Below, piece by piece: positions 1 to 64,000 of a stretch of 64,000 nucleotides of DNA. The position numbers and the translations under genes were made by a program. This DNA is from Burkholderiales bacterium. Its GTDB lineage: Bacteria; Pseudomonadota; Gammaproteobacteria; Burkholderiales; UBA6910. The notes beneath the pieces are model-generated. The model had not been told where the DNA came from. It made no database searches and saw only the letters and a program-made list of their open reading frames with translations. The stretch covers positions 439,501 through 503,500 of the forward strand of contig BPKG01000001.1 of the NCBI GenBank assembly GCA_026005015.1, written 5' to 3'. How positions within the stretch are numbered: position 1 is the first letter of the stretch; every line of letters begins with the position of its first letter.

Positions 1-62
1 AGATGGGGCAGCCCGGACACGAACGCTTGCGGGTCGAAGGAAGGGATCGTCGCGGAAGTCAA
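1..62 (-). CDS. uvrC: Probable 5' end of uvrC (excinuclease subunit C), cut by window edge
   Basis: The minus strand opens with a TTG codon at 62 and reads MTSATIPSFDPQAFVSGLPH before leaving the window. The FDxxAFxxxLPH pattern resembles the amino terminus of UvrC, the nuclease subunit of UvrABC nucleotide-excision repair, just ahead of its GIY-YIG domain. Only about 20 residues are visible, so the identification rests on a short motif. The start codon is also uncertain: there is no strong ribosome-binding site, and an upstream start cannot be excluded. The gene would lie 25 bases downstream of the uracil-DNA glycosylase gene on the same strand, so the two could form a small repair operon. 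Confidence 0.4.
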   Translation of the reverse strand, partial: MTSATIPSFDPQAFVSGLPH

Positions 63-87
63 GACTGGCGGCGGAGGACGGTCTGCT

Positions 88-747
88 TCAGCCGGAAGCT
101 TTCGAAAGCCCGGCCAGGTACTCTCCGATCGAGCGGAAGACGGCGTCGAACATGGCGGGCGTCAGGCGGCCCGTCTGGGTATTGTAGCGGCTGCAATGGT
201 AACTATCGAAGAGGGTCGTGTCCCCGGGGAGGGCATGCACGGCGCCATGGGCGAAGCGGTATGCACCTGGGCGCAGCCCGAGTGCCTTGAGCACCGCTCC
301 GTGGGCGATGACGCCCAGGGCCAGCACGGCCCGCCGCGGCGGCATCTGGGCTAGCTCCTCCGCGAGAAAGGAGTTGCAGTTGCCCACTTCCCCGGTCGTC
401 GGCTTGTTCTCCGGGGGTACGCAGCGCACGGCGTTGGTGATGCGGGCGCCCATGAGGGTGAGCTCGTCGTCTCCGCTGCGCGACACCGGGGCGCTGGCAT
501 AGCCGTGGCGGTGGAGCGCTTCGTAGAGCAACCGGCCCGCGTGATCGCCGGTGAACGGGCGTCCGGTGCGGTTGGCGCCATGGAGGCCCGGCGCGAGGCC
601 CACCACCAGCAACCGGGGCCGGGCGTCGCCGAAAGAAGGCACGGGCTTGGCGTGATAGGCCGGGTGCTCCCGGCGCACCCGGTCCAAGTAGCGGGCGAGC
701 CGCGCGCAGCGGCGGCAGGAAAGGTCAAACGAACGGGTCTCGTGCAC
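88..747 (-). CDS. Uracil-DNA glycosylase, family 5 (UDGb type)
   Basis: 219 residues from a GTG start. The protein removes uracil, and in this family often hypoxanthine, from DNA to begin base-excision repair. The phosphate/uracil-binding motif GLAPGLHGANRTGRPFTGD lies at about 50-68. The second motif HCSRYNTQTGRLT lies at 184-196. Both are characteristic of family 5 rather than family 4, and the first lacks the usual catalytic Asp/Asn water activator, as is typical of UDGb. Cys11, Cys14, Cys109 and Cys124 fit the four ligands of the [4Fe-4S] cluster. The gene is divergent from efp, with 65 bases between the starts. Family-5 enzymes are best known from thermophiles and high-GC actinobacteria; here the gene has the same GC-rich composition as its neighbours. 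Confidence 0.85.
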   Translation of the reverse strand: MHETRSFDLSCRRCARLARYLDRVRREHPAYHAKPVPSFGDARPRLLVVGLAPGLHGANRTGRPFTGDHAGRLLYEALHRHGYASAPVSRSGDDELTLMGARITNAVRCVPPENKPTTGEVGNCNSFLAEELAQMPPRRAVLALGVIAHGAVLKALGLRPGAYRFAHGAVHALPGDTTLFDSYHCSRYNTQTGRLTPAMFDAVFRSIGEYLAGLSKASG

Positions 748-812
748 TCGGGCATCCTGCGGGCGTCTTCGTCTGGTGTAAAATTAAAGATTTGATTTTG
801 GACGGACGACCC

Positions 813-1379
813 ATGGCGAAAGTTTTAGCGACCGAAATCCGGGCCGGCAACCTGATCGAGTGGGATAAGCGCGTGTGGCGGGTGCTCAAATCCTACCACG
901 TCCACGTGGGCGGGCGAGGCGGCGCTTTCATGCAGGTGGAGATGAAGGACATCGAAAGCGGCACCAAGACCAACCAGCGCTTCCGCACCGACGAGAAAGT
1001 GGAGCGCGCCTTCGTCGAGAGCCGGGACTTCGAGTACCTGTACAACGACGGGACGAGCTACGTGTTCATGGACAAGGAGACTTTCGAGCAGATCTCCCTT
1101 CCGGAAGACCTGCTCGAAGGTCAGAAGGAGTTCCTGCTGCCCAACACCGACGTGCAAATCAATTTCCACAACGATCGGCCGATCGGCGTCCAGCTCCCCC
1201 CCACCGTGGTGCTCACCGTCACGCAGACCGAGCCGGGAATCAAGACCGCCACGGCCACGGCCACGTTCAAGCCGGCGAAAACCGAGACCGGCCTTACCGT
1301 GATGGTGCCCCAGTTCGTGTCCGAAGGCGAGCGCATCAAGGTCAGCACCGACTCGGGCGAGTACATGGAGCGGGGCTGA
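813..1379 (+). CDS. efp: Translation elongation factor P
   Basis: 188 residues, matching the family length. EF-P binds between the P and E sites and promotes peptide bond formation at polyproline stretches. A KOW-like N-terminal domain is followed by two OB folds. The start is the ATG giving MAKVLATEIRAGNLIEW; a TTG 21 bases upstream is in frame but adds residues absent from the family. The tip of the domain I loop reads VGGRGGAF, so the residue normally modified is Arg35 rather than lysine. The sequence resembles the alphaproteobacterial-style EF-P more than the SGRN-type EF-P of most betaproteobacteria, and no earP gene is adjacent. A TAAAAT box at 779-784 could be the -10, but its -35 is poor. 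Confidence 0.95.
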   Translation: MAKVLATEIRAGNLIEWDKRVWRVLKSYHVHVGGRGGAFMQVEMKDIESGTKTNQRFRTDEKVERAFVESRDFEYLYNDGTSYVFMDKETFEQISLPEDLLEGQKEFLLPNTDVQINFHNDRPIGVQLPPTVVLTVTQTEPGIKTATATATFKPAKTETGLTVMVPQFVSEGERIKVSTDSGEYMERG

Positions 1380-1389
1380 TCCGCCCCGC
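1370..1389. terminator. GC hairpin between convergent efp and cation-efflux gene
   Basis: GCGGGGC and GCCCCGC form a perfect 7-bp stem around a 6-base loop that contains the efp stop codon. It sits in the 19-base gap between two convergent genes, so it could act in both directions. There is no T-tract on either side, so intrinsic termination is uncertain. Confidence 0.35.
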
Positions 1390-1398
1390 GCCGCGGCT

Positions 1399-2313
1399 TC
1401 AGGAATGCCGTCCGCCGGCGGGGACGATCGGGATGCGCATCGCGCTGGCGGCCTCGGGCCGGACCGGCACCTCCGGCTGCAAAGTCACGTGTCCTATGCG
1501 GAAGCGGGTGCGCAGCATCCGCTGCAGCTCGGCAAGCACCCGGGGCCATTCCTTGAGGTCGTCGAGGACGACGTGGGCCGAAAGGATCACCTGCTCCGAT
1601 CCCACGGTCCAGACGTGCAGGTCGTGAACCGAGGTCACCCCTTTCACCTCCGTCATCGCCCGTCCCACCTCCTCCAGGTCCAGGCCCGATGGCACGCCTT
1701 CCATGATGATGGTCAACGCCCCCCGCACCACCTGAACCGTGGAGGCGAGGATAAGGCAGGCAACCACGACGGCGAGCAGGGGGTCGATGGGCGTCCAGCC
1801 GGTGAAGTACACTACCGCCCCCGCGGTGAGCGCCGCCGCCGAGCCCAGCAGATCCCCTGTCACGTGGAGCGCCGCCGCGCGCACGTTGAGCCCGCCGTGG
1901 GACTGCCCGAGGATGAACAGCACCCCCAGGTTCACCAGGAGCCCCACTGCCGCGATCACCATGACGGGAAACCCGGCCACGGGGCGCGGGTCCTGGGTCC
2001 GCTCCACCGCCTCCACCGCGATGCCCAGCACCACCGCCAGCATGAGCAGCGCATTGGCCAGGGCGGCGACCACCTCGGCCCGCATGAGCCCGTAGGTATG
2101 GCGGCGGGAAGGGGGACGCCGGGCCACCCAGGCCGCCAGGAGCGCCAGGCCGAGAGCCAGGGCGTCGGAGAGCATGTGCCCGGCGTCGGAGAGTAGAGCC
2201 AGGGACCCGGACCACCAGCCGCCCACGGCTTCTACGCCGGAGAACGCCAGGGTGACCCCCAGGGCCCAGCCCAGGCGGGAAAGCGGGTTTCCATGTCCAT
2301 GGGCGTGGCTCAT
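1399..2313 (-). CDS. Cation diffusion facilitator family transporter (CzcD/ZitB-like)
   Basis: 304 residues. CDF proteins are inner-membrane antiporters that export Zn, Co or Cd in exchange for protons. A His-rich N-terminus (MSHAHGHG) precedes six predicted membrane segments. The first metal-site motif, SDAGHMLSD, lies at about 42-50. The second, HVTGD, lies in the fifth segment. A soluble C-terminal domain follows with [10 protein letters not shown], typical of the CzcD/ZitB subgroup. The start was set at the ATG at 2313, whose ATGA overlaps the nagZ stop, implying translational coupling. A longer upstream reading frame exists but only shadows nagZ. Metal specificity cannot be read with certainty. 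Confidence 0.88.
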
Positions 2314-3398
2314 GGCGAATCGTTGCAGCCGGGAGGGCTCGTCGGGTCGGGCAGCAGGGGAAGCTCCGCCGCCTCCGCGGCCAGGGCGGAGACCGCCCGG
2401 ACTGCTTCCAGGTAGTCCGGGTTTTCCCGCAGACGCTTCCAAGAGACGGGCCCCGGACGGCCGTGCATGCGCGCCAGCCGGGCCAGGCTCACCGCCGGGA
2501 GCTCGTCCTTCAGCCCCTTCAGCACGGCCTCGGCCGCCGGAGCGTCGTTGCACACGAGTACCATGTCGCAGCCGGCGGAGAGAGCCGCCCGCGCTCGGGC
2601 CACCGGATCGCCTTCGCACCCCGCCCCCGCCATGGACAGATCGTCGCTGAAGACCGCGCCCTCGAAGCCCAGCTCCCGGCGCAGGATGCGCTGCAGCCAG
2701 ACCTTGCTGTACCCCGCAGGCCTGGCGTCCACCGCCGGATAGACCACGTGGGCCGGCATGATGGCTGCAAGCCCCTGCTCCGCCAGGCGGCGGAAGGGGA
2801 CTAGGTCCGCCAGGGCCAGATCGGCGAACGGCCGCTCATCGGTAGGCAGCTCCGTATGGGAGTCGGCAGCCACGAATCCATGCCCCGGGAAATGCTTGCC
2901 CACGGCGGCCATGCCAGCGCGCCTTAAGCCCCGCACGAGTTCCTGGGCCAGCTCGGCCACCGCATCCGGATTGGTGTGGAAGGCCCGGTCGCCGATGACG
3001 GTGCTCGCCCCGTAGTCCAGGTCCAGCACCGGGGTAAAGCTGAAATCCACCCCGCACGCCCGCAGCTCCGCCGCTAGCACGTAGCCCGTCTGCTCGGCGA
3101 GAAGCCGGGCCCGGTGGGGATTGCGGTCCCACAGCCGGCCGAGGCTGCGCATCGGGGGAAGCCGGGTAAAGCCTTCGCGGAAGCGCTGAACGCGCCCCCC
3201 TTCGTGGTCCACGGCGATCAAGAGCGGAGGAGCACGCAGTGCATGGATGGCGGCGGTGAGCCGGGAAAGCTGGCCCGGGTCCTGATAGTTGCGGCTGAAG
3301 AGGATCACTCCGCCGGTGCCCGGATGGGCGAGCCGCCCCTCGTCCTCGGGAGTGAGGATCGAGCCTTGCACGTCCAGCATGAGGGGACCGAGGGACAT
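2310..3398 (-). CDS. nagZ: Beta-N-acetylhexosaminidase (cell-wall recycling)
   Basis: 362 residues, glycoside hydrolase family 3. The cytoplasmic enzyme removes GlcNAc from anhydro-muropeptides during peptidoglycan recycling. The KHFPGHG motif lies at 168-174 and is followed by DSH at 179-181, which supplies the His/Asp acid-base dyad on the flexible loop. The nucleophile Asp is in SDDLSMAGA at about 251-259. The substrate-binding [11 protein letters not shown] lies at about 62-72. It is downstream of acpS in the recO-pdxJ-acpS-nagZ order, with 15 bases between the genes, and overlaps the CDF transporter gene by 4 bases. Confidence 0.93.
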
Positions 3399-3413
3399 GG
3401 AGAACCTCCGGGC

Positions 3414-3791
3414 TTAGCGCTCCAGGACGACCACGGCGCAGGCGAAAGGCGCCTCGTCGCTCAAGGTCAGGTGATGGCTGGCGATGCCGCGTTCCCGCAT
3501 GTAGGCCTCCAGGGCTCCATGGAAGACCAGCCCGGGTTTGCCCAGGCGGTCCTGGACCACGGAAATATGGGACAGAAGCACCGGCGTGCGGAACCCCGTT
3601 CCCATGGCTTTGGAAAAGGCCTCCTTGGCGGCGAAGCGCAGCGCCAGGTACGCCGCGGGCCGGCGGCTGCCCTGGAAGCGTTCCCACTCGAGGGAGGTGA
3701 GAAGGCGCCGGGCGAAGCGCTCCCCGTAGCGCTCCAACAGCCGCTCGATTCGCCGGGTATCGACGATGTCGGTGCCGATGCCGTAAATCAC
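3414..3791 (-). CDS. acpS: Holo-[acyl-carrier-protein] synthase
   Basis: 125 residues. AcpS transfers 4'-phosphopantetheine from CoA to the serine of apo-ACP, activating fatty acid synthesis. The magnesium-binding motif [11 protein letters not shown] is at residues 5-15. The second motif, [14 protein letters not shown], contains the catalytic Glu. The length matches the short trimeric AcpS family. The start codon overlaps the pdxJ stop by 4 bases, so the pair is translationally coupled. Confidence 0.95.
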
Positions 3792-4531
3792 CGGGGCCCG
3801 GTCCCTCGGCCCGCCGCCTCGCGCATGAGGGCCTTCATGCTGCGCACGGCCTCGGCCAGCCCGACGAAGATCGCCCGGGCCACGATGGCGTGGCCGATGT
3901 TGAGCTCGGCAATGCCGGGAATGGCGGCGATGGGCTGGACGTTGTGATAATTGAGCCCGTGGCCCGCGTTGACCTTGAGGCCCAGCCCGAGCCCGTGGAC
4001 CACCGCCCGGGCGACCCGCTCCAATTCTTGGTTCCGTTCCGCGGGCGTCCGGGCCTCCGCGTAGCGCCCGGTATGGATCTCGATCACCGGGGCCCCCGCC
4101 CGGGCCGCCGCGTCGATCTGGCGCGGGTCGGGATCGACAAACAGGGACACTCGAATCCCCTCCCCCGCAAGGCGGGCGCAGGCTTCCCGCACCTCGTCCA
4201 AGCGGCCGGCCACGTCCAGACCGCCCTCGGTGGTGAGCTCATGGCGCCGCTCGGGCACGAAGCACACGTCGTGGGGCCTTACCCGGGCGGCGAAGGCTAG
4301 CATATCGGCCGTGACGGCACTTTCCAGGTTCATGCGGGTGTGCAGCACCTGGCGCAGGAGTTCCACGTCCCGGTCCTGGATGTGGCGCCGATCTTCCCGC
4401 AGGTGCAGGGTGATGGCGTCCGCTCCGGCCGTCTCGGCCACCAGTGCCGCTTCGATCGGGCTCGGGTAGCGGGTGCCGCGGGCCTGTCTCAAAGTAGCCA
4501 CGTGGTCGATGTTGACGCCGAGCTCGATCAT
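3788..4531 (-). CDS. pdxJ: Pyridoxine 5'-phosphate synthase
   Basis: 247 residues. PdxJ condenses 1-deoxyxylulose 5-phosphate with 3-amino-2-oxopropyl phosphate in the DXP-dependent vitamin B6 pathway. The N-terminal [16 protein letters not shown] includes the catalytic His. [14 protein letters not shown], a catalytic Glu in NLESAVT and phosphate-binding [11 protein letters not shown] near the C-terminus complete the TIM-barrel signature. The start at 4531 forms an ATGA overlap with the recO stop. DXP is also the substrate of Dxr, encoded elsewhere in this window. Confidence 0.96.
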
Positions 4532-5262
4532 AGCTGCTGCAGCTCCTTGAGCAACTGCCGCGTGTGCAGCGGTTGGCCGCCGAGCAGGTGGTTGATGAGA
4601 GTGCGCATCAGGGCCTTGCTCTGCTGCTGGGTCTGGGGGTCGTCGTAGCGGTCCTGGGCCATGTCGAGGAGCGTCTTGCCAGAAAGCACCGGCTCTTCCC
4701 CCGCGCCTTCGGAAAGGGGCACCGGGCCCCGCTCTGGCAGATAAGTATACCGTCCGCCGGGGTCGATCGCCTCGCCTGTCTGGACGTCGCGGTCCAGCAC
4801 CATGGCATAGCCCAGCTCCTTGAGCAGGCGGGTCTCGAACCGGCGCAGGATGCCTTCGATGCTGCTCCCCCGGGCGAGCGCCACCAAGGCGTCCCGGTAG
4901 TGGTCGAACAGCGTTTCGTGGGGATCCTCCCGAGGCAGAAGCCGTATCAGCAACTCGTTCAGGTAGAAGCCGCAGATGAGGGCCTGGCCTTCCAGGGGCG
5001 GCTGGCCGCTCACCCATTCTGCCCGTACCAGGGTTTTGAGCTCTCCCCGCCCCGTCCAGGAAAGCAGGAGGGGCTGAAACGGCAACAACTGGCCCCGCAG
5101 TTGGGACTTGGGCCGACGAGCCCCCCGCGCCACCATGGGCAGGCGCCCGTGGCCCCGGGTGAGCGCCTCCACGATGAGGCTCGTCTCCCGGTAGGGGTAG
5201 GTGTGCAGCACGAACCCCGCCTCCTGCTCCCCCGGGTGATGCCCGCCCGCCGTGTCGCTCAT
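4528..5262 (-). CDS. recO: DNA repair protein RecO
   Basis: 244 residues. RecO works with RecF and RecR to load RecA onto SSB-coated single-stranded DNA. An N-terminal OB fold ([18 protein letters not shown], then [16 protein letters not shown]) is followed by a helical domain with LLKELGY. No zinc-binding cysteine cluster is present, as is usual in proteobacterial RecO. It begins one base after the era stop codon and continues the lepB-to-acpS transcription unit. Confidence 0.93.
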
Positions 5263-5263
5263 C

Positions 5264-6163
5264 CTAGGACTCGAAGCCGAGGCTCTTCAGCATCCTCTCG
5301 TCGTCGGACCATCCCCGGCGCACTTTTACCCACACGTCCAAGAAGACCTTGGTCCCGAAGAGCCGCTCCATGTCGAGACGCGCGAGGCTCGCGATCTCCT
5401 TGAGTTTTTCGCCCTTGCGCCCGATTACGATGGCCTTCTGGGAATCCTTTTCCACGTAGATCACCGCGTGGATGCGTTTCAGATCCCCTTCGTCCTTGAA
5501 CTCCTCCACCACCACCGTGGTGGCGTAGGGCAGCTCCTCGCCCAGCAGCCGGAACAGCTTCTCCCGCAGGAGCTCGGCGGCGAGAAACCGTTCGCTGGCG
5601 TCGGTCATCTCCCCCGGATCGTAGAGGGGCGGTCCTTCCGGGAGGTACTTCCGTATCGTCGCCACCAGGTCCTCGACACCCGCGCCTTTTTCGGCGCTGA
5701 CGGGCACGATCTCGGCGAAAGGGTAGGTCTCGGCGGCCTGCTGGATGAAGGGCAGCAGCAGCCCTTTGTCCTTGACCAGATCCACCTTGTTGATCGCCAG
5801 AATGGCGGGCCGGTCCCGCTTGAGCAGTCCCACCACCTGGCGATCGCCCGCGTTGAAGCGCAACGCCTCCACCACCACCAAGGTCACATCCACGTCCTCC
5901 AGCGTCCGCACCACGCTGCGGTTGAGGGCCCGGTTGAGCGCGCCCCCGTGCAGGGTCTGGAACCCGGGGGTGTCCACGAAGACGAGCTGGGCGTCCCCGG
6001 TGGTCAGGATGCCCCGCACCCGGTGGCGGGTGGTCTGGGGCCGGGGGGAGACGATGCTGATCTTGGCGCCCACCAGGCAGTTGAGCAAGGTGGACTTGCC
6101 CACGTTGGGCCGGCCGACGATGGCCACATAGCCGCTCCTGAAGCCAGGGGCGGTCGCGCTCAT
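5264..6163 (-). CDS. era: GTPase Era
   Basis: 299 residues. Era is an essential GTPase that binds the 3' end of 16S rRNA during 30S maturation. The G1 motif GRPNVGKST lies at 17-25, switch I/G2 around [10 protein letters not shown]3 at DTPGF, G4 at NKVD and G5 near VSAEKG. The C-terminal KH domain contains [12 protein letters not shown]. The start ATG overlaps the rnc stop by 4 bases. The pairing with rnc is conserved in proteobacteria and fits their joint role in rRNA processing. Confidence 0.97.
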
Positions 6164-6897
6164 CGGGCTTCGCGTCCTTGGGGCTCACCACCTTCCACCT
6201 GGGCCAGCGCCTGGCGGGCCGCCTCCTGTTCCGCCTTGCGGCGGCTCGGCCCTTCGCCCAGACAGCGGATGCCCAGTTCCTCGATCAGGCACTCCACGAC
6301 GAAGTGCTGTTCGTGGGCCCGGCCGTGGGTCGCCACCACGGTGTACTGGGGCAGCGCGAGCCGCCGGCCCTGGAGGAATTCCTGCAACTGGGTCTTGGGG
6401 TCCTTGCCCAGGGTCTTGAGGTCCAACCGCTCCAGGAAGGGCTCGAAGAGGCGCCGGATTACCTGCTCCGCCGGCTCAAAGCCCCCGTCCAGGTAGATGG
6501 CGCCGAAGATCGCCTCCAGGGCGTCCGCCAGGATGGAGGGGCGCCGGGCGCCGCCGCTCTTCACCTCCCCTTCCCCGAGCCGCATCAACTCCCCCAGTCC
6601 CAAGTGGACCGCCAGGGCGCTCAGGGTCTGCTGATTGACCAGGTTGGCCCGCAGCCGGGAAAGGGCCCCTTCGGGGGCCTGGGGGAAGCGGGCGTACAGC
6701 AGCCGCGCCACCGCCAGGTTGAGGACGCTGTCGCCCAGGAATTCCAGCCGCTCGTTGTGGGGCGAGCTGTGGCTGCGGTGGGTGAGCGCCTGGCGCAGCA
6801 GGGACGGATCGGTGAAGGCGTAGCCAAGCAGGGTGCAAAGCGCGTCCACATCCATCCTGCGGCCCGCGGGCGCGCCGGCGGGCGGACCAGCGGTCAT
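6160..6897 (-). CDS. rnc: Ribonuclease III
   Basis: 245 residues. RNase III cleaves double-stranded RNA, chiefly in processing the 30S rRNA precursor. The signature [12 protein letters not shown] is near residue 50. Acidic residues in [15 protein letters not shown] complete the metal site. A C-terminal double-stranded-RNA-binding domain ends in [18 protein letters not shown]. The start chosen, at 6897, forms an ATGA overlap with the upstream DUF4845 gene. A second ATG at 6855 would give a protein beginning MDVDALC, and cannot be excluded because the first 14 residues are a low-complexity Gly/Ala/Pro stretch. Confidence 0.95.
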
Positions 6898-7247
6898 CGG
6901 GTCGAGTAGCTGAAGTCGATCAGCAGGCTCACGTTGGCGAAGAGCGGCACCTTCACCTGGTAGCTGGCGCTGAGCACCAGGGCGCCGCCCTCTTTGCTCA
7001 CCGCGATATCCCGGCCCTTCACCGCCGTGATGTTGTCGATGTCGGCGCGCTTGTCGAAGGCGCTGCGGATCTCCGCCACCGAAGCCTCCTGCAGGGTGGG
7101 GTCGCGTACCGTGGCCGTCATGGTCTTCTTGATGGCCCAGAATTCCATGTAGTGGGGGATTACCTTGAAAGCGAGCAGCGCCCCGAAGGCCAGGATCACC
7201 GCCACCACCAGAAAACCACCGAGAGTGATGCCTTGCTGCCTGTGCAT
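6894..7247 (-). CDS. DUF4845 family membrane-anchored protein
   Basis: 117 residues of unknown function. A short basic N-terminus (MHRQQG) leads into one membrane segment (about residues 7-28), reminiscent of a type IV pilin-like N-terminus ([10 protein letters not shown]). A periplasmic alpha/beta region follows, ending in a DFSYSTR tail. Small proteins of this family sit between lepB and rnc across betaproteobacteria and some gammaproteobacteria, which is the main reason for the call. It overlaps rnc by 4 bases and lies 30 bases downstream of lepB. A role linked to protein export has not been shown. Confidence 0.75.
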
Positions 7248-7277
7248 ACGCTTTCCTCGCGCGGGCTCCCCCGCGGC

Positions 7278-8081
7278 TCAGCGGATCACGGTGCCGATCC
7301 GCTTGAAGTCGCCGAAGTTCCACCAGATCAGAAACGCCTTCCCGACCACGTGGCTGTCGGGCACGAACCCCCAATAGCGGCTGTCGCTGCTGCTGTCCCG
7401 ATTGTCGCCCATAACGAAATAGTGCCCCGGCGGCACCGTGCAGCTTATGGCATCCTCATTGTAGGTGCAATTGTCGCGGAACGGAAACTGGCGCACCCCG
7501 GCGAGCTGCAAGTCCGGGGCGGACGGGTTGATGAGCACCGCGTGGGGATGTCCGCCCAGATACTCGGTGAAAAGCAGGGCCCTCACCAGGTTGAGCCCGC
7601 CTTCCACGTAACTGTACTCGCCGTTTTTCACCATCTTGACCGGCTGGCCATTGATGATGAGCCGCTTGTCGCGGTAGACGACCCGATCGCCCGGCAGGCC
7701 CACCACGCGCTTGATGTAGTCGAGGGAGGGGTTCTCCGGATAGCGGAACACCATGACCTCTCCCCGCCGGGGGGAATTGACCTCGATGATCTTCCAATTG
7801 ACTACGGGCAGCCGGATGCCGTAGGTGTACTTGTTCACCAGGATGAAGTCCCCCACCAGCAGGGTCGGGATCATCGATCCCGAGGGGATCTTGAACGGCT
7901 CCACCAGGAAGGAGCGCAGCACGAAGACCAGCAGGATCACCGGGAAGAAGCTCTTCGGGTACTCCACCCACCAGGGTTCCTTGCGGTGCGGGCCCCGGCG
8001 TTTGGCCAGCACGAGCCGGTCGAGCAGCCAGATCCCGCCGGTCACGACGAGCAGGATCAGCATCACCAGCGCGAAGTTCAT
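7278..8081 (-). CDS. lepB: Signal peptidase I
   Basis: 267 residues. LepB cleaves signal peptides from exported proteins at the periplasmic face of the inner membrane. Two N-terminal membrane segments (about 3-20 and 44-61) precede box [10 protein letters not shown], with the nucleophile Ser69. The general base Lys124 is in [11 protein letters not shown], and box E is [14 protein letters not shown]. The catalytic domain carries an insertion (about 145-210) as in other proteobacterial enzymes. It lies 18 bases downstream of lepA, the classic lepA-lepB operon. Confidence 0.97.
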
Positions 8082-8099
8082 CCGGTCTCCTGGGTTGGT

Positions 8100-9893
<1,794 letters not shown>

Positions 9894-9958
9894 CCGGTTC
9901 CGGAAAAAGCCGGGCCTGCCCCGACCGGAATCCCGCCCCCGGCGCGGGTCGCGGGCTT

Positions 9959-9984
9959 AAAAAAAGGGCACCGCGCGAGTGCCC
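9959..9984 (-). terminator. Rho-independent terminator ending the rpoE-mucD operon
   Basis: On the minus strand GGGCAC and GTGCCC form a 6-bp stem with a 7-base loop, followed directly by seven T residues. It lies 23 bases after the glutaredoxin-like gene and 66 bases before lepA, so it should close the sigma-E operon and leave lepA with its own promoter. Confidence 0.8.
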
Positions 9985-10006
9985 AAGTCATTGGAAGGTG
10001 TGGATT

Positions 10007-10258
10007 TTAGCGAATTTCCGCGAGGTATGCATCAAGCGCCTGGAGGTCGAGGCGGTAGCAGCACAACTCCCGCTCGCCGGCCGCCAGCACCGGCACCCGC
10101 TCGCCGTAGCGACGCTCGAGCCGGGGATCGGCGTCCACGTCCACCACCTCCACCCGGAACCCGAGGACGGGGGCGAGGGCTGCCAGCGCCCGTTCCATCT
10201 CCTCGCACAGGTGGCAGTAGGCCCGGCTGTAGAGGGTGAGGGATATCGTCTCAGCCAT
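10007..10258 (-). CDS. Glutaredoxin family protein
   Basis: 83 residues, a single thioredoxin fold. The redox motif CHLC at 15-18 follows the first strand LTLYSRAYC. The cis-proline is in RVPVLAAG at about 54-61, and DVDADPRLERRYG is typical of the glutaredoxin-like group (YruB/NrdH-like) found next to mucD in betaproteobacteria. It overlaps the end of mucD by 8 bases and is the last gene of the sigma-E operon, so it is probably co-induced by envelope stress. Its partner and physiological substrate are unknown. Confidence 0.8.
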   Translation of the reverse strand: MAETISLTLYSRAYCHLCEEMERALAALAPVLGFRVEVVDVDADPRLERRYGERVPVLAAGERELCCYRLDLQALDAYLAEIR

Positions 10259-11642
10259 CGATCTTGGCCGTCAGGAAGGTGGTGCTCTCCCCCCGGCGCA
10301 CGAGCAGCGCCACGTGGCGGCCTTTCTCGATCCCGCCGACGATCTTGCGGAATTGCTCCACGCTTTTCACGTCCTCGTTATTGATGCCGAGGATCACGTC
10401 CCCCGGGCGGATGCCGGCCCGGGCGGCGGGGCCGGGCTTCACGTCCTCCACCAGCACGCCGCCGTCGACCCCCAGCTCCTTCTTCTTGTCCGCCGGCAGA
10501 TCGGAGAGGACCAGGCCCAAGCGATCGGCAGCGGCGCTTCCCCGCTCCCCTTGCCGACCCGAGGCCTTCGCCACCTGCTCCTCGGGCAGCTCGCCTACGG
10601 TGACCTGGACGTCTTTCGTCGCCCCCTTGCGCCAGACTTGCACAGTGACCTTGGTCCCCGGCTTGGTGGACCCCACCATGCGCGGCAGGTCGCTGGAGGA
10701 GGCAACCGGCTTGCCGTCGTATTTGAGGATGATGTCGCCCACCTCCAGGCCGGCTTTTTCCGCCGGGCTGCCCTTCTCCACCGAGGCGATCAGCGCTCCC
10801 ATGGGCTTGGACAATCCGAAGGATTCGGCCAGGTCCCGGGTGACCTCCTGGATCACCACCCCGAGCTTTCCCCGCCGCACTTTGCCATGGGCCCGGAGCT
10901 GGTCGGCGACGTCCATGGCCACGTCGATCGGGATGGCGAAGGACAATCCCATGAAGCCGCCGGTGCGGCTGTAGATCTGGGAGTTGATGCCCACCACCTC
11001 GCCCTGCATGTTGAACAACGGCCCCCCCGAATTGCCCGGGTTGATGGCCACGTCGGTCTGAATGAAGGGCACGAAGTTCTCCTGGGGTAGCGACCGTCCT
11101 TTGGCGCTCACGATGCCCGCGGTCACGGAATGCTCGAACCCGAAGGGGGAGCCGATGGCCACCACCCACTCTCCCACCTTGAGCTTGTTCGGATCGCCGA
11201 AGCGCACCGTGGGCAGCCCCTGGGCGTCGATCTTGATCAGCGCCACGTCGGTGCGCTTGTCGGCGCCGATCACCTTGGCCTTGAACTCCCGTTTGTCCAC
11301 CAGCTTCACGATGATCTCGTCGGCGCTGTCCACCACATGGGCGTTGGTGAGGATGTAGCCGTCCGGGCTGATGATGAAGCCGGAGCCCAGGGAGCGGGAT
11401 TGGAATTCCCGGGGCAGATAGGGAAAGTTGGGTACGAAGCGGCGGAAGAACTCGTAGAAAGGATCGTCCTCTGGAATATTGGGCAACTGGGGTGCACCGC
11501 TTTTGACCGTCTGGGTGGTGCTCACGTTGACCACCGCCGCGGCGTTTTGCTCGACGATGCCGGTGAAGTCGGGAAGCTCCTTCGCGGCTACAGCAAAAGC
11601 GAGGAGCAATGCGGAAAAAAGAAACGTCAGGCGGCTCAACAT
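10251..11642 (-). CDS. mucD: Periplasmic serine endoprotease DegQ/MucD-like
   Basis: 463 residues. It is a periplasmic HtrA protease-chaperone that degrades misfolded envelope proteins. A signal peptide (about 1-20, ending AVAAKE) precedes the trypsin-like domain with the triad His102 (TNAHVV), Asp132 (KRTDVAL) and Ser205 (GNSGGP). Two PDZ domains follow: PDZ1 around EVGDIILKYDGKPV and PDZ2 around RPGDVILGINNEDV. It lies 31 bases downstream of rseC in the order rpoE-rseA-rseB-rseC-mucD. The position under sigma-E control favours the MucD name over DegP. Confidence 0.93.
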   Translation of the reverse strand: MLSRLTFLFSALLLAFAVAAKELPDFTGIVEQNAAAVVNVSTTQTVKSGAPQLPNIPEDDPFYEFFRRFVPNFPYLPREFQSRSLGSGFIISPDGYILTNAHVVDSADEIIVKLVDKREFKAKVIGADKRTDVALIKIDAQGLPTVRFGDPNKLKVGEWVVAIGSPFGFEHSVTAGIVSAKGRSLPQENFVPFIQTDVAINPGNSGGPLFNMQGEVVGINSQIYSRTGGFMGLSFAIPIDVAMDVADQLRAHGKVRRGKLGVVIQEVTRDLAESFGLSKPMGALIASVEKGSPAEKAGLEVGDIILKYDGKPVASSSDLPRMVGSTKPGTKVTVQVWRKGATKDVQVTVGELPEEQVAKASGRQGERGSAAADRLGLVLSDLPADKKKELGVDGGVLVEDVKPGPAARAGIRPGDVILGINNEDVKSVEQFRKIVGGIEKGRHVALLVRRGESTTFLTAKIDG

Positions 11643-11673
11643 GGATCGGATGACCTCCAGGAAACGGCGATTA

Positions 11674-12117
11674 TCACAGATTTGTTGCGCGCACCGCGCG
11701 CACGATGCGCGGCGCTTGCTGGGCGTGGACCTGGGTCCGTCCCGAACGGCGAATCAGAACGTAAGCTCCCGCCAGGCCGGCCGCGGCCCCGGCGGCGGCC
11801 AAGGCGTCTCCTCCCCCGCCGGCCAGGAAACCTACCACCGCCCCGACGAGGACCAGCCCCAACGCCCGGGCGAACACCGCAGCCGCGCTGCGCGCGAGCT
11901 TTCCGTCTTCCACCGCCACGATCACCTCGTCTCCCGGTCCGGCCTGGATCGGATTAGCCACCTCGAGCTGCCGGGGACGCCAAGACAGCCACCGGGCAAG
12001 CTGCGTCGTGCCGCAGGCTTTGCTCGTTACGCAGACGCCGCAGCCCGCCTGCTCCAGGACCTCGATCAGCGCGGCTTCTCCACGGCGTTCGATGACCCGT
12101 GCCCGGGATTCCAACAT
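11674..12117 (-). CDS. rseC: SoxR-reducing/sigma-E regulatory protein RseC (MucC family)
   Basis: 147 residues. RseC/MucC is an inner-membrane protein that modulates sigma-E and, in enterics, belongs to the Rsx system that reduces SoxR. A cytoplasmic N-terminus holds three cysteines, Cys26, Cys29 and Cys35 (CGVCVTSKAC), a likely metal or redox site. Two membrane segments follow (about 78-122) with a Gly/Ala-rich turn. It lies 4 bases downstream of rseB. Substrate specificity and role here are inferred from family and position. Confidence 0.85.
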   Translation of the reverse strand: MLESRARVIERRGEAALIEVLEQAGCGVCVTSKACGTTQLARWLSWRPRQLEVANPIQAGPGDEVIVAVEDGKLARSAAAVFARALGLVLVGAVVGFLAGGGGDALAAAGAAAGLAGAYVLIRRSGRTQVHAQQAPRIVRAVRATNL

Positions 12118-12121
12118 CGGT

Positions 12122-13087
12122 CTACTGGTCTTGATGGGCGATGGAATTGGCGATCTTCATCACCGTGACGGCGGGCGCCTCGCCCACCACCGTGATCAAG
12201 TGGTTGTTCACCACCCGGGAGACGACGTTGATGGCCCCTTGATTGGACAGGCGGTGGATCGCCGGCGGATTGGGCTCCACCGCTTCGACAAACACGGACA
12301 CCGCCACTAGCCCGTCGGACAGCATGATGTGGGTTACCGGGCGTGGCTTCGCGCCCAGCATGCGCCTGGCTTCCAGAACCTTTTTGAAGCCTGGCGGAGG
12401 ATCCCGGATGACCCAGCCCGACGGCTTGGCGGCGCCTTGCCCATCGGTCATCACGTTCTCCTGTTGTACCAGGGCGCGGGCCTCGTACTTGGGCTGAAGC
12501 AGGGCCCGATCGATGGGACGGCCGATCTCCACCTGGGTGAAGGCGAACTGCTCCACCACCCGGCCCTTGTCGTCGAACATGATCGCCTTGATCAGCAGGC
12601 CCGATCCCGCGTCGGCCCAAAGCTTGTGCCCGTAGCGCAGCCCGTCCTTGGGCTCCAGGAGGATCACCTGGCACTCGTAGCCCGCGATGCGCTCGCGCCC
12701 GCCCAGGCGCACGTGGTAATTCTCGGCGAGCGCGGAGAGCTGATCCGGCAGCAAGGCCGGGAAGGTCTTCCGGGGCAGCCCCTTTTCGATCCGTAGCCGC
12801 TTCGCCTCCGGGAAGTAGCAATAGATCTCGTCGTTGTGGCGGATGATCTCCCGCGGCGGACCGTCCAGGGTTTCCAGCTTCTCGTGTTCGCCGGTCTCAT
12901 CCACCAGATGGATGATGCGGGAGGATTCGACCCGGTTGCCGTGCTGATAGACGAAGGTGCCGACATAGTTGACCGTGCGCGCGGCGCTGGCGACGCGCTG
13001 CAGCCAGGCGAGGCCGTCGCCGCCGTCGGCCGCCGCCGCAGGGAGGGCTCCCAGCGCCAGCGCAACCAACAGCGCCCAGCGGATCAT
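12122..13087 (-). CDS. rseB: Sigma-E regulatory protein RseB/MucB
   Basis: 321 residues. RseB is a periplasmic protein that binds the RseA periplasmic domain and shields it from DegS cleavage, responding to lipopolysaccharide intermediates. A cleavable signal peptide (1-19, ending PAAAA) precedes the LolA-like N-terminal domain (NYVGTFVYQHGNRVESSRI) and a smaller C-terminal domain. The start at 13087 overlaps the rseA stop by 4 bases; a longer frame upstream only shadows rseA. Its presence with RseA, RseC and RseP argues for the full proteolytic sigma-E cascade in this organism. Confidence 0.93.
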   Translation of the reverse strand: MIRWALLVALALGALPAAAADGGDGLAWLQRVASAARTVNYVGTFVYQHGNRVESSRIIHLVDETGEHEKLETLDGPPREIIRHNDEIYCYFPEAKRLRIEKGLPRKTFPALLPDQLSALAENYHVRLGGRERIAGYECQVILLEPKDGLRYGHKLWADAGSGLLIKAIMFDDKGRVVEQFAFTQVEIGRPIDRALLQPKYEARALVQQENVMTDGQGAAKPSGWVIRDPPPGFKKVLEARRMLGAKPRPVTHIMLSDGLVAVSVFVEAVEPNPPAIHRLSNQGAINVVSRVVNNHLITVVGEAPAVTVMKIANSIAHQDQ

Positions 13088-13611
13088 GGACGGGCTTCCG
13101 CCTCGGGATGGGACACCGCCCGGACGTAGGTGGCCATGCCCTGGATCTGGGTGCTCGGGGAATGGCCCTGATGGACCAGCAGGTAGTCGTTCAGCCTGCC
13201 CACGGGTGGCGGGGGGACCTGCAGGGCGGGACTGGTCCACGGGCCGCCGGCGATCACCGAGGCGGGCCGGGTAAAGGCGGGTCGCTCGCTCTCGGACTGC
13301 CCCTGGAGCACGACCCATCCCACCAGCGCCACCGCAGCGAGCGAAGCCGCCGCCGACAGGGCGTAGAGCCGCACGCTTCTCGCCAGGGAGCGCCGCGGCG
13401 CGAGTACGGTGGGTTCCTCGGTCAGCCGCCGGTGCACCTGCTCCTCAACGTCGAAGGCCGCGAACGCCTGTTCCCGCAGCGCGTCTCCGATGAGGTGATA
13501 TAGCGCCCATTCGCTCCGAAGGCTCGAATCGCTGCCCAGCCGCCCGATCACTATCCGGGCCTGGTCGGCCTCGAGCTCCCCGTCCATCAACGCGGAGATC
13601 TCCTGCTTCAC
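13084..13611 (-). CDS. rseA: Anti-sigma-E factor RseA
   Basis: 175 residues. RseA holds sigma-E at the inner membrane until cleaved in turn by DegS and RseP. The N-terminal anti-sigma domain starts MKQEISALMDGELEADQA, as in other RseA/MucA proteins. A single membrane segment lies at about 100-122 (SAAASLAAVALVGWVVL), followed by a Pro-rich periplasmic region that should carry the RseB contact. It begins one base from the end of rpoE and overlaps rseB by 4 bases. Confidence 0.9.
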   Translation of the reverse strand: MKQEISALMDGELEADQARIVIGRLGSDSSLRSEWALYHLIGDALREQAFAAFDVEEQVHRRLTEEPTVLAPRRSLARSVRLYALSAAASLAAVALVGWVVLQGQSESERPAFTRPASVIAGGPWTSPALQVPPPPVGRLNDYLLVHQGHSPSTQIQGMATYVRAVSHPEAEARP

Positions 13612-13612
13612 T

Positions 13613-14212
13613 TCACCACCTCTTGTCCTTGCTGGTACCCAGTAGCGGTCGCAGGTTGGCTGCGATCGCCTCGCGTGCCCGGAAGATCCGCGAGCGCACC
13701 GTCCCGATGGGGCAACCCATGATGGTCGCGATCTCTTCGTAGCTCAAACCTTCGATTTCCCGAAGCGTGATGGCGGTGCGCAGTTCCTCGGGCAGCGCCG
13801 CCATGGAGTCGTTCACCGTCTGAGCGATCTGCTTGCTCATGAGTTCCGCTTCCGGCGTGTTGACGTCCCTCAACTGCTCCGCGTCTTCGAACGTCTCCGC
13901 CTCTTCGGCCTCGAATTCCGTGGTGGTGGGGGCCCGCCGCCCCATCGCCACCAGGTAGTTCTTGGCGGTGTTGATCCCGATCCGGTACAGCCACGTATAG
14001 AAAGCGCTGTCACCCCGAAACGAAGGTAGGGCCCGGTAGGCCTTGATAAAGGCTTCCTGGGTCACGTCCTCGATTTCGGCGGGGTCCCGGATGAAGCGGG
14101 ACAAGAGCCGGGCCAGCTTCCGCTGGTACTTGCTGACCAGCAAGTCGAAGGCGTGCTTATCACCACGCTGCGCCCGCTCGACCAACGCCTGGTCGATCTC
14201 CCGGTCACCCAT
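13613..14212 (-). CDS. rpoE: RNA polymerase sigma-E factor (RpoE/AlgU)
   Basis: 199 residues, an ECF sigma factor controlling envelope stress genes. Region 2 contains RFIRDPAEIEDVTQEAFIKAYR and the -10 recognition helix SAFYTWLYRIGINTAKNYL. Region 4 has LPEELRTAITLREIEGLSYE and the helix-turn-helix EIATIMGCPIGTVRSRIFRA. This is the RpoE/AlgU subgroup. An A/T-poor leader separates it from nadB, and an unusual hairpin with a T-tract lies 40 bases upstream of the start codon. A canonical sigma-E autoregulatory promoter was not found by eye. Confidence 0.96.
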   Translation of the reverse strand: MGDREIDQALVERAQRGDKHAFDLLVSKYQRKLARLLSRFIRDPAEIEDVTQEAFIKAYRALPSFRGDSAFYTWLYRIGINTAKNYLVAMGRRAPTTTEFEAEEAETFEDAEQLRDVNTPEAELMSKQIAQTVNDSMAALPEELRTAITLREIEGLSYEEIATIMGCPIGTVRSRIFRAREAIAANLRPLLGTSKDKRW

Positions 14213-14251
14213 GGGCTGGAGTTCCTGAGGCTTGAGCTAGGATGGGCTATC

Positions 14252-14277
14252 AAAAAAAAACCGCGCCTTTCGCGCGG
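14252..14277 (-). terminator. Terminator-like hairpin upstream of rpoE
   Basis: On the minus strand CCGCGC, loop GAAAG and GCGCGG are followed by nine T residues, a textbook intrinsic terminator. It lies 40 bases upstream of the rpoE start, and no gene on the same strand ends here: nadB is divergent. A TATACT box lies just upstream at 14285-14290. The structure could be an attenuator, the 3' end of a small RNA starting in the 160 bases beyond it, or a stabilising 5' hairpin. Confidence 0.6.
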
Positions 14278-14388
14278 CTCGCTTAGTATAACCCACCCGG
14301 GCCTCACGAACGCCGCCCTACTCCGTTGTTTCAAAAGACAAGGAGGCGAGCCATTAGTTCAGCCGGCTACAGGGTTATTTTTCTCGCC

Positions 14389-14417
14389 CGGACATTTTAC
14401 GCGGACGCCCCTAAAAT
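14389..14417 (+). promoter_or_regulatory. Candidate sigma-70 promoter for nadB
   Basis: CGGACA (4 of 6 consensus bases) and TAAAAT are separated by 17 bases, and the -10 lies 36 bases before the TTG start of nadB. No better candidate is seen in the rpoE-nadB gap. Confidence 0.4.
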
Positions 14418-14453
14418 GGGGCCAGCACGGGTTCAACTGCGAAGGAATCGGTC

Positions 14454-16067
14454 TTGTTGCGCTTCGACGTCGCCATCATCGGCACCGGCCTGGCCGGCCT
14501 GACGGCCGCCTTGCATCTGGCGGAGCACAAGCGGGTCGGTCTCATCACCAAGAAAACCCTCCTGGACGGGGCCAGCAGCTGGGCTCAGGGAGGCATCGCG
14601 GCAGTCCTGTCCCAGGAGGACTCCCTGGAATCCCACCTTCGGGACACCCTGGTGGCCGGGGCGGGCCTGTGCGACGAGACGGTGGTCCGCTACATGGTGG
14701 AGCACGGGCGGGAGGCCATCCAATGGCTCATTGACCAGGGGGTTCCCTTCACCCGGGACAAGGAAAACGAAGGGGCTTACCACCTCACCCGGGAAGGGGG
14801 GCACAGCGTGCGCCGGGTGATCCACGCCGCCGACGCCACCGGCCGGGCGGTGCAGACCACGCTGGAGGCCAAGGTGCGGGAGCACCCTAACATTACCCTG
14901 CTGGAGCGGCACATGGCGGTGGATCTCGTCACCGCCGCCAAGCTGGGCTTGCCGGGCAACCGGTGCCATGGCCTCTACGTGCTGGACGGGGAGCAGGGGG
15001 AGGTGCGGACCCTTGCGGCCGATTTCGTCATCCTGGCCACGGGCGGCGCCGGCAAGGTCTACCTCTATACCACCAACCCGGATACCGCCACCGGGGACGG
15101 CATCGCTATGGCCTGGCGGGCGGGATGCCGGGTGGCCAACATGGAGTTCATCCAGTTCCATCCCACCTGCCTTTACCATCCCCATGTCAAATCCTTCCTC
15201 ATTTCCGAGGCGGTGCGGGGGGAAGGGGGGGTGCTGCGGCTGCCCGACGGGACCCGCTTCATGCCCTGGCACGACGAGCGGGCGGAGCTCGCTCCCCGGG
15301 ATATTGTGGCCCGGGCGATCGACTTCGAGATGAAGAAACGGGGTTTAGACTGTGTCTATCTAGACATCTCCCACAAGTCGGCCGAATTCCTGAAAAGCCA
15401 TTTCCCCACCATTTATACCCGGTGCAAGGAGCTCGGCATCGACATCACCCGGGACCCGATTCCCGTGGTCCCGGCCGCCCACTACACCTGTGGCGGCGTA
15501 ATGGCGGACGTGGCCGGGCGTACCGATCTGCCGGGCCTGTACGCCATCGGGGAGACCGCCCACACTGGCCTGCACGGCGCCAACCGGCTGGCCAGCAACT
15601 CGCTGTTGGAGTGCCTGGTGATGGGCCGGGCGGCGGCGGAGGACATCCTGCGCCAGGGACCCCAGCCCGCCGTGCCCCTGCCGGCCTGGGACGAGAGCCG
15701 GGTGACGGACGCCGACGAGGAGATCGTGATCTCCCACAACTGGGACGAGCTGCGCCGCTTCATGTGGGACTACGTGGGCATCGTGCGTACGGACAAGCGG
15801 CTGGAGCGGGCCCGGCACCGGATCCGGCTGCTCAGCGAGGAGATCGAGGAATACTACGCCAACTTCCGGGTGAGCAGCGACCTGCTGGAGCTGAGGAACC
15901 TGGTGCTGACGGCGGACTTGATCGTGAAAAGCGCCTCCTTACGCCGGGAGAGCCGGGGGCTGCACTATAGCCGGGATTACCCCCAGCCGCTCCCCACCGC
16001 CTCCAATACGGTGCTGGTGCCCGACGCGCCCCGGCGCCCGTTGCGGCAGCGGGCCCCGCTTTATTGA
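14454..16067 (+). CDS. nadB: L-aspartate oxidase
   Basis: 537 residues. NadB oxidises L-aspartate to iminoaspartate with FAD, the first step of de novo NAD synthesis with NadA. The N-terminal dinucleotide fold has [14 protein letters not shown], followed by the FAD contact [14 protein letters not shown]. Active-site residues lie in [11 protein letters not shown], the capping domain in the middle, and [18 protein letters not shown] near 375. A TTG start at 14454 is preceded by GAAGGA seven bases upstream; TTG at 14457 is an alternative. It is divergent from rpoE. The last 7 bases overlap the convergent ygfX-like gene. Confidence 0.95.
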
Positions 16068-16531
16068 TCGATCGCCGCCCCCTTCTTCGCAAGCGGCGGC
16101 GGGGCGGTCCCCCACCGCAGCACCACCCGCAGCGCCCGTAGGCCGTCCGCGTCCGCCGAGTCGGGGAGCAGCACCACCGCCCGCTCCCGCCCGCCCCCTT
16201 CCGGCGCCACCCGGACCACCAGGAGCCAGGGATGAACCAAGGTCGAAGGCAGTACCCTCCCGGCGATTCTCTTCCCCGCCCGGGTTTCCAGCTCCGCGCC
16301 CAGGTCCGAGCCCACCCGCAGCCTCACCCAAGCCCTGGAACCCCATAGCCAGGCGTGCCGGGCCACGGAGGCCACGGCGCTCACGAGGAGGGCGAGCCCC
16401 AGCAGGACCTTCGCCGCCGCCGGCAAATCCAGGGGAAAGAGGGTCGCCGCCGCCGTCCCGTGTCCCGCCGAAAGCACCAGGGCCAGCGCGGCGGACGGGC
16501 GCAGGGAAACCTCTGCGGCGGGCCTTTCCAC
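16061..16531 (-). CDS. YgfX-like small membrane protein (DUF1434)
   Basis: 156 residues from a GTG start. A polar N-terminus ([18 protein letters not shown]) leads into two adjacent membrane segments (about residues 12-29 and 34-56). A basic, beta-rich C-terminal half follows, with [14 protein letters not shown] and [17 protein letters not shown]. This topology and the position beside nadB match the YgfX/CptA family found near nadB in many proteobacteria, though the succinate dehydrogenase assembly partner sdhE is not beside it. The start is uncertain: no ATG is in frame before the uspA stop region, and the ribosome-binding site is weak. Function is not established here. Confidence 0.55.
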
Positions 16532-16542
16532 GGTCGTCCCGG

Positions 16543-16986
16543 TCAGCGGAACACCAGCACCGGAATCTTGGTGTGGCTTAAAACCCGCATGGTCTCCCCT
16601 CCCAGGAGCAGGCTGGCGATGCCCCGGCGCCCATGGGAAGCCATCACGATCAGGTCGCAGCCCCGCTCCTCGGCCGTGCGGATGATGACCTCGAACGGGT
16701 GGTGGCCGGTGGTGAAGACGGTCTCGCACGGGATCCCCGCCTCCTGGGCTGCCCGTTCGATGGCGGCGAGATAGGTCTTGCCCCGGGCCCGGGCCTCCTC
16801 GGCGAACTGCTCGTCGGTGATGGGGTCCACCGGCATCAGCCCGTCGTAGGCGATGGGCTCGAACTCCGGCGCCACGTGCAAGCCCGTGACCCGGGCGCCG
16901 ATGCTCTTGGCGAAGGCGATTCCTTTGGTGATGGCGATCTGGGACAGCTCCGAGCCGTCCGTGGGCAGCAGGATATGCTTGAACAT
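16543..16986 (-). CDS. Universal stress protein, UspA family
   Basis: 147 residues, one Usp domain. The Rossmann-like fold starts KHILLPTDGSELSQIAITKG. The ATP-binding signature G-2x-G-9x-G-S/T is visible near the C-terminus as GRRGIASLLLGGETMRVL, so nucleotide binding is likely, followed by HTKIPVLVFR. It lies 11 bases upstream of the ygfX-like gene and is divergent from the ribonucleotide reductase gene. Its physiological role is not predictable from sequence. Confidence 0.9.
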   Translation of the reverse strand: MFKHILLPTDGSELSQIAITKGIAFAKSIGARVTGLHVAPEFEPIAYDGLMPVDPITDEQFAEEARARGKTYLAAIERAAQEAGIPCETVFTTGHHPFEVIIRTAEERGCDLIVMASHGRRGIASLLLGGETMRVLSHTKIPVLVFR

Positions 16987-17081
16987 TGCCCCACCCTCCT
17001 CTCTCGTGGGCTATCGGCCCTTTCTTCGGGCGCCGCGGCCCGCACAGGTTAGCCCAGATGGCGCCACCGCGGAAGGGTCCA

Positions 17082-17125
17082 TCCCGGGCGGAAGCTTCAC
17101 TCAGGGAGAGGGGGCTTCCCCGGGA
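17082..17125. other. Stable hairpin in the uspA-nrdJ intergenic region
   Basis: TCCCGGG (17082-17088) pairs with CCCGGGA (17119-17125) and GAAGC (17091-17095) pairs with GCTTC (17114-17118), giving a 12-bp interrupted stem with a two-base bulge and an 18-base loop. It lies about 140 bases upstream of the ribonucleotide reductase start. It has no T-tract. A regulatory role for either divergent gene is possible but untested. Confidence 0.35.
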
Positions 17126-17265
17126 CGGCCGGTCGACTGCACAGACAGCCCATAAACCTGGCCGCCAGTCAGGCGCCCGGGGAAACGTGCGAAAATAACA
17201 AAGGGTAGGTTTTCGCCCCCACCGAACGGGAAGGATATCTCAACCGTCTACCTGAGAGAGCCCGT

Positions 17266-20244
17266 ATGAACATACCGCTGGATGCTCCCGGCAAGAGCCG
17301 CGGAGCGGCATATCCCGTCCTGGAGGAGCTGATTGCTCCCCAGGAATGTTCCCTCGACGTGCTGATGGAAAAATACGCCAAGGGGAACGAGCGCACCGTG
17401 GAGGAGGTGCGGCTGCGAGTAGCCCGGGGGCTCGCCCAGGCGGAAGCGGAAGCCCAGCGCTGGGTGGGCCCCTTCTACCAGGCCCTGGCCAACGGCTTCA
17501 TCCCGGGCGGCCGTATCAACTCCGCGGCGGGCACCGCGCTGCAGGCGACCCTCATCAACTGCTTCGTCCAGCCGATCGCCGACTCCATCTCGGGCCATAT
17601 CGACGGCGTGCCCGGCATCTTCATTGCTCTCAACGAAGCAGCGGAGACCATGCGCCGCGGGGGCGGCGTGGGCTACAACTTCTCGGCGATCCGCCCAAGC
17701 GGGGCGCTGGTGCGGGGCACCTGCAGCTCCGCTTCCGGGCCGGTGAGCTACATGGAAGTGTTCGACGCCATGTGCGCCACGGTGGAATCCGCGGGTGCCC
17801 GGCGCGGTGCCCAGATGGCGGTGCTCAATTGCACCCATCCCGACATCGAGGACTTCATCGTCGCCAAGTACCAGAAAGGCCGGCTCAACAACTTCAACAT
17901 GAGCGTGGCGGTGACCGACGCGTTCATGCGAGCGGTGGAAGCGGATGCCGAGGTGGAGCTTACCCATCCCGCTGAGCCGGGCGCCGAGGCCAAAGCGCGG
18001 GGTGCCTATCAGCGAGCCGACGGCTTGTGGGTTTACCGGCGGATGCGGGCTCGGGTCCTGTGGGACAAGATCATGGCCTCCACCTATGACCACGCCGAAC
18101 CGGGCGTGGTCTTCATCGACCGGGTCAACCGGGACAACAACCTCTGGTATTGCGAGAGGATCGAGGCGACCAATCCTTGCGGCGAGCAGCCGCTACCTCC
18201 CTACGGCTGCTGCGACCTGGGCTCTATCAACCTCACTCGCTTCATCGCCCACCCCTTCACCGAGCGAGCCCAGTTCCTGACGGAGGCGTTCCGGGACACC
18301 TGCGCGATGGCGGTACGCATGCTGGACAACGTTCTCGACTTAACCCACTGGCCCCTGCCCCAGCAGCAGGAGGAGGCCCGCAGCAAACGGCGCATCGGGC
18401 TAGGCTTCACCGGACTGGGCGACGCCCTCATCATGCTCGGCTTGCGCTACGACACCGACGCGGCCCGGGAGATGGCCGCCTCCATCGCCCGGGAGATGCG
18501 AGACGCCGCCTATACTGCCTCGGTAGAGCTGGCCAGGGAAAAAGGGGCCTTCCCGGCCTTCGACCCAGACAAGTATCTGGATGGAGAGAGCTTCGCCTCG
18601 CGCCTGCCCAGGGAGCTCAAGGCCCAGATTCGCAAGCACGGGATCCGCAACTCCCATCTGCTCTCGATTGCCCCCACGGGCACCATCTCCCTTGCCTTTG
18701 CGGATAACGCGAGCAACGGCATCGAGCCGCCCTTCTCCTGGACCTATATCCGCAACAAGCGCATGCCCGACGGAAGCCGCCGCCCATACACGGTGGAAGA
18801 CCATGCCTACCGGCTGTACAAGCGGCTCACTGGCATCGGAGAGGATGTGACGCTGCTTCCCTGGGACCCGTCCCGGGGCATCCCTGCAGGCCAGGTGTGG
18901 ACGGAAGGAGGCAAGCGCTACGCCTTGCTGCCCGAGGCCTTCGTCACCGCACTGCAGATGCACGCCTTGGACCACATGCGCATGTCGGCGGCCGTGCAAC
19001 CCTACATCGACGCCGCCATCTCCAAGACGGTGAACGTGCCGGAGGACTATCCCTTCGAGGCATTCAAGGATCTGTACATGGAAGCCTGGAAGGCGGGCCT
19101 GAAGGGCATCACCACCTACCGTCCCAATGAGACCCTGGGCGCGGTCCTGGAGGTCCAGTCCCGGAACAAGGCGGAGCCCCAGGACATCCAGCTCTCCGAG
19201 GTGGATAAGCGCTTGGTGCTGGAAAAGGCCCCGACCCCGGCCCTCGCCAGCCTGCGCTGGCCCGGGCGGCCCCAGCTTCCCGCCGGCAACATGGCCTGGA
19301 CCTACGAGGTGGAGCATCCCCTGGGCAAGTTCGCCATCTTCGTGGGGGAGATCACCCAGTCCGACGGGCGAGTGAAGCCCTTCGAGGTCTGGGTGAACGG
19401 CAACGAGCAACCCCGGGGCCTCGGGGCGCTGGCGAAGACCCTGTCCATGGACATGCGGGCAGAGGACAAGGTCTGGCTGCGCACTAAGCTGGACGTGCTG
19501 GCCAAGACCGTGGGCGATGACGGATTCATGGTGGCCATGCCGCCCCGGGGCGAGCGGGTGTGGGCGCCCAGCTTGGTGGCCGCCTTCGGCCGCATCGTCC
19601 GCTACCGCTGCGAGCAACTCGGCGCGCTATCTGGGGAGGACGAGCCCACGCCGGTGATGGACGCCCTCTTCGCCCGCCGGGAGCCCAAAACCGGCACCGA
19701 CGGCACCCTGAGCTGGACCGTGGACATCGCCAATCCGGCCACCGGGGACGATTTCGTCCTGGGCGTCAAGGAGCTGGTGCTGCCGGGGGGCGAGCGGCGG
19801 CCCTACAGCATGTGGCTTGCCGGCTTCTATCCCCGGGTGCTGGACGGCCTGTGCCGACTCCTCTCCTATGACATGCGGGTCGTGGATCCGGCTTGGATCG
19901 GCATGAAGCTCCGCAAGCTTCTCAACTACTCCGAGCCCCGGGGCGATTTCATGGCCCGGGTGCCCGATGCCGATCGCCAAGAGAACTTTCCCAGTACCAT
20001 CGCTTACCTGGCGCGGCTGCTGATCCACCGGTACGCCATGCTGGGCATCCTCACCGAACAGGGACACCCGGTAGTGGACATGGGGGTGTTGGCAGTGCCG
20101 GAGGCCTTCGCGGGCGAGGCGGGCTTGGTGGCCCAGCCGGCCCTGGCCGGAAAGCCGTGCGACGAATGCGGCGCCCGCACGGTGATCAAGAAGGACGGCT
20201 GCGAGTTCTGCACCTCCTGCGGAGCGGTGGGGGCCTGCGGCTAA
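17266..20244 (+). CDS. nrdJ: Adenosylcobalamin-dependent (class II) ribonucleoside-diphosphate reductase
   Basis: 992 residues. It reduces ribonucleotides to deoxyribonucleotides using a radical from coenzyme B12, independent of oxygen. The first active-site Cys lies in [11 protein letters not shown] near residue 105, and the substrate-phosphate loop is [10 protein letters not shown]. The catalytic Cys and Glu are in [20 protein letters not shown], and [20 protein letters not shown] follows. The C-terminal third holds the TSCPD-type region and ends in a CxxC...CxxCxxxxxC tail (CDECG then [10 protein letters not shown]), the likely shuttle for thiol reduction. A GAGAG ribosome-binding site precedes the ATG. 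The separate 280-base leader holds a hairpin. No NrdA/B genes are nearby. Confidence 0.95.
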
Positions 20245-20259
20245 TCCGGGGGGTTCGCC

Positions 20260-21295
20260 ATGCATCCTGACTGGAAAGCCTACCTGGAATCCCAAGGCGC
20301 CCGCATGAGCGGGGATCGGGTCGCCGACTTCGGCGATCCGTCCGGAGAACGGGAAGCCACCGGGTGGAGTACGGTGATTGCCGATCTGTCCGGATACGGC
20401 CTGCTCCGGGTCTCGGGCCCAGATGCCCAGGCCTTTCTCCATGGGCAGCTCTCCAGCGACGTGCGGGGGCTGCCTGCCCACCGGGCCCAGCACAGCAGTT
20501 ACAACACCCCCAAAGGGAGGATGCTGGCTACTTTCCTCCTCTGGCGCATGGGCGAAGACTACGCCTTGCAGCTCGCCACGGAACTCGCCGAGCCCATCCG
20601 TCGGCGCCTCGCCTTGTTCATCCTCCGGGCCCAGGTGCAGATCGAGGACGTGAGCGACGCCCTGGTGCGCCTGGGGGTCGCGGGCCCCGAGGCCGGGCAG
20701 CTCCTCGCCGCCCGCTTCGGGAGCCTGCCGGAGGTGGATCTCGGTGTGGCCCAGGCCGAAGAGGCAACCCTCCTCCGGCTCGGGCCGCAACGCTTCGAGC
20801 TGGTGAGTCTCCCGGACCAGGCCCCAGGCCTATGGGAGCGCTTGAGGACGGCCGCCCGCCCCGTCGGCTTTTCCTGCTGGGAGTGGCTCGAGATCCAGGC
20901 CGGCATCCCCCGGGTGACCGCGGCCACCCAGGACCAGCTGGTGCCCCAGATGGCCAACCTGGACGCCCTGGGAGGGGTGAGCTTCCGCAAGGGCTGCTAC
21001 CCCCGGCCAGGAGATCGTCGCCCGCACCCATTACCTGGGGAAGCTCAAGCGGCGCCTTTACCTGGCCCATCTGGACGGGGAAGCCACCCCCGCGCCGGGA
21101 GATCCCCTCTACGGCCCGGAGACGGAGGGCCAGGCGAGCGGGATGGTGGTCAACGCCGCCCCGGCCCCCGGGGGAGGCCACGACCTTCTGGCGGTGGTCC
21201 AGCAGGGGTGCGTCCAGGCGGGAGAGGTGCGCTGGAAAACCCCCGACGGGCCCCGACTCGAGCTTCTGCCCCTGCCTTATCCGGTGCCCCAGTGA
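20260..21295 (+). pseudogene. ygfZ: Folate-binding Fe-S maturation protein YgfZ, frameshifted
   Basis: GcvT-like YgfZ uses tetrahydrofolate to help assemble or repair Fe-S enzymes. The N-terminal part (MHPDWKAYLESQGARMSG) reads on in frame to VSFRKGCYP. The frame then breaks exactly inside the invariant KGCYxGQE signature. Removing one C from the C5 run at 21000-21004 restores GQEIVARTHYLGKLKRRLY and an otherwise intact C-terminus, stopping at 21293-21295. The length is 3n+1, as expected for one extra base. The corrected protein is about 344 residues. The break is most simply a sequencing error; a genuine recent frameshift cannot be excluded. The downstream DUF4936 gene overlaps its stop as TGATG. 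Confidence 0.85.
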
Positions 21296-21576
21296 TGCTG
21301 GCTTATTACATCTACTACCGGGTCGATCCGGCCCAAGCGGCCGTGGCGGAAGCCCGGGTCCGGGAGCTACAGACGGCTCTGGACTGCCGCACGGGGGTGG
21401 CCGGGCGGCTGCTCAAGAAGCGGGATGAGCCCCACCTGTGGATGGAGGTCTACGAGGAAGTGGAGGACCCCGCTCGCTTCGAGGAAACCCTCGCCCAGCT
21501 CGTGGGGGAAAAGGGGCTGCGGAGCCTGCTCGCTCCCGGCGCCGAACGGCGGGTCGAGTGCTTTGTCATGGGTTAA
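21295..21576 (+). CDS. DUF4936 family protein
   Basis: 93 residues of unknown function. The sequence MLAYYIYYRVDPAQAAVAEA and later HLWMEVYEEVEDPARFEETL resemble a dimeric alpha-beta barrel (ferredoxin-like) fold. Small proteins of this family follow ygfZ in betaproteobacteria, and the ATG overlaps the ygfZ stop by one base, implying translational coupling. Function is not known; a connection to Fe-S or folate metabolism is only suggested by position. Confidence 0.7.
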   Translation: MLAYYIYYRVDPAQAAVAEARVRELQTALDCRTGVAGRLLKKRDEPHLWMEVYEEVEDPARFEETLAQLVGEKGLRSLLAPGAERRVECFVMG

Positions 21577-21590
21577 GCCCGGCCTCTGGC

Positions 21591-22356
21591 ATGTGCCTTG
21601 CCCTCCTCGCCCTCCATACGCATCCTCGCTACCGGTTGATCGTGGCGGCGAACCGGGACGAGTTCTACGATCGTTCCACGGCCCCCGCCGCCTTCTGGCC
21701 CGATCATCCCCAGGTCCTGGCCGGGCGCGACTTGGCGGAGGGCGGCACCTGGCTCGGCATCACCCGCACCGGCCGCTTCGCCCTGGTAACCAACTACCGG
21801 GAGGGAGGTGCCCGGCGTGAGGGAACTCCCTCCCGGGGCCGCCTGGTGAGCGACTTCCTGACCGGGGCCGAGGCCCCCGAGGCCTACGCCAGGCAGGTCG
21901 CGTCCCGCGCCGGCGAGTACAACGGCTACAACCTAATCGTGGGAGACGGGGCCGCGGTGGTGTACCAGTCCAACCGCGCCGAGGGAATACGGCGCCTGAC
22001 GGAGGGGGGTGTACGGCCTCAGCAACCATCTGCTGGATACACCCTGGCCCAAGGTCCGGCGCAGCAAGGAGACCCTGTTCGGGCTGCTGGAACAGGAAGG
22101 CCCGGCCCTCTTGGAAGGGCTCTTCCGGATGCTGGCGGATCATTCCCGCCCCGGCGACGGGGAGCTGCCCGAGACCGGCATCGGGCTCGAATGGGAGCGG
22201 CTGCTCTCGGCCGCCTTCATCGCTTCCGACACCTATGGCACCCGCTCCTCGAGCGTCGTGCTGGTGGGCCGGGACGGAACGGTTCAGTTCGTGGAGCGCA
22301 GCTTCGGGCCCCGCGGAGCGACGGGAAGCCAGGTAGCCTACGAGTTCACCCTGTAA
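21591..22356 (+). pseudogene. NRDE family (TANGO2-like) protein, frameshifted
   Basis: The family is named for the N-terminal NRDE motif, here VAANRDEFYDR at about 19-29. The N-terminus MCLALLALHTHPRY starts with the conserved Cys2, suggesting an Ntn-hydrolase-like fold. After GIRRLTEGGV the frame breaks. Deleting one G from the G6 run at 22004-22009 restores YGLSNHLLDTPWPKV, a conserved family motif, through to EFTL. The length is 3n+1. Corrected length is about 254 residues. Eukaryotic TANGO2 is linked to heme and lipid handling, but bacterial function is unknown. The frameshift is probably a sequence error. Confidence 0.8.
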
Positions 22357-22383
22357 CCGCCTGCCCCGCCGCCCCCCTTCCCC

Positions 22384-23919
22384 ATGCCGATCCGCAGCCG
22401 CTGGGACGATCAAGAGGCCGCCCGGTTTTCCGGAGCGCTGGGAAGCCGCATCTACACGTCCCGGTTACTGGGCCAGGATCCCACCCTGGTCCTGCACGGG
22501 GGCGGCAACACCTCGGTCAAGGTGGAAGAACAGGGTCGCCGGGTGCTCTACGTGAAGGGCAGCGGTGCGGACCTCTCCCGGGTGGACGAGGGAGCCTTCG
22601 TGCCGGTGGATCTGGACCGGGTCCTCCCGCTCCTCGAGCGCGAGGCCCTCGACAACGAGGAGATGCTGGCGCGGCTCAAGGATGCGGTGCTTTCCCCCGG
22701 CGCCCCGGCCCCCTCCATCGAGACCCTGCTCCATGGGGCGCTTCCCTTTCCCTACGTGGAGCATACCCATGCCGACAGCATCCTGGCGGTGGCCAACGTG
22801 GCCGCGGCCGACCGGGTGTTGAAAGAGGTGTACGGGGATCTGGCGCCGGTGGTGCCCTACCGCCACTCCGGCTTCGAGCTGGCCAAGGCCTGCGCCGAGG
22901 TGTTCCGCCGACAGGCGACGCCCCGCACCATCGGCCTGATCCTCCAGTTCCACGGCGCGGTGGCCTTCGGCCCCTCCGCCCGGGAATCCTATGAGAATAT
23001 GATTGCCCTGGCGGCCCGGGCGGAAGACTATCTCGCCGCCCACGGCGCCTGGGACCTGCCCGAAGCGGCAGCGCCCCCCTTGGACCGGGAAGCGGTCGCC
23101 CGGCTGCGCCGGGACATCTCCCGCGCGGCGGGTTTTCCCCTCATCCTCAAGCTGGTCCGGGAGCCGGTGGCCATGGCCTTCGCCCGGCGCGCGGACCTGG
23201 AAACCGTGTCCCAGCAGGGCCCGCCCACGCCCCAGCACGCCATTTTCACCCGGCGCCTGCCCCTCCTCGGGCGGGACGGGGCCTCCTATACCCGAGCCTA
23301 CGCCGAGTACCTGACCCGCTACCTGGGCGCCGAGCAGGCCCGAACCCTGGATCCTTCGCCCCGGGTGGTCCTGGATCCCGAGCTGGGACTGGCCGCCCTG
23401 GGCGTCGATGCCCGCTACGCCGCCGTCGCGGCGGAAGTGTATCTCCATGACATCGCCATCATCACCCGCGCTTCTGCCCACGACGCGTACCGGGCGGCGC
23501 CGCCCCAGTTCATAGCGTGGGCAGAGCTCGCCTACGGAGGGTTTGAGCAGCGGCTGCGACGGGAGGCGGCGGGCGAGCGCCCGCTCCTGGGCCAGGTCGC
23601 CCTGGTGACCCCGGGCGCCGACCGCCACGACCCCGGCCTCGTTCCTCGGCTGCTGGCGCTGGGCGCGGCCGTGGTGCGCGTCGTCGCTTCGGCTTCCGAT
23701 TGCCGCGGGGGCGGGGACCCGGCGCTCCTGGAAGCGCCCCTCGGAGGTGCGGCTGCCGAGGATCGGGAGCAGGTCGTGGAGGCCACCGTCCTCGCTTTCG
23801 GCGGCCTTGACCTGCTGTGCGCCGTAGGGGATCGGGAAGCCTGGTACCCAGCCTGCCGCCCGATCCTCGCCCACTCCCCCGTGGCCGGGGCTCTGGAGCG
23901 GGCCGGCATCGCCTTCTGA
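22384..23919 (+). CDS. Class II aldolase/adducin protein with a decayed C-terminal dehydrogenase-like tail
   Basis: 511 residues. The N-terminal 380 residues form a RhaD-type class II aldolase: HGGGNTSVK at 38-46, YVEHTHADSI with zinc ligands His127 and His129, and LQFHGAVAFG with a third His near 188. Homologues of about 680-700 residues carry a C-terminal short-chain dehydrogenase. Here the tail begins VALVTPGADRHDPGLVPRLL, a degenerate nucleotide-binding start, and ends after about 115 residues with no TGxxxGIG and no YxxxK, so dehydrogenase activity is unlikely. Aldolase activity is possible, substrate unknown. It ends 26 bases before the uvrB stop (convergent). Confidence 0.75.
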   Translation: MPIRSRWDDQEAARFSGALGSRIYTSRLLGQDPTLVLHGGGNTSVKVEEQGRRVLYVKGSGADLSRVDEGAFVPVDLDRVLPLLEREALDNEEMLARLKDAVLSPGAPAPSIETLLHGALPFPYVEHTHADSILAVANVAAADRVLKEVYGDLAPVVPYRHSGFELAKACAEVFRRQATPRTIGLILQFHGAVAFGPSARESYENMIALAARAEDYLAAHGAWDLPEAAAPPLDREAVARLRRDISRAAGFPLILKLVREPVAMAFARRADLETVSQQGPPTPQHAIFTRRLPLLGRDGASYTRAYAEYLTRYLGAEQARTLDPSPRVVLDPELGLAALGVDARYAAVAAEVYLHDIAIITRASAHDAYRAAPPQFIAWAELAYGGFEQRLRREAAGERPLLGQVALVTPGADRHDPGLVPRLLALGAAVVRVVASASDCRGGGDPALLEAPLGGAAAEDREQVVEATVLAFGGLDLLCAVGDREAWYPACRPILAHSPVAGALERAGIAF

Positions 23920-23944
23920 GCGAAGGGGCCAGGGAAAGGGAAAG

Positions 23945-26014
23945 CTACCCCTGGTCGAAACCGACGAATAGCCGGTTCTTGAGGCTGTGCAGCAGGTCTC
24001 GGAGCTGGGCGGCCCGCTCGAACTCCAGGTTCTTCGCCGCCTCCAGCATCTCCTTTTCCACCCGCTTGATCTCTTTCGCGTACTGCTCTTCGGACAGGAT
24101 GCGGTAGCCGGCCCGGACCTCGGCTGCCTTGAGCAACGGCTTCGCGCTTTCCGGCTCGTAGATGCCGTCGATCAGGTCCTTGATACGTTTCGAGACGCTC
24201 CTCGGGACGATCCCGTGCTGGGCGTTGAAAGCTAGCTGCTTGCGCCGCCGGCGCTCGGTCTCCTCGATCGCCCGCCGCATGGAATCGGTGACCGTGTCCG
24301 CGTACATGATGGCGGTGCCGTTCACATGGCGCGCCGCCCGGCCGATGGTCTGGATCAGGGAGCGCTCGGAGCGCAGGAAGCCCTCCTTGTCCGCGTCCAG
24401 GATGGCCACCAGGGACACCTCCGGAATGTCGAGCCCTTCCCGCAGTAGGTTGATCCCCACCAGCACGTCGAATTTCCCGAGGCGCAGATCCCGGATGATC
24501 TCCACCCGCTCCACCGTGTCGATGTCGGAGTGGAGATAACGCACCCTGATGCCGTGCTCGGAGAAGTATTCCGTCAGGTCCTCGGCCATGCGCTTGGTGA
24601 GGGTGGTCACCAGCACCCGCTCTCCGCGGCCGACCCGCAGATGGATCTCCGACATGAGATCGTCCACCTGGGTCGAAGCGGGCCGCACTTCCACGGCCGG
24701 GTCCACCAGCCCCGTGGGCCGCACCACCTGCTCCACGATCTGGGCCGAGCGCTCCCGCTCGTACTCCGCAGGGGTGGCGGAGACGAAGATGGTCTGGCGC
24801 ATCATCCGTTCGAACTCGTCGAACCGCAGCGGCCGGTTGTCCAAGGCGCTGGGCAGCCGAAAGCCGTACTCCACCAGGTTTTCCTTGCGCGAGCGGTCGC
24901 CCCGGTACATGCCTCCGAGCTGGGGAATGGTCACGTGGCTCTCATCGATGAACATGACCGCGTTGGTCGGCAGGTAATCGATCAGGGTGGGGGGCGGCTC
25001 TCCGGGCGCGCGGCCGGAGAGATGGCGCGAATAGTTCTCGATGCCCTTGCAGAAGCCCAGCTCGTTCAGCATCTCCAGGTCGAAACGGGTGCGTTGCTCG
25101 ATGCGCTGGGCCTCCACCAGGCGGCCGGCCTTCTGGAAGAATTCGATCCGCTCGGCCAGCTCCTGCTTGATCGCCTCGATCGCCCTCAAGGTGGTGCCGC
25201 GGGGAGTGACGTAATGGCTCGAAGGATAGACCGTAAACCGCCCCACCCTCTGCAGGGTCCGCCCGGTGAGGGGATCAAAGAGGTGGAGCTCTTCCACCTC
25301 GTCGTCGAACAAGCTTACCCGGAGCGCTGTCTCCGAGTGCTCCGCGGGGAAGATGTCGATTACGTCCCCGCGCACGCGGAAGGTACCCCGGCGGAAGTCC
25401 AGGTCGTTGCGCTGGTACTGCATGTCCGTCAGGCGCTTGATGATGTCCCGCTGGGAGATCCGTTCCCGCTCCCGCAGGTGCAGGATCATGCCGTGGTAGT
25501 CCACGGGGTCGCCGATCCCGTAGATGGCGGACACGGTGGCCACGATCACGCAGTCGTCCCGCTCCAGCAGGGACTTGGTGGCCGACAGCCGCATCTGCTC
25601 GATGTGCTCGTTGATGCTGGAATCCTTCTCGATGTAGAGATCCCGGGAAGGGACGTAGGCTTCCGGCTGGTAGTAGTCATAGTAGGAGACGAAATACTCC
25701 ACCGCGTTCTCCGGGAAGAACTCCCGCATCTCGGCGTACAGCTGGGCGGCCAAGGTCTTGTTGGGGGCCAGGATGAAGGCCGGTCGGCCCAGGCGGGCGA
25801 TGACGTTGGCCATGGTGTAGGTCTTGCCCGAGCCCGTGACGCCCAGCAGCGTCTGGTACATCAGTCCGTCGCGCACGCCCTCCACCAGTTGGGCGATGGC
25901 CTGGGGCTGGTCGCCCGCCGGCGGAAACGGCTGGTGGAGCCGGAAAGGGCTCCCGGGAAAAGTTTCCACCCGAGGGGCCGGACGGGCGGCCGGGGGAGGC
26001 GCGAGACGTGCCAT
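23945..26014 (-). CDS. uvrB: Excinuclease ABC subunit B
   Basis: 689 residues. UvrB is the damage-verifying helicase of nucleotide-excision repair. Walker A is [10 protein letters not shown], the beta-hairpin region [13 protein letters not shown], and the DEAD-like box FIDESHVT. Helicase motif VI is [10 protein letters not shown], and the C-terminal UvrC-binding region contains [16 protein letters not shown]. The ATG at 26014 gives MARLAPP, 24 residues before FRLHQP, the usual family spacing. An in-frame GTG at 26110 has a better AAGG ribosome-binding site and would add 32 residues. A uvrC-like start lies at the far left of the window. Confidence 0.96.
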
Positions 26015-26166
26015 TCGATGGACGAAGCTCGGTCGATATCGGTCCAGGTGAAGGCTTAGATTCTCCCACACTGCGTCGGATTCCCGCCATGCTTGCCCCG
26101 CTTTATTCACCGTGCAGCCTTATCGAGGTAAACTAATAATTTTTGCCCTTCTGCCCGAGCCGATCC

Positions 26167-27372
26167 ATGCGCCCTTCTTTGTTTGCCGGCGTCCCCATGG
26201 CGCCCCGCGACCCCATCCTCGGCTTGAACGAGCTCTTCAACGGCGATAAGAACCCGGCCAAGGTCAACCTGGGGGTCGGGGTTTATTGCGACGACACCGG
26301 CCAGGTGCCCCTGCTAGAGTGCGTGCGCCTCGCGGAACGCCAGGTGGTGGAACAGGCGGCTCCGCGCAACTACCTTCCCATCGACGGCCTGCCCGCCTAC
26401 GACCGCGCGGCCCAGACCCTGCTCTTCGGCGCCGACTCGAGCACCGTCGCGGACGGCCGGGTGGTGACCCTCCAGGCCCTGGGGGGCACGGGCGCCCTGA
26501 AGATCGGGGCCGACTTCCTGCGCCGGCTGCTCCCCGGCGCCCAGGTGTGGATCAGCGATCCCAGTTGGGAAAACCACCGGGCTCTGTTCGAGGGGGCAGG
26601 ATTCACGGTGAATGCCTACCCCTACTACGATCCGGCGACCCATGGAGTGGATTTCCCCGGAATGATGAAGCCCTTCCACGACATGCCGGCCCAGTCCATC
26701 GTGGTACTCCATGCCTGCTGCCACAATCCGACCGGTGTGGACTTGACCCCCGGCCAGTGGGAGGAAGTGATCGCCACCGTGCGGCGCCGGGACCTGGTGC
26801 CCTTCCTGGACATCGCTTACCAGGGATTCGGCGACGGGCTGGACGCGGACGCCCAGGCGGTGCGGCGTTTCGCCGAGACCGAGGGTCCTTTGTTCGTTTC
26901 CAGCTCCTTCTCCAAGTCGTTTTCCCTGTACGGCGAGCGGGTGGGCGCCTTGAGCGTGGCGACCAGCGGGGCCGACGAAGCCGCCCGGGTCTTAAGCCAG
27001 TTGAAGCGCGTCGTGCGCACCAACTACTCGAATCCCCCCACCCACGGCGGAAAGATCGTCGCCGGGGTGCTCACCTCCCCCGATCTGCGGGCGCTGTGGG
27101 AGCAGGAGCTCGGCCAGATGCGGGAGCGCATCCGCACGATGCGAAACCAGTTGGTGGAGAAGATCCACGCCCGGGTCCCGGGGGCGGACTTCAGCTTCGT
27201 CGCGCGCCAGCGGGGCATGTTCTCCTATTCCGGCCTTTCCAAGGAGGCGGTCCACCGGCTGCGGGACGAATTCTCCATCTACGCCGTGGATACCGGCCGC
27301 ATCTGCGTCGCGGCGCTCAACTCTCGCAACATCGACTACGTGGCGGACGCAATCGCCAAGGTCATCCGGTAG
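26167..27372 (+). CDS. Aromatic/aspartate aminotransferase (class I, Ia subgroup)
   Basis: 401 residues, PLP-dependent. It resembles AspC/TyrB, transferring the amino group between aspartate or aromatic amino acids and 2-oxoglutarate. The start MRPSLFAGVPMAPRDPILGL matches the family. NPTGVD lies at 187-192, DIAYQGFG at 215-222 and the PLP lysine Lys250 in SSSFSKSFSLYGERVG. The C-terminal substrate-arginine region is RICVAALN. It is divergent from uvrB with about 150 bases between, and the next ATG, MAPRDP at 26197, is an alternative start. Substrate preference cannot be set from sequence. Confidence 0.93.
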   Translation: MRPSLFAGVPMAPRDPILGLNELFNGDKNPAKVNLGVGVYCDDTGQVPLLECVRLAERQVVEQAAPRNYLPIDGLPAYDRAAQTLLFGADSSTVADGRVVTLQALGGTGALKIGADFLRRLLPGAQVWISDPSWENHRALFEGAGFTVNAYPYYDPATHGVDFPGMMKPFHDMPAQSIVVLHACCHNPTGVDLTPGQWEEVIATVRRRDLVPFLDIAYQGFGDGLDADAQAVRRFAETEGPLFVSSSFSKSFSLYGERVGALSVATSGADEAARVLSQLKRVVRTNYSNPPTHGGKIVAGVLTSPDLRALWEQELGQMRERIRTMRNQLVEKIHARVPGADFSFVARQRGMFSYSGLSKEAVHRLRDEFSIYAVDTGRICVAALNSRNIDYVADAIAKVIR

Positions 27373-27400
27373 ATCCCCGGCTGCCCGCTGCAGGCCGGGG

Positions 27401-27429
27401 TTGCCCGGGCCTGATAGAGACCGTAAAAT
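27401..27429 (+). promoter_or_regulatory. Sigma-70 promoter of tRNA-Asn
   Basis: TTGCCC at 27401-27406 and TAAAAT at 27424-27429 are separated by exactly 17 bases. The -10 box ends 15 bases before the mature tRNA 5' end, a typical distance for a tRNA gene with a short leader. Confidence 0.75.
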
Positions 27430-27444
27430 TTCGGCCTTCTCGCT

Positions 27445-27520
27445 TCCCCGATAGCTCAGCCGGTAGAGCAACGGACTGTTAATCCGCGGGTCGCAGGTTC
27501 GAGTCCTGCTCGGGGAGCCA
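27445..27520 (+). tRNA. tRNA-Asn (anticodon GTT)
   Basis: 76 bases with an encoded CCA end. The acceptor stem TCCCCGA pairs fully with TCGGGGA and is followed by discriminator G and CCA. The D-loop contains AGCTCAGCCGGTAGAGC, the anticodon loop is CTGTTAA with anticodon GTT, and the T-arm is GGTTCGAGTCC. It decodes AAC and AAU. It has its own promoter. It is followed by a gene-poor stretch that may hold a fragment of another gene. Confidence 0.97.
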
Positions 27521-27974
27521 TGATCAACTCCACGGCGTTGCGCACGGCGTCCTCGAAGTCGGTCGATTCAAAGAGCGCCACCGCTGCCGCGGGGATCGTC
27601 CTCTTACTCATCACCCGCACCGGCGAACCGGCGTTCCTCGTTCTGTATTCGATCCTGGCCCTGGTCTTTCTGGCGGGGGCGACTGGGCCTATGAAAAGGC
27701 GCCGCAAACCCCCTATGGGACCTGGGCCGGCAGGGCGGCTCGCGCCGGTGCTCGTCATGCCCGTGGCCCTCGTATTGATCGTACTGGGGCTCTTTTCCCG
27801 CAATGTGACGGCGATGGGCGGCGAACGGCTGGTTCGTTCGGGGCTCCTGCACTGCCCTAAACCGGGTCCCAACTGAAGTCTTGCCTCAGGCGGCGAATGC
27901 CGTCGATTTGAATTCCGTCAGCTTGCGCAAGGGCCCGTGGCACCCCTGGGCGGCGCTGAACGGTAACGATCCCG
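27521..27974. other. Gene-poor stretch after tRNA-Asn
   Basis: No confident gene is seen in these 454 bases. The first 70 bases carry the DraG-like remnant on the minus strand. A plus-strand frame (about 27520-27876) would encode two hydrophobic stretches (about LVLYSILALVFLAGA and LVMPVALVLIVLGLF) separated by a basic loop, but it lacks a ribosome-binding site and recognisable homology. No tRNA, repeat or terminator stands out. An apparent minus-strand protein running through the tRNA is an artefact of tRNA antisense reading. Confidence 0.5.
27525..27593 (-). pseudogene. Possible ADP-ribosylglycohydrolase (DraG family) fragment
   Basis: On the minus strand the segment reads PAAAVALFESTDFEDAVRNA then VEL. 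This resembles the conserved FEDAxRNAVSLGGD region of ADP-ribosylglycohydrolases, but the GGDSDT metal site that should follow is missing because the tRNA-Asn gene begins there. Only about 23 residues match, with no recognisable domain beyond them. It is likely a remnant rather than a functional gene. Confidence 0.3.
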
Positions 27975-28297
27975 CTACCGGGGCTCGCCTGCCGGCGAAG
28001 GGGCAGGAATCGAAACTGCGCTCCGGGATGGATCCACCACTTGGAAGAAGATTTCGTCCTGGCGGATCATTCCCAGCTCGGCCCGGGCCCGTTCCTCCAC
28101 CGCCTCCAGGCCCTGCTTGAGGTCGCGGACTTCCGCATCCAGGACAGCGTTGCGCTGCCGCAACCGCTCGTTCGACGCCCGAGCCTCTTCGAGTTGCTTG
28201 TTGAGCTCCCACACCCTCGACCAGCTGCCCTTTCCGAACCATAAGGGGTATTGAATCAACACGATCAGGGCCGCCAGCACGAGAGCGAGGAGTCGCA

Positions 28298-28298
<1 letters not shown>
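27975..28298 (-). CDS. ftsB: Cell division protein FtsB
   Basis: 107 residues. FtsB is a bitopic divisome protein that links FtsL and FtsQ and helps activate septal peptidoglycan synthesis. An N-terminal membrane segment (about 4-21) is followed by a coiled coil (about 25-75, with [25 protein letters not shown]) and the conserved [15 protein letters not shown]. The ATG at 28298 overlaps the eno stop by one base (TGATG), the conserved eno-ftsB arrangement. A GTG one codon earlier is possible. Confidence 0.9.
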
Positions 28299-32446
<4,148 letters not shown>

Positions 32447-32558
32447 CTATGATAGCTCAAAACGCCTGGGGACAACAGCTTGCGAGCGCGCGTCTCCTGC
32501 GGACTGGCGCATCCTTGCAGGGACTTTCGGCCGCCGAGATCCCGGGAACGGCGGCCTT

Positions 32559-34957
<2,399 letters not shown>

Positions 34958-34984
34958 TTCCCGGCCTCGTCGCGCACTGAATTG

Positions 34985-35006
34985 TAATCGCAACAAAAAG
35001 CGATTA
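34985..35006. promoter_or_regulatory. Inverted repeat between ppsA and ppsR
   Basis: TAATCGC and GCGATTA are perfect 7-base arms around an 8-base A-rich spacer. They lie 28 bases upstream of the ppsA start and 58 upstream of ppsR. The site could be an operator for a regulator of the divergent pair or a hairpin in the ppsA leader. No matching regulator is identified. Confidence 0.35.
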
Positions 35007-35063
35007 TTTTAACCGGTCACCACGGTTCCCGCAGCCGGACCGTTCCTTTTTATAGGTCGTTCC

Positions 35064-35883
35064 ATGAGGCGCACGGCGTTCTTCGTCTCCGACCGCACCG
35101 GCATCACCGCCGAGATGCTGGGCCACAGCCTGCTCACCCAGTTCGAGACGGTCAAGTTCAACGAGCGCACTCTGCCCTACGTGGACACGGTCGAAAAGGC
35201 CCGGTCGGCGGTGGAGCAGATCAACCGAGGCCGCCGAGCAGGACGGTGCCCGCCCCTTGGTCTTCAGCACCCTGGTAAACCCCGAGATCAACCGCATCGT
35301 GGCCCAGGCCAACGCCTTGGTGCTGGACTGCATGGACGTGTTCATCACCCCCATGGAGCAAGAGCTGGGGGTGAAGTCGAGCCACACGGTGGGCCGCTCC
35401 CACAGCGCCCGGGACGTGGTGGACTACCATCGCCGGATCGAAGCGGTGAATTTCGCCCTGGCCCACGACGACGGGGTGTCCACCCGGGACCTGCACCAGG
35501 CGGACGTGGTGTTGATCGGGGTCTCGCGCAGCGGCAAGACGCCCACCACCCTCTACCTGGCGCTGCAGTTCGGCGTCTGGGCGGCCAACTACCCGTTGAC
35601 CCCCGAGGACTTCGGTTCCATGCGCCTGCCGGCGCCCCTCGCCTCTTACCGCAGCAAGCTCTTCGGTCTCACCATCAATCCGGAGCGGCTGCACCTGATT
35701 CGCAGCGAGCGGCGCCCGGGCAGCAAGTACGCCGATCTCGCCAACTGCGAATTCGAGGTGCGGGAAGCGGAGGCCCTCATGCGCCAGGAAGGGGTACCCT
35801 ACATCGACGCCACGTCCATGTCGGTGGAGGAGATGGCCACCACCATCCTGCACCAGGCCAATCTCACCCGCCATATCTACTAA
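35064..35883 (+). pseudogene. ppsR: Phosphoenolpyruvate synthase regulatory protein (PSRP, DUF299), frameshifted
   Basis: PpsR is an ADP-dependent kinase and phosphorylase that switches PpsA off and on. The N-terminus [20 protein letters not shown] is typical. The frame breaks after EQINR; removing one base near 35229-35230 restores [20 protein letters not shown] and everything after. The P-loop [15 protein letters not shown] and the C-terminal [11 protein letters not shown] follow. The length is 3n+1, and the corrected protein is about 272 residues. It is divergent from its target ppsA, the usual arrangement. The break is probably a sequence error. Confidence 0.9.
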
Positions 35884-36679
35884 GGCGCTCAACCGCCTGC
35901 AGCTGCCGCACCCGCTCGTACAGGCACACGGCCGCCGCGGCCGCGGCGTTGAGGGATTCCATGCCTCCGGGCATGGGGAGCCGGACCACCGCGTGGGCCG
36001 TCTCGCGTAAGCGCCGCGAGACCCCCGTCCCTTCGTTGCCGATGACGAAGGCGGTGGGACCGGTGAGGTCCAGATCGAAAAGGCTTAAGCGGGCGTCGGC
36101 GCTGGTGGCGATCACCTGGCCGGGAAACGAGCGTGCCGCCTCCAGCAAATCCGCCCGCTCCCGTATGGGCAGCAGGAAATGGGCGCCCATGGCGGCCCGC
36201 AACACCTTGAGGGACCAAGGATCGGCGCAACCGGGCGACAGCGCCGCCAAGTCCACGCCCGCCGCCGCGGCGGTGCGGAAGATGGAGCCCACGTTGCCCG
36301 GGTCCTGAAGGTCTTCCAGCAGGAGCAGGAAGCCGGGGGGATCCCGCCGCAGGCGCGGTCGGGGAGGCGCTGCGACGGCGAGCACGCCGGGGGGCGCCGC
36401 CAGATCGGAGAGCTGGGCGCACAGGGCGTCGGAGAGGAAGAGGATGCGATCGGCCGGCACCGCCCGCAAGCACGCGGCCATTTCGGGCGCCTGCGCCTTC
36501 GATTCGGCGATCGCCACCAGGTCGGGAAGCGCTCCCCGGGCGAGCAGCTCCTGCACCAGGCGCACGCCCTCCAGCACGATGCGCTCCGTTTCCCGGCGCT
36601 GGCGGCCGGAGTCGATGAGCTTCGCCAGGCGCTTGAAGGCGGGATTATCCCTGGAGCGGACGACCCGGCTTGGCGGCAT
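35864..36679 (-). CDS. TrmH/SpoU family RNA 2'-O-methyltransferase
   Basis: 271 residues. An N-terminal substrate-binding domain ([20 protein letters not shown]) precedes the SPOUT methyltransferase domain. The SPOUT motifs are [17 protein letters not shown] (motif 1), [12 protein letters not shown] (motif 2) and [18 protein letters not shown] (motif 3), forming the trefoil knot that binds AdoMet. This is the TsnR/YsgA-like group acting on rRNA, or possibly tRNA; the target nucleotide is not known. It starts one base after the senA stop codon (TGA then ATG) and overlaps the convergent ppsR end by 20 bases. Confidence 0.88.
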
Positions 36680-37987
36680 TCAGTCCATCGCGCAGGTACG
36701 AAAGCCCGCGAACACGTCCCGGCGATCCGGCGTGTAGAAGTTACGCCACAGGTTGTGGACCAGCCGGGCGCGGGTGGCGAAGCAGCCGCCCCGCAGCACC
36801 TTGTGATCGCCGAACCAGGGCTCGGAATATTCCTTGTAGGGGTCACGCACGAAACCGGGATAAGGCAGGAACCAATCGGCGGTCCACTCCCACACATTGC
36901 CCAGCATCTGCCGGCAGCCTATGGGGTTGTCGCCCGCGGGAAAGGCTCCCACGTCCGCCGGCTCCCTGTACCACCCGTCCAGACAAGCGCGGCCCGCATC
37001 GGGAGGCTCGCCGCCCCATGGATATCGGCGCTTTTCGTGGGGAAACCTCGCTCCCTTGCCCCACGCCGCTGCCATTTCCCACTCCGCTTCGGTGGGCAGC
37101 CGCCGCCCGGCCCAGCGGCAATAGGCCTCCGCTTCGTACCAGTTCACGTGCAGCATCGCCACCTCCGGGCGCAGGGGCCGCCAGCGGGCAAAGCGCCGCT
37201 CGAGCCACTGGCCATCCCGTTTCTCCCAGTACACCGGATGTTCCGCCCGGACCGACTCGCGCCAGCGCCAGCCCGCCTCGGACCACAATTCCCGGCGCCG
37301 GTAGCCCCCCTCCTCGACGAAGGCGAGGAACTCCCCGCTGGTCACTGCCGTGCGGCTGATGCGAAAAGGCCGCAACCGCACGGCATGGGCCCACTTTTCG
37401 TTGTCGAAGGCGAAGGGCTGCTGTGGAAAGGCACCAAGGTGGAACACGCCGCCGGGAACTTCCACGTCGCCCTGGACGGGAGCGGTTTGCACCGGCGGGG
37501 GCGGCGCCCCCACCGGGGGCGCCTCGTAGCCCAGGGTCTGGCGCGTGTAGAAAAAAGCCTCCCCGTGCATGTCCTCGTGGTAGAGGGCGAGGCGCACGAA
37601 ATAGGGGTCCGCCTGACCGCGGGCGAGGCGTTCCAGCACTGCCTCCAGCACCCGCTCCAGGTACTCCAGGGTTTTCCGCCAGGTGAGGAGGGGCAAGCCC
37701 CAGCGCCGGTCATGAGCGACGGCCATGGAATCGTACAGGGCGTCCGCCTGGGGCAGGATGGAGGGCGCCAGCCCCTCGCCCCGCCGCCGCAGGCACCAGC
37801 GCTCCTGGAACCAGGCCACGTGCCCCAGCTCCCAGCGGGGAGGGTTCACGATGGGAAGCTGGGGCCCCAGCTCCCGTGGGCCCTCCAGGTCGGCGGTGAG
37901 CGCCAGGGTCCGGGCCCGGGCGTCCTGAAGCGCGGCACTGAGAGCGCCTGCTTCCTCTGCTATAGTCATGGGCTGCGGGAGATTCAT
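36680..37987 (-). CDS. senA: Selenoneine synthase SenA-like (EgtB/OvoA family)
   Basis: 435 residues. It resembles EgtB, the iron enzyme that joins hercynine to a sulfur donor in ergothioneine synthesis. The closest functional type by gene context is SenA, which uses a selenosugar. The N-terminal DinB-like domain has iron-ligand candidates in WELGHVAWFQE and the HxxxH pair in LYHEDMHGEA. The C-terminal FGE-sulfatase domain has LPTEAEWEMAAAWG, NVWEWTADWF and RNFYTPDRRDVFAGFRTCA. The start at 37987 gives MNLPQPMTIAEEAG; the ATG at 37969 is also possible. It is divergent from senB with about 30 bases between, and joins the RNA methyltransferase gene downstream. No hercynine methyltransferase egtD is in view. 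Confidence 0.8.
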   Translation of the reverse strand: MNLPQPMTIAEEAGALSAALQDARARTLALTADLEGPRELGPQLPIVNPPRWELGHVAWFQERWCLRRRGEGLAPSILPQADALYDSMAVAHDRRWGLPLLTWRKTLEYLERVLEAVLERLARGQADPYFVRLALYHEDMHGEAFFYTRQTLGYEAPPVGAPPPPVQTAPVQGDVEVPGGVFHLGAFPQQPFAFDNEKWAHAVRLRPFRISRTAVTSGEFLAFVEEGGYRRRELWSEAGWRWRESVRAEHPVYWEKRDGQWLERRFARWRPLRPEVAMLHVNWYEAEAYCRWAGRRLPTEAEWEMAAAWGKGARFPHEKRRYPWGGEPPDAGRACLDGWYREPADVGAFPAGDNPIGCRQMLGNVWEWTADWFLPYPGFVRDPYKEYSEPWFGDHKVLRGGCFATRARLVHNLWRNFYTPDRRDVFAGFRTCAMD

Positions 37988-38017
37988 GGGTCCAAGTTTA
38001 ATCCGCCCCTGTTGCCC

Positions 38018-38965
38018 TTGAGAATCGCCATCGTCACTCCCTCGGCGGCTACCCGCCGCACCGGCAACCGCCGGACGGCGGCGCGCTGGCGCCGCTTCCT
38101 GGGGGAAGCGGGCCATGACGTCCGGGTTTACGGCCGCTGGACGGGCGAACCCGCGGAGCTCATGCTGGCCTTGCACGCACGGAAAAGCCATCCCGCGATC
38201 CGCGCCTTCCGCGAGGCCTTTCCCCGCCGCCCCCTGGTGCTGGCCTTGACCGGCACCGACCTCTATCGGGACATCCGCACCGATTCCGAGGCCCAGGAAT
38301 CCCTCCATCTCGCCACCCGCTTGGTAGTGCTACAGGAGCGGGGGGCCGACGAGCTGGAGCCGGTCCTCCGGCCCAAAGTGCGGGTGGTCTATCAATCGGC
38401 CCCGCCCCTCGCGGTGCGCCGGCGCCTGCCCGGCCGGGCGGTATGCGTCGTCGGGCACCTGCGGGAGGAAAAGGATCCCTTCCGCGCTGCCCAGGCCCTG
38501 GCCCATATCCCCTCCGCCGTGCCGATCCACGTGATGCAACTAGGCGCCGCCCTGGCGCCCCAATTCGCCCGGGAGGCCCAGGCCCTCATGGCCCGGGAAC
38601 CCCGCTACCGCTGGCTCGGGGAGCTGCCCCACGGGCAGGCGCGGCGAACGCTGGCCGCCTCCTGGCTCATGGTGGTGAGCTCCCTCATGGAAGGGGGCGC
38701 CAACGTGATCGCCGAAGCCGTGATGTCGGGGGTGCCGGTCATCGCCTCTCGCATTCCCGGCAACGTGGGCATGCTGGGGGAGGATTACCCCGGCTATTTT
38801 CCGGTGGGCGACGAGCGGGCCCTCGCTCAAGCGCTCCTGCGCGCCGACCGGGATCCCGGCTACTACGAGGCCCTGCGCGCCGCCTGCGCGGCACGCCGGC
38901 CTCTGTTCCACCCGCAACGGGAGAAAGAAGCCCTTCTCGCCGCCCTGGATGAGCTTAGGAGTTGA
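38018..38965 (+). CDS. senB: Selenosugar synthase SenB-like glycosyltransferase
   Basis: 315 residues, a GT-B fold glycosyltransferase. Members beside SenA couple selenophosphate to a UDP-sugar to give a selenosugar, the selenium donor for SenA. The N-terminus RIAIVTPSAATRRTGNRRTA and the C-terminal SSLMEGGANVIAEAVMSGVP with EDYPGYFPVGD match this family. The N-terminal GNRRTAARW is distinctive. No ATG lies in frame at the start: TTG at 38018 is chosen, with TTG at 38012 and CTG at 38009 as alternatives, and no clear ribosome-binding site. No senC/selD lies beside it, so selenophosphate must come from elsewhere. Confidence 0.8.
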   Translation: MRIAIVTPSAATRRTGNRRTAARWRRFLGEAGHDVRVYGRWTGEPAELMLALHARKSHPAIRAFREAFPRRPLVLALTGTDLYRDIRTDSEAQESLHLATRLVVLQERGADELEPVLRPKVRVVYQSAPPLAVRRRLPGRAVCVVGHLREEKDPFRAAQALAHIPSAVPIHVMQLGAALAPQFAREAQALMAREPRYRWLGELPHGQARRTLAASWLMVVSSLMEGGANVIAEAVMSGVPVIASRIPGNVGMLGEDYPGYFPVGDERALAQALLRADRDPGYYEALRAACAARRPLFHPQREKEALLAALDELRS

Positions 38966-39000
38966 GGGGGCCGGCGGAAAGACCCGTCTTGAGGCGGCCT

Positions 39001-39456
39001 TCAACCCATGGCATAGGCCAGGGGGCCCAGGGTCGCCACGGCCACGTTGATCAACCCCAGGGCCAGGTTGATCCCCACCAGGACGCGGATCTGGGACAGG
39101 GCCGTCCCGGCCGCCTGCCAGTCTCCGGCGGCGCAGCCCCGTTTGAGGGCGGTGAAGGGGAGAAAATAGACGTAGAAGAAAATGACCGCCATCACGATGC
39201 CGATCACCATCATGGCGAGGATATAACCCGGCAGCGCCCCGATCTCTCCCACCATGTGGAAGCCGGAGAGGAGGATCAGAATCACCGCCGCCCACACCCA
39301 GAGGAAGAAGCGGCGGAACACCGCCGCCCAGAGCTTGAGCCGGGCCGGCGGCTCCAGGGTCTCCACAGCCGCCGGGCGCAGCGCCATGTAGGCGAAAAAC
39401 ATGCCCCCGATCCATACCACTGCCGACAGGATGTGCAGGAAGATGGCGACTCGCAT
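39001..39456 (-). CDS. CopD family integral membrane protein
   Basis: 151 residues with four predicted membrane segments. The N-terminus MRVAIFLHILSAVVWIGGMF carries the His/Trp-Gly pattern of the CopD and YqaA-like families, thought to bind heme or copper. Later segments are LWVWAAVILILLSGFHMVG and GYILAMMVIGIVMAVIFF. It lies 28 bases downstream of rnhB and converges on senB with 35 bases between. Whether it transports copper is not known. Confidence 0.7.
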   Translation of the reverse strand: MRVAIFLHILSAVVWIGGMFFAYMALRPAAVETLEPPARLKLWAAVFRRFFLWVWAAVILILLSGFHMVGEIGALPGYILAMMVIGIVMAVIFFYVYFLPFTALKRGCAAGDWQAAGTALSQIRVLVGINLALGLINVAVATLGPLAYAMG

Positions 39457-39484
39457 GGGATCGACTCCTCGTTGTTGGTTGGAT

Positions 39485-40093
39485 TCAATCGCAATCCGCG
39501 GGCTCCCCGGCCGGCGCCGCCTCCAGCAGGGCCCGCACGGGCGCGAAGCTTCTCCGGTGCACCGGGCTCACCCCGTGGCGGCCGAGGGCCGCCAAGTGCT
39601 CTTGCGTCGGATAGCCCTTGTGCCGGTCGAAGCCGTAGAGGGGATAAAGGGCGTCGAGCCGCACCATTTCCGCATCCCGGGCCGTCTTGGCCAGGATCGA
39701 GGCGGCGGCGATCTCGGGAACGCGATCGTCGCCTCCGATGATCGCCTCCACCGCCAGCTCGACGGGGGGGCAGTGGCAGCCGTCCACCAGCACCCGGTCG
39801 GGGCGCACGCCCAAGGCCGCGACCGCCCGCGCCATGGCCAGCAGGCTCGCCTGGAGGATGTTAAGCCGATCGATTTCCTCCACCTCGGCGCGTCCGAGGG
39901 CCCAGGCCGCGGCCGAGCGGCGGATGGCCTCGGCCAGCGCCGCCCGCCGCCCGGGGGCGAGCTTTTTCGAGTCCCGCAGGCCGGCGATGGGGCGGTGCGG
40001 GTCGAGCACCACGCAGGCGGCATAGACGGGTCCCGCCAGGGGACCCCGGCCCGCTTCGTCCACGCCCGCGATCACCGGCAGAATTCGCTTCAT
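39485..40093 (-). CDS. rnhB: Ribonuclease HII
   Basis: 202 residues. RNase HII removes ribonucleotides from DNA and cuts RNA-DNA hybrids. The motif [20 protein letters not shown] carries the first metal-binding acidic residues. DSKKL and [10 protein letters not shown] follow, with the last acidic residue in [14 protein letters not shown]. The ATG at 40093 overlaps the lpxB stop as ATGA. In many betaproteobacteria rnhB is followed directly by the RNA methyltransferase; here the CopD and sen genes lie between. Confidence 0.95.
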
Positions 40094-41253
40094 GGCCTGT
40101 CCAGGAGGTCGAGCACCGCCCGGGCCGCCGCGTTGGCGTTGTCCCGTTTGAGGATCCGGTGCAGGGCGGTGAATTCCCGGCGGATGCTTTCGAGCCGCGC
40201 CGGATCGTCGAGCTGGTCGAGCAGCGCCTGGCCCAGGGCTTCGGGCGTGGCGGCGTCCTGGATGAGCTCCGGCACGACGAACTTGCCCGCTAGGATGTTG
40301 GGCAGCCCCACGTAGGGCAGGTAGCCCCGGTTCTTCACCAGCCGCCAGGTGAGGGGCGAGATCTTGTAGGTGATCACCATGGGACGCTTGTGCAGGGCGG
40401 TCTCCAGGGTGGCGGTGCCGGAGGCGGCGATCACCCCGTCCGCGGCCGCCATGGCGGCGTGGGCCTGCCCCGGAAGCAGCCGTATGCCCAGGGCATCCAC
40501 GTCCCCGGCGCGGGCCGCCGCCCGTTCGAAGCGCTCGGCGGTTTGCCGGTTGACCAGGGGCACGACGAACTGGACCCCGGGACGCGCCCGTCGCAGCCAC
40601 ACCGCCGCGTCGACGAAGAGATCCGCCATGTAGTCGAGCTCCGAGACCCGGCTGCCCGGAAGCAGCGCCACCACCAGCCGATCCTGGGGCAGGCCCAGTC
40701 GGGCGCGGGCGGCCGCCCGGTCCGGCGTCTCAGAAATCGCGTCCGCCAGGGGGTGGCCCACGTAGGTCACTGGAATGCCGTGGTCGCGGTAAAGAGGCTC
40801 CTCGAAGGGAAACAGGGCGAGCACGCGATCGGCGGCCCGGGCCACCTTGTGGATCCGCTTTGCCCGCCACGCCCACACGGTGGGGCCCACGTACTGCACG
40901 GTGCGGATTCCCCGCGCCCTCAGGGCGATCTCCAGGTCCAGATTGAAGTCGGGCGCGTCCACGCCGACGAAGAGGTCGGGGGGATCCGCGAGCAGCTGGT
41001 CCCGCAGCTTGCGCCGGATGCCCACGATTTCGAAATAGTGGCGCAGCACCTCCGCGTAGCCCATGACCGAGAGCTTCTCCATGGGGAAGAGGGCCTCCAC
41101 CCCGGCCTCCATCATGCGCGGGCCGGCGATGCCATAGAAATGCGCGTCCGGGTGAAGGCGCCGGAGGGCTTGGACGAAGGGGGCCGCCAGGGCGTCCCCG
41201 GAGGGCTCGCCCGCCGTGATCGCGATGCGCAGCCGGGACTCTGACGCCCTCAT
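40090..41253 (-). CDS. lpxB: Lipid-A-disaccharide synthase
   Basis: 387 residues. LpxB condenses UDP-2,3-diacylglucosamine with lipid X to form the lipid A disaccharide at the inner membrane face. The N-terminal [20 protein letters not shown], the catalytic Asp region [23 protein letters not shown] and C-terminal [11 protein letters not shown] are typical GT19 motifs. The gene is 5 bases downstream of lpxA and overlaps rnhB. Confidence 0.95.
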
Positions 41254-41258
41254 GGAGG

Positions 41259-42056
41259 CTAGCGAATGATGCCGCGGGAGGCGCGCCCGAGGAAATCCAC
41301 CAGGACGGCCAGCTCCGAATGGGAAGCGGCCTGCTGCACCAGCTCGGCCCGCGCCTCCTCCAGGGTGCGGCCCGCCTTGTACAGGGTCTTGTACGCCCGC
41401 TTGACGGCCAGGATGGAGTCGCCAGAGAAACCCCGCCGGCGCAGCCCCTCCACGTTGATCCCATGGGGCTTGGCCGGGTTGCCCGAGGCGGTCACGTAAG
41501 GGGGCAGGTCCTGGAGCAGCACCGTTCCCATTCCCGTGAGGGAATGGGCGCCGATGTGCACGAACTGGTGCACCACGGTGAAGCCCCCCAGGATGGCGTA
41601 GTCCCCTACGTGCACGTGTCCCGCCACCTGGGCATTGTTGGCGAACACCGTGTGATCGCCCACTTGGCAATCGTGGGCGAGATGCACGTAGGCCATGATC
41701 CAGTTGTGGTGGCCCAGCCGGGTGACGCCCGCGTCCTGGGCGGTGCCCACGTTGAAGGTGCAGAACTCGCGGATCGTGTTGTCGTCGCCGATTTCCAGCC
41801 GGGTCTCTTCGCCCCCGTACTTCTTGTCCTGGGGGATCTCCCCCAGGGAGCAGAAGTGAAAGATGCGATTGCGCTCGCCGATGCGGGTCTTGCCGGTGAT
41901 GACCACGTGGTGCCCGATCCAGGTCCCGGCGCCCACCTCCACGCCGGGACCGATCACGCTGTACGCCCCCACGGTCACGTCCGGCGCCAGCCGGGCGCGC
42001 GGGTCCACGAGGGCGGTGGGATGGATGACCGCCCGGCCGGTGGATGATTCCTTCAC
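41259..42056 (-). CDS. lpxA: UDP-N-acetylglucosamine acyltransferase
   Basis: 265 residues. LpxA adds a 3-hydroxyacyl chain to UDP-GlcNAc, the first step of lipid A synthesis. Left-handed beta-helix hexapeptide repeats run through the N-terminal two thirds ([20 protein letters not shown]). The catalytic His is His128 in [11 protein letters not shown], and the acyl-chain-ruler region includes GTVLLQD. The C-terminal helical domain is present. It follows fabZ by 34 bases. Confidence 0.95.
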
Positions 42057-42090
42057 GGTCTCGCCCCTCGCCTCCGCAACTCCCGTGCCG

Positions 42091-42534
42091 TTACAGGGAG
42101 CGCACGGTGCACATGAGCTCCGCTTCGGTGGCCACCTGGCCGTCCACGCTGGCCCGCGCCGCGTACTTCCAGACCCCTTTCACCTGGCGCAGGATCTCCA
42201 CCTCCAGGACGAGCTGATCCCCGGCGGTGACCGGCTTCTTGAAGCGGGCGGCGTCGATGCCCACGAAGTAGTACACCGAGCTGTCGCTGCGCTCGTGCCC
42301 CATGGAGTGCAGGGTCAGGGTCGCCGCCGCCTGGGCCAAGGCCTCGATGATCAGCACCCCCGGCATGATGGGATGGTGGGGGAAATGCCCCTGGAAGAAA
42401 GGCTCGTTGATGGTAACGTTCTTGAGTGCCCGGATGCGCTTGCCCGGCTCCAGCTCCAGCACCCGATCCACCAGCAGAAAAGGATAGCGGTGGGGCAGGT
42501 ACTTCATGACCTCGTGAATGTCGAGAGAAATCAA
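42091..42534 (-). CDS. fabZ: 3-hydroxyacyl-ACP dehydratase FabZ
   Basis: 147 residues. FabZ dehydrates beta-hydroxyacyl-ACP in fatty acid synthesis and balances lipid A against phospholipid. The hot-dog-fold motif [20 protein letters not shown] contains the catalytic His and Glu, preceded by [12 protein letters not shown]. The only reasonable start is TTG at 42534, giving [19 protein letters not shown]. That TTG overlaps the lpxD stop as TTGA, so expression is probably coupled to lpxD translation. Confidence 0.93.
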
Positions 42535-43589
42535 GGTGCGTTCCTTTCGAGCCGAGCAAGCCGCGCCTTCAGCTCCTTGAGCTCCCGCGCCATCTCCTCT
42601 AGGCGGCGCAGGTGGGGGGCGTTCTTGAGCCATTCCCGGTGGGGAAGAAAGGGAAAGATGGAGGTGTAGACGCCCGGCGTGTCGATGGACTTGAGGATGG
42701 TGGTGCCGCCGGAGACATCGGTGTGATCCGCGATCTCGATGTGGCCCTGGATCATGGCTGCGCCGCCGATGCGGCAATGGCGGCCCACCCGGGTGCTCCC
42801 GGCGATGCCGGCGCAGCCGGCGATGGCGCTGTGGGCGCCAATGCGGCAGTTGTGGCCGATCTGCACCTGGTTGTCGATCTTCACCCCGTCTTCGATCACC
42901 GTGTCCTCGATCGCGCCCCGGTCGATGGTGGTGTTGGCGCCGATCTCCACGTCGTCGCCGATCACCACGCGCCCGAGCTGGGGGATCTTGAGCCAGCGCC
43001 CGTTTTCCAGCGCCATGCCGAAGCCGTCCGCCCCGATCACCGCGCCCGCGTGCAGGATGCAGCGCCGGCCGATCACGCAATCGTGGTAGACCACCACGCC
43101 CGGGTACAACAGGGTCTCTTCCCCGATGCTCACCCGCTCCCCGACGGAACAGCCGTCCAGCACCCGGGCCCCCTCCCCGAGGGCGGCGCCGGCCCCGATC
43201 CGGGCGCAGGCGCCCACCGTGGCCGAAGCCGGCACTCGGGCAGTGGGGTCCACCACCGCGGACGGGTGCACGCCCGGAACGGCCTTGGGGGGCGGGTTGA
43301 GGTAGGCGGCCACCTTGGCGTAATAGGCGTAGGGGTTGTCGGCCACGATCCGGGGGCGGGAGGTCTCTCCGGCGAAGGGCCGCGAGAGGATCACCGCGCC
43401 CGCCCGGGTCGAGCGCAGGCTGGAACGGTAGCGGGGGTTGCTGAAGAAGGCGATCTGGTCGGGGCCGGCCCCCTCCAGGGTGCCCACCTGGCGCACGCGC
43501 GCTTGCCCGTCGCCGATCAGCTCGCCGCCGAAGCGCGCCACCAGCTCGGACAGGGGGGCACCGGATACGCCGGAAGTTTCTGCCGCCAT
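42531..43589 (-). CDS. lpxD: UDP-3-O-(3-hydroxyacyl)glucosamine N-acyltransferase
   Basis: 352 residues. LpxD adds the N-linked acyl chain to UDP-3-O-acylglucosamine. An N-terminal uridine-binding domain ([21 protein letters not shown]) precedes hexapeptide repeats with [20 protein letters not shown], which carries the catalytic His. A C-terminal coiled helix ([19 protein letters not shown]) ends the protein. The start is the ATG at 43589. It follows skp by 56 bases and is coupled to fabZ. Confidence 0.95.
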
Positions 43590-43645
43590 GGGCTCTCGCC
43601 TTCTTATCGGTCGGAGGGCGCCTTCGTGAAAGGCCCGGGCCGAAC

Positions 43646-44158
43646 CTATTTCTCCGCGTCCAGGGCCTTGATGACCCTGTCGGTAATGTCGATGCGCGGG
43701 CTGCGGTAGACCACCGCCTCCTGCTGCAGGATCAGGTCGTATTTTTCCTGCTCGGCGATCTGCTTGATCACCCGGTCCGCCTTCTGCAGGATCTGCGCCG
43801 TTTCCTCGTTGCGCCGCAAGTTCAAGTCTTCCCGGAACTCCCGCTGGGCCCGCTGCAAGTCCCGGTTGAGGTTGGCCAGGTCCCGCTCCTTCTTGGTCCG
43901 CTCGGACTCGGGCAGGGTGACCCCGTCCTTTTCCAGGGAGGCCTGTAGGTCCCGCGCCTGCTTGACCATCTTCTGGATCTCCTGGTCGCGGGCGCTGAAC
44001 TCCCGCTCGATCTTTTTCTGGGCGCGCACCGCAGGCGTCGATTCCCGCATGATCCGCTCCACGTGGACGGTGCCGATCTTCAACTCCGCGGCCCAGGCCG
44101 GACCGGCGCCCAGCACCAGGGCCAGCGCGGCCAGGGCCGTCCTTGCTTTCATCCTCAT
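43646..44158 (-). CDS. skp: OmpH/Skp family periplasmic chaperone
   Basis: 170 residues. Skp is a jellyfish-shaped trimeric chaperone that carries unfolded outer-membrane proteins to BamA. A signal peptide (1-23, ending GPAWAAE) precedes the trimerisation core ([12 protein letters not shown]) and a long helical arm (about 50-125) rich in charged residues, for example [20 protein letters not shown]. The strand [14 protein letters not shown] ends the core. It lies 12 bases downstream of bamA. Confidence 0.92.
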
Positions 44159-44170
44159 AGCTGGTCCTTC

Positions 44171-46447
44171 TCAGAAAGTGCGTCCCAACTGGAACTGGAA
44201 CGGTTCCTTCTTGTCCGTGTCCTTCGCGTTGAGCGGGAAGCCCAGGGAGAGGCGCAGCGGCCCCACGGGCGAGAGCCAGCTCACGCTCACGCCGGTGGAA
44301 AATCTGACGCCCTCGCTTCCCGCCTTGGCCTCGTCGCCGTACACCGCGCCGGCGTCGAGAAAGACGCTCATGCGCGCGGTCTTGTCGTCGCGGAAGCCGG
44401 GAAAGGGGAAGAAAACTTCCGCGCTCCCCACCACCATCCTGTTGCCCCCCAGGGCCTCGTCGTTCACGTCCCGCGGGCCCAGCGACCCAGTCTCGAAACC
44501 GCGCACCGTGTTGATGCCGCCAGCGAAGAAATTCTTGTAGAAGGGCAGCGGCTTGTCGTTGTACCCGTCGCCGTAGCCCACCTCCCCGCGCAGCAGCAGG
44601 CTCCAGGTGCGCCCCAGGGGCATGAACCACTGCTGCTGATAGGAAAGCTTGTAGTATTGCAGGTCGCCCACGGGGAGGGAAACCTCCGCGCCCGCCCGCT
44701 GGAAGCGCCCCGAGCGGGGGAAGAAGGCGCTGTCCCGGGTGTCCCGCTGCCAGGCTACGGTGAACGGGAAGTTGGTGTTGCTCTCGCCGAAGGTGTTGAC
44801 GAAGTCGACGAAACGCTGGGGGCTGTCGGCGAAGACGCTCACCTCGGTATTCTCCGCCCCTAGCCCAAAGAGGATGGTGTCGTCGGCCGTGACTGGAACC
44901 CCCAGCCGGAAGTTGAGACCCAGGGTGGAGGTCTTGTAGCTACCCACGTCCAGGGAGGTGGAATCCACGTCCCGCTTGAAGATGTCGAAGCCGCGGCTCA
45001 CGCCGTCCACGGTCCAGTAGGGCTGGGTGAACGAGAGCGCGTACACGGTGTTGACCTTGCCTGAGTTCACCTGCAACGACAGGGCGTTGCCGGTGCCCAG
45101 GAAATTGTTCTGGGAGATGGACCCGCTCAGCACCAGGCCCTCCGAGCTGGAAAACCCGGCCCCCAGGAGCAGCGCCCCGGTTGGCTGCTCCTCCACCGTG
45201 AAGACCACGTCCACCTGGTCGGTGGTGCCCGGAACCGCCGGCGTCTCCACGTTCACCTGCTTGAAATACCCCAGGCGATCGAGGCGCTTCTTCGACTCCT
45301 CGATTCTGCGCGCCGAATACCACGCCCCTTCCAGCTGGCGCAGCTCCCGGCGGATCACCTCGTCCCGGGTGCGCGTGTTGCCCTGGATGCTGATCCGCCG
45401 CACGTAGACCCTGCGCCCAGGGTCGACGAAGAAAGTGAAGGCCACCTCCTTCTTGTCCTTGTCCATCTGGGGCACCGCGTTCACGTTGGCGAAGGCGTAG
45501 CCTTCGTCGCCCAGGCGATCGGTGATGAGCTTGCTCGATTCGGTCACCTTGGCCCGGGAGAACACTTCCCCGGGCTTGATCTTCACGAGCTTGCGCAGCT
45601 CCTCTTCCGGGACGCGCAGGTCGCCCTCCAGCTTCACGTCCGAGACGGTGTAGCGGGAGCCTTCCGTGATGGCGATGGTGATGTAAATGTCCCGCTTGTC
45701 CGGCGTGATGGAGACCTGGGTGGAGTCGATGCCGAACTCCAGGTAGCCCTGGTCCAGATAAAACGAGCGCAGGGTCTCCAGGTCCGCCGACAGCTTCTGC
45801 CGGGAGTACTGGTCGTTCTTGGTGTACCAAGTGATCCAGCCGGGAGTGGTGAGCTGGAACAGGCCGAGCAACTGGGACTCGGAGAACGCCCGATTGCCCA
45901 CGATGTTGATCTGGCGGATCTTGGCCACCTCCCCCTCGTCCACGGTGAAGGTGATGGCCACCCGGTTACGGTCGAGGGGAGTGACGGTGGTGCTCACTTG
46001 CACGCCGTATTTGCCCCGGCTCAGGTACTGGCGCTTGAGCTCCTGCTCGGCACGTTCCAGCAGCGCCCGGTCGAAGATGCGCGCCTCCGCCAGCCCCACC
46101 TGCTTCAGCGCCGCGCGCAACTGCTCCAGATCGAATTCCCTCACCCCGATGAAATCGATCTGGGAGATCGCGGGGCGCTCTTCCACGAAGACCACCAGCA
46201 CGTCCCCGTCGCGCTCCAGCCGCACGTCTTTGAAAAAACCGGTGCCGTACAGGGCCTTAATGGCCGCAGAGGCTCTTTCCTGGGTGACCGTGTCGCCCAC
46301 TTTGAGGGGCAGGTAGCTGAAGACGGTGCCGGCCTCGATCCGCTGGATTCCTTCCACGCGGATGTCGCGCACCACGAACGGTTCGAAGGCGTGGGCCGAG
46401 AAGGAGATCAGGGCTGCGGCCATGAGGCCGAGGAGCCTGCGCTTCAT
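44171..46447 (-). CDS. bamA: Outer membrane protein assembly factor BamA
   Basis: 758 residues. BamA is the central Omp85 subunit of the BAM complex that inserts beta-barrel proteins into the outer membrane. A signal peptide ([20 protein letters not shown]) precedes five POTRA domains ([20 protein letters not shown] begins POTRA1; [20 protein letters not shown] begins POTRA5). A 16-strand barrel follows, with [15 protein letters not shown] in loop 6 (the VRGF motif). The C-terminus ends in Phe after QFQLGRTF, the signal for its own assembly. It is between rseP and skp, a conserved order. Confidence 0.97.
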
Positions 46448-46453
46448 CCGTTC

Positions 46454-47821
46454 TCAGCCCGACAAGAGTCGATTGAGGTCATTGTATAAAGCAAAAGCCA
46501 TGAGGACGAACAGCAGCGCCACGCCGACCTGCTGCCCGAGCTCCATGGCCTTTTCAGAAACGGGACGGCCCTTGAAAATCTCGACGATATAATACATTAA
46601 GTGCCCGCCATCGAGCACGGGAATCGGCAGCAGGTTGAGCACGCCCAGGCTCACGCTCACCAGCGCGATGAAGCTCACGTAGGGTATCCAGCCGAGCTGG
46701 GCGGACTGGCCCGCGTAATCGGCGATGGTGATGGGGCCGCTCACGTTGCGCCACGAAACCTCGCCAAGGAGCATGCGCCAGAGCATGCGCAGCGTGAGGG
46801 CCGTCGTGTCCCAGGTCTTGGCCGCCGCCCGGCCCATCGCCTCCAGCGGCCCATAGCGCTGGATCACCACTAGGGAACGGGCGGACTCGGACTGGGTGCG
46901 GACCTCGATGCCGATGCGGCCGGTCGTTTCGCCGCCCTTCCCCACCGGCTCGGGAACCACCGTGACCCGCACCCGGGCGTCGCCGCGCAGCAGCTCGAAT
47001 TCCAGGGCGCGGCCGGGGTTGTCCTGGGCCTTCTTCACCACCTGGTCGGCCCGGCGGACCGGCTCCCCATCGATGGCCTCGATCACGTCGCCCTCCCGAA
47101 GCCCCGCCCGTGCCCCGGCCCCGCCGCTCAAGACCCGCCCCACGCTCACGACGCCGCTCGCGCGGTAAGGCACAAGCCCCAGCCGGGCGAGCAGCTCCGC
47201 GTCCAGATCTTCGGCGCCGAGGGCGGAAAGATCCAGGGAGCGCGCCACCCGCTGGCCTTCGGCGGTTTCCACCTCCAGCGCCAGCTTGTCCCGTCCCAGG
47301 GCCCGGTCGAGGAGCCGCAGCCGCACGTCCTGCCAAGTGGCGACCGGCTTGCCGTCGATGGCGACCAGCGTGTCCCCTTCGGCGAGCCCCGCCACGGCTG
47401 CGGCCGTACCCGGCTCCACCGGCCCCAACACGGGCTTCACCCCCGGCACCCCGGTGAGGAACAGCAGCCAGTAGAGGGCGACGGCCAGCAGGAAATTGGC
47501 GAGCGGCCCCGCCAGCACGATGGCGAAACGGCGGTACACCGACTGGCGATTGAACGCCCGGTGGCGCTCTTCGGGCCGCACCTGGCCTTCCCGCTCGTCC
47601 AGCATCTTGACGTAGCCGCCCAGGGGAAAGGCCGAGATCACCCATTCGGTCCGGTCGCGCCCGGCGCGCCAGACGAGGAGCGGCTTTCCGAAGCCCACCG
47701 AGAACCGGAGCACCTTCACGCCGCACCAGCGCGCGACGGCGTAGTGCCCCAACTCGTGGAATACGATCAGGACGCCCAGGGCGAGGAGAAAGGCGACGAG
47801 GGTGAGCAGAAAGTCTGGCAT
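46454..47821 (-). CDS. rseP: Site-2 zinc protease RseP
   Basis: 455 residues. RseP cuts RseA inside the membrane to release sigma-E, and also clears signal peptides. HEXXH is VFHELGHYAVARW with His22, Glu23 and His26. Two PDZ domains follow (VEPGTAAAVAGLAEGDTLVA and GGAGARAGLREGDVIEAIDG), and the third metal ligand is in NLLPIPVLDGGHLMYY. The start ATG at 47821 was chosen over a longer upstream frame. It closes the sigma-E cascade encoded at 10-14 kb. It lies 44 bases downstream of dxr and 6 bases upstream of bamA. Confidence 0.96.
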   Translation of the reverse strand: MPDFLLTLVAFLLALGVLIVFHELGHYAVARWCGVKVLRFSVGFGKPLLVWRAGRDRTEWVISAFPLGGYVKMLDEREGQVRPEERHRAFNRQSVYRRFAIVLAGPLANFLLAVALYWLLFLTGVPGVKPVLGPVEPGTAAAVAGLAEGDTLVAIDGKPVATWQDVRLRLLDRALGRDKLALEVETAEGQRVARSLDLSALGAEDLDAELLARLGLVPYRASGVVSVGRVLSGGAGARAGLREGDVIEAIDGEPVRRADQVVKKAQDNPGRALEFELLRGDARVRVTVVPEPVGKGGETTGRIGIEVRTQSESARSLVVIQRYGPLEAMGRAAAKTWDTTALTLRMLWRMLLGEVSWRNVSGPITIADYAGQSAQLGWIPYVSFIALVSVSLGVLNLLPIPVLDGGHLMYYIVEIFKGRPVSEKAMELGQQVGVALLFVLMAFALYNDLNRLLSG

Positions 47822-47865
47822 ACCGCAACGAGGCCGCGCGTGCGCCCCTGGATCAAAAAAATCGA

Positions 47866-49116
47866 TTATACAAGAGAAACCAGACGATCCCGGGCGGCCT
47901 CCCGCCCCGCGCGGTCGGCGCCCAGCACGTCTTCGAGGCAGCGAATCGCCGCCGGCGGCACCCGATCCAGCGCATAGTTGATCAGGTCCGGGATCGCGGT
48001 AAAGGGAATCCGCCGCTCCAAAAACGCTTCGACCGCCACTTCGTTGGCGGCGTTCAGCACGGCCGGCGCGTTGCCCCCGGCTTCGATGGCGCGGTAGGCG
48101 AGGGCAAGACAGGGGAAGCGTTCCAGGTCCGGCGCCTCGAACTCGAGCCGGCCGAAACCCACCACGTCCACCAGGGGCACGCCCGCGTCGATGCGTTCCG
48201 GATAGCCCAGGGCATAGGCGATGGGGGTGCGCATGTCCGGGTAGCCCAGTTGGGCGATCACCGAGCCGTCCCGGTACTCCACCATGGAATGGATGATGCT
48301 CTGGGGATGGACCACCACCTGCACCCGGTCCACCGCCACGTCGAACAGCCAGCACGCCTCGATCACTTCCAGGCCCTTGTTCATCAAGGTAGCGGAGTCC
48401 ACCGAGATTTTCTTCCCCATGGCCCAGTTGGGATGGGCACACGCCTGCTCCGGCGTGACCGAGGAGAACGCCTGGGCCGGCAGGGTGCGCAACGGCCCGC
48501 CGGAAGCGGTGAGCCAGAGCCGGCGCACGCCGGCGGCGTCGAGATTAGTCCGGCGGGCGCCCGGCAGCGCCTGGAGAATGGCGTTGTGCTCGCTGTCCAC
48601 CGGAAGGAGCGTGGCGCCGTGGAGGCGCACCGCCTCCATGAAGACGCCGCCCGCCATGACCAGGGCCTCCTTGTTGGCGAGCAGCACCGTTTTCCCGGCG
48701 CAGGCGGCCGCCATGGCGGACTTGAGCCCGGCCGCCCCCACAATCCCCGCCACCACCACGTCCGCCTCCGGCGCCCCGGCCACCTGGGCGAACGCCTCTT
48801 CTCCCCAGAGCACTTCCGTGGCGAGGCCCTCGTCCCGCAGCAACCCCGCCAGGCGTTGGGCGTCGCCCGGCTCGCGCAGCACCGCGTAGGCAGGGCGGAA
48901 GGCCCGACACTGATCGAACAGCCGATCCACCCGTTGCTTCGCCGCCAGCGCCAGCACCCGGAACCGCTCGGGGTTACGGGCCACCACGTCCAGGGTATTG
49001 AGCCCGATGCTGCCGGTGGAGCCGAGCACCACCACGCTCCGGGGCGTCCGGTCGAGTCGTTCACCCGGAAAGGAAGGGAGAGGAGTCGGCTGCAGGGGTT
49101 CGCCGATCGGTTCCAT
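47866..49116 (-). CDS. dxr: 1-deoxy-D-xylulose-5-phosphate reductoisomerase
   Basis: 416 residues. Dxr (IspC) converts DXP to methylerythritol phosphate, committing to non-mevalonate isoprenoid synthesis. The NADPH fold is [18 protein letters not shown]. The active-site segments [27 protein letters not shown] and [21 protein letters not shown], with the catalytic metal ligands, are present. The first ~20 residues are an unusual Pro-rich extension before RSVVVLGS, so the real start may be further downstream. It follows cdsA by 5 bases. Confidence 0.95.
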
Positions 49117-49121
49117 GGTCC

Positions 49122-49982
49122 TCAAGGGCCGCCGATAGGGCGGGCCAGCCCCGCGAGCAGGCCCGCCACCGGCAACGCCGCTGTCAGGCTGTCGACCCGG
49201 TCCAATACGCCGCCGTGGCCGGGAAGAAGGGTGCCGCTGTCCTTCACGCCCGCGTGCCGTTTGACGGCGGACTCGAACAGATCGCCCAGCACGCTCACCG
49301 CCGCCAGGGCCACCAGTAGCAGTGTAATCCAAAGGCCTTCAGCCCAGAACACGCGCACCGCCCCCGCCGTCTGGACCAGGATGGCGCCCAGGGCCACCGC
49401 GACCAGGGCCCCCATCAATCCCTCCCAGGTCTTGCCGGGGCTGATGACGGGGGCGAGCTTGCGCCGTCCCCAACGCCGCCCCACCAGGTAAGCGGCGCTA
49501 TCGGCTACCCAGACCGCGGCCAGCACCAGCAGCAGCTCGGCTGGGCTCCCCCCCCTCAGGACCACTGCGGCCACGCCCGCCGGCACCAGCACCAGGGCGC
49601 CGGCACCGAGCAGCACGGGGAGAGGAAGCCGCGGCCAGCCCCGGGCGAACCAGGCGGGCACCGCCACCAGCCAGAACAGGGTTGCGGCGGTGAACACCGC
49701 CCAGGGGATCGGTGACCCTGGGCCTGCCCCCGTCCAGCCCAACAGGGCCACCAGGGCACCGATGCCGAGGGCATAGACGAGCCTGGAGACCGCCGCCGCT
49801 CCCGCGAGGGCGCCCCATTCCCATGCGGCCAGGGCGACGGCGCTGGCGATCAGGGCGGTCCAGGCGGGGTACGGGAAGAAAAACAGAGCGGCCAGGAACA
49901 GGCCGAGCAGCCCGGCTGCCGTGAGGACTCGAGACGCAAGGGTCGGGGTCAAAGCGCCGGATGGGGCGGGTCGGCGTCCCAC
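49122..49982 (-). CDS. cdsA: Phosphatidate cytidylyltransferase
   Basis: 286 residues from a GTG start. CdsA makes CDP-diacylglycerol from phosphatidate and CTP. Several membrane segments run through the protein. The cytoplasmic active-site region contains [20 protein letters not shown] then [14 protein letters not shown], and the signature [35 protein letters not shown]. It lies 13 bases downstream of uppS. Confidence 0.93.
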
Positions 49983-49995
49983 GCCGGGAAGCCTC

Positions 49996-50769
49996 CTAAG
50001 CCGGTTTGCGCCGCTCCAGGGTTTCGGCCAATTGCTCGCTGGTGCGGCCGAAGCGCCGCTCCCGCTGCTGATACCAGAGGATCGCTTCGTGCAGCGCCCG
50101 AGCGTCGAAGTCGGGCCACAGGATGTCGGTGAAGTACAGCTCGGTGTAGGCGAGCTGCCACAGCAGGAAGTTGCTCACCCGCTGCTCCCCCCCGGTGCGG
50201 ATGAACAGATCCGGCTCCGGCGCGTAGCTCATGGCCAGATAGGGCGTGAGGTCGGTTTCCGCGAACCGGGTCGCCAGCTCCGGCCGCGCTTGCAGCATGC
50301 GCTGGACCGCTTGCATGATGTCCCAGCGCCCGCCGTAGTTGACCGCCACGGTGAGGGTGAGCCGCCGGTTGCTCCGGGTGAGGGCCTCCGCCTGCTCGAT
50401 CAGCCGCACCAGCCGCTCCTCCAGCCCCTCCCGGCTGCCCACGACCTTCAGCCGGATGCCGTTCTCGTGCAGTTTCACCACCTCCTGCTCCAGCATGCTG
50501 ACGAAAAGCTGCATGAGGAAGTTGACCTCCTCCTTCGGCCGCCGCCAGTTCTCGCTGCTGAAGGCGAACAGGGTGAGGTACTCGACCCCCAGCTCGCCGC
50601 AGGCGCGCACCGTCGCGCGCACCGCCTCCATTCCCTTGCGGTGGCCGGCCACCCTGGGCAGGAAGCGCCGGCGCGCCCAGCGGCCGTTGCCGTCCATAAT
50701 CACGGCGATGTGCCGGGGGATGGCGCCCACCGGCGGGATGCTCAGCGTGCTGCTCTGGTGCTCGCTCAT
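49996..50769 (-). CDS. uppS: Undecaprenyl diphosphate synthase
   Basis: 257 residues. UppS extends farnesyl diphosphate with eight isopentenyl units to the C55 carrier for peptidoglycan and LPS. The active-site Asp26 is in [15 protein letters not shown]. The basic pocket and [20 protein letters not shown] with [12 protein letters not shown] close the cis-prenyltransferase signature. It sits between frr and cdsA, 38 bases after frr. Confidence 0.96.
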
Positions 50770-50807
50770 CGGGCTCCTTTCATGGGTCGCGGGGAAACGG
50801 CCCCGGC

Positions 50808-51365
50808 CTAGACCGCCATCAGGTCAGCTTCCTTCCCTTGCAGGACCTTGTCCACCTCGGCGATATAGCGGTCGGTGAGCTTCTGGATCTCGTCCTGGGC
50901 GCGCCGCTCTTCGTCCTCGGAGATCTTCTTCTCCTTGAGCAGCTCCTTGAGCTGGGCGATGGCGTCGCGGCGTACGTTGCGGATCGCCACCCGGGCGCTC
51001 TCCGCCTCGTGCCGCACCAGTTTGATCAGCTCCCGGCGGCGCTCTTCGGTGAGGGGCGGCATGGGCACCCGCACCGTGTCTCCCACCGTGGCCGGATTGA
51101 GCCCCAGATCCGAGTCCCGGATGGCTTTCTCGATCTTGGGCAGCATGTTCTTTTCCCAGGGGGTGACGCCTATGGTGCGGGCGTCCAGCAGGGTCAGGTT
51201 GGCCACCTGGTTGAGGGGCGTGGGGGCGCCGTAGTAATCCACCGTGATGTGCTCCAGCAGGCCCGTGTGGGCGCGCCCCGTGCGCACCTTGGAGAACTCG
51301 GCCTTCAAGGCCTCCACGCTCTTGTGCATCTTGTGATCTGCGGTCTTTTTCACGTCGGCGATCAT
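50808..51365 (-). CDS. frr: Ribosome recycling factor
   Basis: 185 residues, full length. RRF with EF-G splits post-termination ribosomes. The sequence is [20 protein letters not shown] at the N-terminus, [19 protein letters not shown] at the hinge, [11 protein letters not shown] and C-terminal [20 protein letters not shown]. It starts 35 bases after pyrH in the rpsB-tsf-pyrH-frr order. Confidence 0.97.
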
Positions 51366-51400
51366 GGCTCGTTCCTTCTGGCTTGCGGACGAGGCGGGCA

Positions 51401-52129
51401 TCAGCACTCGACCAGGGTTCCTTCGTCCTCGCCCATCACCACGCGCTTCAGCGCCCCCGGCTTGAAAATGCTGAATACCTTGACCGGCAGCTTCTGGTCG
51501 CGGCACAGGGTGAGGGCGGTGGCGTCCATCACCTTGAGGTTGCGGATGATGGCCTCGTCGAAGGTCAAGCGCTGGTAGCGCATGGCGTCGGGGTGGATCA
51601 TCGGGTCCTCGGTGTAGACCCCGTCCACCTTAGTCGCCTTCAGCACCACGTCCACGTTCATTTCCATGCCCCGCAGCGCCGCCGCCGTGTCGGTAGTGAA
51701 GAACGGGTTGCCCGTGCCCGCGGCGAAAATCACCACCTTGCCCTCCTCCAGGTAGCGCATGGCCTTGCCGCGGATGTAGGGCTCCGCCACCTGCTCGATA
51801 TTGAGGGCCGACTGCACCCGGCTCGGCAGACCCACCCGGCGCATGGCGTCTTGCAGCGCCAAGGCGTTCATCACCGTGGCGAGCATGCCGATGTAGTCGG
51901 CGGTGGCCCGATCCATGCCGGCCGCGGCCGGGGCCACCCCGCGGAAGATGTTGCCGCCGCCGATCACCACCGCGATCTGCACCCCCAGCACCGCCACCTC
52001 CTTGATCTCGGAGACGATGCGCTCGATGGTGGCGCGGTTGATGCCGTAGCTGTCTTCCCCCATGAGCGCTTCCCCGCTCAGCTTGAGCAGGATGCGCTTG
52101 TAGACCGGGCGCGACGCGGGGGCGTCCAT
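51401..52129 (-). CDS. pyrH: Uridylate kinase
   Basis: 242 residues. PyrH phosphorylates UMP to UDP in pyrimidine nucleotide synthesis, activated by GTP and inhibited by UTP. It belongs to the amino-acid-kinase fold. [60 protein letters not shown] and [13 protein letters not shown] are the conserved segments. It lies 9 bases downstream of tsf. Confidence 0.97.
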
Positions 52130-52138
52130 CGGCGGGGC

Positions 52139-53023
52139 TCAGCGGGCTTGAGCGGCCTGGGCCATCACCTCAGCGGCGAAGTCAGACTGCTTTTTTTCGA
52201 TGCCCTCCCCCACGACGAAGAGGACGTACCCCGCCACCGAGGCGCCCTTCTCCTTGAGCAGGGCTTCCACCGTGCGCTTGTCATCCTTCACGAACGGCTG
52301 TCCGAGGAGCGTCACTTCCCGGAGGAACTTCTGCACCGCGCCCTCCACCATCTTCTCCACGATGGGGGCGGGCTTGCCCGATTCGGCCGCCTTGGCGGCG
52401 GCGATGTCCCGCTCCTTCTGGATCAGCTCCGCCGGAACCTGCTCGCGGGAGACGGCGATGGGCTTGGACGCAGCGATGTGCATCGCCAGATCCTTGGCCA
52501 GAGCCTCGTCGCCGCCCGCGACGTCCACCAGCACGCCGATCTTGGCCCCGGCGTGGACGTAGGAGGCGAGCCGGCCTTTCGCCACGAGCCGGGCGAAGCG
52601 GCGCACGGAAATGTTCTCCCCGATGCGCCCCACCAGCGCCTTGCGCGCCTCCTCCACCGTGGCCCCGTTCATGGGCAGGCGCAAGAGCGCCTCCACGTCG
52701 GCAGGATTGCTCTGTGCCACCAGGGTCGCAAGCTGATTGGCGAAAGACTGGAAGTCCTGGTTCTTGGCCACGAAATCTGTCTCGCAATTGACTTCGACGA
52801 TGGCCCCGAGCCGGGCGTCGGGATTCAAATGCACGGCGACGATGCCTTCGGCGGCGAGGCGGCCGGCGGCCTTGGTGGCCTTGTTGCCCAGCTTGATGCG
52901 CAGGATCTCTTCCGCTTTGGCCATGTCCCCGCCCGCCTCGGCGAGGGCTTTCTTGCACTCCATCATGGGCGCGTCGGTCTTGTCGCGCAGTTCCTTGACC
53001 ATGCTTGCGGTGATTTCCGCCAT
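52139..53023 (-). CDS. tsf: Elongation factor Ts
   Basis: 294 residues. EF-Ts exchanges GDP for GTP on EF-Tu. The N-terminal UBA-like domain is [20 protein letters not shown] with [12 protein letters not shown]. The core motif [17 protein letters not shown] and a C-terminal dimerisation region ([17 protein letters not shown]) are present. A terminator and a long perfect hairpin separate it from rpsB, and a GGTCAGGAGCG ribosome-binding region precedes the ATG. Confidence 0.97.
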
Positions 53024-53047
53024 GTTTCGCTCCTGACCTTCCTGGAT

Positions 53048-53072
53048 CGCGGGCGGCCCCAGGCCGCCCGCG
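53048..53072 (-). other. 11-bp perfect hairpin in the tsf leader
   Basis: CGCGGGCGGCC and GGCCGCCCGCG pair perfectly over 11 bases around a 3-base loop. It lies between the rpsB terminator and the tsf start, 24 bases before the ATG. No T-tract follows. It could slow ribosome or polymerase movement and set the rpsB-to-tsf ratio. Confidence 0.5.
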
Positions 53073-53084
53073 GCTGCAGATCTC

Positions 53085-53109
53085 AAAAAAAGGGGGCTTT
53101 CCGCCCCCT
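53085..53109 (-). terminator. Intrinsic terminator/attenuator between rpsB and tsf
   Basis: On the minus strand AGGGGGC, loop GGAAA and GCCCCCT are followed by about seven T residues. It lies 17 bases after rpsB and before tsf, where partial termination is known to make S2 more abundant than EF-Ts in other bacteria. Confidence 0.85.
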
Positions 53110-53126
53110 CTCCGTCTCGTCCTTTG

Positions 53127-53876
53127 TCATTCTTCCTGCGGCGTCGCCTCGGGATTGTCGACTTCGACGAACTCGTCCTCGACCAGCTCCTTGATGATTT
53201 GACTGCGCCCTTCCAAGACGGCGTCGGCAATGCCCCGGGCATAGAGCCGGATCGCCCGGGCCGAGTCGTCGTTACCCGGGATCACGTAGGTGATGCCCTC
53301 CGGCGAGTGGTTGGTGTCCACCACCGCCACCACCGGGATGCCCAGCTTGTTGGCTTCCGACACCGCGATCTTGTGGAATCCCACGTCCACCACGAAGAGG
53401 GCGTCCGGAAGCGCATTCATGTCCTTGATGCCGCCGAGGCTGCGCTCCAGCTTGTCCAGCTCCCGCTTGAGCCGCAGCGCCTCCTTCTTCGGCAGCCGCT
53501 CCATGGAGCCGTCCTCCACCATGGCCTCCAGCTCCCGCAGCCGCTTCACCGACTGCTTCACCGTCTTGAAGTTGGTGAGCATCCCGCCCAGCCAGCGGTA
53601 GTCCACGTAGGGGCTGCCGCAGCGGATCGCCTCTTCGCGGACGATTTCCCGGGCCTGGCGCTTGGTCCCCACGAAGAGGATGGTGCCCTTGTTGGCGGCA
53701 AGCCGTCGCACGTAGGCGGTAGCCTCCAGGTAGAGGGGCAGGGTTTTTTCCAGGTTGATGATGTGGATGCGGTTGCGGTGGCCGAAGATATAGGGTGCCA
53801 TCTTCGGGTTCCAGAAGCGGGTCTGGTGCCCGAAATGGACGCCCGCCTCCAGCATTTGACGCATGGTGATCGACAT
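53127..53876 (-). CDS. rpsB: 30S ribosomal protein S2
   Basis: 249 residues. S2 joins the 30S head near the decoding side and is needed for S1 binding. The N-terminus [20 protein letters not shown], then [20 protein letters not shown], and central [20 protein letters not shown] are invariant in the family. A good sigma-70 promoter lies 120 bases upstream. It is divergent from map. Confidence 0.97.
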
Positions 53877-53996
53877 TTGCGCTCCGTAGGCAAGGGTTGA
53901 GCCTCCACCCGCCCGGTCGACTCGGCCGCGCCGAGCACCCTCGCGGGGCGGGTGTGGGAATTTCGTTCCATAAACAAGATATTGAACGAATTTCGA

Positions 53997-54026
53997 ATTT
54001 TAACATCAAAAATCCGCACGCCTCAA
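53997..54026 (-). promoter_or_regulatory. Sigma-70 promoter for rpsB
   Basis: On the minus strand TTGAGG and TAAAAT are separated by 18 bases, at 54026-54021 and 54002-53997. Transcription would begin about 115 bases before the rpsB start, leaving a leader that could bind S2 for autoregulation. That binding is known in other bacteria but not shown here. Confidence 0.6.
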
Positions 54027-54043
54027 GGCAAAAACGCTTTTCA

Positions 54044-54072
54044 TTGTCACCGCCGAGTCGATCTTCTATCCT
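54044..54072 (+). promoter_or_regulatory. Sigma-70 promoter for map-glnD
   Basis: TTGTCA at 54044-54049 and TATCCT at 54067-54072 are separated by exactly 17 bases, ending 56 bases before the map start codon. Confidence 0.65.
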
Positions 54073-54128
54073 ACTCGCTTGCCAACGGATGAATGGGCCC
54101 TCGTTCGAAGGGCCGAGGATTTCGCTTT

Positions 54129-54944
54129 ATGGACATGCCGGCGCGCAGCGGGGTCGTGATCAAGACCCCGGAGGAAATCGAGGCTATGCGCCTCGCCGGG
54201 CGCCTCGCGGCTGAGGTGCTGGATTTCATCACCCCTTACGTGAAACCGGGCGTGTCCACTGGCGAGCTGGACACTCTGTGCCACGAGTACATGGTCAAGG
54301 TGCAGAAGACCGTCCCCGCGCCACTCAATTACGCCCCGCCGGGCTATCCCCCCTTCCCCAAGTCCATCTGCACCTCCGTCAATCACCAGGTGTGCCACGG
54401 GGTTCCCGGAGACCGCAAGCTGAAAGCCGGCGATATCGTCAACATCGACGTCACGGTGATCAAGGACGGGTTCCACGGCGACACCAGCCGCATGTTCTTC
54501 GTGGGGGAGCCCTCGATCCTAGCCCGGCGGCTGTGCCAGGTCACCTACGAGTGCATGTGGCGCGGCATCCGGGCGGTGGCCCCGGGGCGCCACCTGGGGG
54601 ACATCGGGCACGCGATCCAGGCCCACGCCGAAAGCCACGGCTTCAGCGTTGTGCGGGAGTTCTGCGGCCACGGCATCGGGCGCAAGTTCCACGAGGAACC
54701 CCAGGTGCTGCACTACGGGCGCCCGGGCACCGGGATGAAGCTCGTGCCCGGGATGATCTTCACCATCGAGCCCATGATCAACGCCGGCAAGCCCGGGGTG
54801 CGCCAGCTCGCGGACGGCTGGACCGTGGTCACCAAGGACCACAGCCTTTCCGCCCAGTGGGAGCACACGGTGCTGGTGACCGAGCGGGGCTACGAAGTCC
54901 TGACCCTCTCCCCTGGCGCCCCGCCTGAGCCCCCCCTCGACTGA
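54129..54944 (+). CDS. map: Methionine aminopeptidase, type I
   Basis: 271 residues. Map removes the initiator methionine from new proteins. The metal-binding residues lie in NIDVTVIKDGFHGDTSRMF (two Asp), the His of FCGHGIGRKFHEEP, FTIEPM (Glu) and AQWEHTVLV (Glu). The start chosen gives MDMPARSGVVIKTPEEIEAM; MPARSG six bases on is an alternative. It is divergent from rpsB and four bases upstream of glnD. Confidence 0.95.
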   Translation: MDMPARSGVVIKTPEEIEAMRLAGRLAAEVLDFITPYVKPGVSTGELDTLCHEYMVKVQKTVPAPLNYAPPGYPPFPKSICTSVNHQVCHGVPGDRKLKAGDIVNIDVTVIKDGFHGDTSRMFFVGEPSILARRLCQVTYECMWRGIRAVAPGRHLGDIGHAIQAHAESHGFSVVREFCGHGIGRKFHEEPQVLHYGRPGTGMKLVPGMIFTIEPMINAGKPGVRQLADGWTVVTKDHSLSAQWEHTVLVTERGYEVLTLSPGAPPEPPLD

Positions 54945-54948
54945 GCCC

Positions 54949-57531
54949 ATGGCCGCCCGCGCCGATGCCACGGCCCCGGCGGCGCTCCTCGCCGACCTGA
55001 AACGGGAGCTGGCGGCGGAGCGGGAGCGGTTGCGGGAAGCCTACCGGCAGCGCCCCCACCCCGATCGGGCCTTGCGCCGGCACGCCCGGCTGGTGGACCG
55101 GGTATTGCGGGAGCTGTGGCGGCGGCTCGCCATGCCTCCCACCCTGGCCCTCGCGGCGGTGGGCGGCTACGGCAGGGGAGAGCTGTTCCCTTATTCCGAC
55201 GTGGATGTGCTGGTGCTGCTGCCCGCGCCGGCGGACGCGGCCCTCGCCCCGGCCCTGGAGCGGCTGGTGGGCGCCCTGTGGGACGTGGGCCTGGACACGG
55301 CCCACAGCGTGCGCACCGTGGACGAGTGCCTGGAGGAGGCGCGTCGGGACATCACCATCGAAACCACCCTCCTGGAGGCGCGCCTGCTGGCGGGCAACCG
55401 GGCCCTGTTCCGCCGGCTGAAATCGGCCCTCGCGGCCACCCTGGACCCGGCGGCGTTCCTGCGGGGCAAGCGCTTGGAGCAGGAGCAGCGCCACCAGCGC
55501 TACCACGACGCCTCCACCAACCTGGAACCCAACCTGAAGGAGAGCCCGGGAGGGCTGCGGGACCTGCAGACGATCCTGTGGATCGCCCAAGTCTGCGCCC
55601 TGGGCAAGGGCTGGCGGGACCTGGCGCAGAAGGGCCTCCTCTCCGGGGAAGAGGCGCGGCAGTTGCGGCGCCAGGAAGCGAAGCTCAAGGACCTGCGCAT
55701 CCGGCTCCATTACCTGGCCGGGCGCCGGGAGGATCGGCTGCTCTTCGACTTCCAGACGGCCCTGGCCCGGGAGCTGGGGCTCACCGATCGGGGAGTGCGG
55801 CGGGCGGGAGAGCTCTTGATGCAACGCTACTACCGGGCCGCCCGGGTGGTGGCCCAGCTCAACTTGATCCTGCTCCTCGACCTGGAGGCCCGGGTCGACC
55901 CGCCGCCGCCCGGAGAGCCCCGAGTGCTCAACGAGCGCTTCCAGGTGGTGAACGGGCTGCTCCAGGCGCGGGACCCGGATGTCTTCCTCAGGCATCCCAG
56001 CGCCATCCTGGAGAGCTTCCTCCTCTTGCAGCAGCATCGGGAAATCCAGGGCCGGGACGCCCAGACGCTGCGGGCCTTGTGGCGTGCGGTGGGACAGGTG
56101 GGGGCGCGGCTGCGCCGGGACCCGGACAGCCCGGGGCTCTTCATGGAGATCCTGCGCCAGCCGGCCGGCGTCACCCGGGAGCTGCGCCGCATGAATCGCT
56201 ACGGGGTGCTCGGGCTCTACATCCCGGCTTTCGGCCGCATCGTGGGCCAAATGCAGCACGATCTCTACCACGTCTACACCGTGGACGAGCACATCCTCAT
56301 GGTGGTGCGCAACCTGCGGCGCTTCGCGGTCACCGAATTTGCCCACGAATACCCCCTCTGCAGCCGCCTCATGGCCGAGTTCGAGGGGCCCGAGGTGCTG
56401 TACCTGGCCGCCTTGTTCCACGACATCGCCAAGGGGCTCGGCGGCGACCACTCCAGCCTGGGCGCCCTCGAGGCGCGGCGTTTCTGCCGCCGCCATCCTC
56501 TCCCCCCGGAAGACGCGGAGCTGGTGGAATGGCTGGTGCGCCACCACCTGGTAATGTCCCACACCGCCCAGAAGCAGGATCTCTCGGACCCGGAAGTCAT
56601 CGCCCGCTTCGCCCGGCTGGTCGGCACCGACCGGCGGCTCACGGCCCTTTACCTGCTCACCGTGGCCGACATCCGCGGTACCAGTCCCAAGGTGTGGAAC
56701 GCGTGGAAAGCGAAGCTGCTGGAGGATCTCTTCCACCTGACCCGGCGACACCTCTCCGGGCAGGCGCCGCCCCCCGCCAGCCTGCTGGAAGCGCGGCAGG
56801 GCGAAGCGCTGCGCCTGCTGCGCCTGGCGGCGGTGCCCGACGGGGCCCATGAGCGCCTATGGTCCAAGCTGGACGTGGCCTACTTCCTACGCCACGCCCC
56901 GGAGGAGATCGCCTGGCACACCCGGGTCCTCAACTACCGGGTGGACACGCCGACCCCGGTGGTCAAGGCCCGGCTCGCCCCCGGGGCCGAAGGTATCCAG
57001 GTGCTCGTCTATTGCCCGGACCAGCCCCGCCTCTTCGCCCGTCTCTGCGACTGTTTCGCCCGGATCAACTTTTCCATCGCCGAGGCGAAGATCTATACCA
57101 CCCGCCACGGCTACGCCCTGGACAGCTTCCTGGTGCTGGACCCAGAGAACAAGTCCCTGTCCTACCGGGATCTCACCAGCTACCTGGAATACGAGGTGAG
57201 CCGGGCCCTGGAAGGACCCGCCGCCCCTCCCCCGCCCCTCGGGCGCGTCAGCCGGCAGATGAAGCACTTCCCCATCGTCCCCCAGGTGCACATTCGGCCC
57301 GACGACTACGGGCGCCACCGCATCCTGTCCATCGTGGCGGGGGACCGCACGGGGCTGCTTTCCCGCGTGGCCCGGGTGCTGCACGACCACGGCGTCAACG
57401 TGGAGAGCGCCCGCATCGCCACCCTAGGGGAGCGGGCGGAGGACACCTTCCTGATTTCGGGAGGCCAGCTCGGCGACGACAAGGCGGTGGTGCGCCTGGA
57501 GACCGACCTGCTGGAAGCGTTGAAGACCTGA
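54949..57531 (+). CDS. glnD: [Protein-PII] uridylyltransferase/uridylyl-removing enzyme
   Basis: 860 residues. GlnD adds UMP to PII proteins when glutamine is low and removes it when glutamine is high. The nucleotidyltransferase motif GGYGRGELFPYSDVDVLVLL lies at about 64-83. A central HD domain has LYLAALFHDIAKGLGGDHS. Two C-terminal ACT domains that sense glutamine follow (VLVYCPDQPRLFARLCDCFA and SIVAGDRTGLLSRVARVLHD). It is co-transcribed with map. The gene ends one base before the convergent def stop. Confidence 0.96.
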   Translation: MAARADATAPAALLADLKRELAAERERLREAYRQRPHPDRALRRHARLVDRVLRELWRRLAMPPTLALAAVGGYGRGELFPYSDVDVLVLLPAPADAALAPALERLVGALWDVGLDTAHSVRTVDECLEEARRDITIETTLLEARLLAGNRALFRRLKSALAATLDPAAFLRGKRLEQEQRHQRYHDASTNLEPNLKESPGGLRDLQTILWIAQVCALGKGWRDLAQKGLLSGEEARQLRRQEAKLKDLRIRLHYLAGRREDRLLFDFQTALARELGLTDRGVRRAGELLMQRYYRAARVVAQLNLILLLDLEARVDPPPPGEPRVLNERFQVVNGLLQARDPDVFLRHPSAILESFLLLQQHREIQGRDAQTLRALWRAVGQVGARLRRDPDSPGLFMEILRQPAGVTRELRRMNRYGVLGLYIPAFGRIVGQMQHDLYHVYTVDEHILMVVRNLRRFAVTEFAHEYPLCSRLMAEFEGPEVLYLAALFHDIAKGLGGDHSSLGALEARRFCRRHPLPPEDAELVEWLVRHHLVMSHTAQKQDLSDPEVIARFARLVGTDRRLTALYLLTVADIRGTSPKVWNAWKAKLLEDLFHLTRRHLSGQAPPPASLLEARQGEALRLLRLAAVPDGAHERLWSKLDVAYFLRHAPEEIAWHTRVLNYRVDTPTPVVKARLAPGAEGIQVLVYCPDQPRLFARLCDCFARINFSIAEAKIYTTRHGYALDSFLVLDPENKSLSYRDLTSYLEYEVSRALEGPAAPPPPLGRVSRQMKHFPIVPQVHIRPDDYGRHRILSIVAGDRTGLLSRVARVLHDHGVNVESARIATLGERAEDTFLISGGQLGDDKAVVRLETDLLEALKT

Positions 57532-57532
57532 C

Positions 57533-58066
57533 CTACGCTTCAATGCCGGCCAGGTCCGGGAACAGCACGTCGGTGAAGCCGAACTGGGTGAAGTCGCGGA
57601 TGCGCATGGGATAGAGAATGCCCTGCAGGTGGTCGCACTCGTGCTGCACCACCCGGGCGTGGAAGCCGCTCACCGTCCGGTCGATGGGGTTGCCCCGGGC
57701 GTCGTGGCCCCGGTAGCGGACGCTGCGGTAGCGGGGCACGAGGCCCCGCATCCCCGGCACTGAGAGGCAACCTTCCCAGCCCTCCTCTAGGGTTTCGTCC
57801 ACCGGCGTGATCTCGGGATTCACCAGCACCGTGAAGGGCACCTCCTCCACGCCGGGGTAGCGGGGGTTCCTGGTCACTTCGAAGATCACCACCTGGAGCC
57901 CCACGCCGATCTGGGGCGCGGCGATGCCCGCCCCGTTCAACGCCCGCATGGTGTCGACGAGATCCTGCACCAGGGCGTGGAGCTCGGGGGTATCGAACCG
58001 TCCCACCGGACGCGCCGGGGCGAGCAGCCGGGGATCGCCCATGCGCAAGACTTCCCTAATCGCCAT
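57533..58066 (-). CDS. def: Peptide deformylase
   Basis: 177 residues. Def removes the N-formyl group from nascent proteins before Map acts. Motif 1 is [16 protein letters not shown], motif 2 [13 protein letters not shown] with the metal Cys, and motif 3 [15 protein letters not shown] with HEXXH. The start at 58066 gives [18 protein letters not shown]. It overlaps the MTI phosphorylase gene by 11 bases. Confidence 0.95.
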
Positions 58067-58802
58067 ACGCTTCCACCACGTGCTCCAGGATGTTGCGCAC
58101 CCGGGCCATGGCCCCTTTGAGCACCTTGGCCACGTCCTCCATCCGGATGCCCTCGGCGCTGTCCGCTCGGCCGGCGGCATAGTTGGCCACCACCGCGAGG
58201 GCCGCGTAGCTCAAGCTGAGCTCCCGGGCCAGGGCTGCCTCGGGCATCCCGGTCATTCCGACCATATCGGCCCCGTCCCGTTCCAGCCGGTCGATCTCCG
58301 CGGCGGTCTCCAGCCGCGGGCCCTGGGTGGCGGCGTACACCCCCCCCACCACGACCGGCTCCCCCGCCCGCCGCGCCGCCTCGATGCACAAGGCCCGGGT
58401 CCGCTCGCAATAGGGGTGGGTGAAGTCGATATGGGTGACCGGGGTCGCGTCGGACTCGTAAAAGGTAAAGGCCCGCCCGTGGGTGTAGTCGATGATCTGG
58501 TCGGGAATGGCGATCACGCCGGGAGTGAGATCCCGGCGGATGCCCCCCACCGACGCCACCGACACCACCGCCCGGACCTTTTCCGCCTGCAGGGCCCACA
58601 GGTTGGCCCGGTAGTTCACCGCGTGGGGCGGTATGGTATGGCCGTAGCCGTGGCGCGCGAGAAACACCACCGGGCGGTCCCGGATGGTGCCGAAGGTGAG
58701 GGGGCAGGAAGGCTCCCCGTAGGGGGTACGCACCACCTTGCGGCCGGTGATCTGCAGATTGGGCAGGGTGGTCAGCCCCGATCCGCCGATGATCGCCAAC
58801 AT
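58056..58802 (-). CDS. S-methyl-5'-thioinosine phosphorylase (MTAP/MTIP family)
   Basis: 248 residues. The enzyme splits methylthioinosine or methylthioadenosine to the free purine and methylthioribose 1-phosphate. The N-terminus LAIIGGSGL, then [20 protein letters not shown] (phosphate and substrate binding) and [20 protein letters not shown] with [13 protein letters not shown], are family signatures. The MTI-type is favoured because most betaproteobacteria and pseudomonads use it with adenosine deaminase, and hpt next door would salvage hypoxanthine. A direct MTAP cannot be ruled out. Confidence 0.85.
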
Positions 58803-58900
58803 GGGTAAACGAAACTTTCAGGCTCGCGGGAAGCTGCGAACAATTTGGCCAAGGAGCCGCATGGTATCGGGCCGGCCGGCGCCGGTAAAGGGAGTTTGCC

Positions 58901-59401
58901 TCAGTTTTCCGCCAGGGCGTAGATGGCGGGCAGGTTGCGCCAGGCGCCGTAGACGTCCATGCCGAAACCGAAAACGTATCGATTGGGCACCCGCAGTCCC
59001 ACGAAGTCGGCCCGGACGGGTTTCTCCCGGCCGATATCCTTGTCCGCCAGCACGGCGCTGTAGAAGTCCTGGGCGCCCGCCTCCAGAATCCGGGCCCGGA
59101 TGGCCGCCAGGGTCTCGCCCTCGTCCAGGATGTCGTCCAGCACCAGCACCACGCGCCCCCGGGTGCGCTCCGGCGGCTCGATGCGCCACTGCACGTCAGC
59201 CCCCGAGGTCCTGCCCCGGTAGCGGGAGACGTAGAGGGTATCGAAATCCAGGGGGAAATCGAGCAGGGGTAGGAGCTGACCGGTGAACACCACCGCCCCG
59301 CCCATCACGGGAAGCACAAGGGGATAGCGCTCGCCCAGCGCGCCGGTGATTTCCCGGGCGAGCCGCCGCACCGCCGCTCCCACCTGCTCGGCGGACCACA
59401 C
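58901..59401 (-). CDS. hpt: Hypoxanthine-guanine phosphoribosyltransferase
   Basis: 166 residues from the GTG at 59401. The enzyme salvages hypoxanthine and guanine with PRPP. The PRPP loop VVLVLDDILDEGETLAAI and DADKD-like region VLADKDIGREKP with DFVGLRVPNRYVFGFGMD are clear. The N-terminus looks short: the frame opens back to the dsrE stop, and a CTG at 59446 preceded by GAGGG would add 15 residues (LDPQRARQILNQAEL), which fits the usual length. It lies downstream of the DsrE-like gene and 98 bases before the MTI phosphorylase gene. Confidence 0.85.
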   Translation of the reverse strand: MWSAEQVGAAVRRLAREITGALGERYPLVLPVMGGAVVFTGQLLPLLDFPLDFDTLYVSRYRGRTSGADVQWRIEPPERTRGRVVLVLDDILDEGETLAAIRARILEAGAQDFYSAVLADKDIGREKPVRADFVGLRVPNRYVFGFGMDVYGAWRNLPAIYALAEN

Positions 59402-59455
59402 CAGCTCGGCCTGGTTCAGGATCTGGCGGGCGCGTTGCGGATCCAGCTTGAGCCC

Positions 59456-59824
59456 TCAATAGGTGAAAGTGACCACGTTCTCGTCCATGGCCTGCTCGAT
59501 CACGTAGGCCCCGCCCACGGTTTCCTCAATCTCGGGAATCAGGTCGTCCCCCCACAGCTCCAGGGTAGGCGTGCACACCTTGAAATGCACCCCGGCCTCG
59601 TGGGCGTCCTTGATGAAATCGTACACGCTCTTGGGCGAGCCGGGCTTGACGTAGAGCTTCTCCGCCACGCCCTTCTTCGCCAGCTCCCCCGCCCGGGCGG
59701 TGAGGATGACTTCCACTTCGTAGTCCATGGCGGCAGCCACGGTGGCCTGGAAGAACGGCGCCCCCAGCTCGGGGCCGTCGCTCGGGTCCGTGTTCACCAT
59801 CACGATCATCAGCTTGTTCGGCAT
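59456..59824 (-). CDS. DsrE/DsrF-like family protein
   Basis: 122 residues, a small alpha-beta protein. The N-terminus PNKLMIVMVNTDPSDGPELG and FQATVAAAMDYEVEVILTAR match DsrE-like peroxiredoxin-family proteins, with one conserved Cys in VCTPTLELWG. DsrE proteins often bind or transfer sulfur or selenium as persulfides, but this single-gene copy lacks the DsrFH partners. The start MPNKLM at 59824 fits the family; a longer reading to 59854 is not supported. The upstream region holds a TAATAT box over an inverted repeat. Confidence 0.75.
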   Translation of the reverse strand: MPNKLMIVMVNTDPSDGPELGAPFFQATVAAAMDYEVEVILTARAGELAKKGVAEKLYVKPGSPKSVYDFIKDAHEAGVHFKVCTPTLELWGDDLIPEIEETVGGAYVIEQAMDENVVTFTY

Positions 59825-59856
59825 CGGCGTCTCCAACAGGGTGTGTGGAACCAAAT

Positions 59857-59869
59857 AGCTATATTAGCT
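59857..59869. promoter_or_regulatory. Inverted repeat overlapping a -10-like box upstream of the DsrE gene
   Basis: AGCTA, three bases, then TAGCT form a perfect 5-base palindrome arm pair. On the minus strand the same stretch contains TAATAT, a good -10 element, 36 bases before the DsrE start. Such an arrangement could be an operator, but no regulator is known. The surrounding 60 bases are strikingly AT-rich. Confidence 0.4.
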
Positions 59870-59887
59870 TATCATGATTTTGTTATC

Positions 59888-60800
59888 TCATTTCCGTCCC
59901 CGGGCGGGCGCCGCACCCAGCGTTTCCAGAAAGCCCCCGAGCCCGGCCAGGTAACCGGCAAACGCCTGGCCCACTTCTCCGTGCCTGAGCCCGTAGGCCA
60001 CCATGGCCTGGAGATAGCCCAGCTTGCTGCCGCAATCGAAGCGGGTGCCGTCGAACTCGAAAGCCATCACGGGCTCCTCCCGGGCCAGGGCAGCGATACC
60101 GTCGGTCAACTGGATCTCTCCGCCCGCGCCGGGCTTGAGCCCCTCCAGATGGTGGAACACCCGGGGAGTCAGGATGTAGCGCCCCACCACCCCCAGGGTG
60201 GACGGGGCCGCGCCGGGCGGCGGCTTTTCCACGATGCCGCGGATGCGCCGGACTTTCCCCTCGCCTGCGGTCGATCTTCACGATGCCGTATTGGCCGGTG
60301 TCCGCCGGCGCCACCTGCTGCACCCCCAGCACCGAGCAGCGGGTTTCCTCGAAGACTTCCCTCATCTGCTGCAGGACCGGGGGGCGCGCGTCGATCAGGT
60401 CGTCGGCCAACAATACCGCGAACGGTTCTTCCCCCACTACGGGACGGGCGCACAGAATGGCATGCCCCAGCCCCAGCGCATCCACCTGCCGAATGTAGAT
60501 GCAGGTGATGCCGCTGGGGATCGCCCGCCGCACCTGCTCCAGTAACTGCTGCTTGCCCCGGGCTTCCAGCTCCGCCTCCAGCTCGTAGTTCTTGTCGAAA
60601 TGATCCTCGATGGCCCGCTTGTTGCGGCCGGTGACGAAGATCATCTGGGTGATCCCGGCGGCGGCGGCCTCCTCCACGGCGTACTGGATGAGGGGCTTGT
60701 CCACGATGGGCAGCATTTCCTTGGGGCTCGCCTTGGTGGCCGGCAGGAAGCGGGTGCCCAGTCCCGCCACGGGGAACACCGCCTTGGTGATCGGGAGCAT
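59888..60800 (-). pseudogene. galU: UTP-glucose-1-phosphate uridylyltransferase, frameshifted
   Basis: GalU makes UDP-glucose from glucose 1-phosphate and UTP for polysaccharide and LPS synthesis. The N-terminus [20 protein letters not shown] and [19 protein letters not shown] are typical. After GIVKIDR the frame breaks near 60266. Removing one base restores the continuation through [15 protein letters not shown] and [14 protein letters not shown] to the C-terminus. The length is 3n+1, and the corrected protein is about 303 residues. As galU is widely conserved, the break is probably a sequence error. It lies 18 bases downstream of ligA. Confidence 0.9.
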
Positions 60801-60818
60801 GGAATACCTCCTTAGTCT

Positions 60819-62888
<2,070 letters not shown>

Positions 62889-63959
62889 CTAGGAAAAGAG
62901 CCGCAGGGCCAGATCGCCGCCGGCAGGAATGCGCCGCGCCTCCATCAAGGCCTGGAGGCGGGCGATTTCCAGGCGGATCTTTTCCAGGCCGGCGTCGGTC
63001 AAGGCCACCCGGTTGTCGTCCACCATGACGCCCCCCAGGGTGGTGGCGAAGGTGCGGGCGAGCTGCACCATCTGCCGGAACGCATCCAGCCCGTCCGTGA
63101 CCCGGGGCAGGTCCAGCTCCAGGGTAAGCCCGTCGGTGGACATCTGGGACAAGGTTTCCGCCCGGAAAGGAACGGCCTGGACGTCGGCCACTTTGAACAG
63201 GGGCTCCCCTCGCTCGTCCACGAGGGCGTAGCGACCGTCGGCCGTGAGCTTCAAACCGTTGGACTCCGCCAGGGCCTTGATCTTGGCGCCGTGGAAGCGG
63301 CGCTCCCCGGGGCTCACCACGTTGATGCCGATCACCACATCCACTTCGGCGCAGAACTGGTCCAGCAGCGCCGCCCGCACTGCCGCTTCGTCGGCATTGG
63401 GCATGGCGACCTGGGCGCCCAGAGCCTGGGCCAGGGCCTGGACCGCGTCCCGGAAGCCCCGCAGCATGACGTCGCTCACCGCCCCGTCCCGGTTGCAGAG
63501 CTGCAAGGCCACCCGCGCCCGGTCGTAGCGCCCTCTCACGCCCAAGTGGACTTCTTTCCAGGCGTCTTCCTGGGGGTCATAGACCGCGATCGAGACTGGC
63601 TTGCCGAATTCCGCTTTGCGTTGCACCAGGGGCGCCAGAGCGGCGGGTTCGATCGGGGCGGAAAAGGCGAGCTCCGCCACGAAGTCGATGTCATCGTCGA
63701 GCTGGACCGTATCGGGCTGGACGGCGGAGGCCGGCGCCGGCTCCAGGCTCGGCTCGGTTCGCGTTTCCGCCACCGGCACCGGTTCTAACCGGGGCTCCAC
63801 CCGGGTCGGCTGGGCCTTGAGCAGCACGTCCTCGTGGCGATTGCCGAAGGCGCGCTCGGCCTGGCGGCGCAGCCGGCGCTGCTGGACTAGGTTGAACACG
63901 TACACGCCCGCCACCACCAGCGCGCCGACCACCAGCAGTCCCAGTTGCAGCTCGCTCAT
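62889..63959 (-). CDS. zipA: Cell division protein ZipA-like
   Basis: 356 residues. ZipA anchors FtsZ to the membrane during division. An N-terminal membrane segment (about 5-23) is followed by a basic stretch (QQRRLRRQAERAFGNRHED), an acidic and Pro-rich linker (about 50-110) and a C-terminal FtsZ-binding domain. That domain includes DGLTLELDLPRVTDGLDAFR and ALTDAGLEKIRLEIARLQ. The arrangement zipA-ligA is conserved. The linker is variable, so the call rests on topology and neighbours more than on sequence identity. Confidence 0.8.
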   Translation of the reverse strand: MSELQLGLLVVGALVVAGVYVFNLVQQRRLRRQAERAFGNRHEDVLLKAQPTRVEPRLEPVPVAETRTEPSLEPAPASAVQPDTVQLDDDIDFVAELAFSAPIEPAALAPLVQRKAEFGKPVSIAVYDPQEDAWKEVHLGVRGRYDRARVALQLCNRDGAVSDVMLRGFRDAVQALAQALGAQVAMPNADEAAVRAALLDQFCAEVDVVIGINVVSPGERRFHGAKIKALAESNGLKLTADGRYALVDERGEPLFKVADVQAVPFRAETLSQMSTDGLTLELDLPRVTDGLDAFRQMVQLARTFATTLGGVMVDDNRVALTDAGLEKIRLEIARLQALMEARRIPAGGDLALRLFS

Positions 63960-63971
63960 CGCGTTTCCATG

Positions 63972-64000
63972 TTAACGCCCGGCGGCTCCGGTCTCCAGGG
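63972..64000 (-). CDS. C-terminal end of an unidentified upstream gene, cut by window edge
   Basis: A minus-strand frame reading LETGAAGR ends in TAA at 63974-63972, 12 bases before the zipA start. Upstream of zipA one would expect smc, but eight residues are too few to identify it. Confidence 0.25.

Follow-up and report, generated by a model that had tools for sequence, protein, structure and literature searches.

A divergent senA/senB pair of the selenoneine type, kept within a housekeeping neighbourhood of a Burkholderiales bacterium

The window, a stretch of 64,000 nucleotides from a Burkholderiales genome, contains a divergent pair of genes surrounded by housekeeping genes. The gene senA, predicted to encode a selenoneine synthase of the long form (435 aa), occupies positions 36680..37987 on the minus strand, with an ATG start at 37987 and a TGA stop at 36680-36682, and was assigned on the basis of the NF041186 and TIGR04373 profiles, SenA-type residues and trees. 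On the plus strand, senB (38012..38965), encoding a putative selenosugar synthase, begins with a TTG at 38012 or 38018 and ends with the TGA at 38963-38965. The gap between the chosen starts (37988..38011) spans 24 bases, close to the approximately 30 bases proposed in the earlier note for a divergent SenA/SenB-type pair, and is partly conserved in G001, a relative of the same genus. With a gap of 0 to senA, a gene for a SpoU-family RNA 2'-O-methyltransferase (35864..36679, minus strand; Pfam SpoU_methylase, 123.7 bits) follows on the same strand, its ATG at 36677-36679 standing directly after the senA TGA; the protein passed no NCBIfam cut-off, the best score being that for RlmB (100.1 vs 160.15). 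On the far side of the methyltransferase lies ppsR (Kinase-PPPase; 35064..35883, plus strand), which is above the Pfam cut-off on its N-terminal part and contains a frame change at approximately 35230. Past senB, the minus strand carries a gene for a small CopD-like membrane protein (39001..39456; Pfam CopD, 41.9 bits, cut-off 32.1), which adjoins in several, though not all, of the syntenic loci, and the syntenic rnhB, encoding ribonuclease HII (39485..40093; NF000596, 276.6 bits, cut-off 251). Both the flanking by rnhB and ppsR and the abutting of senA and the methyltransferase gene were found as previously claimed.

A promoter-like site for senB was located inside the start of senA (37938..37966, plus strand), where CTGAGA and TATAGT are spaced by 17 bases, with a TG before the latter. 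The site is a consensus match only, found once against a mean of 0.0 in 50 shuffles, and its TGCTATAGTC is present in G001 too. In the neighbouring genes pyrG, ppsA and ppsR (30762-35883), four frame changes were seen relative to the intact ORFs of G001, at approximately 30911 (pyrG), 34363 and 34530 (ppsA) and 35230 (ppsR), while a fifth frame change in the alignment, at approximately 34964, falls upstream of the likely ppsA start. As these are central metabolic genes, the changes look like assembly errors and are probably residual indels.

SenA scored 512.8 bits against the NCBI SenA model NF041186 (cut-off 420) and 99.6 bits against TIGR04373, a signature related to EgtB (cut-off 71). It contains DinB_2 and FGE-sulfatase domains, each above its Pfam cut-off. 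The histidines H57, H138 and H142, which we take to be the iron ligands, are all kept, in agreement with the designation of the protein as a SenA-type EgtB homologue. At the substrate-pocket columns it has Y388, N417 and F418, and at further compared columns P378, P391 and W392. Among 101 SenA-like rows, the first of these columns is tyrosine in every row and the second asparagine in 100, while the third is phenylalanine in 92 and tyrosine in 9. SenA is 82% identical to the SenA of G001, 50.7% identical to that of Variovorax paradoxus over 361 columns, and 45.4% identical over 414 columns to PDB entry 8ux5, described in its title as the M401Y/Q430N/A431F variant of Halomonas utahensis OvsA, a hercynine-binding variant with selenoneine-biosynthetic activity. 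The V. paradoxus protein is without a counterpart of residues ~310-363, the long-form stretch. In the predicted structure of SenA (mean pLDDT 74.4), values below 50 were obtained for residues 361-408 and 418-429, which include Y388 and F418 and have N417 at their edge; because of this low pLDDT around Y388 and F418, the model was used for overall fold ranking only.

SenB scored 424 bits against TIGR04348 (cut-off 300). The equivalents of N20, T23, K158, E231 and E239, which PMC10891094 shows to matter in V. paradoxus SenB, are all identical here, and K158 and E231 are conserved in all 88 SenB rows. H58, T83 and R155 are kept as well, whereas R61 is replaced by K. Where V. paradoxus SenB has the motif EGGAHV, the protein described here has EGGANV, as do 61 of 89 aligned sequences with the reference counted. 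Both the family score and the presence of the Variovorax catalytic residues speak against an unrelated glycosyltransferase.

Co-occurrence and layout were assessed in 60 genomes, comprising the organism's own and 59 relatives. SenA was above cut-off in 19 and SenB in 22 of these, with both in 18, and in 16 of the 18, own genome included, the two genes are neighbouring and divergent; divergence is the norm for senA/senB among these relatives. In the other two genomes (G005 and G057) the genes are on different contigs. By Fisher tests, which ignore relatedness, an EgtD match was associated with SenA (19/19 SenA genomes vs 7/41 others, p 3e-10; above cut-off in 18 of the 19, the EgtD of G033 being cut by a contig end), as was SenB above cut-off (18/19 vs 4/41, p 1e-10), with SelD found in 17/19 vs 27/41 (p 0.07). 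The SelD frames of G008, G015, G049 and G057 each hold one in-frame TGA, perhaps for selenocysteine.

A genome contig scan provided a wider set of loci, from which the best 80 of at least 590 were picked by likeness to the query, with a bias towards long forms. Among these best 80, SenB adjoins in 69 (30 divergent, 39 on the same strand) and was not seen in 11, the flanking sequence being short in two of these. Within 2.5 kb, EgtD is encoded in 19 loci and SelD in 14. The 80 loci include Acidobacteria, Actinobacteria, NC10, Planctomycetes, Chloroflexi and Halomonas, and in MAGs of Acidobacteria, Armatimonadetes and Planctomycetes (L083, L085, L095, L097 and L109) a long SenA, SenB and EgtD are encoded consecutively on one strand. 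The relative G036 (loci L161 and L162) encodes a long SenA and EgtD, yet neither SenB nor SelD was matched in its genome. Along with the proteins of four named loci in which a long SenA and EgtD occur with no SenB seen nearby (L077, L080, L093 and L106), this SenA might use a sulfur donor. Another relative, G006, carries an OvsA-like second copy (L147; G006:C6:41494-42771), and its contig C21 groups a short SenA, SenB, SelD and EgtD.

Two trees were computed, a quick one of 119 rows and a careful one of 50 of those 119, both accompanied by a program warning about long branches joining at the EgtB rows. In the quick tree, SenA pairs with its same-genus relative (100), with 14 EgtB-type rows far off, and falls in a weakly supported group of 26 rows (SH-aLRT 88). 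A divergent senB is present in 25 of these rows, the contig of the remaining one (L165) ending inside senB. The careful tree does not recover this group with support; in it the EgtB rows are kept apart (99/98) and a starred branch (98/94) divides SenA, other long forms and OvsA from V. paradoxus SenA and the short forms. Forcing OvsA outside a clade of SenA and V. paradoxus SenA gave a tree that was 8.9 lnL better than this one (p-AU 0.708). A grouping of SenA with EgtB or OvoA, raised in the earlier note as a possibility to be checked, was not found: SenA is apart from the EgtB-type rows in both trees, and its score against the OvoA model TIGR04344 (137.9 bits vs 400) is far below the cut-off.

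These data must be weighed against the reading of SenA as an OvsA-type selenoxide synthase, which would place selenium onto histidine and lead to ovoselenol or another 5-selenohistidine. OvsA is the top PDB sequence match of SenA (334 bits vs 290 for V. paradoxus SenA, whose match is split because that protein is without the stretch matching residues ~310-363), it ranks above the short V. paradoxus protein in structural comparison (Z 26.4 vs 23.0), it stands among the long forms on SenA's side of the 98/94 branch, and a single clade of SenA and OvsA was not rejected (p-AU 0.328), so that both placements of OvsA are compatible with the tree tests. The fold ranking leaves the function unsettled, however, since EgtB (26.8, the highest), OvsA and V. 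paradoxus SenA all come out on top, and so does the NCBI SenA model taken alone, because the OvsA-like L147 also passes its cut-off (427.2 bits vs 420). TIGR04373, in contrast, is passed by SenA and failed by L147 (59.7 bits, cut-off 71), and the encoding of EgtD in the genome likewise argues against the OvsA reading. The pocket is the most telling: SenA has the hercynine-type residues Y/N/F and not the histidine-type M/Q/A of OvsA, while the natural L147 combines M/Q/A with D/L/Q in place of P378, P391 and W392. Y388, N417 and F418 amount to the same three changes as those in the hercynine-binding variant 8ux5, as named in its entry title, the columns being mapped with a 20-residue offset between the aligned chain count and the title numbering; at the three mapped columns, 8u41 departs from 8ux5 and has M, Q and A. 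Halomonas utahensis OvsA, the ovoselenol enzyme, shares its fold and long form with SenA but differs in this pocket, which is the clearest evidence for hercynine over histidine and, as judged from the residues, disfavours the OvsA reading. The suggestion in the earlier note that the pair makes a different product has in OvsA a serious candidate, but with the Y/N/F triad arguing against it we regard it as very unlikely.

Still less probable is that SenA is an EgtB variant making ergothioneine, with SenB doing something unrelated. SenA scored 341 bits against the EgtB model TIGR03440, just under the cut-off of 360, and a long SenA with EgtD but no adjoining SenB does occur in the few loci mentioned above. 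EgtB, the ergothioneine sulfoxide synthase, shares the fold and the three histidines, but its pocket residues, its place in the tree and the SenB partner set it apart: each of the 101 SenA-like rows has H93 and M141 where EgtB has R88 and Q138 (chain count), the 14 EgtB-type rows are separated from SenA by a long branch with an SH-aLRT of 100, and SenB adjoins SenA in most of the 80 named loci. The least credible reading is that of a nonfunctional relic, for which the four frame changes in pyrG, ppsA and ppsR could be cited. Against it, the senA and senB reading frames are open throughout, SenA is 82% identical to its same-genus counterpart, and SenA and SenB both keep the checked residues.

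The remaining genes needed for selenoneine were sought in the whole genome, an assembly of 3.38 Mb in 7 contigs with a completeness of 95.31, in which the pair lies at ~C1:476183-478465. It had been pointed out that neither selD nor egtD stands beside the pair, and both were located elsewhere, above their cut-offs: SelD at C1:355242-356171 (440.1 bits, cut-off 125), ~120 kb from the pair on the same contig, and EgtD at C1:1361153-1362046 (384.4 bits vs 290.9), ~883 kb away. SenB is present as a single copy, besides a weak glycosyltransferase match, and a second SenA/EgtB/OvoA-like sequence was not found in the genome at E 0.001, so that no EgtB was found competing for the hercynine of EgtD. 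The selD gene is divergent from mnmH, encoding tRNA 2-selenouridine synthase (513.7 bits, cut-off 266), and SelA had no match in the genome. Given this position of selD and the missing SelA match, selenophosphate is probably shared between tRNA 2-selenouridine and selenoneine.

From what was directly observed (the genes with their family scores, the residues for catalysis and substrate choice, co-occurrence and synteny), we are highly confident that the pair is a selenoneine (sen) locus, the four pathway enzymes being encoded at three places in the genome. The reactions are modelled on the Variovorax chemistry (PMC9814287 and PMC10891094); PMC10702425, PMC13188914 and PMC11448449 were also consulted. 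SelD would supply selenophosphate, which SenB would join with a UDP-sugar to form a selenosugar, while EgtD would trimethylate histidine to hercynine. SenA, as an iron enzyme, would then couple hercynine to the selenosugar's selenium, and the selenoxide from this step would break down and be reduced, making selenoneine the most probable product. Compared with the V. paradoxus sen cluster (SenA 8ryz/8k5i, SenB 8jjn/8fbx, and SenC), SenA and SenB are above the family cut-offs, the SenB catalytic residues are alike, and a SelD/SenC-type enzyme and EgtD are also encoded in the genome. The differences are that no senC stands at the pair, that SelD is found by mnmH and that SenA is of the long form. 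The three-gene cluster with senC beside senA and senB, the published layout, is not present here, with selD ~120 kb off, but this layout is not required by the chemistry.

The arrangement of senA followed by the same methyltransferase gene recurs in 23 loci, own included, of which 15 are among the 80 named loci and 8 among the 60 genomes (G000, the organism's own, and G001, G002, G003, G019, G029, G039 and G049). rnhB is encoded past senB in 19 of these loci, and the remaining four (L069, L122, L128 and L165) start within or just past senB. The methyltransferase start is placed -19 to +10 bases from where the senA stop codon ends in 21 of the 23 loci, with L160 (101) and L098 (36) as exceptions; the starts were extrapolated from the organism's own protein to the nearest in-frame codon, and single values may be off. 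The methyltransferase itself was matched in 58 of the 60 genomes (own included; partial in G033 and G036), compared with SenA above cut-off in 19. In G014 and G008, both with sen genes elsewhere, it comes directly after rnhB and after rnhB and a CopD-like gene, respectively. At the other sen-less sites examined, other genes lie between rnhB and the methyltransferase, so that these sites argue neither way on insertion. The arrangement in G014 and G008, together with the presence of the methyltransferase in 58 of 60 genomes, is read as insertion into an existing operon: the pair looks to have been inserted into a housekeeping operon and afterwards inherited with it. Of the idea that senA is co-expressed with RNA modification, the tight spacing stood up and is conserved. 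That senA and the RNA methyltransferase are functionally linked is not supported and was rejected, as the latter is so widely present and also occupies the sen-less sites of G014 and G008.

A few relatives retain senB at this site with no senA there. In G017 and G057 (L196 and L199), senB is divergent beside the methyltransferase gene with no senA between, and in G031 and G052 (L197 and L198) the two genes are ~1.0-1.2 kb apart. G017, G031 and G052 have SelD but, in their genomes, neither a SenA above cut-off nor an EgtD match, whereas G057 has a SenA on another contig. The checked SenB residues are kept in all four, save small changes in the motif surrounding E231. These senB-only sites may reflect decay of the locus or another use of the selenosugar. 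We think it rather unlikely, if less so than the rival readings of SenA above, that SenB and not SenA is the constant part of the betaproteobacterial locus, its selenosugar feeding a second selenium product, perhaps also in the present organism. In a further locus (L200; G046:C1:180579-182482), SenB directly precedes SelD, in a genome with no SenA above cut-off and no EgtD match.

Among the papers listed in literature searches, titles and abstract openings gave no description of the synteny or of the senB-only relatives, from which no priority is implied. For annotation, caution is advised, since the NCBI SenA model alone fails to separate SenA from OvsA-like proteins, while the three pocket residues do. 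The pair comprises ordinary, well-preserved selenoneine genes, with the rest of the pathway elsewhere in the genome, and offers a clean case of such genes being retained in a housekeeping neighbourhood across many relatives. The senB-only relatives, in turn, make alternative uses of the selenosugar a testable question.
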